Position numbers and translations under genes: made by a program. From a virus: 44,638 nucleotides of DNA. Positions 1-44,638 of the stretch are shown one piece after another (within the stretch, counting starts at the first letter, position 1; each line of letters begins with the position of its first letter). The notes below the pieces were generated by a model. That model was not told the DNA's origin, did not search any database, and was given only the letters and a program-made list of their open reading frames with translations. The stretch spans positions 1 through 44,638 of IMG/VR virus record IMGVR_UViG_3300037882_001703. One strand, given 5' to 3'.

Positions 1-48
1 TTAATGGTTCTTTTGTTTTATGGAGTTATTTGTTTGTTTTTTTGTATT

Positions 49-76
49 ACGCAATCGTTATCGGTAACGATTGCAT
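49..76. promoter_or_regulatory. Operator-like palindrome, site 1
   Basis: An inverted repeat: ACGCAATCGTTA (49-60), spacer TCGG, then TAACGATTGCAT (65-76). The arms match at 11 of 12 positions. It lies about 65 bases upstream of the -7 box of the first gene. The same motif recurs at 1676, 2213, 13761 and 36490, each time in front of a transcription unit, so it is probably a binding site for a dimeric regulator. The binding protein is inferred (possibly the HTH protein just downstream), not shown. Confidence 0.65.
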
Positions 77-141
77 AGATATTTAGGAGTTCGTTTGTTT
101 AAAATATAAAAATAGATTTTGTGATTATGTATTAATATGTA

Positions 142-149
142 TATATTTG
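142..149 (+). promoter_or_regulatory. Bacteroidota-type -7 box for the HTH gene
   Basis: TATATTTG matches the Bacteroidota sigma-ABfr -7 consensus TAnnTTTG. A start of transcription about 7 bases downstream (near 156) would place the ATG at 137 outside the mRNA and favours the ATG at 173 as the real start of the first gene. No clear TTTG -33 box is seen at 19-21 bases. The upstream palindrome at 49-76 may supply activation or repression. Confidence 0.5.
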
Positions 150-172
150 TATATTATTGTAAACATTTGTAT

Positions 173-640
173 ATGACAAAAGAAGATTTGAAAAAGAACA
201 TTGAAGATATGGAAATTTATGTTCCAATTGCTACGATGGAACGTTACTTAGAAATGCCCAAAACTACAATCCAGCAAGTTTTGAATGGGCATCGTAATTT
301 ACCTAAAAAGTGGGTTAAGGTTTTAGAAAGGTATTTTAATGAAAAGATTTATAAAATATCAGAAAGTGATAAATGGGTTAATCCCCAAAAGGATAGGTCT
401 TATATCCCAAAAGTTGGCGACAAGGTAAATTTGCCACAAGAAGCTATGATTGCTAAAGTTGAAAAAAAAGACGAAGCAACTAAAGTTTCTTTTGCAGAAA
501 AGCGAATTACTAAATTGGTTGAAAATTCAACAACTAAAGATGAAATACCAAGATTAAAAGGCGAAAGTTATATTGATTACCAATGTAGATGTATTGAACT
601 TAAAGAAAAAGTAGCTAAAATATTACCAAACAAACTATAA
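173..640 (+). CDS. HTH DNA-binding protein, candidate phage regulator
   Basis: A 155-aa protein starting at the ATG at 173. An upstream in-frame ATG at 137 lies before the -7 box at 142-149 and is less likely. Residues about 20-56 look like a Cro/CI-type helix-turn-helix: a segment ATMERYLEMPKTTIQQVLNG, then a helix ending in WVKVLERYF. The remainder is charged (Lys/Glu rich) with no recognised domain. It is the first rightward gene, beside the operator-like palindrome, and faces a leftward operon across a terminator. By position and fold it is the best candidate to bind the five palindromic sites of this genome; that link is inference. It could instead be a host-directed regulator. Confidence 0.6.
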   Translation: MTKEDLKKNIEDMEIYVPIATMERYLEMPKTTIQQVLNGHRNLPKKWVKVLERYFNEKIYKISESDKWVNPQKDRSYIPKVGDKVNLPQEAMIAKVEKKDEATKVSFAEKRITKLVENSTTKDEIPRLKGESYIDYQCRCIELKEKVAKILPNKL

Positions 641-650
641 AACAAAGAAA

Positions 651-672
651 CCCCATTGTAGAAACAATGGGG
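651..672 (-). terminator. Intrinsic terminator of the leftward operon
   Basis: A perfect 9-bp hairpin, CCCCATTGT / ACAATGGGG, with loop AGAA. On the minus strand it is followed by TTTCTTTGTTTT, a U-rich tract. On the plus strand no U-run follows. It lies between the convergent ends of the HTH gene and the leftward operon and so mainly serves the minus strand. Confidence 0.75.
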
Positions 673-714
673 CAACCTAAAACTATATTGCTTATGAGAA
701 AAAACAAATATACC

Positions 715-1104
715 TTATTTTGACAATTCTGCAATTTTTTTATTATATTCTTCTTCAAGTTTCTGATTACCTAAAACTTGCTTACCATATACTGCAATGA
801 AAGCGTTTATCCCCAGCTTGTATGTTTGCATCTCTTTTATAATATCTTCTTCTGTTGGGGCTGTGGTATCGAATAACGGCTCTTTTACTTGTACTATTGG
901 TAAATCTTCATCTGATTTTGGGTTGGCGTAAAATGAGTTCTCTTTATTCTTATGGTAATGCTGTTCTCGGACGATTTTGTCTGCTTCGGTATAGGCATCG
1001 TCAATATTATCTGTACCACTTACATTTATTCTTACTCCGTAGTGTTCGTAAAGGAAGTCGCCTACTTGAAAGTTTCTTTGGTAGTATATCTCTGTTATTT
1101 GCAT
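715..1104 (-). CDS. Hypothetical protein, last gene of leftward operon
   Basis: A 129-aa acidic protein that I cannot assign. It begins MQITEIYYQRNFQVGDFLYE. The first 50 residues are predicted beta-rich (ITEIYYQR, GVRINVS), followed by a helix DDAYTEADKIVREQHY and a C-terminal helical part rich in Glu and Lys. The arrangement of an N-terminal strand pair followed by a short helix resembles small accessory proteins often found beside early genes of Bacteroidota phages, but I have no specific family. It is the fourth gene of a leftward operon (48, 57, 57 and 129 aa) running from the promoter at 1637-1667 to the terminator at 651-672. Early host-takeover or replication accessory function is plausible only from position. 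Confidence 0.75.
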   Translation of the reverse strand: MQITEIYYQRNFQVGDFLYEHYGVRINVSGTDNIDDAYTEADKIVREQHYHKNKENSFYANPKSDEDLPIVQVKEPLFDTTAPTEEDIIKEMQTYKLGINAFIAVYGKQVLGNQKLEEEYNKKIAELSK

Positions 1105-1110
1105 TATTGT

Positions 1111-1284
1111 TTAGTTTAAATATGGGATTGTTATTGTTTCGGGGGTTCTTATGCACCCAATTTTAGTCTTGGGCAATTTTACAATTTTAAGCCTTATTTC
1201 TTTTAATAAAAAGTTATCAACACCAACTACCATATAGTCTGCACTATAATTCCCTAATTTTATTTTTTGTATTGTTCCTATCAT
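1111..1284 (-). CDS. Small hypothetical protein (57 aa)
   Basis: A short minus-strand reading frame from ATG (1284-1282) to TAA (1113-1111), with a 6-base gap to the next gene. It begins MIGTIQKIKLGNYSADYMVV and is basic and beta-rich (VGVDNFLLKEIRLKIVKL), suggesting a small compact beta fold. Codon use and tight spacing match its operon neighbours, which supports it as a real gene. No family recognised. Confidence 0.65.
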   Translation of the reverse strand: MIGTIQKIKLGNYSADYMVVGVDNFLLKEIRLKIVKLPKTKIGCIRTPETITIPYLN

Positions 1285-1290
1285 TATTGT

Positions 1291-1464
1291 TTAGTTTTTA
1301 GTTTCGTATTTAATCCCATCATCAAATAAATAAGCATCAGCTACAAATCCAAAATCTTTATCTTCTTCATTATCTACTTCATCATCATCTTGTCTTAGAT
1401 TTGATTTTTTGGTTGGCGTTACATTGCCAAACTTTTCTCTTTGCCAATTTTCATAGTAGCCCAT
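1291..1464 (-). CDS. Small acidic hypothetical protein (57 aa)
   Basis: Minus-strand frame from ATG (1464-1462) to TAA (1293-1291), ending 6 bases before the next start. It begins MGYYENWQREKFGNV and has a very acidic centre (QDDDEVDNEEDKDFG). A strongly acidic small early protein could act as a DNA mimic, but this is only a composition-based suggestion. No family recognised. The repeated spacing (TATTGTTTAG between genes) links it with its neighbours. Confidence 0.65.
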   Translation of the reverse strand: MGYYENWQREKFGNVTPTKKSNLRQDDDEVDNEEDKDFGFVADAYLFDDGIKYETKN

Positions 1465-1471
1465 AGTTTAT

Positions 1472-1618
1472 TTAGTTTAGTTCTTTAATTAATAATTTAG
1501 CCCAGTAAACAGCATCACTAGCTACATCACTATCTTCCATATCACCTATTTTATATCTTGGGGAACGTAATAGTTCCCCTAAAATCATAACGCTAATTTC
1601 TGTTAATATTTTATCCAT
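1472..1618 (-). CDS. Small hypothetical protein (48 aa), first gene of leftward operon
   Basis: Minus-strand frame from ATG (1618-1616) to TAA (1474-1472). It begins MDKILTEISVMILGELLRSP and ends in an amphipathic helix (DAVYWAKLLIKELN), so it is likely an all-helical small protein. It lies directly behind the best promoter of the window (TTTG-19-TATTTTTG, 1637-1667) with a leader of about 10 bases. Function unknown. Confidence 0.65.
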   Translation of the reverse strand: MDKILTEISVMILGELLRSPRYKIGDMEDSDVASDAVYWAKLLIKELN

Positions 1619-1636
1619 AATTTTAATTTTGAAACA

Positions 1637-1667
1637 CAAAAATAAACACCTATATAATTACAACAAA
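1637..1667 (-). promoter_or_regulatory. Promoter of the leftward operon
   Basis: Read on the minus strand: TTTG (1667-1664), 19 bases, then TATTTTTG (1644-1637), a textbook Bacteroidota -33/-7 pair. The 15-base stretch TATTTTTGTGTTTCA covering the -7 box and first bases of the leader is repeated exactly before the other leftward gene (8654-8640), suggesting shared control. The palindrome at 1676-1693 sits just upstream of the -33 box. Confidence 0.75.
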
Positions 1668-1675
1668 TATCTATT

Positions 1676-1693
1676 TACGCATACGATTGCGTA
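1676..1693. promoter_or_regulatory. Operator-like palindrome, site 2
   Basis: TACGCATACGATTGCGTA has perfect 6-base outer arms (TACGCA / TGCGTA) and shares ACGATTGCGT with sites 1 and 3. It lies between the leftward promoter (1637-1667) and the rightward promoter of RNA A (1744-1751), the classic place for a divergent operator. Confidence 0.65.
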
Positions 1694-1743
1694 TATAAAT
1701 GTTTAAAATTAAAATATATTTTTGCAGTTTTGCATAAAGGATA

Positions 1744-1751
1744 TATATTTG
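1744..1751 (+). promoter_or_regulatory. -7 box of small RNA A
   Basis: TATATTTG, consensus TAnnTTTG. A candidate -33 element TTTTG lies near 1719-1724, about 19 bases upstream. The start is expected near 1758, exactly where the structured RNA begins. A second weaker box, CAGTTTTG (1725-1732), resembles the box before the gene at 2282. Confidence 0.55.
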
Positions 1752-1757
1752 CTTTAG

Positions 1758-1868
1758 TTATCCTTTAAATAATTGTCGGAAGCAGCTATTTAAAGGGTAG
1801 ATTAAAGACAGATTTTATACCCTGTTTATAATTTGCCTCAAAGTGCTTCCGACCTTTGGGGCTTTTTT
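1758..1868 (+). ncRNA. Small RNA A: two hairpins joined by a 9-nt kissing loop, ending in a terminator
   Basis: Hairpin 1 pairs CCTTTAAATA (1762-1771) with TATTTAAAGG (1787-1796). Its loop carries TCGGAAGCA (1776-1784). Hairpin 2 pairs GCCTCAAAG (1835-1843) with CTTTGGGGC (1854-1862) and is followed by TTTTTT (1863-1868), an intrinsic terminator. Its loop carries TGCTTCCGA (1844-1852), the exact complement of the hairpin-1 loop. A -7 box lies at the expected distance upstream. No good protein frame follows closely, so I read it as a free-standing RNA of about 110 nt. The kissing interaction could compete with terminator folding or form a compact RNA. I do not recognise it as a known family. 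Confidence 0.6.
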
Positions 1869-2209
1869 ATTCCTCATATATTTTTAGATAATTGGGTTTG
1901 TCCAATCATTTCGCCCTGTTTCTACAAAAAAATCATTACACATTACAGCTTCTATTTGGTTTGGATAATACCGTTGTCAAATAGATATAGATGCAAACTA
2001 AAATCAGAGCAATGTTTCAAACGCCAACAACTCTGTCCAGTTCAAATATTGGTTGTAGCAAAAGTTTGTATTCTCACATAAATAAAACTAATCTAATAGC
2101 TACAACTATTTTTAAAAAAAAGATTAGCAAAAGGGGTGTGGAGTTGTAGGTTGTGTGAGTGCCAAGTGCAAATACTCTATTTGAAAGGGGAAGGGCGTTT
2201 ATACTCTAT
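1869..2209. other. Non-coding stretch with weak structured elements
   Basis: I see no credible protein gene here. Minor structures: hairpin ATTGG/CCAAT near 1890-1910; hairpin TCTATTTG/CAAATAGA around 1950-1985; and an interleaved pairing in which GTTGTAGC (2052-2059) matches GCTACAAC (2099-2106) while CTAATCT (2088-2094) matches AGATTAG (2121-2127). That last one has the same a-b-a'-b' order as RNAs B-D but lacks a U-run or downstream start. The segment 2130-2190 is unusually G-rich on the plus strand. It might hold another RNA or a replication/transcription control site. Confidence 0.4.
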
Positions 2210-2269
2210 ATTAATCGGTAACGATTGCGTGAATATTTTTTAATATTGAAATATTAGATTGCAGTTTTG
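2210..2269 (+). promoter_or_regulatory. Operator-like site 3 and promoter for the HNH-like gene
   Basis: ATCGGTAACGATTGCGT (2214-2230) repeats the right half of site 1 almost exactly (ATCGGTAACGATTGCAT). About 31 bases downstream is CAGTTTTG (2262-2269), a near-match to TAnnTTTG with the same box and spacing as near site 2 (1725-1732). The start would fall near 2276, only a few bases before the ATG at 2282. Confidence 0.5.
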
Positions 2270-2281
2270 TAAAAACAAGCA

Positions 2282-2965
2282 ATGATAGAGTTTAATAAAC
2301 CGATACCATTAATCACACCACACGGAGAAGGATATGCTATTTATGTTGAAAGTGGTGGAGTATTTGAAAATGATATTTTCACTTGCGTATTGAAGGAAAC
2401 AGGAGAAATAAAACACTATAACACATCTCAATTAAAGATGGTTAATAACGGGACTTTTGATATAAAAAAAACTAAAATGGGACTAGCTGAAATACAAAAA
2501 ATTAAGGCACAAGCATTGCTGCCAAAAGTAAAAAAAACTTATGCTATTCCAAAAGTTTCAAAAAAAAAGAAAGCAGAAAATAATGGTCAAAGATTTGTAG
2601 TTGATGCTGAACTTGAAAAGTTTTATGATGATGCAAGGGTAGAAATGCTAAATGATTGTGATTGTGGGTGTGGTAATAAAACGAATAAACATAACGACAA
2701 GCTATTTAGATGGTCAATTTGTCATATTTTTCCTAAAAGAGCTAATATGTATCCAAGCATCGCTAAACATCCTCTTAATTGGGTTGAATTAGCCTCTTAC
2801 GGAGATTGTCATAATACCTTTGATGGGGCAAGTGGTTACGAATGGGCAAAGACAAAACCGTTCCTGTGGAGAAAAATTATTGAACGTTCTAAAATATTGT
2901 ATCAAGTAATGAATGAACGAGAAAAAAATAAAGTCCCAAATATCATATTAAACGAAATATTATGA
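2282..2965 (+). CDS. HNH-like zinc-binding protein, putative nuclease
   Basis: A 227-aa protein. The N-terminal 80 residues are beta-rich and unrecognised; a basic linker (KVSKKKKAE) follows. Residues about 125-180 carry a Cys cluster (CDCGCG), then ICHIFPKRANMYPSIAKHP, LNWVELASYGDCHNTFD: a His in a strand, an Asn-containing loop and a second His, as in HNH/NinG-like zinc nucleases. The order Cys knuckle, H, N, CH is what the HNH fold needs, but spacing is not that of the standard family, so the enzymatic call is tentative. It is the first gene of the rightward early operon, behind operator-like site 3, and overlaps the next gene by 4 bases. A role in DNA processing or recombination is likely. 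Confidence 0.6.
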   Translation: MIEFNKPIPLITPHGEGYAIYVESGGVFENDIFTCVLKETGEIKHYNTSQLKMVNNGTFDIKKTKMGLAEIQKIKAQALLPKVKKTYAIPKVSKKKKAENNGQRFVVDAELEKFYDDARVEMLNDCDCGCGNKTNKHNDKLFRWSICHIFPKRANMYPSIAKHPLNWVELASYGDCHNTFDGASGYEWAKTKPFLWRKIIERSKILYQVMNEREKNKVPNIILNEIL

Positions 2966-3189
2966 CAGCAATAAATATAAACGAAAAACCTAATCTAAAG
3001 AGGTTGTATGGGTTATGTGAATACGATAAAGTAGGCACTGTAATACTTATTGTAAATAATAATATAATAGCAAATAGAAGATACCACGGCAAGTATAACA
3101 GAACTAAAATAATGAAAAGTTGGGATGATGATTTTGACTTAAAAGGCAAAGAATTAACAATTATTATTCAACCAGATATAAAATGTTAA
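2962..3189 (+). CDS. Hypothetical protein (75 aa)
   Basis: Starts at an ATG overlapping the stop of the preceding gene (ATGA), showing translational coupling. The sequence is basic in the first half and beta-rich (VGTVILIVNNNIIANRRYHG, ELTIIIQP). No family recognised. The overlap suggests it works with, or at least is made in step with, the HNH-like protein upstream. Confidence 0.7.
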   Translation: MTAININEKPNLKRLYGLCEYDKVGTVILIVNNNIIANRRYHGKYNRTKIMKSWDDDFDLKGKELTIIIQPDIKC

Positions 3190-3214
3190 TTCGTAAATAT
3201 AAACAATAAACATA

Positions 3215-3222
3215 TACATTTG
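3215..3222 (+). promoter_or_regulatory. -7 box of leader RNA D
   Basis: TACATTTG matches TAnnTTTG. Transcription would start near 3229, giving a leader of about 160 nt before the ATG at 3392. No convincing -33 TTTG is present. Confidence 0.5.
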
Positions 3223-3228
3223 CATTGT

Positions 3229-3391
3229 GGAACTGATAATCCCACAACATCTACACTTAGATAAAACAGAACAAAATGACAACATATTTTTATTTAACAA
3301 CGACCCATAAAGTCGGTAATTACACAAGCCAGTTCTGTTGCTTGTAGGTCTTATCAACCGTTACCGACTTTATGGGTTTTATATTTTATTT
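3229..3391 (+). ncRNA. Leader RNA D: 17-bp hairpin with kissing loop ahead of the start codon
   Basis: Plus-strand structures in order: TTGTGG/CCACAA hairpin near 3225-3247; hairpin H1 TTAGATAAAA (3257-3266) with TTTTATTTAA (3288-3297), whose loop holds CAGAAC (3267-3272); a perfect 17-bp stem from 3303-3319 with 3361-3377. Inside that stem is a smaller hairpin ACAAGC (3323-3328)/GCTTGT (3340-3345) whose apical loop shows GTTCTG (3332-3337), complementary to the H1 loop. The long stem is followed by a U-rich tract (TTTATATTTTATTT) and the ATG at 3392. This could be a terminator/attenuator or a translation-blocking structure for the next gene. Confidence 0.6.
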
Positions 3392-3880
3392 ATGCAAAAT
3401 TCAATAGCAGTTCTTTATTCAAAAGAACAAAAGTGTTGGCACTTAGAAACTTTGATGGAGTATTTATTATCAAATCAAAGGTTTTTATTAGATGTTACAA
3501 AAGTTCAACAGTATAGGTTTGTGTGTTTATTTAATTCTTGGGATGAAGCAAAAGACTTTGTTGGGAAGAACAGAGATATGTTTAAGGTGGAATTGGATTT
3601 TAAAAAAGATATAGAAAGAATTGTTGTATATAATAAAGAATTGTTTAGAAATGATAGGTTGATAAGAATATGCGAGTATATTTTATTGAAATTAAACGAA
3701 TTGAATTATGATTTGCACCTTATCCATTCATTAAGTGAACACGAAGGAGAGTTTTCCCTATCATTAGAAGAAACACTATACCATTCCGATATTTCAGATG
3801 TTGAAAATGTATTTAAAGAAATGTTAGAAAGCGAAAATGAATACTCATATCAAATAGTTTGCAATTATAATAACCAATAG
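3392..3880 (+). CDS. Hypothetical protein behind leader RNA D (162 aa)
   Basis: The ATG at 3392, just after the U-rich tract of the 17-bp hairpin, is chosen. A longer frame from 3338 would start inside the hairpin loop and translate through the stem. The protein begins MQNSIAVLYSKEQKCWHLET and is mostly helical, with hydrophobic and acidic patches (LRICEYILLKLNELNYDLHL, SLSEHEGEFSLSLEETLYHS). No family recognised. It is followed after 2 bases by the DUF4373 gene, so the pair is co-transcribed, and leader RNA D may therefore set expression of the replication genes downstream. Confidence 0.7.
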   Translation: MQNSIAVLYSKEQKCWHLETLMEYLLSNQRFLLDVTKVQQYRFVCLFNSWDEAKDFVGKNRDMFKVELDFKKDIERIVVYNKELFRNDRLIRICEYILLKLNELNYDLHLIHSLSEHEGEFSLSLEETLYHSDISDVENVFKEMLESENEYSYQIVCNYNNQ

Positions 3881-3882
3881 TT

Positions 3883-4665
3883 ATGTCAAAAGAAACGTTT
3901 TACTTTTCCCACGATTACAACGCATCTACTGATGTTAAAATATTGTTTTTAAGGCAACAATTAGGCATTGAGGGTTATGGTATATTTTGGTATGTTGTAG
4001 AACAATTAGCCGCATCTGGCGGTAAAATGCCATTGAAAATAATTCCAGTCCTATCTATGCAAATGCAAGTTACAGAAACAAAAGTTAATGCTGTTATACA
4101 AAATTTTGAATTATTTACCATAGCAGAAGATTGTTTTTTTAGCAAGAGATTAAATGAACATTTGCAAAAAAGAAGGGAATTAAAAGAAATAAATTCTAAT
4201 AAAGGTAAAAAAAGTGCTGAAAAAAGGTTGTTAAATAGCATTGAAAACAAACAAATTGCAACAACGGTTCAACCGCAGTTGAGTAACGGTTCAACAACGG
4301 TTCAACAAAGGAAAGGAAAGGAAAGGAAAGGAAATACTTCTAATATACTATTAGAAGATATAAAACTAAAGCAAAATGGTTTTTTTTTAAATGAATTAGA
4401 TAAGGCATTTTTTTTAAGCGAAATTGATATAGGAAAAACTATTCAGTTTGTAAAAATTCATTCAAGCGTAGAGTTATCTCATATCGAAGTACAAAAATAC
4501 TTTGAGGCTTTCAAAATAAATAACTTAGATAAAAAAGAATGGTACAAGTCACTTGCAGATTTAATATCTCATTTTAGAAACTCATTGAAATTGCAAATTA
4601 TAAACAGTAAAAAAAATAATTCAAATGGAACTGAAAATAAGCAACAAGCAATTGAGCAATTTTAA
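3883..4665 (+). CDS. DUF4373-type phage replication protein
   Basis: A 260-aa protein. Residues 1-95 match the DUF4373 (Lin1244/Lin1753-like) N-terminal domain: FYFSHDYNASTDVKILFLR, then LGIEGYGIFWYVVEQLA, a winged-helix domain found in phage replisome organisers and DnaD-like proteins. A low-complexity linker rich in Thr, Gln and KGKERKG follows at about 125-150, then a helical C-terminal part. The linker DNA contains three direct 11-base repeats, five AAAGG repeats and a palindrome that resemble an origin. The family is thought to bind DNA and help load the replicative helicase; here the primase-helicase is encoded 400 bases downstream. The gene overlaps the next one by 41 bases. Confidence 0.8.
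   Translation: MSKETFYFSHDYNASTDVKILFLRQQLGIEGYGIFWYVVEQLAASGGKMPLKIIPVLSMQMQVTETKVNAVIQNFELFTIAEDCFFSKRLNEHLQKRRELKEINSNKGKKSAEKRLLNSIENKQIATTVQPQLSNGSTTVQQRKGKERKGNTSNILLEDIKLKQNGFFLNELDKAFFLSEIDIGKTIQFVKIHSSVELSHIEVQKYFEAFKINNLDKKEWYKSLADLISHFRNSLKLQIINSKKNNSNGTENKQQAIEQF
4263..4357. repeat. Iteron-like repeats, AAAGG tandem and AT-rich palindrome: candidate origin
   Basis: Three exact copies of AACGGTTCAAC at 4263-4273, 4285-4295 and 4296-4306; five tandem AAAGG units at 4307-4331; then CTTCTAATA (4337-4345) and its reverse complement TATTAGAAG (4349-4357). All lie in the linker region of the DUF4373 gene. Iterons plus an AT-rich inverted repeat inside the initiator gene is the arrangement of the lambda origin in the O gene. 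The AAAGG run could also be a slippage-prone tract. Origin function is inferred. Confidence 0.5.
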
Positions 4666-5029
4666 AGACAAAAAAACTTCCGATTGTACTGATGATGAAG
4701 TTAAGGCATCAATAAAAGAAGCTATTTTGATAGTTGGGTTAAGCACAAAAGCTATTTCTGAATTTTCTGACATAGAAAAAATAATTTTGATTAATTTTAT
4801 TAGAAACCAATACCCAAAACTTACTTTAAAAGATTTTATAGATGCTTTTTACAATGCAGCAGCACAAAAATTAAACGTTGATACAAGGTGTTACGGGAAC
4901 TTTTGTTGTGAGTATGTAGGTAGGATTTTAACAGCATACATAAATTCTGGAATTATTCAAGAAGCAAATAGAGTTAAGCCACAAGATTACTTTAATACGC
5001 CTAAACAATCAATACAAGCTAAAATTTGA
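4625..5029 (+). CDS. Hypothetical replication-region protein (134 aa)
   Basis: Begins inside the end of the DUF4373 gene (41-base overlap, different frame). It is helical, with a conserved-looking core LTLKDFIDAFYNAAAQKLNV followed by RCYGNFCCEYVGRILTAYIN. This layout (Phe-Ala-rich helix, short loop with an aromatic, then a helix ending in AYxN) is familiar from small proteins between DnaD-like and helicase genes of Bacteroidota phages, possibly helicase-loading or adaptor proteins. I cannot name a family. The context, between a replication organiser and the primase-helicase, suggests a replisome role. Confidence 0.7.
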   Translation: MELKISNKQLSNFKDKKTSDCTDDEVKASIKEAILIVGLSTKAISEFSDIEKIILINFIRNQYPKLTLKDFIDAFYNAAAQKLNVDTRCYGNFCCEYVGRILTAYINSGIIQEANRVKPQDYFNTPKQSIQAKI

Positions 5030-5082
5030 GTTTAAAATAAAATAATAACACATTGTAAGCAACTTTAAAAAATAAGCCAAAA

Positions 5083-7086
5083 ATGGTACTTAATACAGTC
5101 GAATTAAAAGAATCGGTAAAATTGGAGGATATAGTTAGCCAAACGACTAAATTAAGTCGTGTTGCTCACGGTTTTGTTGGTAGATGTCCATTGCATAATG
5201 AGAAAAGCCCGTCTTTTAATATTTACACTAAAACAAATAGATACAAATGTTTTGGTTGTGGTAAAAGCGGAACTAATATTGATTTATTTATGGAAACGCA
5301 AGGGCTAAAATATATCGAAGCGGTTGAAGCTGTTGCTAAGTTTGGTAACTTTGAATTGGAGTATGATAATAAATATATAGAAAAACCAATACCACGACTT
5401 ACAAAAGTATCTGAACGTATGCTTGACTATTTTGAAAACAAGCGTAAAATATCAAATAATACGTTGTTAAGATTTGGCATAACAGAAAGTGTTGAGTGGG
5501 GTGTATTTTCTAAAAAGAATGTTGATGTAATCTGTTTTAACTATTTTAGAGATAATCAGTTAGTTAATATAAAGTTTAGGGGAATAGATGAAAAGAAAGA
5601 TATGTTGATGTCTAAGGGTGCTGAATTAATATTTTACAACTTAGATGCAATTAAAGATGATACTGAATGTATTATTTCAGAAGGCGAAATAGATTGCTTA
5701 TCGCTATATGAATCGGGAGTGTATAACGCTATTTCTGTTCCTAATGGTGCTTCACAAAACCTAAAAAACAATTTAAAGTATATTGATAATTGCTATGACT
5801 ATTTTACAAATAAAAAAAAGATAATAATTGCAGTTGATAATGATGCAGCAGGTATTGGACTTAAAAATAGTTTAATTACAATTTTTGGTATAGAAAGATG
5901 TTTTATAGCTAAGTTCCCCGATGATTGCAAGGATAGTAACGATGTTCTTATTAAATATGGCAAAGAAAAATTAAAGGAATGTATTGACAAGGCTATTGCT
6001 GCAAAACTTGAATTTAGTAAAAAAGAAATTAAAGAACTAAAACTTAATTCGATATTAAATGAAGAAGATGATAATTATAGCTTTATTCAAGACGAATCTG
6101 AAATAGACGAGAAATTACAACTGATAAGAGATGGGAAAAATCAGCGAGGTTTAACAACGGGATTAAAATTGTTTGATGAATATTTTGTTTTTAAAGAGAA
6201 TAATTTAAACCTTACAAACGGACACGACAACGTAGGCAAAAGTGCTGTTACTTGGTACTTAGCTTTATTAAGTGCAATGTATCATAATTGGAATTGGATT
6301 ATATTTTCAAGTGAAAACACCAATGAAGGAGTTATGAGAAGTTTGATGCAGTTTTATATTGGCAAACCTATTTATGGTGACTATAAAATGAATGACATTG
6401 AGTATAAAGAAGCTAAACAATTTATTAAGAATCATTTTACTTTAATTGATACAGATAGCGACTATTATAGCTATGAAGATATTTTAGTTATGATTAAGAA
6501 ACTTCAAAAAATAAAAAAGTATAATTACTGCCTAATAGACCCTTATAATTCATTAAGATTACCCGATAGTAAGGATATGCCAAACACGCACGATTATCAT
6601 TATGCAGCATTATCTAAAATGAGAATATTCATAAAGCAAAACAACATTGGTATTTTATTAAATAACCACGCTGTTACAGCAGCTTTAAGAATGAGAGATG
6701 GGGATAAAAAATATCCCGTTGCTCCGCAAAAAGCAGATACAGAAGGTGGTGGTAAGTTTGCTAATAGAGCAGATGATTTCTTGACAATTCATAGAGCATT
6801 GCAGCACCCAACGCAATATATGATAACAGAAATTCACGTAAGAAAAGTTAAAGATACCGAAACGGGTGGTAGAGTAACACCTTTTGATAGTCCATATAAA
6901 ATGGCTATGTATAATAGAATGTGTGGATTTAGAGAAGTTATTGATGTTGATGCAAATTCAATACACCATAATTACGGCATAGATCCCGTTGAAGAATGGC
7001 ACAGAATAAAGAATGAACAACTTGAAATAAAATTTGAACAAGAACAACAAGGATTAACTGACGACCAAATTTCAGCATTTGACTAA
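5083..7086 (+). CDS. Bifunctional DNA primase-helicase (T7 gp4-like)
   Basis: A 667-aa protein with both halves of a gp4-type enzyme. Residues 35-59: CHC2-type zinc finger (C35, H38, C56, C59; CPLHNEKSPSF, YKCFGCG). Residues about 195-265: TOPRIM, with catalytic E200 (SEGEID) and the DND motif (D252, D254). Residues about 355-600: RecA-like DnaB/gp4 helicase, with Walker A GHDNVGKS (380-387), a strand ending in FSSEN (409-411), Walker B YCLIDPY (D486) and a sensor-like ILLNNHA. It synthesises primers and unwinds DNA at the fork. No phage DNA polymerase is seen in the window, so it probably works with host polymerase III. The Walker A is slightly unusual but satisfies GxxxxGKS. Confidence 0.93.
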   Translation: MVLNTVELKESVKLEDIVSQTTKLSRVAHGFVGRCPLHNEKSPSFNIYTKTNRYKCFGCGKSGTNIDLFMETQGLKYIEAVEAVAKFGNFELEYDNKYIEKPIPRLTKVSERMLDYFENKRKISNNTLLRFGITESVEWGVFSKKNVDVICFNYFRDNQLVNIKFRGIDEKKDMLMSKGAELIFYNLDAIKDDTECIISEGEIDCLSLYESGVYNAISVPNGASQNLKNNLKYIDNCYDYFTNKKKIIIAVDNDAAGIGLKNSLITIFGIERCFIAKFPDDCKDSNDVLIKYGKEKLKECIDKAIAAKLEFSKKEIKELKLNSILNEEDDNYSFIQDESEIDEKLQLIRDGKNQRGLTTGLKLFDEYFVFKENNLNLTNGHDNVGKSAVTWYLALLSAMYHNWNWIIFSSENTNEGVMRSLMQFYIGKPIYGDYKMNDIEYKEAKQFIKNHFTLIDTDSDYYSYEDILVMIKKLQKIKKYNYCLIDPYNSLRLPDSKDMPNTHDYHYAALSKMRIFIKQNNIGILLNNHAVTAALRMRDGDKKYPVAPQKADTEGGGKFANRADDFLTIHRALQHPTQYMITEIHVRKVKDTETGGRVTPFDSPYKMAMYNRMCGFREVIDVDANSIHHNYGIDPVEEWHRIKNEQLEIKFEQEQQGLTDDQISAFD

Positions 7087-7133
7087 ACCCCACAATGGTA
7101 CACCAAATGAATAAAGACTAAACACAAAAAAAA

Positions 7134-7652
7134 ATGACAATTGAAACATTAAAGAAAAGTTATGAGAAAGTAGTTAATGATTACTTAAAAGTATTTGCTA
7201 AAAAGTATGAATTAGATATTGATGATGTATGGTGGATAGGAAATATAGTAGGAGTTGGTATGCTACAATGGGGTGATATGTACACTACTTTTGATGATTT
7301 AAAAGAAGATGTTGATAATGGGTATAATTTCTTTTTAGAATGGTATTGGCAAGGAGTAGATACTATGACAAATGATAGCGAACAAAAAATAATAAACCTA
7401 AAATCGTATGCAATGGGATTAAGATACGATATGACAACCGACCAACAAAGACTTATAAAAGAAGGGTTTGAATATGATGGGGGTAGTGAGAAAGGGTTGT
7501 ACGAGTGTTACAATAAAAAATTAGATGAAATAACATCAATCAAAGTTACTTATCCATTATTTGAAGTTATTTTAAAACAACACGTTCAATCAATAGAACT
7601 ACACAGCATAGTAAATATTCAACAACTTTTTTCATTTATAAAACAATTTTAA
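7134..7652 (+). CDS. Hypothetical protein (172 aa)
   Basis: An acidic, Trp- and Tyr-rich protein. It begins MTIETLKKSYEKVVNDYLKV, followed by IDDVWWIGNIVGVGMLQWGD and FFLEWYWQG: a likely all-helical domain with an aromatic core. A middle segment INLKSYAMGLRYDMT leads to a second helical part. No family recognised. It is the first of three small unknown genes between the primase-helicase and a bidirectional terminator. Confidence 0.75.
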   Translation: MTIETLKKSYEKVVNDYLKVFAKKYELDIDDVWWIGNIVGVGMLQWGDMYTTFDDLKEDVDNGYNFFLEWYWQGVDTMTNDSEQKIINLKSYAMGLRYDMTTDQQRLIKEGFEYDGGSEKGLYECYNKKLDEITSIKVTYPLFEVILKQHVQSIELHSIVNIQQLFSFIKQF

Positions 7653-7663
7653 AACAATAAAAA

Positions 7664-7990
7664 ATGAAAATAACAAAAGAACAATTTGTTTCTTCGATAG
7701 AAGCAATAAAAGAACAGTATGAGAATGATGAAAAAATAACAAAGGCATTAAACATTATACAACCAGATAGTTTTAATTCTTTTAATGGAGGTTCTGTATT
7801 AGTAACCCATTTAATAAAGTTATTAGAAGATTTTACTAATGATAAAAACAGTTGGATTGAATACTTTATTTACGAGTTAGACTTTGGTGTAAAATATAAA
7901 GAAGGGTGTGCCACATATAAAGATAAAACTCCCATAGATTTATCTAATGCTGGAACATTATATGAATTTTTAAAAAGCGAGAATGAATAA
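7664..7990 (+). CDS. Hypothetical protein (108 aa)
   Basis: Acidic protein that begins MKITKEQFVSSIEAIKEQYE and has a C-terminal half with WIEYFIYELDFGVKY, a pattern seen in several small phage/prophage proteins that start with a helix opening ITKEQFxxxIxxIKxQ. I can see a resemblance to that general class but assign no function. It follows the previous gene after 11 bases with an A-rich leader (AACAATAAAAA). Confidence 0.75.
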   Translation: MKITKEQFVSSIEAIKEQYENDEKITKALNIIQPDSFNSFNGGSVLVTHLIKLLEDFTNDKNSWIEYFIYELDFGVKYKEGCATYKDKTPIDLSNAGTLYEFLKSENE

Positions 7991-8014
7991 TATATTAAAT
8001 AAAATACATATAAA

Positions 8015-8359
8015 ATGAAAATTGACGGACAAAAAACAGAAAAAGACAGAGTAAGTATTGTTGCCGAAGTGCCTATTAAAAAGCAATTAGAACATTTAGG
8101 TACACTTCATCCTAAAAATGGGCATATTTGCTTTGAAATGAACCTTTTGACACACGAAATAAAAGTAGCTAAATATGAGCAACAAACAGTAGATTATATT
8201 GCTGCATCCAAAGGGCAAATAGTAAAGTCTAACAAGATAATAGTAAACGATAATTGTATTTACGAAACGGCTTTAAATAAAGAAAATGTAGCTAAGAAGT
8301 TTTTAAAAAGGCTATTTGAAATATTTAAACAAGAGCAAACAAAAAAGGCTACAACTTAA
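8015..8359 (+). CDS. Hypothetical protein (114 aa)
   Basis: Basic protein. The first half is beta-rich (RVSIVAEVPIKKQLEHLG, GHICFEMNLLTHEIKVAKYE), the C-terminus an amphipathic Lys-rich helix (KENVAKKFLKRLFEIFKQEQ). No family recognised. Its last codons form the left arm of the terminator hairpin at 8342-8372, so gene end and terminator overlap. Confidence 0.75.
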   Translation: MKIDGQKTEKDRVSIVAEVPIKKQLEHLGTLHPKNGHICFEMNLLTHEIKVAKYEQQTVDYIAASKGQIVKSNKIIVNDNCIYETALNKENVAKKFLKRLFEIFKQEQTKKATT

Positions 8360-8372
8360 TTGCAGCCTTTTT
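8342..8372. terminator. Bidirectional intrinsic terminator
   Basis: AAAAAGGCT (8342-8350) pairs with AGCCTTTTT (8364-8372). Both strands end in a T-run, so it can serve the rightward early operon and the leftward gene 8390-8620, which converge here. Confidence 0.8.
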
Positions 8373-8389
8373 AAATAAATAATTAATTA

Positions 8390-8620
8390 TTAGCTATTTG
8401 CAGCAGTAATTATTGTAGCAATAGCAGTAGTTGTTTCATAAGTAACTGGGGCTTTTAAATTGGGGCTTGAATATGTCACTTTTGTAACAGCAGTACCTAA
8501 CGGATAAACGTTTGAAACTGTTTCAAGTGTCATCCCTTGTACTGGAATACCCACTACTTTTGCCACTTTTAATGCTACACCACCTGATGCGATAGCTGTG
8601 ATTGATACGATTTGGCTCAT
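8390..8620 (-). CDS. Small hydrophobic/Ala-Thr-Val-rich protein (76 aa), leftward
   Basis: The protein begins MSQIVSITAIASGGVALKVA and is made almost wholly of small and beta-branched residues (Ala, Val, Thr, Ser, Gly), with few charges. That composition is typical of small beta-sheet virion or surface proteins, not of early enzymes. It is alone on the minus strand, with its own promoter (8647-8654, same 15-base -7/leader sequence as the leftward operon at 1630-1644) and the shared terminator at 8342-8372. No family recognised; a function needed early or in high amounts is possible from its isolated, strongly framed unit. Confidence 0.75.
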   Translation of the reverse strand: MSQIVSITAIASGGVALKVAKVVGIPVQGMTLETVSNVYPLGTAVTKVTYSSPNLKAPVTYETTTAIATIITAANS

Positions 8621-8639
8621 TTTATATGATATTTAATTG

Positions 8640-8654
8640 TGAAACACAAAAATA
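8640..8654 (-). promoter_or_regulatory. Promoter of the leftward small gene
   Basis: On the minus strand TATTTTTG (8654-8647) is followed by TGTTTCA, identical over 15 bases to 1644-1630 at the other leftward promoter. No clear -33 TTTG is found at 19-21 bases. The gene starts 20 bases downstream of this stretch. Confidence 0.6.
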
Positions 8655-8660
8655 TAAATA

Positions 8661-8693
8661 TTTGCATTTAATATATTTTTTATGATACTTTTG
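8661..8693 (+). promoter_or_regulatory. Promoter of the RHH gene
   Basis: TTTG (8661-8664), 21 bases, TACTTTTG (8686-8693): a good Bacteroidota promoter. It overlaps the upstream part of the leftward promoter, so the two are divergent and close. Transcription would start near 8700, leaving an 18-base leader before the TTG start at 8718. Confidence 0.65.
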
Positions 8694-8717
8694 TAATATC
8701 AATTAAATATTTATATT

Positions 8718-8855
8718 TTGAAATCTATTCTTATAAAGATGAATTTTCAGCTTTATGGTAAAGTATTTGATTTTGCAAAGGCAAATCAAATACCTATTAC
8801 TGGAGCAATTCGTATGATACTAAACCAATACTTTCAATCAAAAGGAATATCTTAA
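8718..8855 (+). CDS. Ribbon-helix-helix (Arc/CopG-like) small protein, TTG start
   Basis: A 45-aa frame from TTG (8718) to TAA (8855); an internal ATG at 8739 would cut off the N-terminal strand. The pattern KSILIKMNFQLYGKVFDFAK then NQIPITGAIRMILNQYF is the classic RHH layout: a basic N-terminal strand that contacts DNA, helix 1, a short turn, and helix 2. RHH proteins of this size act as dimeric repressors. It lies between divergent promoters and one base before the next gene, so it may regulate this intergenic region or the leftward gene. TTG is chosen because the fold needs the preceding strand and because of the promoter spacing. Confidence 0.6.
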   Translation: MKSILIKMNFQLYGKVFDFAKANQIPITGAIRMILNQYFQSKGIS

Positions 8856-8856
8856 A

Positions 8857-9666
8857 ATGATTATAAATTACGATAAGTCTAAGAAAATAATTACGGAGCA
8901 GGAAATACTTGAATCTGAAAACCATAACACAGCTACTCAATCTAAATTACTAGAGAATGAGAATGTAGAATTAGAAAAAAGAAAAAAGTATAGAGAGAAT
9001 GTATTTGGGTTAAAAGCACCTAAAGGACGTATTATAATTTCTATTGATTTGGATTACAAAAATTGGGTTAATATTGGGTTTGGAACTAATTTAAGACTTG
9101 AAAGAGATAACGATAATTTAGATAGAAAATACACAGCACCAACAAATGCCTATGTTATTGATGCAGAAAATATACCAATAGGAGCAGAAATAATAGTACA
9201 GCACAACTGCGACCACGATACCAATAGGATATTTTCAGTAGATGAAGATATGGACGTTCAAAACCTGCATTACTATTCAATACCTGTTGAAGCTGCTTAC
9301 ATTTGGAGATTAGGAGAAGATGAATGGAAACCTTGTGAAAACTTTGCATTAGGATTAAGGGTATTTGAACCTTACAATGGTATTATCGAGGGTGTATTGC
9401 CAAAAGAATTAAAAGACACAATTTTTATAACCAGCGATTGCGATATAAAAGGCAAAGTCGTTAAAACATTAAAAGCAAGTTTGTATGAAATGTGTTTTAA
9501 TGATTCTAACTCAAAAGAAAAAAGAATTATACGAATAAGGCACTCCGAAAATACAAATTACGACCGAGAAGAGGTTGTGGTTATTTGTAATTATTTGACA
9601 CAAAAGGTAAAAAATAAAGAATTACTTATAGGAGTTAATATAAAAAATGCGAAATATGTAGATTAA
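8857..9666 (+). CDS. Hypothetical protein (269 aa)
   Basis: Co-transcribed with the RHH gene (1-base gap). The N-terminal 45 residues are helical and charged (EQEILESENHN, LLENENVELEKRKKYRENVF). From residue about 55 the protein is beta-rich: GRIIISIDLDYKNWVNIGFG, YVIDAENIPIGAEIIVQHNC, AYIWRLGEDEWKP. Phrases such as PTNAYVIDAENIPIGAEII have a faint resemblance to co-chaperonin-like beta barrels but lack a recognisable mobile loop, so I do not assign that function. Four Cys and several His residues are not arranged as an obvious metal site. No family recognised. Confidence 0.75.
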   Translation: MIINYDKSKKIITEQEILESENHNTATQSKLLENENVELEKRKKYRENVFGLKAPKGRIIISIDLDYKNWVNIGFGTNLRLERDNDNLDRKYTAPTNAYVIDAENIPIGAEIIVQHNCDHDTNRIFSVDEDMDVQNLHYYSIPVEAAYIWRLGEDEWKPCENFALGLRVFEPYNGIIEGVLPKELKDTIFITSDCDIKGKVVKTLKASLYEMCFNDSNSKEKRIIRIRHSENTNYDREEVVVICNYLTQKVKNKELLIGVNIKNAKYVD

Positions 9667-9668
9667 TT

Positions 9669-9790
9669 AGCATATTTGCAATGCTTACTTATCGTACAAT
9701 GTATAAATTATTTAATTTTATTGCCCATTTCAGTTGCATCTACACTTTATTGTGCGATGGTAAGCCTTCTGTCTTGGGCTTTATTATTTT
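9669..9790 (+). ncRNA. Leader RNA B: pseudoknotted terminator-like element before HNH endonuclease 1
   Basis: A -7 box variant, CATATTTG (about 9671-9678), precedes the RNA. Strand a: GCTTAC (9683-9688) and ATCGTACAAT (9691-9700) pair with ATTGTGCGAT (9749-9758) and GTAAGC (9760-9765). Strand b: GCCCA (9723-9727) and CAG (9731-9733) pair with CTG (9769-9771) and TGGGC (9775-9779), followed by TTTATTATTTT and the ATG at 9791. The order a, b, a', b' is a pseudoknot. Leader RNA C before the second HNH gene shares layout and partial sequence, with compensatory changes. A 37-codon frame (9681-9794) also runs through it and ends overlapping the HNH start (ATGA). Confidence 0.6.
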
Positions 9791-10423
9791 ATGAAAACAG
9801 AAAATATAATAGATAATATCTATGGTCGTTTAAAAGTTAAAGAAGAAGCAGATAGGCATATACAACCAAATGGGAAAAGAATAAGAATGTTTTTATGTTT
9901 ATGTGAGTGTGGTAATGAAAAATCATATAGGCTATATCAATTATTAAGTGACAGAGTAAAAAGTTGCGGATGTTTTCAAAGAGAGCAAACAAGTAAAGCA
10001 AGGAAAACACACGGAGAATGTAAAACAGTAGAATATAGGTGTTGGTATCATATGAAAACAAGATGTTATAATAAAAATGCAAATAGGTATAAAAATTATG
10101 GTGGTCGGGGCATAAAAGTTTGTGATAGGTGGCTACATAGTTACGAAAATTTTTTAGCAGATATGGGTAGAAAACCTACACAAAAACATTCGATTGATAG
10201 AATTGATGTAAATGGAAATTACGAATCAAATAATTGCAGGTGGGCAACTACGAAAGAGCAGGGGGAAAATACTACAACTAATGTGTATTATTATTTCAAT
10301 GGTGAGAAAAAAACTATTACACAAATTGCACAAAATGTTGGGATGGATAGGAAAGTGTTATGGGCAAGAGTAAATAAGCAAAAATTATCATTAGAACAAG
10401 CTGTGATCAATAAATTAAGGTAA
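9791..10423 (+). CDS. HNH homing endonuclease 1 with zinc ribbon and C-terminal HTH
   Basis: A 210-aa protein. N-terminal zinc ribbon: CLCECGN near residue 37 and SCGC near 62. HNH domain: W..M..RCYNKNANRYKNYGGRGI, then a helix (WLHSYENFLADMG) and HSIDRIDVNGNYESNNCRWA, the signature of phage free-standing HNH endonucleases with DRID..G.Y...NCRW. The C-terminus is a small helix-turn-helix (TITQIAQNVGMDRKVLWARV) that probably reads the target. It cuts DNA at a specific site to spread its own gene by repair. Start at the ATG directly after the U-rich tract of leader RNA B. It lies in an accessory stretch between unrelated genes, as expected for a mobile gene. Confidence 0.88.
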   Translation: MKTENIIDNIYGRLKVKEEADRHIQPNGKRIRMFLCLCECGNEKSYRLYQLLSDRVKSCGCFQREQTSKARKTHGECKTVEYRCWYHMKTRCYNKNANRYKNYGGRGIKVCDRWLHSYENFLADMGRKPTQKHSIDRIDVNGNYESNNCRWATTKEQGENTTTNVYYYFNGEKKTITQIAQNVGMDRKVLWARVNKQKLSLEQAVINKLR

Positions 10424-10477
10424 ATAAAAGGGAACTATTAATCGGTTTGAATAACAAAAATTGTAAATAAAATAACT

Positions 10478-10513
10478 ATGGCAGATACAGAAATAGTACA
10501 AGAAGAAACATTG
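10478..10513 (+). pseudogene. Severed 5' end of the small-terminase-candidate gene
   Basis: The ATG at 10478 has a good A-rich leader and encodes MADTEIVQEETL, then runs into the -7 box and RNA C and becomes a nonsense tail ending at 10654. The intact gene at 11344 starts MSSEIIAETLEQK. Both align at EI(V/I)..ETL, and the DNA GAAACATTG matches GAAACTTTA at the same place and frame. The simplest reading is that the RNA C + HNH 2 cassette was inserted just after ETL and brought, or was followed by, a replacement start for the gene. It could instead be a real 58-aa overlapping gene. Confidence 0.45.
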
Positions 10514-10521
10514 TATATTTG
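10514..10521 (+). promoter_or_regulatory. -7 box of leader RNA C
   Basis: TATATTTG, a perfect TAnnTTTG box. RNA C begins 4 bases later by structure. The corresponding box of RNA B lies at the same distance, indicating that the promoter is part of the mobile cassette. Confidence 0.6.
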
Positions 10522-10525
10522 TAAC

Positions 10526-10634
10526 GCTAATTCACAATATAATGTTAAAATCATTAATTTTATCGCCCTTTCAGATGCCTCTCATACTTCATTGTATTTG
10601 TGGATTAGCCTTCTGTTAGGGCTTTATTTTTTTT
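10526..10634 (+). ncRNA. Leader RNA C: pseudoknotted element before HNH endonuclease 2
   Basis: Strand a: GCTAATTCACAATATAATG (10526-10544) pairs with the segment 10590-10609 (CATTGTATTTGTGG + ATTAGC) with one bulge. Strand b: GCCCT (10565-10569) and CAGA (10572-10575) pair with TCTG (10612-10615) and AGGGC (10618-10622), followed by TTTATTTTTTTT and the ATG at 10635. Compared with RNA B, the b stem keeps pairing while its closing pair changes (GCCCA/TGGGC to GCCCT/AGGGC), and stem a differs in sequence but not in form. Shared sequence includes TTTCAG and GCCTTCTGT. Confidence 0.62.
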
Positions 10635-11351
10635 ATGGGAACAAAAATTTGTAAACATTGCAATATTGAAAAAGACATAAGTGAATACTACAAAGCTGGT
10701 AAGGGGAAATGGTTTCAACCGTATTGTAAACCTTGTGATACAATAAGAAAACGCAATTATGCAGAAAAAAATCAAAGTAGAGTAAAAGAATATCATTTAA
10801 CTTATTATGAAAATAATAAAGGAATAATAAGAGAACGTGAAAAAAATAAAAGAACTAAATACAGAATAGAAAACCCTATACATCATAAACCTAAAAAAGA
10901 ATTAGATAACGAGAAAAAAAGGGATTATATGCGTAATTGGAGATTGGCAAATAAAGATAAATTAAAAAAGTATAGTGAAATTCATTTTACATACGAAAAA
11001 CGAAAAGAATACAAAAAGAAGTATCAGAGAGAACAAATGAATAAGCCTGAATATGTTTTGCTTAAAAGACTAAGAGGGCGAATTTATATGGCTTTAAAAA
11101 GAGGAGTTAAATCGGAAACGACAATATCTCTACTTGGGTGTTCGATAGATTTTTTTAAAGAGTATATAGCAAAAATGTTTATGGATGGTATGTCTTGGGA
11201 TAATATGGGGGATTGGCACTTAGACCACAAAAAACCGTGTGTTTTATTTAATTTAACAAACGATGATGAACAAAAAAAATGCTTCCATTATACTAATATT
11301 CAGCCATTATGGAGTAATGATAACTTAAAAAAAGGTATAAAATATGAGTAG
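10635..11351 (+). CDS. HNH homing endonuclease 2 with N-terminal zinc ribbon
   Basis: A 238-aa protein. Residues 4-32: KICKHCNIEKDISEYYK then PYCKPC, a C2-C2 zinc ribbon. A long, very basic coiled region follows (about 40-140). The C-terminal nuclease part contains WHLDHKKPCVLFNL, CFHYTNIQPLW and NDNLKKG, the usual D-H / N-Q-P-L-W / N..K signature of phage HNH endonucleases. It starts immediately behind the U-tract of leader RNA C and ends overlapping the next gene by 8 bases. It seems to have been inserted into the start of the small terminase candidate. Confidence 0.85.
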   Translation: MGTKICKHCNIEKDISEYYKAGKGKWFQPYCKPCDTIRKRNYAEKNQSRVKEYHLTYYENNKGIIREREKNKRTKYRIENPIHHKPKKELDNEKKRDYMRNWRLANKDKLKKYSEIHFTYEKRKEYKKKYQREQMNKPEYVLLKRLRGRIYMALKRGVKSETTISLLGCSIDFFKEYIAKMFMDGMSWDNMGDWHLDHKKPCVLFNLTNDDEQKKCFHYTNIQPLWSNDNLKKGIKYE

Positions 11352-11694
11352 TGAAATAATTGCAGAAACTTTAGAACAAAAAGTAGAAAAGTTTGAAAAA
11401 AGATGTATTTTATTGCAAGAGAAAATTGATTTATATGAGAATGGGGAACAAAATCTATATAGGTCATTGCAAAAAAAAATGAATGAAATATCTTCATTTT
11501 TAAATTCAAATAGCCTCAATAAAATTGATTTAACTGATAAATCTAAGGAATTTGAAAGAATTTTCTTAGTAATGAGTAAATGTGAAACATTGGCTACATC
11601 TGTAAAATCATTTGGGGAAATGTGTGGTGCTATTGATATTAAAAAGGAAGATAAAAAATCATTTGTTGATACCATTGCAGTTAAAAGAGATTAA
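11344..11694 (+). CDS. Small terminase subunit candidate (116 aa)
   Basis: Directly upstream of the large terminase, overlapping it by one base (TAATG). Mostly helical: LEQKVEKFEKRCILLQEKIDL is a clear coiled coil, followed by a second helical region. Position, size and coiled coil fit a TerS, which binds packaging sites and feeds DNA to TerL. No obvious HTH is visible at the N-terminus, so the call rests mainly on context. The N-terminus may have been rebuilt after insertion of the upstream HNH cassette (see 10478-10513). Confidence 0.55.
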   Translation: MSSEIIAETLEQKVEKFEKRCILLQEKIDLYENGEQNLYRSLQKKMNEISSFLNSNSLNKIDLTDKSKEFERIFLVMSKCETLATSVKSFGEMCGAIDIKKEDKKSFVDTIAVKRD

Positions 11695-13754
11695 TGAAAG
11701 GAGTTATAAATATATACAATACTGCCATTACATTGCCATTTCAACCAAGTGATGAATATATATACGGCTATGATAAGCCATTGAAAGATAAAAAATGGGA
11801 AAGGCAAGAAATGCCTTATTTTTTTGAAAAAGTTGATTATGATAGCAATGAGGATTTAATACTAACAAATCAACAATTAGTTTATGCAAAAGAAGAAGTA
11901 AGAAGATGTAAAGAGGGTTTTTGGTTTTTTAATAATGTAAGAGGGGTTGCCACACCTACATTTTTGACGGGTAAAAATTATTTTTATTTACAATGGTGGA
12001 AATTAGAAGACGATATTTATGCAGATTACAGAGAAGTAGATAGACGTTATTTTTTACATTTAGACCATTGGGAAAAAATACAATGGTGTTATGGTGTAAT
12101 GACAGGTAAAAAAAGGAGAGAGGGTTTAACTTCAAAAGCAACAGCAAATCTTATATATGAATGTATCTTTTTCAAAGATAGCAAGTGTGGATTAGTTTCT
12201 AAAACAAGAGATGATGCAAGGGCTGCATTTACAGATATGGTTTCTTTTGGGTATAGGCAACTGCCTGTGTTCTTAAAACCAAAACAATTAAATCGTGAGG
12301 GGAGTGTTACGGAGTTAGTATTTGCTCATAAATCTCAATCAAATAAAGATGGGGCTTCATCAGGTATTAGCGATGGAGAGGGTAATAGGTCAAGAGTTAA
12401 TTTTAAAGCACCTGCTATCAATGTTTATGATTCAGGGAGGACTTCACGTCTGCTGTTAGACGAATTTGCTAAGTTGCCACCAGAAGTTCCAGCATCAAAA
12501 ACATTTGCTGTAATAAGTAAAACATTAGTAAAAGGGGTTAAGAGAGTAGGCTTTGTAGAAATGCCATCAACTGTAAATGACTTGACAAAAGGTGGTGGGG
12601 CTGAATTTAAAATACTTTGGGATAGTGGCAATCAATTTAAAAAAAAACCTACAACAAATAGATTAGTTAGATATTTTTCACCTGCATTTGAAGGATTTGA
12701 AGGTTTCATTGATGAATATGGGCAAAGTGTTTTAGAAGAACCAACAGAAGAACAATACAATTATTTAGTAAAAAAGTGGGTAAAAAGAGACGAAGTAACT
12801 GGCGAATTATTAAGTGAATTAACCGAAGATGATATAAAGAAAGGGGCAAAATACTATGTATCAGTAACAAGAAGAATTGATTTAGAAGGAGATTTATTAG
12901 AAGAAGAGCAAAGAATGAATCCTTGTAATGAAACAGAGATGTTTCAAAGTGCTTTATCTGATTGTGTATTTAATTCTGCTAATATTAACAAACAGATTGA
13001 TTATTTGGCAGATAACCAACCATATTTAAGAAAAGTTACATTTTACAGAACATTAGAGCAAACAGTAGAAGTAAGAGACGATATAAATTCATTTTGGTCA
13101 GTATTACATTTCCCAAAAACAGGAGAAACAAATAAAAGTAATGTACAAGAAAGAATAAAACGTCCAATAAATATTGACAAGTTTGTAATTGGAATTGATG
13201 GATACGCAAACTCGCAAGGAGGTCGAAAGTATGGGTCAAAAGCTGCTGCGTACATATATGACAAAGAAAAAATGATGTTTATAGCACAATATTATGGAAG
13301 ACCACAAACAAAAGATATTTTTCACGAACAAATGCTGTTAGCTGCTGAATATTATGGGTGCAAAGTTTGGTATGAGCATACTGCCGATGATTATAAAAGT
13401 TATTTTGTTAATAGAGGTAAAATAGGGTATTTAGGTAAATATCCCAAAAGTTGTTTAGACCCTAACAAAAGAGATAGTGTTGATTTATGGTATGGTTTTC
13501 CTATTAATCCATTTGCAATGACAAAGCAGTTAGATAATTTAATTGCTTATATAGAAACAGATAAAAGTACAAATGAAACATTGTGCAATAGAGTATATTT
13601 TATAGAATTATTAAAACAAATGCTTCTATTTGAACCAGACGATAGAACTAAATCGGATTGTGTTGTTGCAGCTATGATAGCTCTTTGCTGTGGATTAGAA
13701 CCATCAATAAAGACGATATTACCAACATCTCCATTAGTACGAGTTTACAAATAA
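11694..13754 (+). CDS. terL: Terminase large subunit
   Basis: A 686-aa packaging motor. N-terminal ATPase: a degenerate Walker A in GKKRREGLTSKA (about 138-149) and Walker B SRLLLDEFAK (253-257, LLLDE). C-terminal RNase H-like nuclease: FVIGIDGY (D502), VWYEHT (E561) and KSDCVVAAMIAL (Asp near 655) provide the three acidic metal ligands. A long insertion lies between the domains (about 300-420). Length is at the upper end for TerL. The gene is followed by an operator-like site and a promoter, so late structural genes can be expressed separately. Confidence 0.92.
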   Translation: MKGVINIYNTAITLPFQPSDEYIYGYDKPLKDKKWERQEMPYFFEKVDYDSNEDLILTNQQLVYAKEEVRRCKEGFWFFNNVRGVATPTFLTGKNYFYLQWWKLEDDIYADYREVDRRYFLHLDHWEKIQWCYGVMTGKKRREGLTSKATANLIYECIFFKDSKCGLVSKTRDDARAAFTDMVSFGYRQLPVFLKPKQLNREGSVTELVFAHKSQSNKDGASSGISDGEGNRSRVNFKAPAINVYDSGRTSRLLLDEFAKLPPEVPASKTFAVISKTLVKGVKRVGFVEMPSTVNDLTKGGGAEFKILWDSGNQFKKKPTTNRLVRYFSPAFEGFEGFIDEYGQSVLEEPTEEQYNYLVKKWVKRDEVTGELLSELTEDDIKKGAKYYVSVTRRIDLEGDLLEEEQRMNPCNETEMFQSALSDCVFNSANINKQIDYLADNQPYLRKVTFYRTLEQTVEVRDDINSFWSVLHFPKTGETNKSNVQERIKRPINIDKFVIGIDGYANSQGGRKYGSKAAAYIYDKEKMMFIAQYYGRPQTKDIFHEQMLLAAEYYGCKVWYEHTADDYKSYFVNRGKIGYLGKYPKSCLDPNKRDSVDLWYGFPINPFAMTKQLDNLIAYIETDKSTNETLCNRVYFIELLKQMLLFEPDDRTKSDCVVAAMIALCCGLEPSIKTILPTSPLVRVYK

Positions 13755-13807
13755 TTTGGGAGCGATTGCGTAAAAATATTTTTTTATTTAAAAAGTTTAT
13801 ATATTTG
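13755..13807 (+). promoter_or_regulatory. Late promoter for portal and head genes, with operator-like site 4
   Basis: GCGATTGCGT (13762-13771) is a half-site of the palindrome family. TATATTTG (13800-13807) is a consensus -7 box; transcription should start near 13814. No TTTG -33 box exists at 19-21 bases (the region is TATTTTTTTA), suggesting dependence on an activator bound at the half-site. Confidence 0.6.
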
Positions 13808-13827
13808 TGTTATAATATCAAAATAAA

Positions 13828-16221
13828 TTGATAGATAATTCACAAAATACAGGGGAAGCAATAAAAGAATTTCAACTTACAACTGATACAAAAAGTAAGT
13901 TGGAATACTCATTTGGGTTAAGAATTGCACAAAGTATTCAATCTACAATTTACGGTTCAAATAGTTATTTTTCCCAAAGGAATAACAGATTTTTAATTAA
14001 TAGAAACATAGCAAATGGGAGAATTGATGTTGAAGCTATGTTTAAGGACAAACTAGATTTTGATGGCAAAGAAAACTATATAAATATAAGTTGGAAAGCA
14101 TTATCAATAATCTCTACTACAATATCAGGTATAATAGGTGCTTGGCTAAATAATTTTGAGAAAGTACAAGTAACTGCAATAGATAGCTACTCAACAAAAG
14201 CCAAAAAAGATGCTGAAAATGATGCCATTTATTACCACGAAAATAAAGAACAATTACAAGAAATTCAACAAGCAGCAGGGGGCTACCCAATAATACCAAA
14301 AGACCAATTTGTTGCAGAAGATAAAGACGAATTAGACGAATGGGTTACACAGTTCAATAGAACACCAGAAGAGATAAAATATGAGTTGGCTATCAATAAT
14401 ATTTTAGAACAAAATGGGTTTTATGATACTATAAAAGAAATGTTACTAACCGATAGTGCAGAAGTTGGGCTACTTGCATCTATGGTTACATTGGATGAAA
14501 ATGGTGAGGTTAAATTGGAGTATTTAAACCCAGAAGATTGCTTTTACTCTTACTCAAAATACCCCGACCTTAGAGATACTAGCTGGAGAGGACACCTTAA
14601 AACACTTAAAATAAGTGAATTAAGAGTGCAATATGGAGTACAGTATGGTGGCGTTTTAACAGAAGAACAGATATTTAAAATCGCTGCTACTGCAAAGGAG
14701 TTTAGAAACCAAAATAATCTTAATTGGGTAGAAAGTTATAATTACAGTTTTTTACGTCCTTATGATGAATGGAACATAACCTTAATGTGCTTTGAAATAA
14801 GAAGTGTAGATACTGAAGTAAATACATTTACGCAATCAAGTAAGGGGAATACGTTTATTGAAAAAGGTTACCCTAAAAAAGTAAAAGAAAAAAATAAAGT
14901 AGTTGTAGATAAAAGACGTAATATCTATTATGGAGTTTATCATAGTAATACAAGCACAATGCTTGAATGGGGGTTACAAAAAAATATGGTTCGCCCACAA
15001 GACCCAAAAGAAATAGGAGATGCTGAATTTGCACATAGCTTTTATTTGTATAAAAACTATGATATGAGAAATTTGGCTATACCTGAAAAAATTGAACAAC
15101 CTGTTGAACAAATGATACTTATTTGTTTGCAAATGCAAAAATTAGTTGCATCAATGACCCCATCGGGTGCTGCTGTAAATGTAGATGCAATGCAGGAATT
15201 GTTTTTGGGTATAGGTGATAAAGTAACAACTCCATTAGAAGCAGAAAGAATACAAAGACAAACAGGAAGACTATATTATAAAGGTAGAGATGCAGAAGGC
15301 AATCCAATACCAATGCCAATAACTGAAATGGCAAATAATGGATTTTCGGCTCAAATGCAATCATTAAGGGAATTGTACCAATTTCAATTCCAAGTATTAA
15401 AAGACCAATTAGGAGAAGACCCAAATTTAGGTTCGGCAGCAGCAAGACCAAGAGTAACGCAAGGGAACGTTCAAGCAGCAGTACAAATGGCTGATTACAA
15501 AACAGACTATATGTACGATGCTTATTTGAGATTGATTGAAGATATGAGTAGGAAAGTAGCTTGTTTGCTAAATACAAGCGTTACATATCAAGCAAAAAAA
15601 TATCGTGAATTATTTAAGCAAGACGAAGTAAAAGATAGGATTTTCTCTACTTCAATGAAGATGTTACCTACACAAGAGGAAATAGCAACATTGCAAATGC
15701 AAATGCAAACAGCAGTAGCTAGTAACCCCACACTTGCAGTATATTTAGACCAAGCTAAAATAATTAGAATAGCAAAAGAAAACGTAAAACTTGCAAGTGA
15801 TTATTTTAGACGTGCGACTGCACGAATGATTAAAACAGAAAGAGATACGGCTGCACAAAATGCTCAAGAGAATGGAAAAATACAACAAGCATCAATAGAA
15901 GCAAAAGCGAAAGCTGATATGGAACATTTGCAAACAGAAATTGAATTAAAAAGCCAATTAGAAACGTTGCAAGGTAAAAACCAAAAGGAATTAGCAATTA
16001 TTAATGGAGTATTTGCTTTGTATGGCAAAGGGTTAGATGTAAATGACAAATGGAAGCCAGTTGTAGATGAATTAATACAAAATGTAGCCATACCATTATT
16101 TAGTGAAAATTTACAGCAAGATGCAGCAATAGACGAAGCTGCATCGCAGCAACAAGGTATGCAAGAGCAACAACCAACACAAGAGCAAGTATTACAATCA
16201 CAACAACAAAATATAGCATAA
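13828..16221 (+). CDS. Portal protein, TTG start
   Basis: A 797-aa protein. The start is TTG at 13828: no ATG occurs in frame between the promoter and residue about 72. The first 600 residues have portal features: an N-terminal helical part, YDTIKEMLLTDSAEVGLLAS, LEYLNPEDCFYSYSKYPDLR, and a helical stem region with Ala/Gln-rich runs (GSAAARPRVTQGNVQAAVQM). The C-terminal 150 residues form a coiled coil (QASIEAKAKADMEHLQTEIE) and end in a Gln-rich tail, which fits a P22-like barrel or a tail that contacts DNA. It forms the dodecameric head gate. First gene of the late operon. Confidence 0.85.
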   Translation: MIDNSQNTGEAIKEFQLTTDTKSKLEYSFGLRIAQSIQSTIYGSNSYFSQRNNRFLINRNIANGRIDVEAMFKDKLDFDGKENYINISWKALSIISTTISGIIGAWLNNFEKVQVTAIDSYSTKAKKDAENDAIYYHENKEQLQEIQQAAGGYPIIPKDQFVAEDKDELDEWVTQFNRTPEEIKYELAINNILEQNGFYDTIKEMLLTDSAEVGLLASMVTLDENGEVKLEYLNPEDCFYSYSKYPDLRDTSWRGHLKTLKISELRVQYGVQYGGVLTEEQIFKIAATAKEFRNQNNLNWVESYNYSFLRPYDEWNITLMCFEIRSVDTEVNTFTQSSKGNTFIEKGYPKKVKEKNKVVVDKRRNIYYGVYHSNTSTMLEWGLQKNMVRPQDPKEIGDAEFAHSFYLYKNYDMRNLAIPEKIEQPVEQMILICLQMQKLVASMTPSGAAVNVDAMQELFLGIGDKVTTPLEAERIQRQTGRLYYKGRDAEGNPIPMPITEMANNGFSAQMQSLRELYQFQFQVLKDQLGEDPNLGSAAARPRVTQGNVQAAVQMADYKTDYMYDAYLRLIEDMSRKVACLLNTSVTYQAKKYRELFKQDEVKDRIFSTSMKMLPTQEEIATLQMQMQTAVASNPTLAVYLDQAKIIRIAKENVKLASDYFRRATARMIKTERDTAAQNAQENGKIQQASIEAKAKADMEHLQTEIELKSQLETLQGKNQKELAIINGVFALYGKGLDVNDKWKPVVDELIQNVAIPLFSENLQQDAAIDEAASQQQGMQEQQPTQEQVLQSQQQNIA

Positions 16222-16222
16222 A

Positions 16223-16510
16223 ATGCCTACATATACAATTACCAATACAATACCTCAAACAAGTATAAAAGGACAAGGGGTATTAGTTACTGTGGCTCAA
16301 GACAATCCTACTGAGTTGAGTTCTTTAGCCTTATTGCAAGAAGGGACTGAATGTATAATTACAGCATCAGGCAATATTGGGTATGCGACAGAAATTGATA
16401 AATATGGGGGTACATTTAGATTGAAAGCACAATACCCATATAGTAATTTATCGAATGATATATATAATGGCATATTAACAGAAAATGCTTCAATAGCCTT
16501 TACAATTTAA
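16223..16510 (+). CDS. Small virion-type protein (95 aa)
   Basis: Begins MPTYTITNTIPQTSIKGQGV and is beta-rich throughout, without charged clusters. It lies between the portal and scaffold genes, 1 base after the portal stop. Small beta proteins here often decorate or stabilise heads; no family recognised. Confidence 0.75.
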   Translation: MPTYTITNTIPQTSIKGQGVLVTVAQDNPTELSSLALLQEGTECIITASGNIGYATEIDKYGGTFRLKAQYPYSNLSNDIYNGILTENASIAFTI

Positions 16511-16521
16511 AAATATACAAA

Positions 16522-16863
16522 ATGGCAGTTCAAACAGTATTAGATATTACAGATAGAGTAAATGCAGAAATGTTTATTGAAATAGGGGGTTATGATTATG
16601 CAGTATTTCAATTTATAGGTGTAAAAGGAACTGCATCATTCAATAGTACAAATAATAGTGGAGAAATTGGGGGGGTTACAGAAGGGAATGCAAATCTTGC
16701 TACTAATGGCATTAGTATAAAAGCATTATCGCTTAATAGTATGTCAATCGTTGATACTATAAGTGATGATGGTATGATTAAATTTGAAGGGGTAGGTAGA
16801 TTTATTCAAATAGCAGGGGGGGCATTTACAAAAGTATTAATGCGATTATATAAAATAAACTAA
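16522..16863 (+). CDS. Small virion-type protein (113 aa)
   Basis: Begins MAVQTVLDITDRVNAEMFIE; beta-rich with many Gly, Asn and Ser (GTASFNSTNNSGEIGGVTEG). The composition and pre-scaffold position suggest a head decoration or minor structural protein. It may be a distant companion of the preceding 95-aa protein. No specific family. Confidence 0.75.
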   Translation: MAVQTVLDITDRVNAEMFIEIGGYDYAVFQFIGVKGTASFNSTNNSGEIGGVTEGNANLATNGISIKALSLNSMSIVDTISDDGMIKFEGVGRFIQIAGGAFTKVLMRLYKIN

Positions 16864-16875
16864 AAAACAAAAACA

Positions 16876-18036
16876 ATGTTTACAAAAACAACTCTGCAAA
16901 GGAACGCAGATGCAACAGAAGTAATAGCAGCAACAAGTGTTGCTCCTGAAAATGTAAATCTATTTGATGAAAATAATTGGAGTGGCAAACCTGCCGAAGA
17001 TGCTGCAAATGCAGAACCTGTTGTAGTAGCAGAAGTTACACCAGCAGCGGTAGAAAAAACAGATGTTGATTACAATTCATTTGTAAAAGAACATTTTGGA
17101 TTTGACAGTTTGGAAGTAGCTAAACAAGAGTTTGAAAATTTAAAGAAACCTAAAGAAGTAGAAAGTTTTAAATTTTTAAACGATCAAAGTGAAAAAATAT
17201 TCAAAGCCTTAAAAGAGGGCAAAGAAGATGACATATACAACTTTTTAGCACAAAAGAAACAAGTTGAAAGGCTTTTATCAAGCGAAGTAGATGATAAACT
17301 TGCCGATGAATTATTAAAAGTTAGTTATAAGGCTAAAAATAAAGAATTAACAGAAGATGAAGTAGAGTTTTTATTAAATAAACGTTTTGCGTTGCCCAAA
17401 AAACCAACACAAGCACTTGATGAAACAGACGATGAGTACGAAGAAAGAGTAGGTAATTGGCAAAGTGATGTGAATAGCATTAATAAAGAAAAAATTATTG
17501 AAGCTAAACTTGCCAAAAAAGAAATTGAGCATTTAAAAACAACAATAGAGTTGCCTAATTTCGGAGTAGCACCACAAACCCAACCAAAACAAGAGGATTT
17601 GGATAAGTTGGAAAAAATGGCTGCACTTTACGAAAAAGATGTAGAAACTAAATGTAAATCATTTGAAGGAGTAAAAGTAACGGCTAAAATAGGGGATATT
17701 GAATTGCCAGTTTCATTTACACCAACGGACGAAGACAAAGTTTCTATGCAAAAAGAATTACTTGAATTTGATGTAAACAAGTATTTTGATGGCAAATGGC
17801 TTAACCAAGATGGCACAGTAAACGTTGATGAAATGTCATCTGATTATTACTTTTTAAAAAATAAAAAGGATATTATTCAAAAAGTAGCAAACGAGTCAGC
17901 AGCAAAAATGTTTGAGTATATTAAAAAAACGTATGGTAACGTATCGTTCAAAGATGATGCTAAACAAACAGTATTCCAACAAGACACAGATTCGGAGCAG
18001 CTACAAGCAACGAAAGCGTTTTTGAATGGAATGTAA
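16876..18036 (+). CDS. Putative scaffolding protein
   Basis: A 386-aa, very acidic and mostly helical protein directly upstream of the major capsid gene, the usual scaffold position. Segments: a disordered Ala/Val/Glu-rich N-terminus (about 20-60), coiled coil (SFVKEHFGFDSLEVAKQEFE..., EVDDKLADELLKVS), Pro/Gln linker near 230, and C-terminal helices that end AFLNGM. No enzymatic motif. Scaffold function is inferred from order, charge and helical content. Confidence 0.7.
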   Translation: MFTKTTLQRNADATEVIAATSVAPENVNLFDENNWSGKPAEDAANAEPVVVAEVTPAAVEKTDVDYNSFVKEHFGFDSLEVAKQEFENLKKPKEVESFKFLNDQSEKIFKALKEGKEDDIYNFLAQKKQVERLLSSEVDDKLADELLKVSYKAKNKELTEDEVEFLLNKRFALPKKPTQALDETDDEYEERVGNWQSDVNSINKEKIIEAKLAKKEIEHLKTTIELPNFGVAPQTQPKQEDLDKLEKMAALYEKDVETKCKSFEGVKVTAKIGDIELPVSFTPTDEDKVSMQKELLEFDVNKYFDGKWLNQDGTVNVDEMSSDYYFLKNKKDIIQKVANESAAKMFEYIKKTYGNVSFKDDAKQTVFQQDTDSEQLQATKAFLNGM

Positions 18037-18071
18037 TTAACAAAATTAAATAACAATTAAATTATTAAAAA

Positions 18072-19487
18072 ATGATACCAATGGGTAACATATTGCAGCC
18101 TGGAGCAATATCAAACAGAACAGGAACAAATTTAGCATTAATATCTATGCTACAATTGTTAAAACCACAAGTGTATAGTCAATATACCGAAAAATACGGC
18201 GACCAAACATTCTTTGGATGGTTAGCTACTTATGGTGGGATGGAAGTGGTAAAAAATAAAAAATACGATTGGTTTGAAAGTAGGAGTAAAAACCAACTTT
18301 CTGTTAGTCCAGCAGCAGCAGTTACAGTACCAACAGCAGGTGCAAATGTGGTAATTACATTATCAGCAGCAGACCATTTTAACAGCGGTACGGAAAGTCC
18401 TTTGCGTGAAGGGGAAACTGTAAGAATTGCATCTAGTAATGTTGAAGGTAGAATTATTAGTGTAGATGATTCAGTTGCAGGTGCATTTACATTTACAGTA
18501 CGTCCATTGCAAATTGGGCAAAAGTTTGCAGGTATTACAGGAGGTATCACCACAGGGGATGTAATTAAACTTGTAGGAGCAACAGACCAAACAGAAGGGT
18601 CTAGTGGCATTGATGCACAAACACACTTAGACGTACAATACAGCAACTATGTAACTACAATTCGTGATACTTGGGCTGCAACAGACGATGCACAAACATC
18701 AGATGTATTTTACGATAAAGGTGTTAGTGGTGGTGGAATGGGTGGTGCAAGTCAAGCAGGTACAAGTTACTTTACTTACAAAGCATTAATGTACACAGAA
18801 AAGCGTTTTTTAAATGCTATTGAAGAGAAATTGATGATGGGGGATAGAGTAACAAACACAGGACTTGGTACTTCTAATGGGTCACAAGGTTTTTTACCTA
18901 AAATATTACAAGATGGTGAAACAGTAGATTACCAAGGTGGGGTTATTGATCTTGCTAAAATTCACGAAATTTCTAGAGTAATGGCTGCTCAAGGGTGTCC
19001 TAAGCAAAATATGTGGTTAATGGATTTATACCAAAGACAACAACTTAATGATAGCCTTAAAAATGAATTTCCTGCTGGAGCATTTGTTTGGGGGAATGGT
19101 GAAAAATCAGAAGAGGCAAGTTTGGCTTATGGTTTTGAAAAATTAATGATGGACGGTTTTGCAATGCAATTAAAAAGTACAGATAGTTTCAATACTGAAA
19201 TTAAGTACAGCAAGTCGCCTACATCTGATTATTTTGCTAACTATGGGGTAATTTGCCCAATGGGTGAAACTCGTGACCCTAAGTCTGGTGGTAAATTGAA
19301 AAACCTTACTGTTATGACACAAAACCCAATTGGGGGTGGTACTGTTGGTAATGGTATTCGTGTTTGGACACACGGTGGAGGTTCTAACAACCCAACAGAC
19401 GGTACATTGGTAGGGAATATTGAAATGGTTACATACCGTGGAACTCGTGTAGTAGCTGGGAATCAATTTATCAACGTGCGTGGCTAG
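18072..19487 (+). CDS. Major capsid protein
   Basis: A 471-aa protein behind the scaffold candidate and followed by a strong terminator. The N-terminal part (GNILQPGAISNRTGTNLALI, QYTEKYGDQTFFGWLATYGG) is helical. A beta-rich inserted domain at about 75-180 is rich in Val, Thr and Gly (SPAAAVTVPTAGANVVITLS). The remainder has HK97-type features: long helix region with EKRFLNAIEEKLMMGD and a C-terminal beta domain ending NQFINVRG. It is the only gene of right size, order and terminator context. The ATG at 18072 is taken; an in-frame ATG three codons later is possible. Confidence 0.82.
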   Translation: MIPMGNILQPGAISNRTGTNLALISMLQLLKPQVYSQYTEKYGDQTFFGWLATYGGMEVVKNKKYDWFESRSKNQLSVSPAAAVTVPTAGANVVITLSAADHFNSGTESPLREGETVRIASSNVEGRIISVDDSVAGAFTFTVRPLQIGQKFAGITGGITTGDVIKLVGATDQTEGSSGIDAQTHLDVQYSNYVTTIRDTWAATDDAQTSDVFYDKGVSGGGMGGASQAGTSYFTYKALMYTEKRFLNAIEEKLMMGDRVTNTGLGTSNGSQGFLPKILQDGETVDYQGGVIDLAKIHEISRVMAAQGCPKQNMWLMDLYQRQQLNDSLKNEFPAGAFVWGNGEKSEEASLAYGFEKLMMDGFAMQLKSTDSFNTEIKYSKSPTSDYFANYGVICPMGETRDPKSGGKLKNLTVMTQNPIGGGTVGNGIRVWTHGGGSNNPTDGTLVGNIEMVTYRGTRVVAGNQFINVRG

Positions 19488-19501
19488 TACATATTTTTAC
19501 A

Positions 19502-19529
19502 GTAGCAATAGAGTAAAATCTATTGCTAC
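19502..19529 (+). terminator. Terminator after the capsid gene
   Basis: GTAGCAATAGA (19502-19512) pairs perfectly with TCTATTGCTAC (19519-19529), loop GTAAAA, followed by TTCTTTAT. It would set high capsid expression relative to downstream genes. A second small hairpin, CCCAC/GTGGG, follows within 30 bases. Confidence 0.7.
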
Positions 19530-19598
19530 TTCTTTATAACAGCAGCCCACTCGTAGGTGGGGGACATTAATGTTCTTAAACGCAAAAAAACAAATAAA

Positions 19599-20507
19599 AT
19601 GGCACAACAAAAAAAAGCTATTACAACTAATAGCAAAACGGATAGTACAATATTTGGTGATAGTATAGAGTACATTCCACCAGTAGTAATACAAGATTTT
19701 GATAGTGTAGAAAATCCAACACCTAAAGAATCAGCTTTTGTTATTTTCAAATTACAAAATAACAATCAAAATGGTAAAGTAAGAATTAATGGGCAAGATG
19801 AAGTAATTAACCCAAAAACAGGTGAAATTGATACGATGTTCCTTTTGCAAGGTATTTCGGAAATTTGGGGGAGTGAATTAAGAAAAAAATACAGTCCAGA
19901 ATTTTTATCAAAACATCGAAGAGAGGATATGATTTTTGATGGTAGAATTTTAAGAATACCAAGTTGGGATAAGTCGGCAATAGAGTTTATGAGGCATAAT
20001 CGTAATCACTTAGACGCTCCTAATAAAACAGTTTTTGGTAAAAATGCTTTTTTTGAGTATAATCCACAAAGACAAGCAGAAGCTTTATTGAAAAAAGAAA
20101 CTTTAATGATTGATGCAATACAAGCTGCATTAGAGTTAGATGAAGTAGCTGCTAAAAAACTTGCGTTGTTCTATGGGTTGCCTTTAAATGATGAAGTTGG
20201 CGAATTAAAGCCACCTGCATTGATTAAAAAAGATTTGGCAATGAAAGCTAAAGAAAATGCCGAAAAATTCTTAAAATTGATAAAAGACCCTATTGTAGAA
20301 GTTTCATTTATGGTAGGTAAAGCGATTTTAGAGAATAAAATTGACATTAGCACACAAGCAGGTAAAGCGTATTTTGCAAATGGTGGTTTTATAGTTTCAA
20401 TTCCAAGTGGAACAACAGCTAAAAAACATCTTGTAGAATTTGCTACATCAGAAACAGAAGCAGGTAAAGAATTTTTAGCAAATCTAAAAAAATGCCTAAT
20501 TTTGTAA
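19599..20507 (+). CDS. Structural protein of unknown role (302 aa)
   Basis: The ATG at 19599 with an A-rich leader (AAACAAATAAA) is chosen. The longer frame from GTG at 19557 would begin inside a hairpin. The protein has a disordered N-terminus, a beta region (ESAFVIFKLQNNNQNGKVRI), and a helical C-terminal half (QAEALLKKETLMIDAIQAAL..., ENAEKFLKLIKDPIVEV). Order between capsid and connector genes suggests a head-completion or minor capsid role. No family recognised. Confidence 0.75.
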   Translation: MAQQKKAITTNSKTDSTIFGDSIEYIPPVVIQDFDSVENPTPKESAFVIFKLQNNNQNGKVRINGQDEVINPKTGEIDTMFLLQGISEIWGSELRKKYSPEFLSKHRREDMIFDGRILRIPSWDKSAIEFMRHNRNHLDAPNKTVFGKNAFFEYNPQRQAEALLKKETLMIDAIQAALELDEVAAKKLALFYGLPLNDEVGELKPPALIKKDLAMKAKENAEKFLKLIKDPIVEVSFMVGKAILENKIDISTQAGKAYFANGGFIVSIPSGTTAKKHLVEFATSETEAGKEFLANLKKCLIL

Positions 20508-20536
20508 CAACAAAAAAATAATTAATATTAAATAAT

Positions 20537-20578
20537 AAGCCACTACATATATTTTAAAATTATAAGTAGTGGCTTTTT
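20537..20578 (+). terminator. Intrinsic terminator between head and connector genes
   Basis: AAGCCACTAC (20537-20546) pairs with GTAGTGGCTT (20566-20575), followed by TTT, with an AT-rich loop. The next gene starts only 14 bases later and no promoter is visible, so read-through must occur. Confidence 0.75.
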
Positions 20579-20591
20579 AAATAAATAGTAA

Positions 20592-21257
20592 ATGAATGTA
20601 GATGAAGTATATAGATTAGTAAGATACATTTGTAGAAAAACAATACAATTAGGGTATTTGCCATCAGAGGAATTTCAGCTTAATTTTAATGCCTCGCAGG
20701 TAGAGTATCTTAACTTTTTATTAGGGGACTTCCAACAATTTTCACCAAACCATCCACAAGCAAGGGTAGAGATTGGGAGTAGTGGTATTTTAAGACAGAG
20801 ATTGATGCCATTGCACAAGCAAATTACTTTAGCAATAGCAAGTGGAGTAGCAAACTATCCAAATGACTACTTACAAGTTGATAGTATGGAAACTACTGCA
20901 TTTAAACCTGTAAAATACGTTCAACAACATTACTTAGCAGCACATATAAATAGTGTAATAGACCCTATTGCAGACAACCCTATTTATTTAATGACTGCAA
21001 CAGGATTCCAATTTTACCCAGTATCAATTACAAGTGCAAGATTTGCCTATTTTAGCACTCCAACAGATATATTTTGGAACTTTACATTAGATGGGAATAA
21101 TCGCAGAATATATAACCCAACAGGCAGTATTAACCCTATTTGGAATGACTTAGATATTATGGAAATTGTAGCTAGAATGTTAGTAAAAATAGGGGTAAGT
21201 TTACAAGCACAAGACATTAGAAATTTTGGGGAAGCACTTAAACAACAAGGACAATAA
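20592..21257 (+). CDS. Head-tail connector candidate (221 aa)
   Basis: Begins MNVDEVYRLVRYICRKTIQL, with an N-terminal helical bundle, then beta-rich middle (YPNDYLQVDSMETT, FQFYPVSI) and a C-terminal helix region with ARMLVKIGVSLQAQDIRNFG. The pattern of N-terminal helices, strand-rich middle and C-terminal helical bundle is that of podovirus head-tail adaptor proteins. It overlaps the next gene by one base. Specific homology not established. Confidence 0.6.
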   Translation: MNVDEVYRLVRYICRKTIQLGYLPSEEFQLNFNASQVEYLNFLLGDFQQFSPNHPQARVEIGSSGILRQRLMPLHKQITLAIASGVANYPNDYLQVDSMETTAFKPVKYVQQHYLAAHINSVIDPIADNPIYLMTATGFQFYPVSITSARFAYFSTPTDIFWNFTLDGNNRRIYNPTGSINPIWNDLDIMEIVARMLVKIGVSLQAQDIRNFGEALKQQGQ

Positions 21258-21892
21258 TGACACGAAGAACACTCATAGAAAGAATAAAGAGGCTCATATA
21301 TGGGGAATTTCCTCAAGATAATAGCAATATAACCGATGGATTAATAAACCAATGGATTAACGATGCTATTGGTGTTGTAGTAAAAAAGAATTGGTTAGAG
21401 AATATAAGTTTAGATGGGATAGCTTATGTAAATAATTCTTTTTACCTAACATTTAAAGGGATTACAATTACTCAAGATGAAGTTAATTTGTATAAGTTTA
21501 CATTGCCACAAATACCTATTGCACTTGGCAGAAATGAGGGGATAGCAAGTGTTACATTTAAAGATGCAAATGGCAGACTTTCATTTGATGCAATACCATT
21601 GAGTACAAATCAAGTGAGTTATGTTAGGAGTATGAAAAACATACCAAACAAAACATTGTATTATAGCGAAAGTAATTTTGTATATACCATTTCAATAGTG
21701 CCATTAAACTTATATACAGCAAGTGTTAGAATGATTAGTGGTGGAGATAGCAATAACCTTGATAGCGAATTAAATGTTTCAGCAGATTTTATACCTCAAA
21801 TTATTGACTATGTTTACAAGTATTTGACAATAGAAAGGAATACACCACAAGATATTACAAATGATGGTCGAGATAATAGTCCCAAACAATAA
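21257..21892 (+). CDS. Connector/adaptor protein candidate (211 aa)
   Basis: Begins MTRRTLIERIKRLIYGEFPQ: an N-terminal helix region followed by ITDGLINQWINDAIGVVVKK, as in gp4/gp7-type adaptors where helices are bound to the portal. The rest is beta-rich with a C-terminal helix (FIPQIIDYVYKYLTIER). The start codon overlaps the preceding stop (TAATGA), so both products are probably made in similar amounts. Confidence 0.6.
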   Translation: MTRRTLIERIKRLIYGEFPQDNSNITDGLINQWINDAIGVVVKKNWLENISLDGIAYVNNSFYLTFKGITITQDEVNLYKFTLPQIPIALGRNEGIASVTFKDANGRLSFDAIPLSTNQVSYVRSMKNIPNKTLYYSESNFVYTISIVPLNLYTASVRMISGGDSNNLDSELNVSADFIPQIIDYVYKYLTIERNTPQDITNDGRDNSPKQ

Positions 21893-21903
21893 AAAAATAA
21901 AAA

Positions 21904-22173
21904 ATGCAGTTATTAGCAGATAGGGTTTTAATTAAACCAATACCAGTAAAGCCTAAGAGTTTATTTGGCATAGAATTGCCTAAATTTATGCAGAAAGAAA
22001 GTTATAGTGGTATAGTTGTAGGTACAGGGCGTGGCACAGAAAAAAGACCAATGCAATACAAAGTTGGGCAAACAATACACCATATAAAAGGAGCAGGTAT
22101 TGAAGTGATTGAAGATGGTGTGCAATTATTTATTATTGCCGATATTGATATTTTAGCATTTTCAAATAATTAA
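21904..22173 (+). CDS. GroES-like co-chaperonin
   Basis: An 89-aa protein aligning with the Cpn10 family from end to end: LLADRVLIKPIPVKPKS (like LHDRVIVKR), a mobile-loop region around residues 17-34 with the hydrophobic tripeptide context GIEL (22-25) that in GroES (GIVL) docks on GroEL, then GIVVGTGRG, YKVGQTIHHIKGAG and a C-terminal FIIADIDILAF (like VLIMSESDILAI). It probably replaces host GroES to help fold phage virion proteins in the host GroEL chamber, as T4 gp31 does for gp23. It lies in the connector gene block, so timing matches head assembly. Confidence 0.85.
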   Translation: MQLLADRVLIKPIPVKPKSLFGIELPKFMQKESYSGIVVGTGRGTEKRPMQYKVGQTIHHIKGAGIEVIEDGVQLFIIADIDILAFSNN

Positions 22174-22175
22174 AA

Positions 22176-22937
22176 ATGGCAAATCAAGTTAGCTTGGATA
22201 GCATAGTAAATGCTTACATAGATGAAACAGAACAAAGCGTACACAAATTTTTTAAATTGTGGCAGTTGTGTTTTAGAGGTATGGAGCAATTAGGTATTGA
22301 CTTCTTTTTTATGGTTAAAAGCGTAAGACTACCAGTATTGCCTAATAAAACTGTTGAAATACCTGCTGATTTTTTGCAATACTCAAAAGTAGGTATGCCA
22401 AATGCAAAAGGTGAAGTTGTATGCTTGAAATACAATAGCAATATATCAACTTATGCAGACCAAATAAATGATAGATTATCTAAAGTAAAAGAAGGTAGTA
22501 TTGGAACTACTAATAGTTGGGATTACGCAAGTAGTACGTTTTACAATTACAATGGATTGTTAGGACAAAACGTTTATGGTTATCCAAGTGGGTCGCCATT
22601 TATAGGAAGTTTTAAAATTGATACTGATAATAATTTAATTGTATTAGACGTTAATTTTAAGTACGATTATCTTATCTTAGAATACGTTTCAAGCCCAAAA
22701 GAAGGACAAGAATACTTTGTGCCATTCCAATTTAAAGAAGCATTAATTGCATATTTGGCATGGAAAGATATAGCCAACCTACCTGTAAAAACGCACGTTC
22801 AAAACAGTAATGTAGATAGGCGTAGAAGAGAATTTTTTAATGAAAGAAGACTTGCATTAGCACGATGGAATCCGTTTAGAAGTCAAGATGCACATAATTT
22901 GAACTTAGAAAGTAATAGATTAACAATAAAAGCCTAA
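22176..22937 (+). CDS. Tail/connector structural protein (253 aa)
   Basis: N-terminal helices (DSIVNAYIDETEQSVHKFFK) followed by a beta-rich body (VRLPVLPNKTVEIPADFLQY, FIGSFKIDTDNNLIVLDVNF, YLILEYVSSP) and C-terminal helices (FKEALIAYLAWKDIA, RRRREFFNERRLALARW). This three-part layout is seen in podovirus tail-ring or gatekeeper proteins. Position before the giant tail protein supports this. No exact family assigned. Confidence 0.6.
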   Translation: MANQVSLDSIVNAYIDETEQSVHKFFKLWQLCFRGMEQLGIDFFFMVKSVRLPVLPNKTVEIPADFLQYSKVGMPNAKGEVVCLKYNSNISTYADQINDRLSKVKEGSIGTTNSWDYASSTFYNYNGLLGQNVYGYPSGSPFIGSFKIDTDNNLIVLDVNFKYDYLILEYVSSPKEGQEYFVPFQFKEALIAYLAWKDIANLPVKTHVQNSNVDRRRREFFNERRLALARWNPFRSQDAHNLNLESNRLTIKA

Positions 22938-22941
22938 TTAG

Positions 22942-25900
22942 ATGCCAGAATACGCAAAAAAGTTTAATGGGAAAATGGCATTAGATAATAACCCACATAG
23001 AATATCTGATACCGACTATTCTATGGCTTGGAATATTACTAGAGATGCACAAGGAGAGGGGCAAGATAAGGTTGTATCTAATTTAGTAGCTAATAGACAA
23101 GTATATTTTACATTACCTGATGGCGTAAATAAAGTTATTGGCAATAAAGAAGATTTAGTAAGAAATAGAATTTACTTTTTTGTATGGAATAGTAATAACT
23201 ACCATTCCATACTTTACTATGATAAAGTAGCTGACGCTGTTAGAAGAGTATTATTTAGCAAAACTGATTGCTATAATAATGATGATGTATTACGATTTAA
23301 TCCAAGCTATAAAATAAATCACGTTGATATTATATATAGAGAGGAAGGAGATTTGATATTATTTGTAGATGGGCAAGATGGTAATGTATTTTGCTTAGAT
23401 TTGACATTTATATTGTCATTTACAGACAGTAGCATAAAGCGTGAACACATACAATTAGCTAAAAAGACATCGCAAATTGCCCCATTTGTTTTTTTTGAAG
23501 ACGATATTACTGTAACAGTAAATAATCTAAGGAAAAACTTGTATAAATTTAAAGTAAGATATTTTAATAATGACTTAACAAAAAGTATTACAAGTTCTCA
23601 AAGTGTGATGGCATTGCCTGTAACACAAAATATAGATAAAGACGATGCTAGTAAAAATGCTAAAATATCAGTAGCTGTATTGACGGGGGACAAAAATGTT
23701 TATAAAGTAGAAGTATTAGCTGCGTATAATACAGGAGTTGGTAATGTATTTTCAGATTATTTTATAATAAATTCGATAGATAAAAAAGTATTAGGATTAA
23801 ATAATAATGATGTTTATGTGTTCCCATTTTATAATAACGAAGCCTACAATAATATTGATGTAAAAGAAAGTACACAAGAACAAGATTATGTACCTCAAGC
23901 AGCATTTACACAAGCAAACCCAAATGGGAATACAATTACATTAGCTAATATTAAAGAGGGCTATGATTTATTAACAGACTTTGGAACAGGGGGTAATACA
24001 TCTACAATAGCTAACTATGGGAGCATATCTATAAAGAAAACGAATGAATTTGGAGTTATTAAATGCTATCAAGGAGGAAATAGTGGGTATGATGCACAAA
24101 TTAATAATGGCAATATAACAATTGTAGTATTTGGCAATTTCAAAGCAGGGAGTACAGTATTGATTTATACAAGTACAGGGAGTATTACATACGCTGTTAT
24201 TACAGACCAAAATGCTGCACAAGTAAGAGCAGGGATACAAGCACAAGCTGTATCAGCAGGGTTTACAATTGTAAGTAGTAGTACATATAATGGGCAGATA
24301 TTAGTAATACGAAAGTTTGAATCATTATTGTATAACTATTATATTGACAATAACATCAATAGCCTTAATGGTACAAATTACAAAGGAGTAATGCCTGTGT
24401 ACGATTGGTGGAGTAGGTATTCTTTTGGGTTAGTGTATTTTGACGATAAAGATAGGACAAATGGAGTAGTATATCCAAGGGTATCAACAATACAAACAGA
24501 TGGGTATAAAGTTGTTGATGGCTATGAACAAATGCAAAATGTATTGGCTACAATATGGCACAAACCCCCAATTTGGGCTGCATACTACCATATTGTAAGA
24601 ACTAAAAATATGGCTAAAAGTTGGTTTGTACAATGGATAAGCGATATTACATTAAAAGAAATAGGCAGTAGTGCAGTAGATAATAGTTATGCTTACATTG
24701 GGATTAATCCATTAAATGCCTTTATTGCAGAAAATAAAAATAGCAATTTTCTAGGATATGGGTTTGTTGTAAAAGATAGGATTAGACTTATAAAAAACAA
24801 CCAAAATAAGCCAATATTAGTACCATATACTACCAATTTTGCATCTACTGTATTTGGTATTGGAATGACACAAGAACAAGCTAATGGGCTATATTTATCT
24901 GTTGGGGATATAATAACAATAGGTGGCACTACATCAAATAATATTACAACAACAATTACATCTCTAGCTTATGGGTCAGGTACTTATGTAGTAGGGTCTA
25001 GTGTAACATTGACAAGTGAAATAGCATCTTCATTTAGCATATTAACAACCAATGGTATCAAATATGCTAATAAAGATTTTGAAATATTAGAATTAGTTAC
25101 AAACCCAACTATAAATGGGGTTGATTATGTAGGGCAATATGTTAAAATAATATTACCTACAACAAACAATTCATTTGATTTTGGTACAGATAACTTTAAC
25201 AATTATTTTTTTGAATTATACAGACCAGCAGTACCAACTCAAGGTGAATTAAATCTATTTTATGAATTTGGAGAAAGGTATCTGATAGCTAATGCTGGGA
25301 CTACACTTGCATTGCATCAAGGAGAGTTTAGCAGTCAAACAGTAGATGTAGATGGCAATATTACTCAAGCAGCATTGGTTAGTTTATTTGAAGGGGATAA
25401 TTATGGGAGATATAGGGATATAAATACTCAGCCAAAAATAAAATGGGTAATGCCTGCTTCTGAAACTTATGATTTTATATTTTTTTCTTTTGGAGACCCT
25501 GATAATGTAAATAATATAATACCAGTATTGAATTATTCAAGTGTATATAACCCAGTAGGATATACACCAAAAAATTCAATATATGAAAAAAATGTAAGCA
25601 CATTTGCATCTACATCTAACACTATAATAGATATTACAGATACAACCATATCAAGAGTATTCAATATAACAGCAAGTGGGTTAATTACGTATGGGTTAGA
25701 TTATCCAGCAGGAGCATTTGATATAGATATTTATGCAGTCTTACCAACACCAAGCAATACATCAGTACACGTTAATTTATTTCACAGAGCATTTGCTACT
25801 AATCCTGTTATTGCAAATCAAAAAGAAAGTTTTTCTACTTCTATAACATTAACAGTCCCAATAGGTTATAATAGAATTATAATAAAATCAAGTGCTAGTA

Positions 25901-27201
25901 TAGCTAGTTCTCCAATGCCTATAACATTAAACTCATTGGTATTGACACTATCAAATAGCGATACTTCTTTGAAACAATTTTGCATAGACCCCAATGTAAG
26001 TGATTACTATGCAAGTGCAGTAAATAGCAATGGCAGAGAGTGGATTCACGATGTAAATGCAAAGCAACAAGTATTAGGAACAACAATACGATTTAGCAAT
26101 GAGTTTCAGCAAAACACTAACATAAATAGAATTAATAGGTTCTATGCAGAAAACTTTGACGATTATGATAAAAGCAATGGCACAATACAAAAGCTATTTA
26201 TAGAGGGTAGAAGGTTATACGTGCATCAAGAGTTTGATACAGGGGTTGTGCCAGTTTTGCAACAAATAATAAAAGATGTAACAGGCAACCCATTACAAGC
26301 TGATAGTGATAAATTACTCAATAAAATAACATACCCATACCAAGGTAAATTAGGATTAGGTAATGTGCCTGAAAGTTGGACGTACCATAATTACGCACAA
26401 TATGGTATTGACAATAACAAAGGTGTTGCTTGGAGATTAAGCCAAGATGGGAAAAACGAAATTTCAGTAATATATGATTGCGATAGCTTTTTTAAAGAAG
26501 TAACTAAACAATACAATAAAACGTATAATACAGGTTATCCACAAGCAGGGCAGCCATATTTAGGGAATCCTACTATTTATGCAGGGTTTGATAGATATAC
26601 AAATAAAGTTATTTGGGCATTTGAGGGGATAAAAAGATACGACATTGACGGCAATTTAATTTTTACGCAAGAGCCTAAAACAATTATATTTAACGAAACA
26701 AGAGATGAAAGCGAGGGCTTTGAATGTTTTGCAAATATATATCCTGAAAATATTGCACAATTAGGAACACTTATTGCAGCATTTAAAGATGGACAAATTT
26801 GGACACACGATGCAGCAGGATATAACACATTCTTTGGAACTTCATACGATAGCAGTATAACAGTAGTATTCAACAATGTTGATTATGAAAAAAAGACATT
26901 CCAAGCAATTAGTGAAATAGCAAATGAAGTATGGGATTGCCCTGAAATATCAACACAAACTAAAAGTTACGGCAATACCAATCAACAAAGTTCTTTAATA
27001 AAAGAAGATTTTACAGAATTAGAGGGTACTTTTGAAGCGTGTTTTTTAAGAGATGCAAACTCTATTGGAGGACTACTAGGAGGAGATGGCTTATATGGAC
27101 ATTACATTATTATAAAATTAAGAAACAGAAATGTAGCAAATTTCGTATTTTTGAATATGGTTGCTATTAAAACATTAAATTCACCATTAACAACTAAGTA
27201 A
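22942..27201 (+). CDS. Large tail protein, nozzle/muzzle-like (1419 aa)
   Basis: Starts with an N-terminal segment FNGKMALDNNPHRISDTDYS, then RIYFFVWNSNNYHSILYYD and ILFVDGQDGNVFCLDL, strand-rich repeats typical of beta-propeller-like tail nozzle proteins. This opening (a list of values read through a virus-type propeller) is common in large tail proteins of short-tailed Bacteroidota phages. The centre contains Ig-like and Thr/Ser/Asn-rich domains (about 380-1000). The C-terminal third holds mixed domains with NRFYAENFDDYDKSNG and ISEIANEVWDCPEISTQ. It most likely forms the tail tip/nozzle through which DNA leaves. No enzymatic motif seen. Confidence 0.65.
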   Translation: MPEYAKKFNGKMALDNNPHRISDTDYSMAWNITRDAQGEGQDKVVSNLVANRQVYFTLPDGVNKVIGNKEDLVRNRIYFFVWNSNNYHSILYYDKVADAVRRVLFSKTDCYNNDDVLRFNPSYKINHVDIIYREEGDLILFVDGQDGNVFCLDLTFILSFTDSSIKREHIQLAKKTSQIAPFVFFEDDITVTVNNLRKNLYKFKVRYFNNDLTKSITSSQSVMALPVTQNIDKDDASKNAKISVAVLTGDKNVYKVEVLAAYNTGVGNVFSDYFIINSIDKKVLGLNNNDVYVFPFYNNEAYNNIDVKESTQEQDYVPQAAFTQANPNGNTITLANIKEGYDLLTDFGTGGNTSTIANYGSISIKKTNEFGVIKCYQGGNSGYDAQINNGNITIVVFGNFKAGSTVLIYTSTGSITYAVITDQNAAQVRAGIQAQAVSAGFTIVSSSTYNGQILVIRKFESLLYNYYIDNNINSLNGTNYKGVMPVYDWWSRYSFGLVYFDDKDRTNGVVYPRVSTIQTDGYKVVDGYEQMQNVLATIWHKPPIWAAYYHIVRTKNMAKSWFVQWISDITLKEIGSSAVDNSYAYIGINPLNAFIAENKNSNFLGYGFVVKDRIRLIKNNQNKPILVPYTTNFASTVFGIGMTQEQANGLYLSVGDIITIGGTTSNNITTTITSLAYGSGTYVVGSSVTLTSEIASSFSILTTNGIKYANKDFEILELVTNPTINGVDYVGQYVKIILPTTNNSFDFGTDNFNNYFFELYRPAVPTQGELNLFYEFGERYLIANAGTTLALHQGEFSSQTVDVDGNITQAALVSLFEGDNYGRYRDINTQPKIKWVMPASETYDFIFFSFGDPDNVNNIIPVLNYSSVYNPVGYTPKNSIYEKNVSTFASTSNTIIDITDTTISRVFNITASGLITYGLDYPAGAFDIDIYAVLPTPSNTSVHVNLFHRAFATNPVIANQKESFSTSITLTVPIGYNRIIIKSSASIASSPMPITLNSLVLTLSNSDTSLKQFCIDPNVSDYYASAVNSNGREWIHDVNAKQQVLGTTIRFSNEFQQNTNINRINRFYAENFDDYDKSNGTIQKLFIEGRRLYVHQEFDTGVVPVLQQIIKDVTGNPLQADSDKLLNKITYPYQGKLGLGNVPESWTYHNYAQYGIDNNKGVAWRLSQDGKNEISVIYDCDSFFKEVTKQYNKTYNTGYPQAGQPYLGNPTIYAGFDRYTNKVIWAFEGIKRYDIDGNLIFTQEPKTIIFNETRDESEGFECFANIYPENIAQLGTLIAAFKDGQIWTHDAAGYNTFFGTSYDSSITVVFNNVDYEKKTFQAISEIANEVWDCPEISTQTKSYGNTNQQSSLIKEDFTELEGTFEACFLRDANSIGGLLGGDGLYGHYIIIKLRNRNVANFVFLNMVAIKTLNSPLTTK

Positions 27202-27202
27202 T

Positions 27203-27949
27203 ATGGCACTACCATTAATTTTAGCAGGTATTCAAGCCGCAGGAGGATTGGCACAAATTTTAGGGAGTGGAAAGAATAAAGCCCAACGAGAATTACAAGA
27301 AGCTAATAAACAGACACCAAAATACGGTGGAGGGACATCTATAAAAGATTACTACAACAAAGCGTTATCTAACTATAATGTAAATCCTTATGCTAGTACA
27401 CAATACCAAAAATCAATACAAGATGCACAGAGAGGTACCAATATGGGACTTTCAGCATTGGCAGATAGAAGAGCAGGTTTGGCAGGTATTGGTAAGTTAG
27501 TAGGTATTCAAAACGATAATAGTTTAAAAGCAGGGATTGCAGCAGAGCAACAACAACAAAGAAACTTACATACACTAGGTAGTGCATCTCAAATGTTAGG
27601 GGCAGAGGATAAATATAATTACACCAATAACCAATTAAACCCTTATTTAAGAAGATTGCAACTACTCCAGCAGAAAGCAGCAGGCAGTGCAGCAGTAAGT
27701 TCAGCAGGAATACAGAATATGTTTGGTGGTGCTACAAGTGCTGCAATGTTATTAGGTGGTGCTAAAGGTGCTGCAAATACAACAACGCCAACAAGTCCTA
27801 ATGCAAGTTATCAAATACCATTTCTATCTAGGAATGGTGGGAATAGTATATTAAATAATAGACCAAGAAATAGAGTAGGCAATGATATTCAAGATGCAGA
27901 ATATGAAGATGTACAAGATTATAACACAATGGATAGAGGACTAAATTAA
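27203..27949 (+). CDS. Internal virion / ejection protein 1 (248 aa)
   Basis: Begins with a hydrophobic helix (LPLILAGIQAAGGLAQILG), then an Ala/Gln/Asn/Gly-rich helical body (GLSALADRRAGLAGIGKL, AAEQQQQRNLHTL) and a second Ala/Gly-rich segment (MFGGATSAAMLLGGAKGAAN). The C-terminus is disordered and polar. This composition, and its place before two larger internal proteins, fits a T7 gp14-like ejection protein that is inserted in the host envelope. Confidence 0.65.
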   Translation: MALPLILAGIQAAGGLAQILGSGKNKAQRELQEANKQTPKYGGGTSIKDYYNKALSNYNVNPYASTQYQKSIQDAQRGTNMGLSALADRRAGLAGIGKLVGIQNDNSLKAGIAAEQQQQRNLHTLGSASQMLGAEDKYNYTNNQLNPYLRRLQLLQQKAAGSAAVSSAGIQNMFGGATSAAMLLGGAKGAANTTTPTSPNASYQIPFLSRNGGNSILNNRPRNRVGNDIQDAEYEDVQDYNTMDRGLN

Positions 27950-27960
27950 TTTATAAAGAA

Positions 27961-29520
27961 ATGGCATTTAATACAAGAATGGCAAATGGCAATGCTAATC
28001 CCTACGCAAGTAGTGGGGTTATCGCCGACACTATGCCCATAGTTCAATACGAGATGCAACGCCAAGCTAAAAAAGCAGCATCGGAAGCAGCTACTGATAA
28101 GTATTTACAAGACTTACAGAAAGTAGATGACAAAGGGTTAAGGGCTATTGACTATGGTGGGTTATCTGAATTAACAAAAGCATCAAGAGATATTTATAAT
28201 GGCAATAGAGAAGCTATTAGAAGACCCGAATTAGATGGAGGTAGGAAACTTAATGAGTTTATGGCATCTATTGAAGGGCAAAAAAAATATATTGCAGAAT
28301 CTAGCCAAGCAACTGAAGGAGAAAAAGACTTTGGGAAATATATAGAAGAAAGAAAAAAAGCAGGTGACCCATTAACAGCAGACGAATTTGCAATTATGGA
28401 TAAATATAGGAATAATGCAATTAGGACTGATAATTTTTATAAAGATAAAAATTTGAAATCTTGGCACGGAATACAAGACCTTGAAGACTTTAATAAATAC
28501 AAACAAGAAGACTTCTTAAAAGATGCAGTAGGGCTAAATGAAAGAAATAAAGACATACTTGTTCCTAATCAAAAATTAGTAACAAACCCAATAACAGGCA
28601 AAGTATCTCAAAGATATGCAGATAGCTATGATGACAAAACATATAACAATATGTTGGATAACGCATCATATATAGTAAGCCAAACACCAAAATATAAAAA
28701 ATACTTTGAGCATAAAATAGATGGTAATGAATTTTTAAAACTAGACCAAGCATTTAAAGAAAAATTTGGCAGAGGAATTGAAATACCTACAATGACTGCC
28801 GATTTAGCAAAAGCTGTTGTTTTAAAAAATATACCACAACATACTTATCACGATAAAGAAGAAACAGACGAGCAAATGAAGCGAAGGCTTGATAACGCAG
28901 AATACGATAGAAGAAAAAATAAAGAATGGGCATACGAGAATAACAAGGGAACACAAAATAGTATATGGATAGATAGGAAAATAGATGAACAAACACCCAA
29001 ATTACCTCCATCTACAAATGCTTTATATCCATATAATACACCAATGACATCTGAAATGAAAGACCCTTTAATTCTTAGAGCGGTAGCAGAAGGAGATGAA
29101 AATCCAAAAATGTTTTATGACCATCAAAATAATATGTATAATATAAAAGTACCTAAATATGATGCAGCAACAGGTAAAGCACAGTATATTAAAAAAACAA
29201 AAGATGGTGAAACTGATGTTACTGATACAAAGCTAACAGATGATGAAGTAGCTAATGGGGTATCGGTAACTCCAGTATATTCAAGAGAGGTTACTATTGA
29301 TAGGAAGCAATTAAGAGATTTGATGGCTGAAAACATTAAAAACCAAAAGTATATTATTAATGAAAGAAAAGAAGGTAAAAAAGAATTACCTAATTCATCT
29401 GTTTTAGTTAATGATAATGGTACTAAAAATTCATCAAGTAGTAGTAAATCAGTAAGTACACAACAAACAAGTTCTAAAAAAGTATCGTTAAACGCATCAA
29501 CTTGGGGCAAAAAACCTTAA
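27961..29520 (+). CDS. Internal virion / ejection protein 2 (519 aa)
   Basis: Helical, charged protein. Begins MAFNTRMANGNANPYASSGV, then a helix (QYEMQRQAKKAASEAATDKY) and long helical regions to about 300; the last 100 residues are beta-rich followed by a Ser/Lys-rich tail (NSSSSSKSVSTQQTSSKK). No signal, no membrane segment, no catalytic motif. It fits an internal protein packed with DNA and ejected first, by order between two other such genes. Confidence 0.6.
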   Translation: MAFNTRMANGNANPYASSGVIADTMPIVQYEMQRQAKKAASEAATDKYLQDLQKVDDKGLRAIDYGGLSELTKASRDIYNGNREAIRRPELDGGRKLNEFMASIEGQKKYIAESSQATEGEKDFGKYIEERKKAGDPLTADEFAIMDKYRNNAIRTDNFYKDKNLKSWHGIQDLEDFNKYKQEDFLKDAVGLNERNKDILVPNQKLVTNPITGKVSQRYADSYDDKTYNNMLDNASYIVSQTPKYKKYFEHKIDGNEFLKLDQAFKEKFGRGIEIPTMTADLAKAVVLKNIPQHTYHDKEETDEQMKRRLDNAEYDRRKNKEWAYENNKGTQNSIWIDRKIDEQTPKLPPSTNALYPYNTPMTSEMKDPLILRAVAEGDENPKMFYDHQNNMYNIKVPKYDAATGKAQYIKKTKDGETDVTDTKLTDDEVANGVSVTPVYSREVTIDRKQLRDLMAENIKNQKYIINERKEGKKELPNSSVLVNDNGTKNSSSSSKSVSTQQTSSKKVSLNASTWGKKP

Positions 29521-29522
29521 TT

Positions 29523-32500
29523 ATGGACGAAAGATATATACAAGAGTTATACAATCAATTAGGTGGTAAAAGTAAATTTGGAGAATATAAAGACTTTTCA
29601 AATTTAATAACAACCAATAAAGATTACCAACAAGCATTTCATAAAGAAGTAGGAGAAAGTGTGCTTGGGAATTTCAACGATTTTTCTACACTTGTAAAAA
29701 AAAAAGATGGTACACAAGGTACTACACCTACTGCAAAGCCTTCACAAGATGGTGCTGCAACCCAAAAGCCTACACCTACACAATCTCCATTAGGCGTACC
29801 AACGTTTAATGATTTAGTGCTAGGTGGTAATAAACCCCAACAAGAACAAATACAACCTGCAACAATGCAAGGAATAGATAAGTTCAACGAAGATACTAAA
29901 CGTATGCTTGGAGGGCAAGGTATTGGTATGCAAACCAATGAGCAAATAGCACCAAAAATAAAAGAAAAATTTGACCAAAAAGGGGCATTGGCAATACAAG
30001 AAGAAAGGGGTATAATACATAAGGAAAATAAAATAAAAGGAATAAAAAAAACGGCAGAGAAAAGAATAATTGCAAAAGGTGGAAACCCTAACGATGAAGA
30101 TGTTTTAAACAGCGAAGTAGAAGATGTTAAAAATTCTATTAACAAAGGGGTTTTGAAATATAATGAAGAAACCAAAACATACCAACGTGATGCAGGGATT
30201 ATAGAAGGATTTTTAAGGGGGTTAAATAAAAATGTTTTAAATACTTCATACGGAATTACAAAAGGAATAAATGCAGCATTAGGAGGGGATAATACTGAAA
30301 AAGAAAAACAACAAGCAGCAGAATTAGATGCAGCAGACCGTGACCCTTATGGTTCTTTTGCTCACTCGTTTAACATTTTTAAAACAGACGAAGATAAAAG
30401 GCTGTTAGAAATAGCTAAAAAAACAAAAGGAGATGAATTAAATTATGAAGGACTAATCCCATCGGCAGGAGGACTTGTTGGCGATATTGCTATGTTTTCG
30501 CCAGTTAATAAAATAGGGGCAGGTTTAGATATACTTACAGCAGGGCAAAAAGCAGCTAAAGTAGGGACTGCATTAGGTATTGCATATACAAAAAACTATG
30601 GGGCAAAAAGTAATGAATTATTCCAACAATTAAAAAATGAGGGATATAGTGATGAAGAGGCTGCACACAAAGCATCTATTGATGCCACAGCACAAGCAAT
30701 TCCACATACAATGTTTGAAGCTGCATTATTTGGAGGGGCTATCCCACACGCAAAACCAGCCAAAGATTTTATGGATGCAATAGGTAAAATGGCTAAAAGA
30801 ACAGCAGGGTTTAGTGCAGCAAATGCACCAGTACAATTGGGCGATGAAGCTATTAAAGCTATGCAAGGTTACGATACAGATGGATGGGAAGGTAGGGTTA
30901 AAAGTGCTATATTTAATGGTATGGGAATGGTGGCATTGATGGAGGGGTTACCTATTATAACATCGTTGCCAAAGTATGCACAAAGTGCAATGAAAGAATA
31001 TGCAAATAGCCCAACGATACGCCCATTGGTAGATAAAATGCTTGATAGCGATTTGGCTAAGGGTTCTTTGTGGGATATTGAAGGTATAAGAAAAAGGTTA
31101 GACGATTACAAAGCAGCCACAGACCCATTAAGAGGTATTGTTCCTGACGATAAAATGGCATCTATTGGAGGATTGCAAGAAAAACGGAATAACATACAAG
31201 CAGTAATAGATGGCGTTACTGAAAAGATAAAAGCACTTGAAATAGATAAAAAAGCAGCTCCAGCATTAGCAAAAAGTTTTGACGAAAAAATAGCAACAAT
31301 ACAAAAATTTGTTGGCGATAAGCAAAGTGAAATAGATGCTATTGATAAAAAAATAAAAACGTTTGACAAAGTAGATAACCCATTGGAACACGAAGTGGAC
31401 GATGAAACAGGAGAGCCAATAAATAAAGATCTTTCAAAATCGCCTTACAGCATAGCAGATGAAAATGGCAAATTACAGAAAGTAAGCCAAGAAGATTTTA
31501 CAAAAGCAATGGAAGATAAATCATTGGATGGTAAACAATGGCATATTGACAAAGAAGGGGACGAAATAATTTTAAAAAATGCAGTAGAAAATTTTGGAGG
31601 TAAATACGATGAAAACACAAACACAGCCACTAACGGAGATACCAAAACGCAAGGTGAAGAAATCAAAGCCGAAAAGCCTACCATTGAAGTTGTCGAAGGA
31701 GTTGGAGAAGGTAATGAACCTATCGCCTCAAAAGAAGGTAGCCCTGCAACAACAGAGCCTATTGAAGCTACACAACCAACAAAAGTTAGCAAAGAAGTAG
31801 CAGACCATATTGCAGGATTAAATGATACAGAAACATATACAGCTTATGTTGATAGTGTTAATGAAATACCTGAACAATTTAGAGATAGAGCAAAAAAGTT
31901 AGATGGTGAAATAACTACAAGAAAATCATTTTTAGGAATACCTTATGGCAAAGAAAACGTAATAAATAGGTACAGATACGAATTTACAGGGAAAGAAGCA
32001 AAAGAAGAATTTAATAGGCAACAAGGGATTGAAAATAAAACAGCTACACAACCAACAGCAAAAGTTAAAGTAGAAGAACCTAATGTGTCTGAAACAGAAA
32101 AAGTAGTTACAAACCCAAGTGGGTCAGAAGAACCACCATTACCTAAAGGAGACCCTATTGTTACACCAAATGGATTGACTGAAAGTGAAAGACAAGTATT
32201 GATTGAGAAACGTAAAAAATCAACAGCAATTACTGAACAAGAGAAAATCGAAAATGGGTTGGTAGCATTGACTAAAAAGCTAAATGCAAAAGGTACTTTA
32301 CCAACTGATAAAAGAAATATTAATAGCAAAATAAGTCAATTAGTTAGGAAGTTAAATGCAGAAGCTGGGTATGAAAAATATCGTTACAATAATGATGGTG
32401 TAGTTGGAAAAAGTACAACAGTAAGAAAAGGAAGTATAAAAGGTACTACAAGATTTAAGCCATTAAGTGAAGTAAATCGTGATGCCAACAATGGGAGTAT

Positions 32501-35500
32501 AAAAGAAGATACAGTTGTATTTACAGAACGACCTAAAAATGTAAGAGATACTTATGACAATTTATTAGATGCAGACCAATTACAGCATTTGCACGTTTTA
32601 GATGCAAGTGGTAAAAAAGCTATGAGTAAAGAACAAATAAAATCAGCGATTGATGATATTGAAAATGGCATACCAAGTGTAGGGGCTGATACTTTGCTTA
32701 ATACTATTGAACAAGCAACAAAAGATGGTAATTTGCCTGTTATAGAAAGTGGGTTTAAAATTGCAATTCCATTAGAAGATGTATTGAACATTAAAAACGA
32801 AGTAAGTGGCGAACCATTTGACGAAAAAAACTTAATGAGTTGGTTGAATGATGAAAGCCATAGTTTAACACTCGAACATCAACAAATATTAGATAACGAA
32901 TTAAATAACATTATTTATGAATACGAACAAGGAGGAATTGAAACAGAAATTCCAAAATCTAAACCCACAACAGAAACAACAAGTAGTAAAGTCGCTGAAC
33001 CAAAAGTTAGCGATGCAACAACTAATGAAAAAGCACAACCCACAGAACCAAAAGTAGAAACGCCAATAGTAGAAAAAAGTGAACCAATAGCAGATAAAGA
33101 AAGAACAATAGGCAAGTATGAAAAACTTGCAATGGAGTATGCTAAAAAAATTGATAAAGTAGAACTACCAAGTTGGGCAAAAATTGACGATGCTAATACA
33201 AACAAACAAGGTGGCGATTACGATAGTTTTAAAAAAGCATTAAGCAAATCAGTAATTGAAATGGGTAAACTATTAGATGAAGGAGTTGAATTTGCAAAAG
33301 CAGCAAAAGAAGCCATTTCACACCTATTAGAAATTAATCCAAAAGCAGATAAAAAAGAAGTTGAAGATTGGTTTTCAAATCATTACAAAGAAAATATTGA
33401 CGATAAAACACCACCTATAAACAGTAGTGGGGATAGTAGTGGTGTAAAAAGTGAGAAAGTTACAATAGATGGAGTTCATATAGAGTTACCACCATTCCAA
33501 AATAGACATTCAGATATTGATAGAGTAAGAAATAATTTCGGATTTGAAGAAATAGAAAGTGAACATATTAGTTTGCTTCAACAGAAAAAAAATGCAGAAG
33601 ACACCATAAGAGAATGGCAAGAAAAGGGGATTTATGATGCAGAAGTAAAAAAGGTAGTTGATAAATCGCTTGAAGCATCTATTGATATTAATGAGCAAAA
33701 TATATTGGCACAACACATTGCCAACTTAGATTATGCTTTAAAGAGTGGTGAAATTGATAGATTTTCAAAAGATTACGATAAATTGTCAATGAATTTGGAT
33801 GAAGCAACACGAGCATTAAGAAAAGCAAGGAGTGATGCTGCAAGGCAATTAGGTAGTCAAAATTTATTTATTGCACAACAAAGTGGAATGATACCGACAA
33901 GTGTTGTAGAAGTTGAGCAACAAATGAGAGAAGCGAATAAAGTTGATGTTCTTACAGATGAGCAAAAAAAAGATGCAGAACGTATTTGGGAAAATTTCAA
34001 AGACTTTCACAAAGAAGAAGAAGTGTCGAAAGAGTTGTTCAATGACATAATCAAATTGGCAACCCAAGACTATTTGGAACAAGCGAAAGAACAAGCAAAA
34101 AAAACAAATACACCTGCCAAAAGTAAAAAAACAAAAGAAGATTACAAGACTGAAAGAGTTTCTATAAAACAGTCTATTAAGGATAAATTAAGAGAATCAA
34201 GGGGCAAAGCAAACGATGTTGTAAATGCTTCTATTGACTTTCTTAAATTAGCTCCTGATGTGTTTAAATTAATAAGGAGTTATGTAGAAGAAGCATCTGA
34301 TATTACCTTAGATAAAGTAAAGGAATATTTGAAAAAAGATTTAGAAGAAGCCACCGAAGAAAAAATAGCTGATGAAGAAATTAACAAGTTGGTTGCAGGG
34401 GAATATTTCAAAAAGGGCAACAAGCAAAGTGATGTAAACAAAAAACTTTACGAATTAAGACAAGAACAAAAGTACCTTAATGATTATGAGTTATTGCAAC
34501 AAGGAATTGACCCAAAAACAAAAAAGAAAGCAACAGAAATAGAAAAAAATCAAGCGTTACGAGAATTAAGAGAACGTAATGAAAGACTATATAAAGAACT
34601 TGAATTAGGCAAATATTCAGATGAAGCAAAGAACGAAGCAGCACAAAAATCTGCTCAAAAAAGCATTGACGATTTACAAGAAAAAATAGACAATAACGAA
34701 CTTGAAATTGAGAAAGCAGAAAAGCTAAATGAAACTGCAAAGACAAAAGAACTTCGTGAAAAACGCGATGATTTAAGAAAAGAAATTGAGCAAAAAAGAA
34801 AGGACGCTAAAGTTGGCAAATATTCAGATGAAGCAAAATTTGAATCATCTGCCAATGCTAAAATCAAAGCAAATGAAAAGGCTATTGCAGAGTATGAAAG
34901 ACGTTTAAAAGAAGGAGATTTTATACCTAATGTTCCAATAAAAAGCATATTTGAAAACAGTAAATTAAGAAAAGAAAACCAAGAGTTATTTAATAAATTT
35001 CAAGAAAGTGAAGCCCGAAAAGACCAACTTGCTTTAGACTATTATAAAGCAATGACTAAAAATGAACAAGAGGGCAAACATAAGTATAATAAAGCATTGG
35101 ATAAAGTAGGGGGTATTGCAAACACTACTATTGCTACATTACAAGGTACACAAGCGATGTTTGATAGAAGTTTATTTTATGTTCAAAATTTACCAATGGT
35201 ATTATCTCACCCATTCAGAACGGCTGCTGCTGAAAGATTTTTTTGGAGGGATTCTTTTAAGAAAAAAATATTTGATACTCAAATGAAAATTTTGCATAGA
35301 AGCGAGTTTTGGAAAGAACTTGAAGATGTAGGACTTGCAATATATGAACCAACAAGCAGTAAAACAGAATTGCAAAATGAAATACACGGTGGCGAAGCTA
35401 ATTTGTGGAGCAAAACAAAAGTAGGACAAGCGATTGAGCGTGGTAATGCTTCGTTCCAAAATAACATAAGACTTACTGCATATTTAGAAGCTACAAGCCA

Positions 35501-36479
35501 ATTAAGAAATGGGGAAAACGCAATACCTTATGAAAGCAATCCTAAACTATATAAAGACATTGCAAGGGTTGTAAATGAAATGACAGGACACGGGGAAGTT
35601 TTAGATGGCATAAAAAATAGCAAATCAACATCAGAGTTTATAAATAGAATAATTTGGTCAACTAAAATGTATGCTTCTACATTGAATTTATTAGGTTTTG
35701 GGGATATTATTAGACCAAAAGGAATGATGGAAGAGATAGGAAAATCATTAGGATTAAAAGTTAAACAAACCGATGCAGCGAGAGGATTTTATTCAAGTTT
35801 ATCGCCAGAAGGCAGAAAATTTGCAATGCAACAAGTAGGTAGAGCATTAATAACAGGCAGTTCTATATTGATAGGAGCATATATGTATAAAGTATTAAAC
35901 AAAAAAACAGACGATGAATTGAATGTAGAATTTGACCCAAGAAGCCCAAATTTTGGCAACATAACAATAAATGGAGAAAATTCAATAAGTGTATTTGGTA
36001 GATTTTCAAGTACGTTAGGGGCTATTGCACAAGTTGGTAGTGGGCAAAAAATATCGACTAAGACGGGGAAAACTAATTATTTAGGTCAAGGCTTTGCAGA
36101 CAAAACAAGTGGTCAAGTAGCATTCCAATCATTATTTAGAGGTAAAATGACCCCATCAGCAGGGTTAGCATACGATTATTTGCTAAATAATGGTAAAAAT
36201 TCATTTACAGGAGAAAGAATGACAGCAGCTAACACAGCAGAAAATGCAATATTGCCTTTTTCAGTAAGAGATATGGCTTATGACATTAAAAATAACAATG
36301 CAATAGTGGCAACATCAAAAACATTAGCTAAACTTTACGGGTTCAATATAAAAAGCAAATCACAATTTGAATCACAATCAAAAGAAGTAAAAGCACAAGA
36401 AAAATTGTATAAGCAAGAACACCCTGAAAAGTTTAAATCATCAAGCAAAAGCAAATCACAACCAATACGAAACGAATAA
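29523..36479 (+). CDS. Giant internal virion / polyvalent-type protein (2318 aa)
   Basis: The ATG at 29523 is chosen (a longer frame starts inside the previous gene). Regions: residues 1-60, a small domain with YIQELYNQLGGKSKFGEYKD; 60-110, Pro/Gln/Thr-rich linker; 230-480, hydrophobic and amphipathic helices (PSAGGLVGDIAMFSPVNKIG, GMGMVALMEGLPIITSLPKY) suited to membrane insertion; about 520-1500, several unknown domains separated by Pro/Glu/Thr linkers; 1600-1860, highly charged coiled coil with an internal repeat GKYSDEAK at 1696 and 1765; about 1880-2250, a helical C-terminal domain like those ending large polyvalent phage proteins, with hydrophobic ITGSSILIGAYMYKVL. Probably ejected with DNA to form a channel and act in the host cell. 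No peptidoglycan hydrolase motif is obvious. Confidence 0.7.
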   Translation: MDERYIQELYNQLGGKSKFGEYKDFSNLITTNKDYQQAFHKEVGESVLGNFNDFSTLVKKKDGTQGTTPTAKPSQDGAATQKPTPTQSPLGVPTFNDLVLGGNKPQQEQIQPATMQGIDKFNEDTKRMLGGQGIGMQTNEQIAPKIKEKFDQKGALAIQEERGIIHKENKIKGIKKTAEKRIIAKGGNPNDEDVLNSEVEDVKNSINKGVLKYNEETKTYQRDAGIIEGFLRGLNKNVLNTSYGITKGINAALGGDNTEKEKQQAAELDAADRDPYGSFAHSFNIFKTDEDKRLLEIAKKTKGDELNYEGLIPSAGGLVGDIAMFSPVNKIGAGLDILTAGQKAAKVGTALGIAYTKNYGAKSNELFQQLKNEGYSDEEAAHKASIDATAQAIPHTMFEAALFGGAIPHAKPAKDFMDAIGKMAKRTAGFSAANAPVQLGDEAIKAMQGYDTDGWEGRVKSAIFNGMGMVALMEGLPIITSLPKYAQSAMKEYANSPTIRPLVDKMLDSDLAKGSLWDIEGIRKRLDDYKAATDPLRGIVPDDKMASIGGLQEKRNNIQAVIDGVTEKIKALEIDKKAAPALAKSFDEKIATIQKFVGDKQSEIDAIDKKIKTFDKVDNPLEHEVDDETGEPINKDLSKSPYSIADENGKLQKVSQEDFTKAMEDKSLDGKQWHIDKEGDEIILKNAVENFGGKYDENTNTATNGDTKTQGEEIKAEKPTIEVVEGVGEGNEPIASKEGSPATTEPIEATQPTKVSKEVADHIAGLNDTETYTAYVDSVNEIPEQFRDRAKKLDGEITTRKSFLGIPYGKENVINRYRYEFTGKEAKEEFNRQQGIENKTATQPTAKVKVEEPNVSETEKVVTNPSGSEEPPLPKGDPIVTPNGLTESERQVLIEKRKKSTAITEQEKIENGLVALTKKLNAKGTLPTDKRNINSKISQLVRKLNAEAGYEKYRYNNDGVVGKSTTVRKGSIKGTTRFKPLSEVNRDANNGSIKEDTVVFTERPKNVRDTYDNLLDADQLQHLHVLDASGKKAMSKEQIKSAIDDIENGIPSVGADTLLNTIEQATKDGNLPVIESGFKIAIPLEDVLNIKNEVSGEPFDEKNLMSWLNDESHSLTLEHQQILDNELNNIIYEYEQGGIETEIPKSKPTTETTSSKVAEPKVSDATTNEKAQPTEPKVETPIVEKSEPIADKERTIGKYEKLAMEYAKKIDKVELPSWAKIDDANTNKQGGDYDSFKKALSKSVIEMGKLLDEGVEFAKAAKEAISHLLEINPKADKKEVEDWFSNHYKENIDDKTPPINSSGDSSGVKSEKVTIDGVHIELPPFQNRHSDIDRVRNNFGFEEIESEHISLLQQKKNAEDTIREWQEKGIYDAEVKKVVDKSLEASIDINEQNILAQHIANLDYALKSGEIDRFSKDYDKLSMNLDEATRALRKARSDAARQLGSQNLFIAQQSGMIPTSVVEVEQQMREANKVDVLTDEQKKDAERIWENFKDFHKEEEVSKELFNDIIKLATQDYLEQAKEQAKKTNTPAKSKKTKEDYKTERVSIKQSIKDKLRESRGKANDVVNASIDFLKLAPDVFKLIRSYVEEASDITLDKVKEYLKKDLEEATEEKIADEEINKLVAGEYFKKGNKQSDVNKKLYELRQEQKYLNDYELLQQGIDPKTKKKATEIEKNQALRELRERNERLYKELELGKYSDEAKNEAAQKSAQKSIDDLQEKIDNNELEIEKAEKLNETAKTKELREKRDDLRKEIEQKRKDAKVGKYSDEAKFESSANAKIKANEKAIAEYERRLKEGDFIPNVPIKSIFENSKLRKENQELFNKFQESEARKDQLALDYYKAMTKNEQEGKHKYNKALDKVGGIANTTIATLQGTQAMFDRSLFYVQNLPMVLSHPFRTAAAERFFWRDSFKKKIFDTQMKILHRSEFWKELEDVGLAIYEPTSSKTELQNEIHGGEANLWSKTKVGQAIERGNASFQNNIRLTAYLEATSQLRNGENAIPYESNPKLYKDIARVVNEMTGHGEVLDGIKNSKSTSEFINRIIWSTKMYASTLNLLGFGDIIRPKGMMEEIGKSLGLKVKQTDAARGFYSSLSPEGRKFAMQQVGRALITGSSILIGAYMYKVLNKKTDDELNVEFDPRSPNFGNITINGENSISVFGRFSSTLGAIAQVGSGQKISTKTGKTNYLGQGFADKTSGQVAFQSLFRGKMTPSAGLAYDYLLNNGKNSFTGERMTAANTAENAILPFSVRDMAYDIKNNNAIVATSKTLAKLYGFNIKSKSQFESQSKEVKAQEKLYKQEHPEKFKSSSKSKSQPIRNE
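34608..34837 (+). repeat. Internal 69-codon repeat in the giant gene
   Basis: A 23-base stretch encoding GKYSDEAK is repeated exactly at 34608-34630 and 34815-34837, a period of 207 bases (69 codons). Flanking Lys/Glu-rich sequence is only loosely similar, so an old duplication in the coiled coil is likely. Confidence 0.7.
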
Positions 36480-36486
36480 AAAATAT

Positions 36487-36522
36487 TTTACGCAATCGTT
36501 TGCATAAAAACATTTATTTTTG
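36487..36522 (+). promoter_or_regulatory. Tail-fibre promoter with operator-like site 5
   Basis: ACGCAATCGTTTGCAT (36490-36505) carries both half-sites of the palindrome in compressed form. TATTTTTG (36515-36522) is a good -7 box; the start near 36529 leaves a leader of about 12 bases before the ATG at 36541. The site overlaps where the -33 box should be, consistent with repression or with activator replacement of -33. Confidence 0.65.
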
Positions 36523-36540
36523 TAAAGCAAATAAAATAAG

Positions 36541-37044
36541 ATGCCATTAGTACCAAATTTTTCAGTAAGTCAATCATTAGGTAATCCTAGTGTATTGACA
36601 TTTACTGATACTTCAACAGGTAGTGATAGTGCAATAGAGCAAAGAAGAATATACTTAGAGAAAGCAGATGGCACTTTAATTACAGGTAATTTTATAGGTT
36701 GGTTATATCCTGATAGTCCAGTTGAATTTGATGTTTTAAATAGAGATTATGGACTTAAAGTAAAAGTAGAATGGCTTGATGGTTCTAATAATATACTATA
36801 TGTAAAGATTTATGAAATGGGCTTTGTAGCATATACAAGTAATTTTATAAACGAACTTACACAACAAGAAACAGCATTACCAAACATAGTAGGTGGGATT
36901 AATTATTGGAGTAGTAAAGCAGAGCTAATTTTACTTGTAGATAATGTAAACAAAGCAATAGCATTAGGAGCAGATTATAAAAAAACACAAGTATTTTTAA
37001 ATAATGCTTATGAAATGATTAGTAACCAAACTAAATACTTTTAA
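36541..37044 (+). CDS. TSTGSD-module structural protein 1 (167 aa)
   Basis: Begins FSVSQSLGNPSVLTFTDTSTGSD then RRIYLEKADGTLI: an Ig-like/beta-sandwich module frequently seen in Bacteroidota phage tail regions. Residues 110-167 are helical (SKAELILLVDNVNKAIALGA). The next gene repeats the first module, so the two are paralogues. It probably belongs to tail appendages. The start overlaps none; promoter is directly upstream. Confidence 0.65.
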   Translation: MPLVPNFSVSQSLGNPSVLTFTDTSTGSDSAIEQRRIYLEKADGTLITGNFIGWLYPDSPVEFDVLNRDYGLKVKVEWLDGSNNILYVKIYEMGFVAYTSNFINELTQQETALPNIVGGINYWSSKAELILLVDNVNKAIALGADYKKTQVFLNNAYEMISNQTKYF

Positions 37045-37388
37045 TGGCATTTAATCCTTCATTTACGGTTAAACAACTTTATGCAACCCCAAATATATTG
37101 AGGGTTACAGATACAAGTACAGGTAGTGATGCTAATATTACAGGACGTAGAGTATTTTTAAGAAAGGACGATGGGACGTATTTAGTACCAAGTGGAACAA
37201 CCACAGATTACATAGATTTCCCTTTATCACTTGGGAGTTACATTGATATTGATGTTTTAGATAAGGATTATGCTTTTGAATACAAGGTTCAATGGCTCGG
37301 AAATGACCCAACACCATACACCATAAGAATTACAGAAGATGGGAACAATAGAATTACAGAAGACAGCGATACTCGAATTACTCAATAA
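37044..37388 (+). CDS. TSTGSD-module structural protein 2 (114 aa)
   Basis: Paralogue of the preceding protein over the first 75 residues (FTVKQLYATPNILRVTDTST, then RRVFLRKDDGTYLV). It lacks the C-terminal helical part and ends in a short repeat (RITEDGNNRITEDSDTRIT). Start overlaps the preceding stop by one base (TAATG). Probably a tail or fibre adaptor. Confidence 0.65.
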   Translation: MAFNPSFTVKQLYATPNILRVTDTSTGSDANITGRRVFLRKDDGTYLVPSGTTTDYIDFPLSLGSYIDIDVLDKDYAFEYKVQWLGNDPTPYTIRITEDGNNRITEDSDTRITQ

Positions 37389-37399
37389 AAAATATTAAA

Positions 37400-38509
37400 A
37401 TGCCACAAGCGAAAATAACAGACCTAACTCCAGCAGCAGCATTAACAGGGAATGAATTGATTGAAGCTGTACAAAGTGGGGCAAGTGTAAAAGTACCTTT
37501 AACTACATTTGTAAGGACAGATGCTAATCAAACTATTACCACTCAAAAAATATTTAAGCAAGATGTATTAAAAATAGCAAATACAAGTAACGACCAACTT
37601 GCAAAAATAAATTATGACGAAACAGCAACCGATGATACAGAAGTTATTTTCCCAGTTGGAGTTGATGATGGGAGTGGTAATTTTATTGGCACAGTAGTTT
37701 ATGAAGAAAATTTACCAAATGTATTACCTAATAGTGGAGTAATAGCAGGTTCTTATACAAGTGCAAATATTACAGTAGATGCTAAAGGTAGAATTACAGC
37801 AGCAGCTAATGGGAGTAGTGGGGGGGCATCATCATTTGATGATTTTATTCCAAGTGATGTAAGTAACAACCCAACAGTAATAAGCAATCAATATAATGTA
37901 GTAAGAGGTGGGGGAAATACTAATGGGTATTTAATATTGCCCCCTGCGGCTCAAGTTGGTGATATATTTTATATTATTAGTAGAGATGTTGATTTTACAT
38001 TTGATATAGATGCTAATGCTAATGAATATATTAATAGATTACCTACAACATCTTATGGTTCTTATGCTTCTTTTGATAAAAGCTATTATAATCAATTAAT
38101 TAAATTCCAATTAACTACCATAGGGTCAGGCAATAAGATTTGGCATTATAGTATTCAATCCAATTACATATCACAAGAAAAGACTTATAAGGTATATAGT
38201 GCTTTAGTAGATTGTAATAGTGGAACTCCTACTGCAAATGTTTTACAAAATGACTTTGGCTCTACAACTTTTACTTTTACAAACCCATCAAATGCTTTAA
38301 TCGCAGTTACAGCTTCATCTGCTATATTTACATCAAATAAAACAGTTATGATGAGTGGTAATTTGAATAATGGGGGACAACCATATTTTGTGATAGGAGT
38401 ATCAAATACTACATCTGTTTGTAATTTTGGGTTGTTTTTATATGATGGAACAACAAGTGGCACACCAAATTTTGGAAATGTATTATTTGAAATTCGAGTA
38501 TATAATTAA
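37400..38509 (+). CDS. Tail fibre protein (369 aa)
   Basis: N-terminal anchor domain KITDLTPAAALTGNELIEAV (common opening of fibre proteins), then an element SGVIAGSYTSANITVDAKGR with IT.AANG that is the classic phage-fibre repeat. A Gly/Ser linker (GSSGGASS, about 137-144) leads to a C-terminal beta domain (residues 150-369), likely the receptor-binding tip. Trimeric fibre is inferred from the repeat family. Confidence 0.75.
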   Translation: MPQAKITDLTPAAALTGNELIEAVQSGASVKVPLTTFVRTDANQTITTQKIFKQDVLKIANTSNDQLAKINYDETATDDTEVIFPVGVDDGSGNFIGTVVYEENLPNVLPNSGVIAGSYTSANITVDAKGRITAAANGSSGGASSFDDFIPSDVSNNPTVISNQYNVVRGGGNTNGYLILPPAAQVGDIFYIISRDVDFTFDIDANANEYINRLPTTSYGSYASFDKSYYNQLIKFQLTTIGSGNKIWHYSIQSNYISQEKTYKVYSALVDCNSGTPTANVLQNDFGSTTFTFTNPSNALIAVTASSAIFTSNKTVMMSGNLNNGGQPYFVIGVSNTTSVCNFGLFLYDGTTSGTPNFGNVLFEIRVYN

Positions 38510-38515
38510 CAACTA

Positions 38516-38773
38516 ATGACAGTCTTATACACATCAATAACATTAGACAACACTACATATTACGCTGAAAAGTTTGATTATAATTTAGGTGTTGCATTAG
38601 CTAATAATAGAACATTAGCTAACAATGCTAATTTTATGCAAAATAGGTCGTTGCTTCGAGTTCAAATTGAAAGTTCAAATATTGCCATAACAGAAGTTCA
38701 AGATATATTTTCGGCTCAAAAATGTTTAGATAACGCAAAGTATTTAATTGACAATCCAAACTTATTTAATTAA
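38516..38773 (+). CDS. Small tail-region protein (85 aa)
   Basis: Begins MTVLYTSITLDNTTYYAEKF; beta N-terminus and a C-terminal helix (DIFSAQKCLDNAKYLIDNPN). The end resembles the C-terminus of the 167-aa TSTGSD protein (NNAYEMISNQTKYF), which suggests a shared helical tail. It overlaps the next gene by one base. Role unknown; perhaps a fibre chaperone or adaptor. Confidence 0.65.
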   Translation: MTVLYTSITLDNTTYYAEKFDYNLGVALANNRTLANNANFMQNRSLLRVQIESSNIAITEVQDIFSAQKCLDNAKYLIDNPNLFN

Positions 38774-39327
38774 TGTCATCTATACTACCAATACCATCAA
38801 TAATATCTCTATCTAAAATTTGCGAATATTTGGCAAAATATGATAGCATTATAGATAATGGACTAAACAATGGTAGTTTAAATTCAAACCTTTCAAAAGA
38901 GATATATCAAGCAAGAAAGAATGTTGAATATATGTACAATGAAAACCCAACAGATATTAATTTAGTATTGATGGGTGATTATTTATATGCTTTATGTAGT
39001 GGATTAATGTCAAAGGCAAAAACAATATTTGGTAGTAATGGTGGTGTAATTATACCTCCTAATAGTTCTACAAATGTCTATGCTTTTGCACAATTAAGGA
39101 TAGTAGTAGATGGCAATAGTGGAAGTCCGATAGTAAACACAAGTACGTATCAAAATAACGAATTAATAGGGGCAACAGAGCTTTATCAAATAACAATAGC
39201 ACAACAAATAATGTATGTAGGGACAGGATATACATTTAACTCTGTTACTGGGACATTAACATTTGTAAACTATATTTGGAATACAGACGATGTAGCAGTT
39301 TTAACATTTAATAAAAAGATTAATTAA
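38773..39327 (+). CDS. Tail-region protein with helical head and beta tail (184 aa)
   Basis: Residues 1-85 are helical (SLSKICEYLAKYDSIIDNGL, INLVLMGDYLYALCSGLMSK); 95-184 form a beta domain (FAQLRIVVDGNSGSPIVNTS, MYVGTGYTFNSVTGTLTF). One-base overlaps on both sides show tight coupling with the fibre genes. Probably a minor fibre or baseplate-like component. No family recognised. Confidence 0.65.
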   Translation: MSSILPIPSIISLSKICEYLAKYDSIIDNGLNNGSLNSNLSKEIYQARKNVEYMYNENPTDINLVLMGDYLYALCSGLMSKAKTIFGSNGGVIIPPNSSTNVYAFAQLRIVVDGNSGSPIVNTSTYQNNELIGATELYQITIAQQIMYVGTGYTFNSVTGTLTFVNYIWNTDDVAVLTFNKKIN

Positions 39328-41216
39328 TGAAAAAAATAATATTCATAATTGCTATTCTATTTTGTTCTATTACAAAAGCACAAAATTGGAATACAGTAAC
39401 ACAAGGGACAAAAACCACATTAACAAATTTTATAGGGGCAACTAAAATTGATAGTGGGCTTATAATACCAAAGGTAAATTCACTTAGCTATTTTAGGTTT
39501 AAAGATAGTATAGGGTCTTTAGTGTTATACACAGATAGTCTTTATTTAAGAACTGTTGCAGGATGGAGTAATATTAGCAGAAAGTCTAATGGGACAGTTG
39601 GCAATACTATCTATACAGGTGATGGTACATTAAATGCTGATAGAGTAATAGATGGGAATGGGAATAGTTTACAAATAAATAATGGGCAATTCGCAATAGG
39701 AAATTTATTTATTTCGCCATATACATCATTAAAAAGAATTGTTAGAACTCCAACTCCAACACTAAGCAATCAGTATATGCCAATGTCAGTAAATGGCATA
39801 TATGGCAATAGTGCAGGGAATATCGTAGATACATTGTATAAGCATTATGTTGATAGTGTCGCAAGAAACGATACAGCTTTTGCTAAGTTGAATTTTGCCA
39901 ATTTATTTACAAGCAACAATATATTTACGTACAATAATTTAGGATTAGCAGGAACAAGTGGAGGAACGGTAAGTTTCAATTATGACGATGCAGCAGCAGT
40001 AAATGCAGAAACTTTAGTATTCCCAAATGTAAGTGGCGATAGTGTAGCATACAGACAATGGGTAAGGGGATTAATTGGGGCAAGTGCAACTGGTGGAACT
40101 GTTACAAGCGTATCAAGAACAAATGGAGTTGGTATTACTGCAACAGTAACAAATGCAACTACAACGCCAAACATAACAATAGCAGTTGATACAAGTGATG
40201 CAAGTATATTGAGTAGGCAACGATCTGCAAGTACCTACCAACCAATATTGACAAGTGGCACAAATATTAAGACAATCAATTCTACCTCATTATTAGGTAG
40301 TGGTAATGTTGCAGTAGGTACAGTTACATCTGTAACAGGTACTTTGCCAATATTAGTAGCCACAGGTACATCAACCCCTGTAATAAGTATTGATACAGCA
40401 TCAACAGTTAAAACAGGTGTTGTATCAACAGGTTCGCAATCTTTTTTAGGGCAAAAGACATTTACAGGAACAGATGCCACTACAACAGTTGGGTTATCAG
40501 TTAAAAATAGTTTAGGGTACACAACATTTGAAGTAAGAAATGATGGTGGTGTTACAATAGGACAAAGTAATAATAGTGGTGCAGCACAAGCAGCATTAAC
40601 AGTTAGAAGTAATACAAATACAGATATGGTAGTTGGTAATACATTATTACAATCACCTGCAACTATACAACCAGTATCAAGTAATTCATTAACTATTGGT
40701 ATGAATAATAGCATTATGAGTGCTGCAAATAATGGGATTGTTTTAGGACCTTCAAATAGAAATGCAGCTAACTCTACTGGGGAATTTAATATCTTGGCAG
40801 GGCAAAGTAATAATATATCTCAATCAGGGGCATCATTTAATTATTTTAAAATATCTCCAACTATTAACTTAAATGCAAATGCCACATCAAGTGCAATAAG
40901 TAGAGGTATATATTATAATCCAACTGTAACTAATTTAACAGGTAGTGGAGGTACTGCATCACATAGAGCTTGGGAAAATACAAGTGGTAATATGTTATTT
41001 GGGACTACTAGTGGAAGTGTTGGAATTGGGGCAACAACAACAATAAATGCAAGTGCAATAGTTCAAGTTACATCTACAACACAAGGTATATTAGGTACAA
41101 GAATGACAACAACGCAAAAATTAGCAATAGCAAGCCCAGCAGAAGGATTAGAAGTATATGATTTAACACTTCACCAAAAAAGCTATTTCAACGGTACAAT
41201 TTGGATTAATTATTAA
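39327..41216 (+). CDS. Secreted tail-fibre-like protein with signal peptide (629 aa)
   Basis: Residues 1-19 (MKKIIFIIAILFCSITKAQ) are a typical Sec signal peptide with likely cleavage after KA or KAQ, very common in Bacteroidota exported proteins. The mature part is fibre-like: repeats rich in Thr/Ser/Gly/Asn, two GTVTSV segments, GSGNVAVGTVTSV, and a C-terminal QGILGTRMTTTQKLAIASPA with EGLEVYDL...YFNGTIW, a Bacteroidota fibre ending. A signal peptide is unusual on a virion protein, which is assembled in the cytoplasm. It may be added later, anchored on the cell surface, or act as a decoy or exclusion factor. Ends the fibre operon before the lysis genes. Confidence 0.7.
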   Translation: MKKIIFIIAILFCSITKAQNWNTVTQGTKTTLTNFIGATKIDSGLIIPKVNSLSYFRFKDSIGSLVLYTDSLYLRTVAGWSNISRKSNGTVGNTIYTGDGTLNADRVIDGNGNSLQINNGQFAIGNLFISPYTSLKRIVRTPTPTLSNQYMPMSVNGIYGNSAGNIVDTLYKHYVDSVARNDTAFAKLNFANLFTSNNIFTYNNLGLAGTSGGTVSFNYDDAAAVNAETLVFPNVSGDSVAYRQWVRGLIGASATGGTVTSVSRTNGVGITATVTNATTTPNITIAVDTSDASILSRQRSASTYQPILTSGTNIKTINSTSLLGSGNVAVGTVTSVTGTLPILVATGTSTPVISIDTASTVKTGVVSTGSQSFLGQKTFTGTDATTTVGLSVKNSLGYTTFEVRNDGGVTIGQSNNSGAAQAALTVRSNTNTDMVVGNTLLQSPATIQPVSSNSLTIGMNNSIMSAANNGIVLGPSNRNAANSTGEFNILAGQSNNISQSGASFNYFKISPTINLNANATSSAISRGIYYNPTVTNLTGSGGTASHRAWENTSGNMLFGTTSGSVGIGATTTINASAIVQVTSTTQGILGTRMTTTQKLAIASPAEGLEVYDLTLHQKSYFNGTIWINY

Positions 41217-41234
41217 CCCTTAAATAAATATTTT

Positions 41235-41501
41235 ATGAAACGTAAAATAACACCATTTACGGCTTTGGTTGAAGGTAACAAATGCACAATTAACTGCATA
41301 ATGCTAACAAATTTTAGTGGGTACGACTTTAGTGTAAATGGAGCTGGTAGCGTTGAATATGCTTTAGGATATAATGATATTGAAGACAACTTTACATCAA
41401 TGCAAAGTGCATCTATAAATATTCCAAAAGAAGTAGTTGCAGGGTGGGGTGGTGACGACAATGTCATTGCTGATTTTATTATAAAAGAGAAAAAATATTA
41501 A
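41235..41501 (+). CDS. Hypothetical protein (88 aa)
   Basis: Begins MKRKITPFTALVEGNKCTIN and is beta-rich; two Cys near residues 17 and 21. No signal peptide or membrane segment. It sits between the fibre and lysis genes. No family recognised; a small virion or lysis-adjacent factor. Confidence 0.7.
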   Translation: MKRKITPFTALVEGNKCTINCIMLTNFSGYDFSVNGAGSVEYALGYNDIEDNFTSMQSASINIPKEVVAGWGGDDNVIADFIIKEKKY

Positions 41502-41504
41502 GTA

Positions 41505-41783
41505 ATGCCGAAGTCGATTAAAGATAATTTAACCAATATTTTAATCCTTTTAGTAACTGCATTTGGTGGCACACTTGGGGCAATGATATTGAGTAGGCTT
41601 GATAAGCAAGGCGAAGATATTGTATTACTTAAAGTTTATGTTGGTGCTAGTAAAATTGTTGAAGATACCAACAAAGAGAAGAACCAGGAGCAAGACAAGG
41701 AGATTGAGAAATTGCGAAATGCAAAAGGCATCGCATTATTTAAGCACGAACAAGGAATATTAAAACCACAATATGAAAGATAA
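41505..41783 (+). CDS. Small membrane protein with coiled coil, holin or spanin-like candidate (92 aa)
   Basis: One N-terminal membrane segment (NILILLVTAFGGTLGAMILS) followed by a charged coiled coil (KEKNQEQDKEIEKLRNAKG). This is the layout of pinholin partners, antiholins or inner-membrane spanins. It overlaps the next gene by 11 bases; the next gene is a two-segment membrane protein. Together they probably make the holin pair. Confidence 0.6.
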   Translation: MPKSIKDNLTNILILLVTAFGGTLGAMILSRLDKQGEDIVLLKVYVGASKIVEDTNKEKNQEQDKEIEKLRNAKGIALFKHEQGILKPQYER

Positions 41784-42045
41784 TTTTGTAAATAGTATGC
41801 TAGGTGAAGGGGGTAAAATAAGCCATAAAAGATTTATGAGTGTATTGCTTGCGTTTGTAGCAAGTGCCATTTCATTATGGTATAGTTATAAAGTACCTGA
41901 TAAAATACCAGTTATTTTAACTCCAATATTAGTATTCATTTGTGTAATGAGTGGAGTTGCTACTGTTGCTCAAATTATAAGTCTAGTAAAAGGAACTCCC
42001 CCACCAAAAGAAGATAAACCAAATTCAGAAACAACAGAAAATTAA
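41773..42045 (+). CDS. Holin candidate with two membrane segments (90 aa)
   Basis: Two hydrophobic segments (SVLLAFVASAISLWYSYKV and IPVILTPILVFICVMSGVAT) separated by a short turn, and a polar Pro/Lys/Glu C-terminus (PPPKEDKPNSETTEN). The N-terminus carries basic residues (KISHKRFM). Size, topology and place before the spanin candidate and endolysin fit a class II holin. Confidence 0.65.
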   Translation: MKDNFVNSMLGEGGKISHKRFMSVLLAFVASAISLWYSYKVPDKIPVILTPILVFICVMSGVATVAQIISLVKGTPPPKEDKPNSETTEN

Positions 42046-42050
42046 ACACT

Positions 42051-42803
42051 ATGCACATAGTTAAAAGTCCACCACCACATAAGCAACTGTATTTACTAGT
42101 TGCAATTGTACTTTTCTTAATCATTTCAATTGCCTTACAAAGTTGTTCTGCTGCAAAGAAATTGGAACGTGAGGAGAAAAAAGCACTTGCACCGTATGTT
42201 GCAGTCAATAGCGATGTAGGCGAAACGTTTGCCGAAAAGAAATTAGAACTTGGTGCTAGATATTGCCAAACACATTTCCCAAATGAAGAAAAAACAATCG
42301 TAAAAGATAGTGTAGTAATCAAATATATAAGGGTTACTGACAATGCTTACATTAACCGATTGAAGGCTCAAATTGCAGCTATCAAGGCTACACAACCAAA
42401 CGTTAATTTAGACAGCTTATACAGCAATTTTTATGATAGTGTTTTGCTTGAAATACCACCTTGTAAGGAAGTAACTCACTTACAAAGTAGTGATGTAAAA
42501 TTTAAAGACACATTTGCCTTATATCGTGCTGGAGTTATTATTGAAAAGTTAAAGACTGATACAAACAATTTAAGTGGCAGAATTAATTATTATAATGCAC
42601 AATATCAAAATGCACAAGAACAAATTAAATTATATCAAGTTTCAGAAAACTCATTTGTGTATTTATCAAGTAAATTGTGGGCAGTTATTTGGAATTATAT
42701 ACGTTGGTGGTTATTGGCTGCAATAGTATTGTTTGCAGGATATACATTTTTAAAAGGTAAAATACCATTTTTAAAATGGCATAAAAAAACCTGTTCAAAT
42801 TGA
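42051..42803 (+). CDS. Candidate unimolecular spanin / lysis lipoprotein (250 aa)
   Basis: Residues 13-32: hydrophobic stretch ending in a lipobox ALQSC (C32), a lipoprotein signal. A periplasmic helical region with coiled-coil character (NRLKAQIAAIKATQPNVNLD, YYNAQYQNAQEQIKLY) follows, then a C-terminal membrane segment (WWLLAAIVLFAGYTFL, about 219-235) and a basic tail. A lipid anchor at one end and a membrane helix at the other is the defining layout of a u-spanin (as in T1 gp11), which joins outer and inner membranes and fuses them at lysis. Length is greater than known u-spanins. Alternatively a signal-anchored inner membrane protein. Confidence 0.6.
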   Translation: MHIVKSPPPHKQLYLLVAIVLFLIISIALQSCSAAKKLEREEKKALAPYVAVNSDVGETFAEKKLELGARYCQTHFPNEEKTIVKDSVVIKYIRVTDNAYINRLKAQIAAIKATQPNVNLDSLYSNFYDSVLLEIPPCKEVTHLQSSDVKFKDTFALYRAGVIIEKLKTDTNNLSGRINYYNAQYQNAQEQIKLYQVSENSFVYLSSKLWAVIWNYIRWWLLAAIVLFAGYTFLKGKIPFLKWHKKTCSN

Positions 42804-42818
42804 CTGTTTGAACAGGTT
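42788..42818 (-). terminator. Minus-strand terminator at the end of the spanin gene
   Basis: AACCTGTTCAAA (42788-42799) pairs perfectly (12 bp) with TTTGAACAGGTT (42807-42818). On the minus strand a run of seven T follows; on the plus strand AAGAAAG follows, with no U-run. It therefore stops leftward transcription, or may have a different role on the plus-strand mRNA. Confidence 0.6.
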
Positions 42819-42871
42819 AAGAAAGTTGAAAGGCATTATTGATTTAGAACTGCAAATATAAACAAAAAATT

Positions 42872-42949
42872 ATGGCATCGCTTATTTGGGCTTATTTTCT
42901 TTATGATTTTATAAAGACTTTGCGAAAAAGGAAGGCTCAAAGCAGCTAA
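42872..42949 (+). CDS. Micro-ORF 1, 25-aa membrane-type peptide
   Basis: A frame ATG-TAA encoding a peptide that begins MASLIWAYFLYDFIKT and ends in a basic cluster (LRKRKAQSS). One hydrophobic/aromatic helix plus a basic tail fits a small inner-membrane peptide. Leader AACAAAAAATT is A-rich as for other genes. It lies between two hairpins in the lysis region. Confidence 0.45.
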   Translation: MASLIWAYFLYDFIKTLRKRKAQSS

Positions 42950-42985
42950 GTCACCCCGTAAACTTACGGTGTGAAAATAAAAAAC

Positions 42986-43009
42986 GGAGTCCGTAAAATA
43001 TCGGACTCC
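42986..43009 (-). terminator. Second minus-strand terminator-like hairpin
   Basis: GGAGTCCG (42986-42993) pairs with CGGACTCC (43002-43009), loop TAAAATAT. Minus-strand continuation is GTTTTTTATTTTC. A second small hairpin, CCGTA/TACGG with flanking CAC/GTG (42952-42973), lies just beyond. No U-run on the plus strand. Confidence 0.55.
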
Positions 43010-43026
43010 TAATAAAAATACAAATT

Positions 43027-43104
43027 ATGAAAAAGTCAATAGATGGTAGTGGTTGGAGAACTAAAGGAGTTAGTGGTTGGTTAAAGGATATTAACAAGGG
43101 GTAA
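43027..43104 (+). CDS. Micro-ORF 2, 25-aa Gly/Trp/Lys peptide
   Basis: Begins MKKSIDGSGWRTKGV and contains two GW steps (GSGW and VSGW) in a repeat-like pattern, then LKDINKG. Soluble and basic, with an A-rich leader (AATACAAATT). Codon use is plausible, but such short frames can arise by chance. It lies between hairpins 2 and 3. Confidence 0.45.
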   Translation: MKKSIDGSGWRTKGVSGWLKDINKG

Positions 43105-43127
43105 TGTTTTGTTATACCATACAAAAA

Positions 43128-43156
43128 AGCGTTAGGTAGCAACCCCAACGCCTAAC
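43128..43156 (-). terminator. Third minus-strand terminator-like hairpin
   Basis: GTTAGG (43131-43136) pairs with CCTAAC (43151-43156). An alternative is GCGTT/AACGC (43129-43133 with 43147-43151). On the minus strand it is followed by CGCTTTTTTG. Weaker than the other two. Confidence 0.4.
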
Positions 43157-43191
43157 TCATTCAAAAGTACATTCTAAATGCAAATATAATA

Positions 43192-43371
43192 ATGCAAGCT
43201 CAAATAACTCAAGACATTAAAGGCGAATTAAAAGTTACTAGAATTTACGCTACAAAAGGCGATATTTTACCAGTGCTTTTAGATAGAAAAGACGGCAGTT
43301 ATTTAGTAAAAGGCAAACAAGAAAACTTTATAATTTTTACAAAAAATAACAATTTTAACCTAATAAAATAA
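43192..43371 (+). CDS. Small hypothetical protein (59 aa)
   Basis: A frame from ATG (43192) to TAA (43371), 4 bases before the next gene. It begins MQAQITQDIKGELKVTRIYA and continues GDILPVLLDRKDGSYLVKGK; a small beta-barrel-like (SH3-type) fold is suggested by the strand pattern. Good spacing to the downstream gene and sound codon use support it. No family recognised. Confidence 0.6.
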   Translation: MQAQITQDIKGELKVTRIYATKGDILPVLLDRKDGSYLVKGKQENFIIFTKNNNFNLIK

Positions 43372-43375
43372 ATTT

Positions 43376-43615
43376 ATGAAAACATTACTTTCAATTTTCG
43401 TTTTTATTCCAGCATTATTGATATGCTGTATTAGCAAAGAAAGCCTACAAGAAGGAATTTACAACAAGTCATTTGGCACTATTGCAACATTTGTAATTAT
43501 GGGTGCAGCAGTAAACTATTTGATACATTTTAGCAAGGTTAAAGATGGTTGGCAATTTTGGGCGTGGGTCTTAATTATCGTTGGTATAGGCTTATCAATT
43601 GCAACTTTATTTTAA
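43376..43615 (+). CDS. Small membrane protein, three hydrophobic segments (79 aa)
   Basis: Segments: LLSIFVFIPALLICC, IATFVIMGAAVNYLI and WAWVLIIVGIGLSIATLF. The first may be a signal-like segment. It could be a second holin or an antiholin. Its stop overlaps the start of the next membrane protein (TAATG), so the two are probably a coupled pair. Confidence 0.6.
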   Translation: MKTLLSIFVFIPALLICCISKESLQEGIYNKSFGTIATFVIMGAAVNYLIHFSKVKDGWQFWAWVLIIVGIGLSIATLF

Positions 43616-43989
43616 TGCTTTGGCACTTAATATTCATATTGCTAATTATTGCACACGCTGCTATTGATGCTTATTTAATCAAACGCAATACAAAGATTAA
43701 CCACATTTTAGAAAGTGTATTATTTGGCATTTGTTGGGCAGCAATAACATACTTTTTAAAAGTAGATTTAAAGCAAAGTATGTTGTTTATAGTCGTAGCA
43801 AGAACTGGAATATTTGATTTTGCATTAAACAAGTTCAGAGGTTTAAAATTTGCCTACATAAGCCCAAATGTGAATGGTAATTATAACGGCAAATTTGAAA
43901 GCCGATGGGATGAAGTAATTGGCAAATATGCCAACTACATTAGAACAACAGCATTATTAACAACAATTATAATTATATGTTACAATTAG
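43615..43989 (+). CDS. Membrane protein of the lysis region (124 aa)
   Basis: The ATG at 43615 overlapping the preceding stop is chosen; a frame from 43549 lies inside the upstream gene. Segments: LIFILLIIAHAAIDAYLI, ILESVLFGICWAAITYFL, MLFIVVARTGIFDFAL and TALLTTIIIICYN at the end. A polar cytoplasm/periplasm part contains NVNGNYNGKFESRWDE. The end overlaps the endolysin candidate by 13 bases. A holin or other lysis-control role is possible from its location. Confidence 0.6.
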   Translation: MLWHLIFILLIIAHAAIDAYLIKRNTKINHILESVLFGICWAAITYFLKVDLKQSMLFIVVARTGIFDFALNKFRGLKFAYISPNVNGNYNGKFESRWDEVIGKYANYIRTTALLTTIIIICYN

Positions 43990-44414
43990 TATTAGATAGA
44001 GATGTGCGAACAAAAAACAGCACTATTGGCAATTTATTTGTAGGTGGTAAATTCGAGTGTGTAACACTTGAAGATTATGATCGTGGATTAAAGCAAACTA
44101 TGAGTGCTGATGAAATAGCAAAAGTGAAAGTTAAAACACAAACAGCAATACCTACTGGAACTTATGAAGTAATTATAACTTTTAGCAATAGATTTCAGAA
44201 AGATTTGCCAGAGTTATTAAATGTTAAAGGGTTTGATAAAATACGTATTCATAGTGGTAACACACCTGCCAATACAGAGGGGTGCATATTAGTTGGTCAA
44301 AGCAAATCAACTGATTTTATAGGTCAAAGTAGAAATGCTTTTGCTATAATATTTACAAAAATTAAATCTGCAATTTCAAATAAAGAAAAAGTATTTATTG
44401 AAATTAAAGATTAA
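43977..44414 (+). CDS. DUF5675-like protein, candidate endolysin
   Basis: A 145-aa protein. It has the hallmark of the DUF5675 family: LVLDRDVRTKNSTIGNL at the start, TAIPTGTYEVIITFSNRFQ, and a core IRIHSGNTPANTEGCILVGQ with H92, T100, G102 and C103. The H...TxGC arrangement is reminiscent of L,D-transpeptidase/hydrolase active sites acting on peptidoglycan. It is the last gene of the lysis cassette, behind holin and spanin candidates, and lacks a signal peptide, so it would need a holin to reach the wall. Catalytic activity is inferred from motif and position. Confidence 0.75.
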   Translation: MLQLVLDRDVRTKNSTIGNLFVGGKFECVTLEDYDRGLKQTMSADEIAKVKVKTQTAIPTGTYEVIITFSNRFQKDLPELLNVKGFDKIRIHSGNTPANTEGCILVGQSKSTDFIGQSRNAFAIIFTKIKSAISNKEKVFIEIKD

Positions 44415-44447
44415 AATAGCTGCCTATATAGGTCGTATTTATATTTT

Positions 44448-44483
44448 AAATAAGCTCCGTTGTTTCTACAATGGAGCTTATTT
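44448..44483 (+). terminator. Terminator after the last gene
   Basis: AAATAAGCTCCGTTGT (44448-44463) pairs with ACAATGGAGCTTATTT (44468-44483), one G-U pair, loop TTCT. The arm ends in TTATTTATT, a T-rich tail. It ends the lysis operon. Confidence 0.7.
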
Positions 44484-44638
44484 ATTGGGATTAATGACGG
44501 TTTTTGTATTGTTTACGTACAACCTTCGCCAATCGGAGAGTTGTACGTTACTTTAGGACACAAGCTGTAATTCTTCGCCTGTAAGACAGAAATAAAGGTT
44601 TTGCAGTTCGTGTATATACTGTATTGAATTTAAACCAA
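44484..44638. other. Non-coding right end with a long hairpin at 44515-44548
   Basis: ACGTACAAC (44515-44523) and CTTCG (44524-44528) pair with CGGAG (44534-44538) and GTTGTACGT (44540-44548): 14 bp with one bulge, loop CCAAT. No U-run follows on either strand. No reading frame of note. The hairpin might be a packaging, replication or RNA-stability element. The window's right end continues plausibly into its left end if the genome is circular or permuted, but this cannot be tested here. Confidence 0.45.

Follow-up and report, generated by a model that had tools for sequence, protein, structure and literature searches.

Two HNH endonuclease genes follow one another in the 44.6-kb virus record analysed here (the whole stretch, referred to as the window), and each is preceded by a leader of similar sequence. 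This raises the question of what these two leaders, B and C, are, and why unrelated endonuclease genes should be headed by the same kind of element. To our knowledge, the control of homing endonucleases has been worked out almost solely in T4-like phages. The reading preferred here, with a probability of about 0.5, is that B and C represent a portable leader RNA, cis-acting and carried along in free-standing homing-endonuclease cassettes, which acts as a transcription attenuator.

Position and pairing of the two leaders

The large terminase of the window has relatives at 53-56% identity. In several of these relatives, the equivalent of the gene at 8857-9666 is directly followed by a small-terminase-like gene, which overlaps it or begins a few bases further on, and in the window two units of RNA plus HNH gene (9667-11343) sit between the two. 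The features are as follows.

9671-9678, + strand: -7 promoter box of B, CATATTTG, one mismatch to TAnnTTTG; predicted +1 at 9683
9683-9701, + strand: B, 5' strand of helix a, GCTTACTTATCGTACAATG
9702-9722, + strand: B, loop 1, AU-rich, with the TTTAATTT motif that is also present in copies D-G
9723-9733, + strand: B, 5' strand of helix b, GCCCA(TTT)CAG
9748-9765, + strand: B, 3' strand of helix a, inside the loop of hairpin b
9769-9779, + strand: B, 3' strand of helix b, CTG(TCT)TGGGC
9780-9790, + strand: B, U tract up to the start codon, tail TTTATTATTTT
9791-10423, + strand: HNH endonuclease 1, 210 aa, phrog_374 (E 1.5e-62)
10478-10513, + strand: orphan 5' fragment of the small-terminase-like gene (MADTEIVQEETL), apparently severed by the C cassette
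10514-10521, + strand: -7 promoter box of C, TATATTTG, matching TAnnTTTG; predicted +1 at 10526
10526-10544, + strand: C, 5' strand of helix a, GCTAATTCACAATATAATG
10565-10575, + strand: C, 5' strand of helix b, GCCCT(TT)CAGA
10590-10609, + strand: C, 3' strand of helix a, CATTGTATTTGTGGATTAGC
10612-10622, + strand: C, 3' strand of helix b, TCTG(TT)AGGGC
10623-10634, + strand: C, U tract up to the start codon
10635-11351, + strand: HNH endonuclease 2, 238 aa, EndoVII-like, phrog_1035 (E 1.1e-16); its stop overlaps the next start
11344-11694, + strand: small-terminase-like gene with a replaced N-terminus, immediately 5' of the large terminase

For the window, the flanking genes of the presumed free-standing cassettes are adjacent only in more distant relatives. 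A sign of co-conversion is given by the orphan N-terminal fragment together with the replaced N-terminus of the small-terminase-like gene: the ATG at 10478 opens MADTEIVQEETL, which resembles both MSSEIIAETL (11344) and MAETIEDL of the relative L115. Judged by sequence, this gene seems to have lost its old start to the C cassette and to have gained a new N-terminus (11344-11380) that begins within the end of the second HNH gene. In another contig, L121 (IMGVR_UViG_3300049043_000348), the terminase and portal frames appear split compared with relatives, possibly through sequencing errors.

An earlier note on this DNA had placed the leaders at 9683-9779 and 10526-10622, with the order a-b-a'-b', i.e., a pseudoknot, and both the location and the order are correct: B and C are 75.4% identical across 122 nt (E 2e-16 inside the window). 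Helix a (9683-9701/9748-9765 in B, 10526-10544/10590-10609 in C; one bulge each) is paired in both copies, with 18 of the 18 common pairs standard despite 13 substitutions, six on the 5' arm and seven on the 3' arm, so that five pairs changed on both sides and three on one. If the arms mutated independently, survival of all 18 pairs would have a P of about 4e-6 (trials); the bulges were placed by eye, which makes the true P larger, and the effect is still strong. Pairing in helix b, which is longer than first described, is kept by co-variation, from GCCCA(UUU)CAG/CUG(UCU)UGGGC in B to GCCCU(UU)CAGA/UCUG(UU)AGGGC in C, and its internal loop has one base fewer per strand in C, which breaks the frame and keeps the helix. 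These two-sided changes in a and b bear out the suggestion of a selected RNA with compensatory change, which the homologues described below confirm and extend. Covariation was counted by hand, as B/C could not be aligned with D-G by MAFFT. Minimum free energy folding by itself is unremarkable (z -1.2, -1.0); the evidence for a structured RNA is the covariation.

Protein conservation was rejected as the cause of the likeness between B and C, since single-base indels between them break any shared frame. A coding explanation is further opposed by A, D, E, J, and L, which have stops in all three frames; the B and C intervals do contain open frames. A terminator-like AGCC/GGCU hairpin that B and C can form locally was likewise set aside, as it is absent from D-G, and the conserved terminator-like feature is hairpin b with its U tract. 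At gathering score, Rfam 15 gave no family for the window or for the homologues L020 and L280.

Homologues and cassettes in other phages

Exact-pattern scans of viral contigs with B/C returned chance matches only, blastn with B or C against phages returned no match, and no match to the element was obtained in plasmids. The covariance model from B and C that had been proposed as a check (R1) matched little in other phages beyond the promoter box. Homologues came to light only when the sequence ahead of a related HNH gene was inspected in the Elemovirus elemoA_10-9C (L020), a Flavobacterium phage, in which leader D precedes this EndoVII-like HNH gene; relatives of the element span 95-105 nt. From 5' to 3', D consists of a TATATTTG box, helix a (CCGCCAAG/CTTGGCGG), an AU-rich loop with TTAATTT, helix b (ACCCTCT(TTA)TAG / CTA(TTT)AGAGGGT), a U tract, and the ATG. 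Its sister phages carry D at 100% identity. In Polaribacter Freya phages the identity is 88% (E 4e-24), and the copy there, E, shows a compensatory change of the inner pairs of b from TAG/CTA to GAG/CTC and precedes a gene for a metallo-beta-lactamase-fold hydrolase (phrog_392), not an endonuclease. A pattern scan with D added two further copies in uncultured phages, L349 and L353, before GIY-YIG homing endonucleases, that of L349 carrying Pfam GIY-YIG and NUMOD3. The L349/L353 cassettes appear antisense to both neighbours and have an ordinary terminator-like hairpin at their end. The length of loop 2 tracks that of helix a (about 4 nt with 8 bp, about 14 nt with 18-19 bp), as expected if loop 2 spans helix a. 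Copies D to G form one close lineage and so count once as independent evidence, beside B/C and the G044/G045 set introduced below. A second similar leader is present in Polaribacter phage Freya_1 (L416:2624-2748), after TATATTTG and before a DnaD-like replication gene, with GGTGGAA/TTCCACC and CTCTTAATGC/GCGTTAAGGG followed by nine T; together with E it suggests that native early genes, too, may be served by leaders of this kind.

The two HNH proteins of the window are indeed not close homologues (phrog_374 versus the EndoVII-like phrog_1035), and the claim that different endonucleases have retained the RNA is strengthened by the homologues before EndoVII-like HNH and GIY-YIG genes. That the RNA is specific to HNH genes is contradicted by the GIY-YIG homing endonucleases and the Freya metallo-hydrolase, which carry the leader too. 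RNAs that are about 88% identical precede EndoVII-like HNH and metallo-hydrolase genes, and close relatives precede GIY-YIG genes. Near-identical RNAs before unrelated protein folds make a generic target, polymerase or ribosome, likely, and make autoregulation by the endonuclease, guide RNA, and antitoxin roles unlikely. Consequently, although the order of promoter, pseudoknotted RNA, terminator-like hairpin, and nuclease is like that of type III toxin-antitoxin loci (PMC5086642), it is extremely improbable that the endonuclease has in the RNA its partner, guide, or antitoxin, in the manner of omegaRNA/HEARO with IscB or ToxI with ToxN: near-identical RNAs stand before HNH, GIY-YIG, and metallo-beta-lactamase folds, tandem repeats are absent, and Rfam gave no match.

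When elemoA_7-9A is aligned to elemoA_10-9C, the RNA and the HNH gene are found to be jointly absent from elemoA_7-9A. The left boundary of the insertion lies just 5' of the -7 box, and in the next gene the first ~40 codons have diverged before identity returns. Homing with co-conversion leaves such a pattern, and the window shows the same. The homology between B and C also begins at the left boundary of the cassette, as might be anticipated if the feature acted as DNA, e.g., as a cruciform, a recombination end, or a nuclease site at the cassette boundary. Such a role is very unlikely, as helix a tolerates U-G pairs as well as C-G pairs turned into U-G by a change on one side, the orientation is fixed with respect to promoter and ATG, and the Freya copy stands at an unrelated gene.

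The descriptor used for the wider search asks for a hairpin that runs straight into a U-rich tail, 7-26 nt ahead of an ATG, and whose loop pairs with an upstream segment. Similar layouts were found before EndoVII-like HNH genes in two further phage contigs, at two genes in G044 and at three in G045. The promoter-like upstream sequence and the stems of these leaders differ from those of the other copies, and a helix a of TGTCTGTCGTGG/CCACGACTGACA recurs in two of them, across G044 and G045. Compared with shuffled sequence, the individual a:a' pairings have weak to moderate significance (p 0.02-0.09); over six unlike families, the combined value for a:a' is 1.5e-6, for helices that were chosen after looking. 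The G044/G045 leaders are probably further members, and it counts in favour of an attenuator leader that endonuclease genes elsewhere are headed by this layout although the stem sequences are unrelated. Both G045 (IMGVR_UViG_3300032294_002797, 223 kb) and G044 (IMGVR_UViG_3300032303_001618, 52 kb) contain several EndoVII-like HNH genes (phrog_1035), many of them with an upstream GGTGTA(T)-type sequence resembling a phage-specific promoter.

Over all loci analysed, a descriptor score of 38 or more was reached by 11 of 185 endonuclease ORFs and by 18 of 5514 others (odds ratio 19). In a reduced set, which leaves out the window, the loci fetched because of the RNA, and the follow-up regions, the counts were 5/153 and 8/3908 (odds ratio 16.5, p 7e-5), where two of the five endonuclease matches represent one lineage and two (L270 and L272) are disbelieved. 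The enrichment modestly backs the link between RNA and endonuclease. L270 and L272 score highly without having the layout and were excluded from the members; a hairpin at 4672 in L114 was dropped, as it lies inside a reading frame. One further candidate is located in the window itself.

3215-3391, + strand: candidate member A, with box TACATTTG, helix a AACAGAAC/GTTCTGTT, U tract, and then ATG

Hairpin b of this candidate has 17 bp (ACCCATAAAGTCGGTAA/TTACCGACTTTATGGGT, -23.5 kcal/mol), its a:a' pairing is weak by itself (shuffle p 0.09), and it precedes an ORF (3392-3880) with a weak match to phrog_6104, not an endonuclease. Its loop holds an additional ACAAGC/GCTTGT hairpin.

A discrete unit that runs from promoter box to U tract, of which the Freya copy lacks an endonuclease gene, could also be a stand-alone small RNA with promoter and terminator that acts in trans, the endonuclease genes being passengers behind it. 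This is unlikely, given that the RNA and the endonuclease of Elemovirus are present or absent jointly, that the start codon always lies 11-22 nt from b, and that the flavobacterial and G044/G045 types share little sequence, unlike what a trans-acting partner would require.

Promoter and proposed mode of action

In Flavobacterium psychrophilum, the sigma-A box TAnnTTTG occupies -12 to -5 (PMC9723704), and with this spacing helix a of B and of C would begin exactly at the predicted +1. The box is exact in A, C, D, E, F, and G and has one mismatch in B; helix a starts 5 nt after it in B/C and 8-10 nt after it in D-G, the transcription start sites being predicted. The -33 TTG element was not seen in B or C, and copy F alone has a TTG, with 22 nt spacing. 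By sequence, the claim that the leaders have their own promoters is thus half supported: the -7 box is conserved in flavobacterial-type copies, and the -33 element was not seen in most. The strongest, albeit indirect, support for an own promoter comes from the L349/L353 copies: a cassette that is apparently antisense to both flanking genes would need one.

The leader is best described as a terminator-like hairpin b plus U tract near the start codon, the loop of which, a', is paired with the 5' segment a. A terminator-like hairpin beside the start codon had been noted for B and C, and b with its U tract is present in all 13 tabulated elements. Hairpin b abuts the U-rich tail in 13/13, with 7-11 T in the first 11-12 nt, where some of the 13 were picked with the descriptor that requires a U tail and B-G came from reading or from sequence comparison. 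Hairpin b alone amounts to -6.9 to -23.5 kcal/mol in these elements. The start codon follows 11-22 nt after b, and in every tabulated copy neither it nor the nucleotides in between take part in helix a or b. As to the suggestion that the pseudoknot could switch the hairpin, helices a and b do not overlap and are therefore not simply mutually exclusive states.

In the proposed mechanism, transcription would start at the promoter box directly upstream of the leader, and the first 95-105 nt would fold into hairpin b, with a GC-rich base and usually a 2-3 nt U-rich internal loop, the loop of which (a') would pair with the 5' segment a to form the pseudoknot. Hairpin b and the U tract may then stop most transcripts 5' of the endonuclease start codon, so that only read-through mRNA would be translated and a potentially harmful nuclease would be kept low. 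The a:a' pairing would precede transcription of b' and might tune how often the hairpin forms in time. Several points speak against attenuation. Termination may be weak, since A or G breaks up the U tracts. A classical terminator/antiterminator exchange would need helices a and b to overlap, which they do not. Most copies lack the -33 element, and the Freya RNA precedes a non-endonuclease gene.

Alternatively, the leader may be a 5' UTR element for translation or mRNA stability, in which the pseudoknot shields the 5' end and the start region is single-stranded or occluded until unfolded, without any termination. The predicted +1 on helix a would give a structured 5' end, the start region itself is unpaired, and T4 relatives use leader hairpins at the level of translation (PMC2988022). 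This alternative, the main rival, is nevertheless rather unlikely, as the GC-rich base of the hairpin and the conserved U tract are the mark of a terminator and would be unneeded in a stabiliser. With attenuation as the preferred reading, it is tentatively proposed that the leaders represent a new class of cis-acting phage RNA, namely, an attenuator with a terminator loop pseudoknotted to the 5' end, which is a portable module of unrelated homing endonucleases and some early genes in phages with different promoter types. If such a leader does move between phages and unrelated endonucleases, the selfish unit would be 'regulator plus nuclease' rather than the nuclease alone, and the harmless landing of endonuclease genes in new operons would be explained. 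The portable leader RNA looks like a volume control that travels with DNA-cutting genes.

Comparison with known systems

No description of the element was found in the literature covered, which leaves out most subscription journals and all bioRxiv preprints, and among the known analogues found none is a pseudoknotted portable leader. An HDV-like ribozyme was rejected, as there is no equivalent of P3 or P4 of its P1-P4 layout and no Rfam match. HEARO/omegaRNA with IscB was rejected as well: the proteins, of 210 and 238 aa, match phrog_374 and phrog_1035, and again Rfam gave no match. PreQ1 class I and other pseudoknot attenuators (riboswitches) have an H-type pseudoknot in the leader by the expression platform. 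The present RNA differs from preQ1 class I in that helix b is itself the terminator-like stem, no conserved exclusive alternative pairing is present, and no Rfam match was obtained.

Type III toxin-antitoxin loci such as ToxIN and CptIN are similar in having a promoter, a pseudoknotted RNA, a terminator, and a nuclease gene; they contain a Rho-independent terminator, repeats, and ToxN-like proteins (PMC5086642). Here, in contrast, a single structure comprises both pseudoknot and terminator-like hairpin, and the RNA is common to unrelated proteins. This type of system was rejected, since there is a single RNA unit without tandem repeats and the proteins (HNH, GIY-YIG, metallo-hydrolase) are none of them ToxN-like.

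The homing endonucleases of T4 are restrained by hairpins that sequester the ribosome binding site (RBS) and by autorepression, and mobE and segF by internal terminators; about 30% of T4 transcripts stop at a terminator within mobE, and the regulation of such genes is multi-layered (PMC2988022). The present elements have the features of an intrinsic terminator, i.e., a GC-rich hairpin and an immediate U-rich tract, in 13/13 tabulated cases, and, as with mobE and segF, partial termination would limit endonuclease transcripts (PMC2988022). The mobE/segF terminators lie inside the coding region, whereas the hairpin described here precedes the start codon and has its loop pseudoknotted to the 5' end. 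Leader hairpins are known for I-TevI, I-TevII, I-TevIII, T4 segB, and Aeh1 mobE, and seg43(25) has a hairpin upstream of the RBS (PMC2988022). The likeness to these T4-type hairpins consists of a structured RNA just 5' of the start of a phage homing endonuclease, a nearby promoter, and a presumed repressive effect (PMC2988022). However, the T4-type hairpins form when transcription comes from promoters further upstream, and they engage the Shine-Dalgarno site in pairing (PMC2988022); RBS pairing within the hairpin was not found here, the 11-22 nt before the start being unpaired in all tabulated copies. The present RNA is instead a pseudoknot behind its own promoter box, with a free start region, and is common to HNH, EndoVII-like, and GIY-YIG endonucleases.
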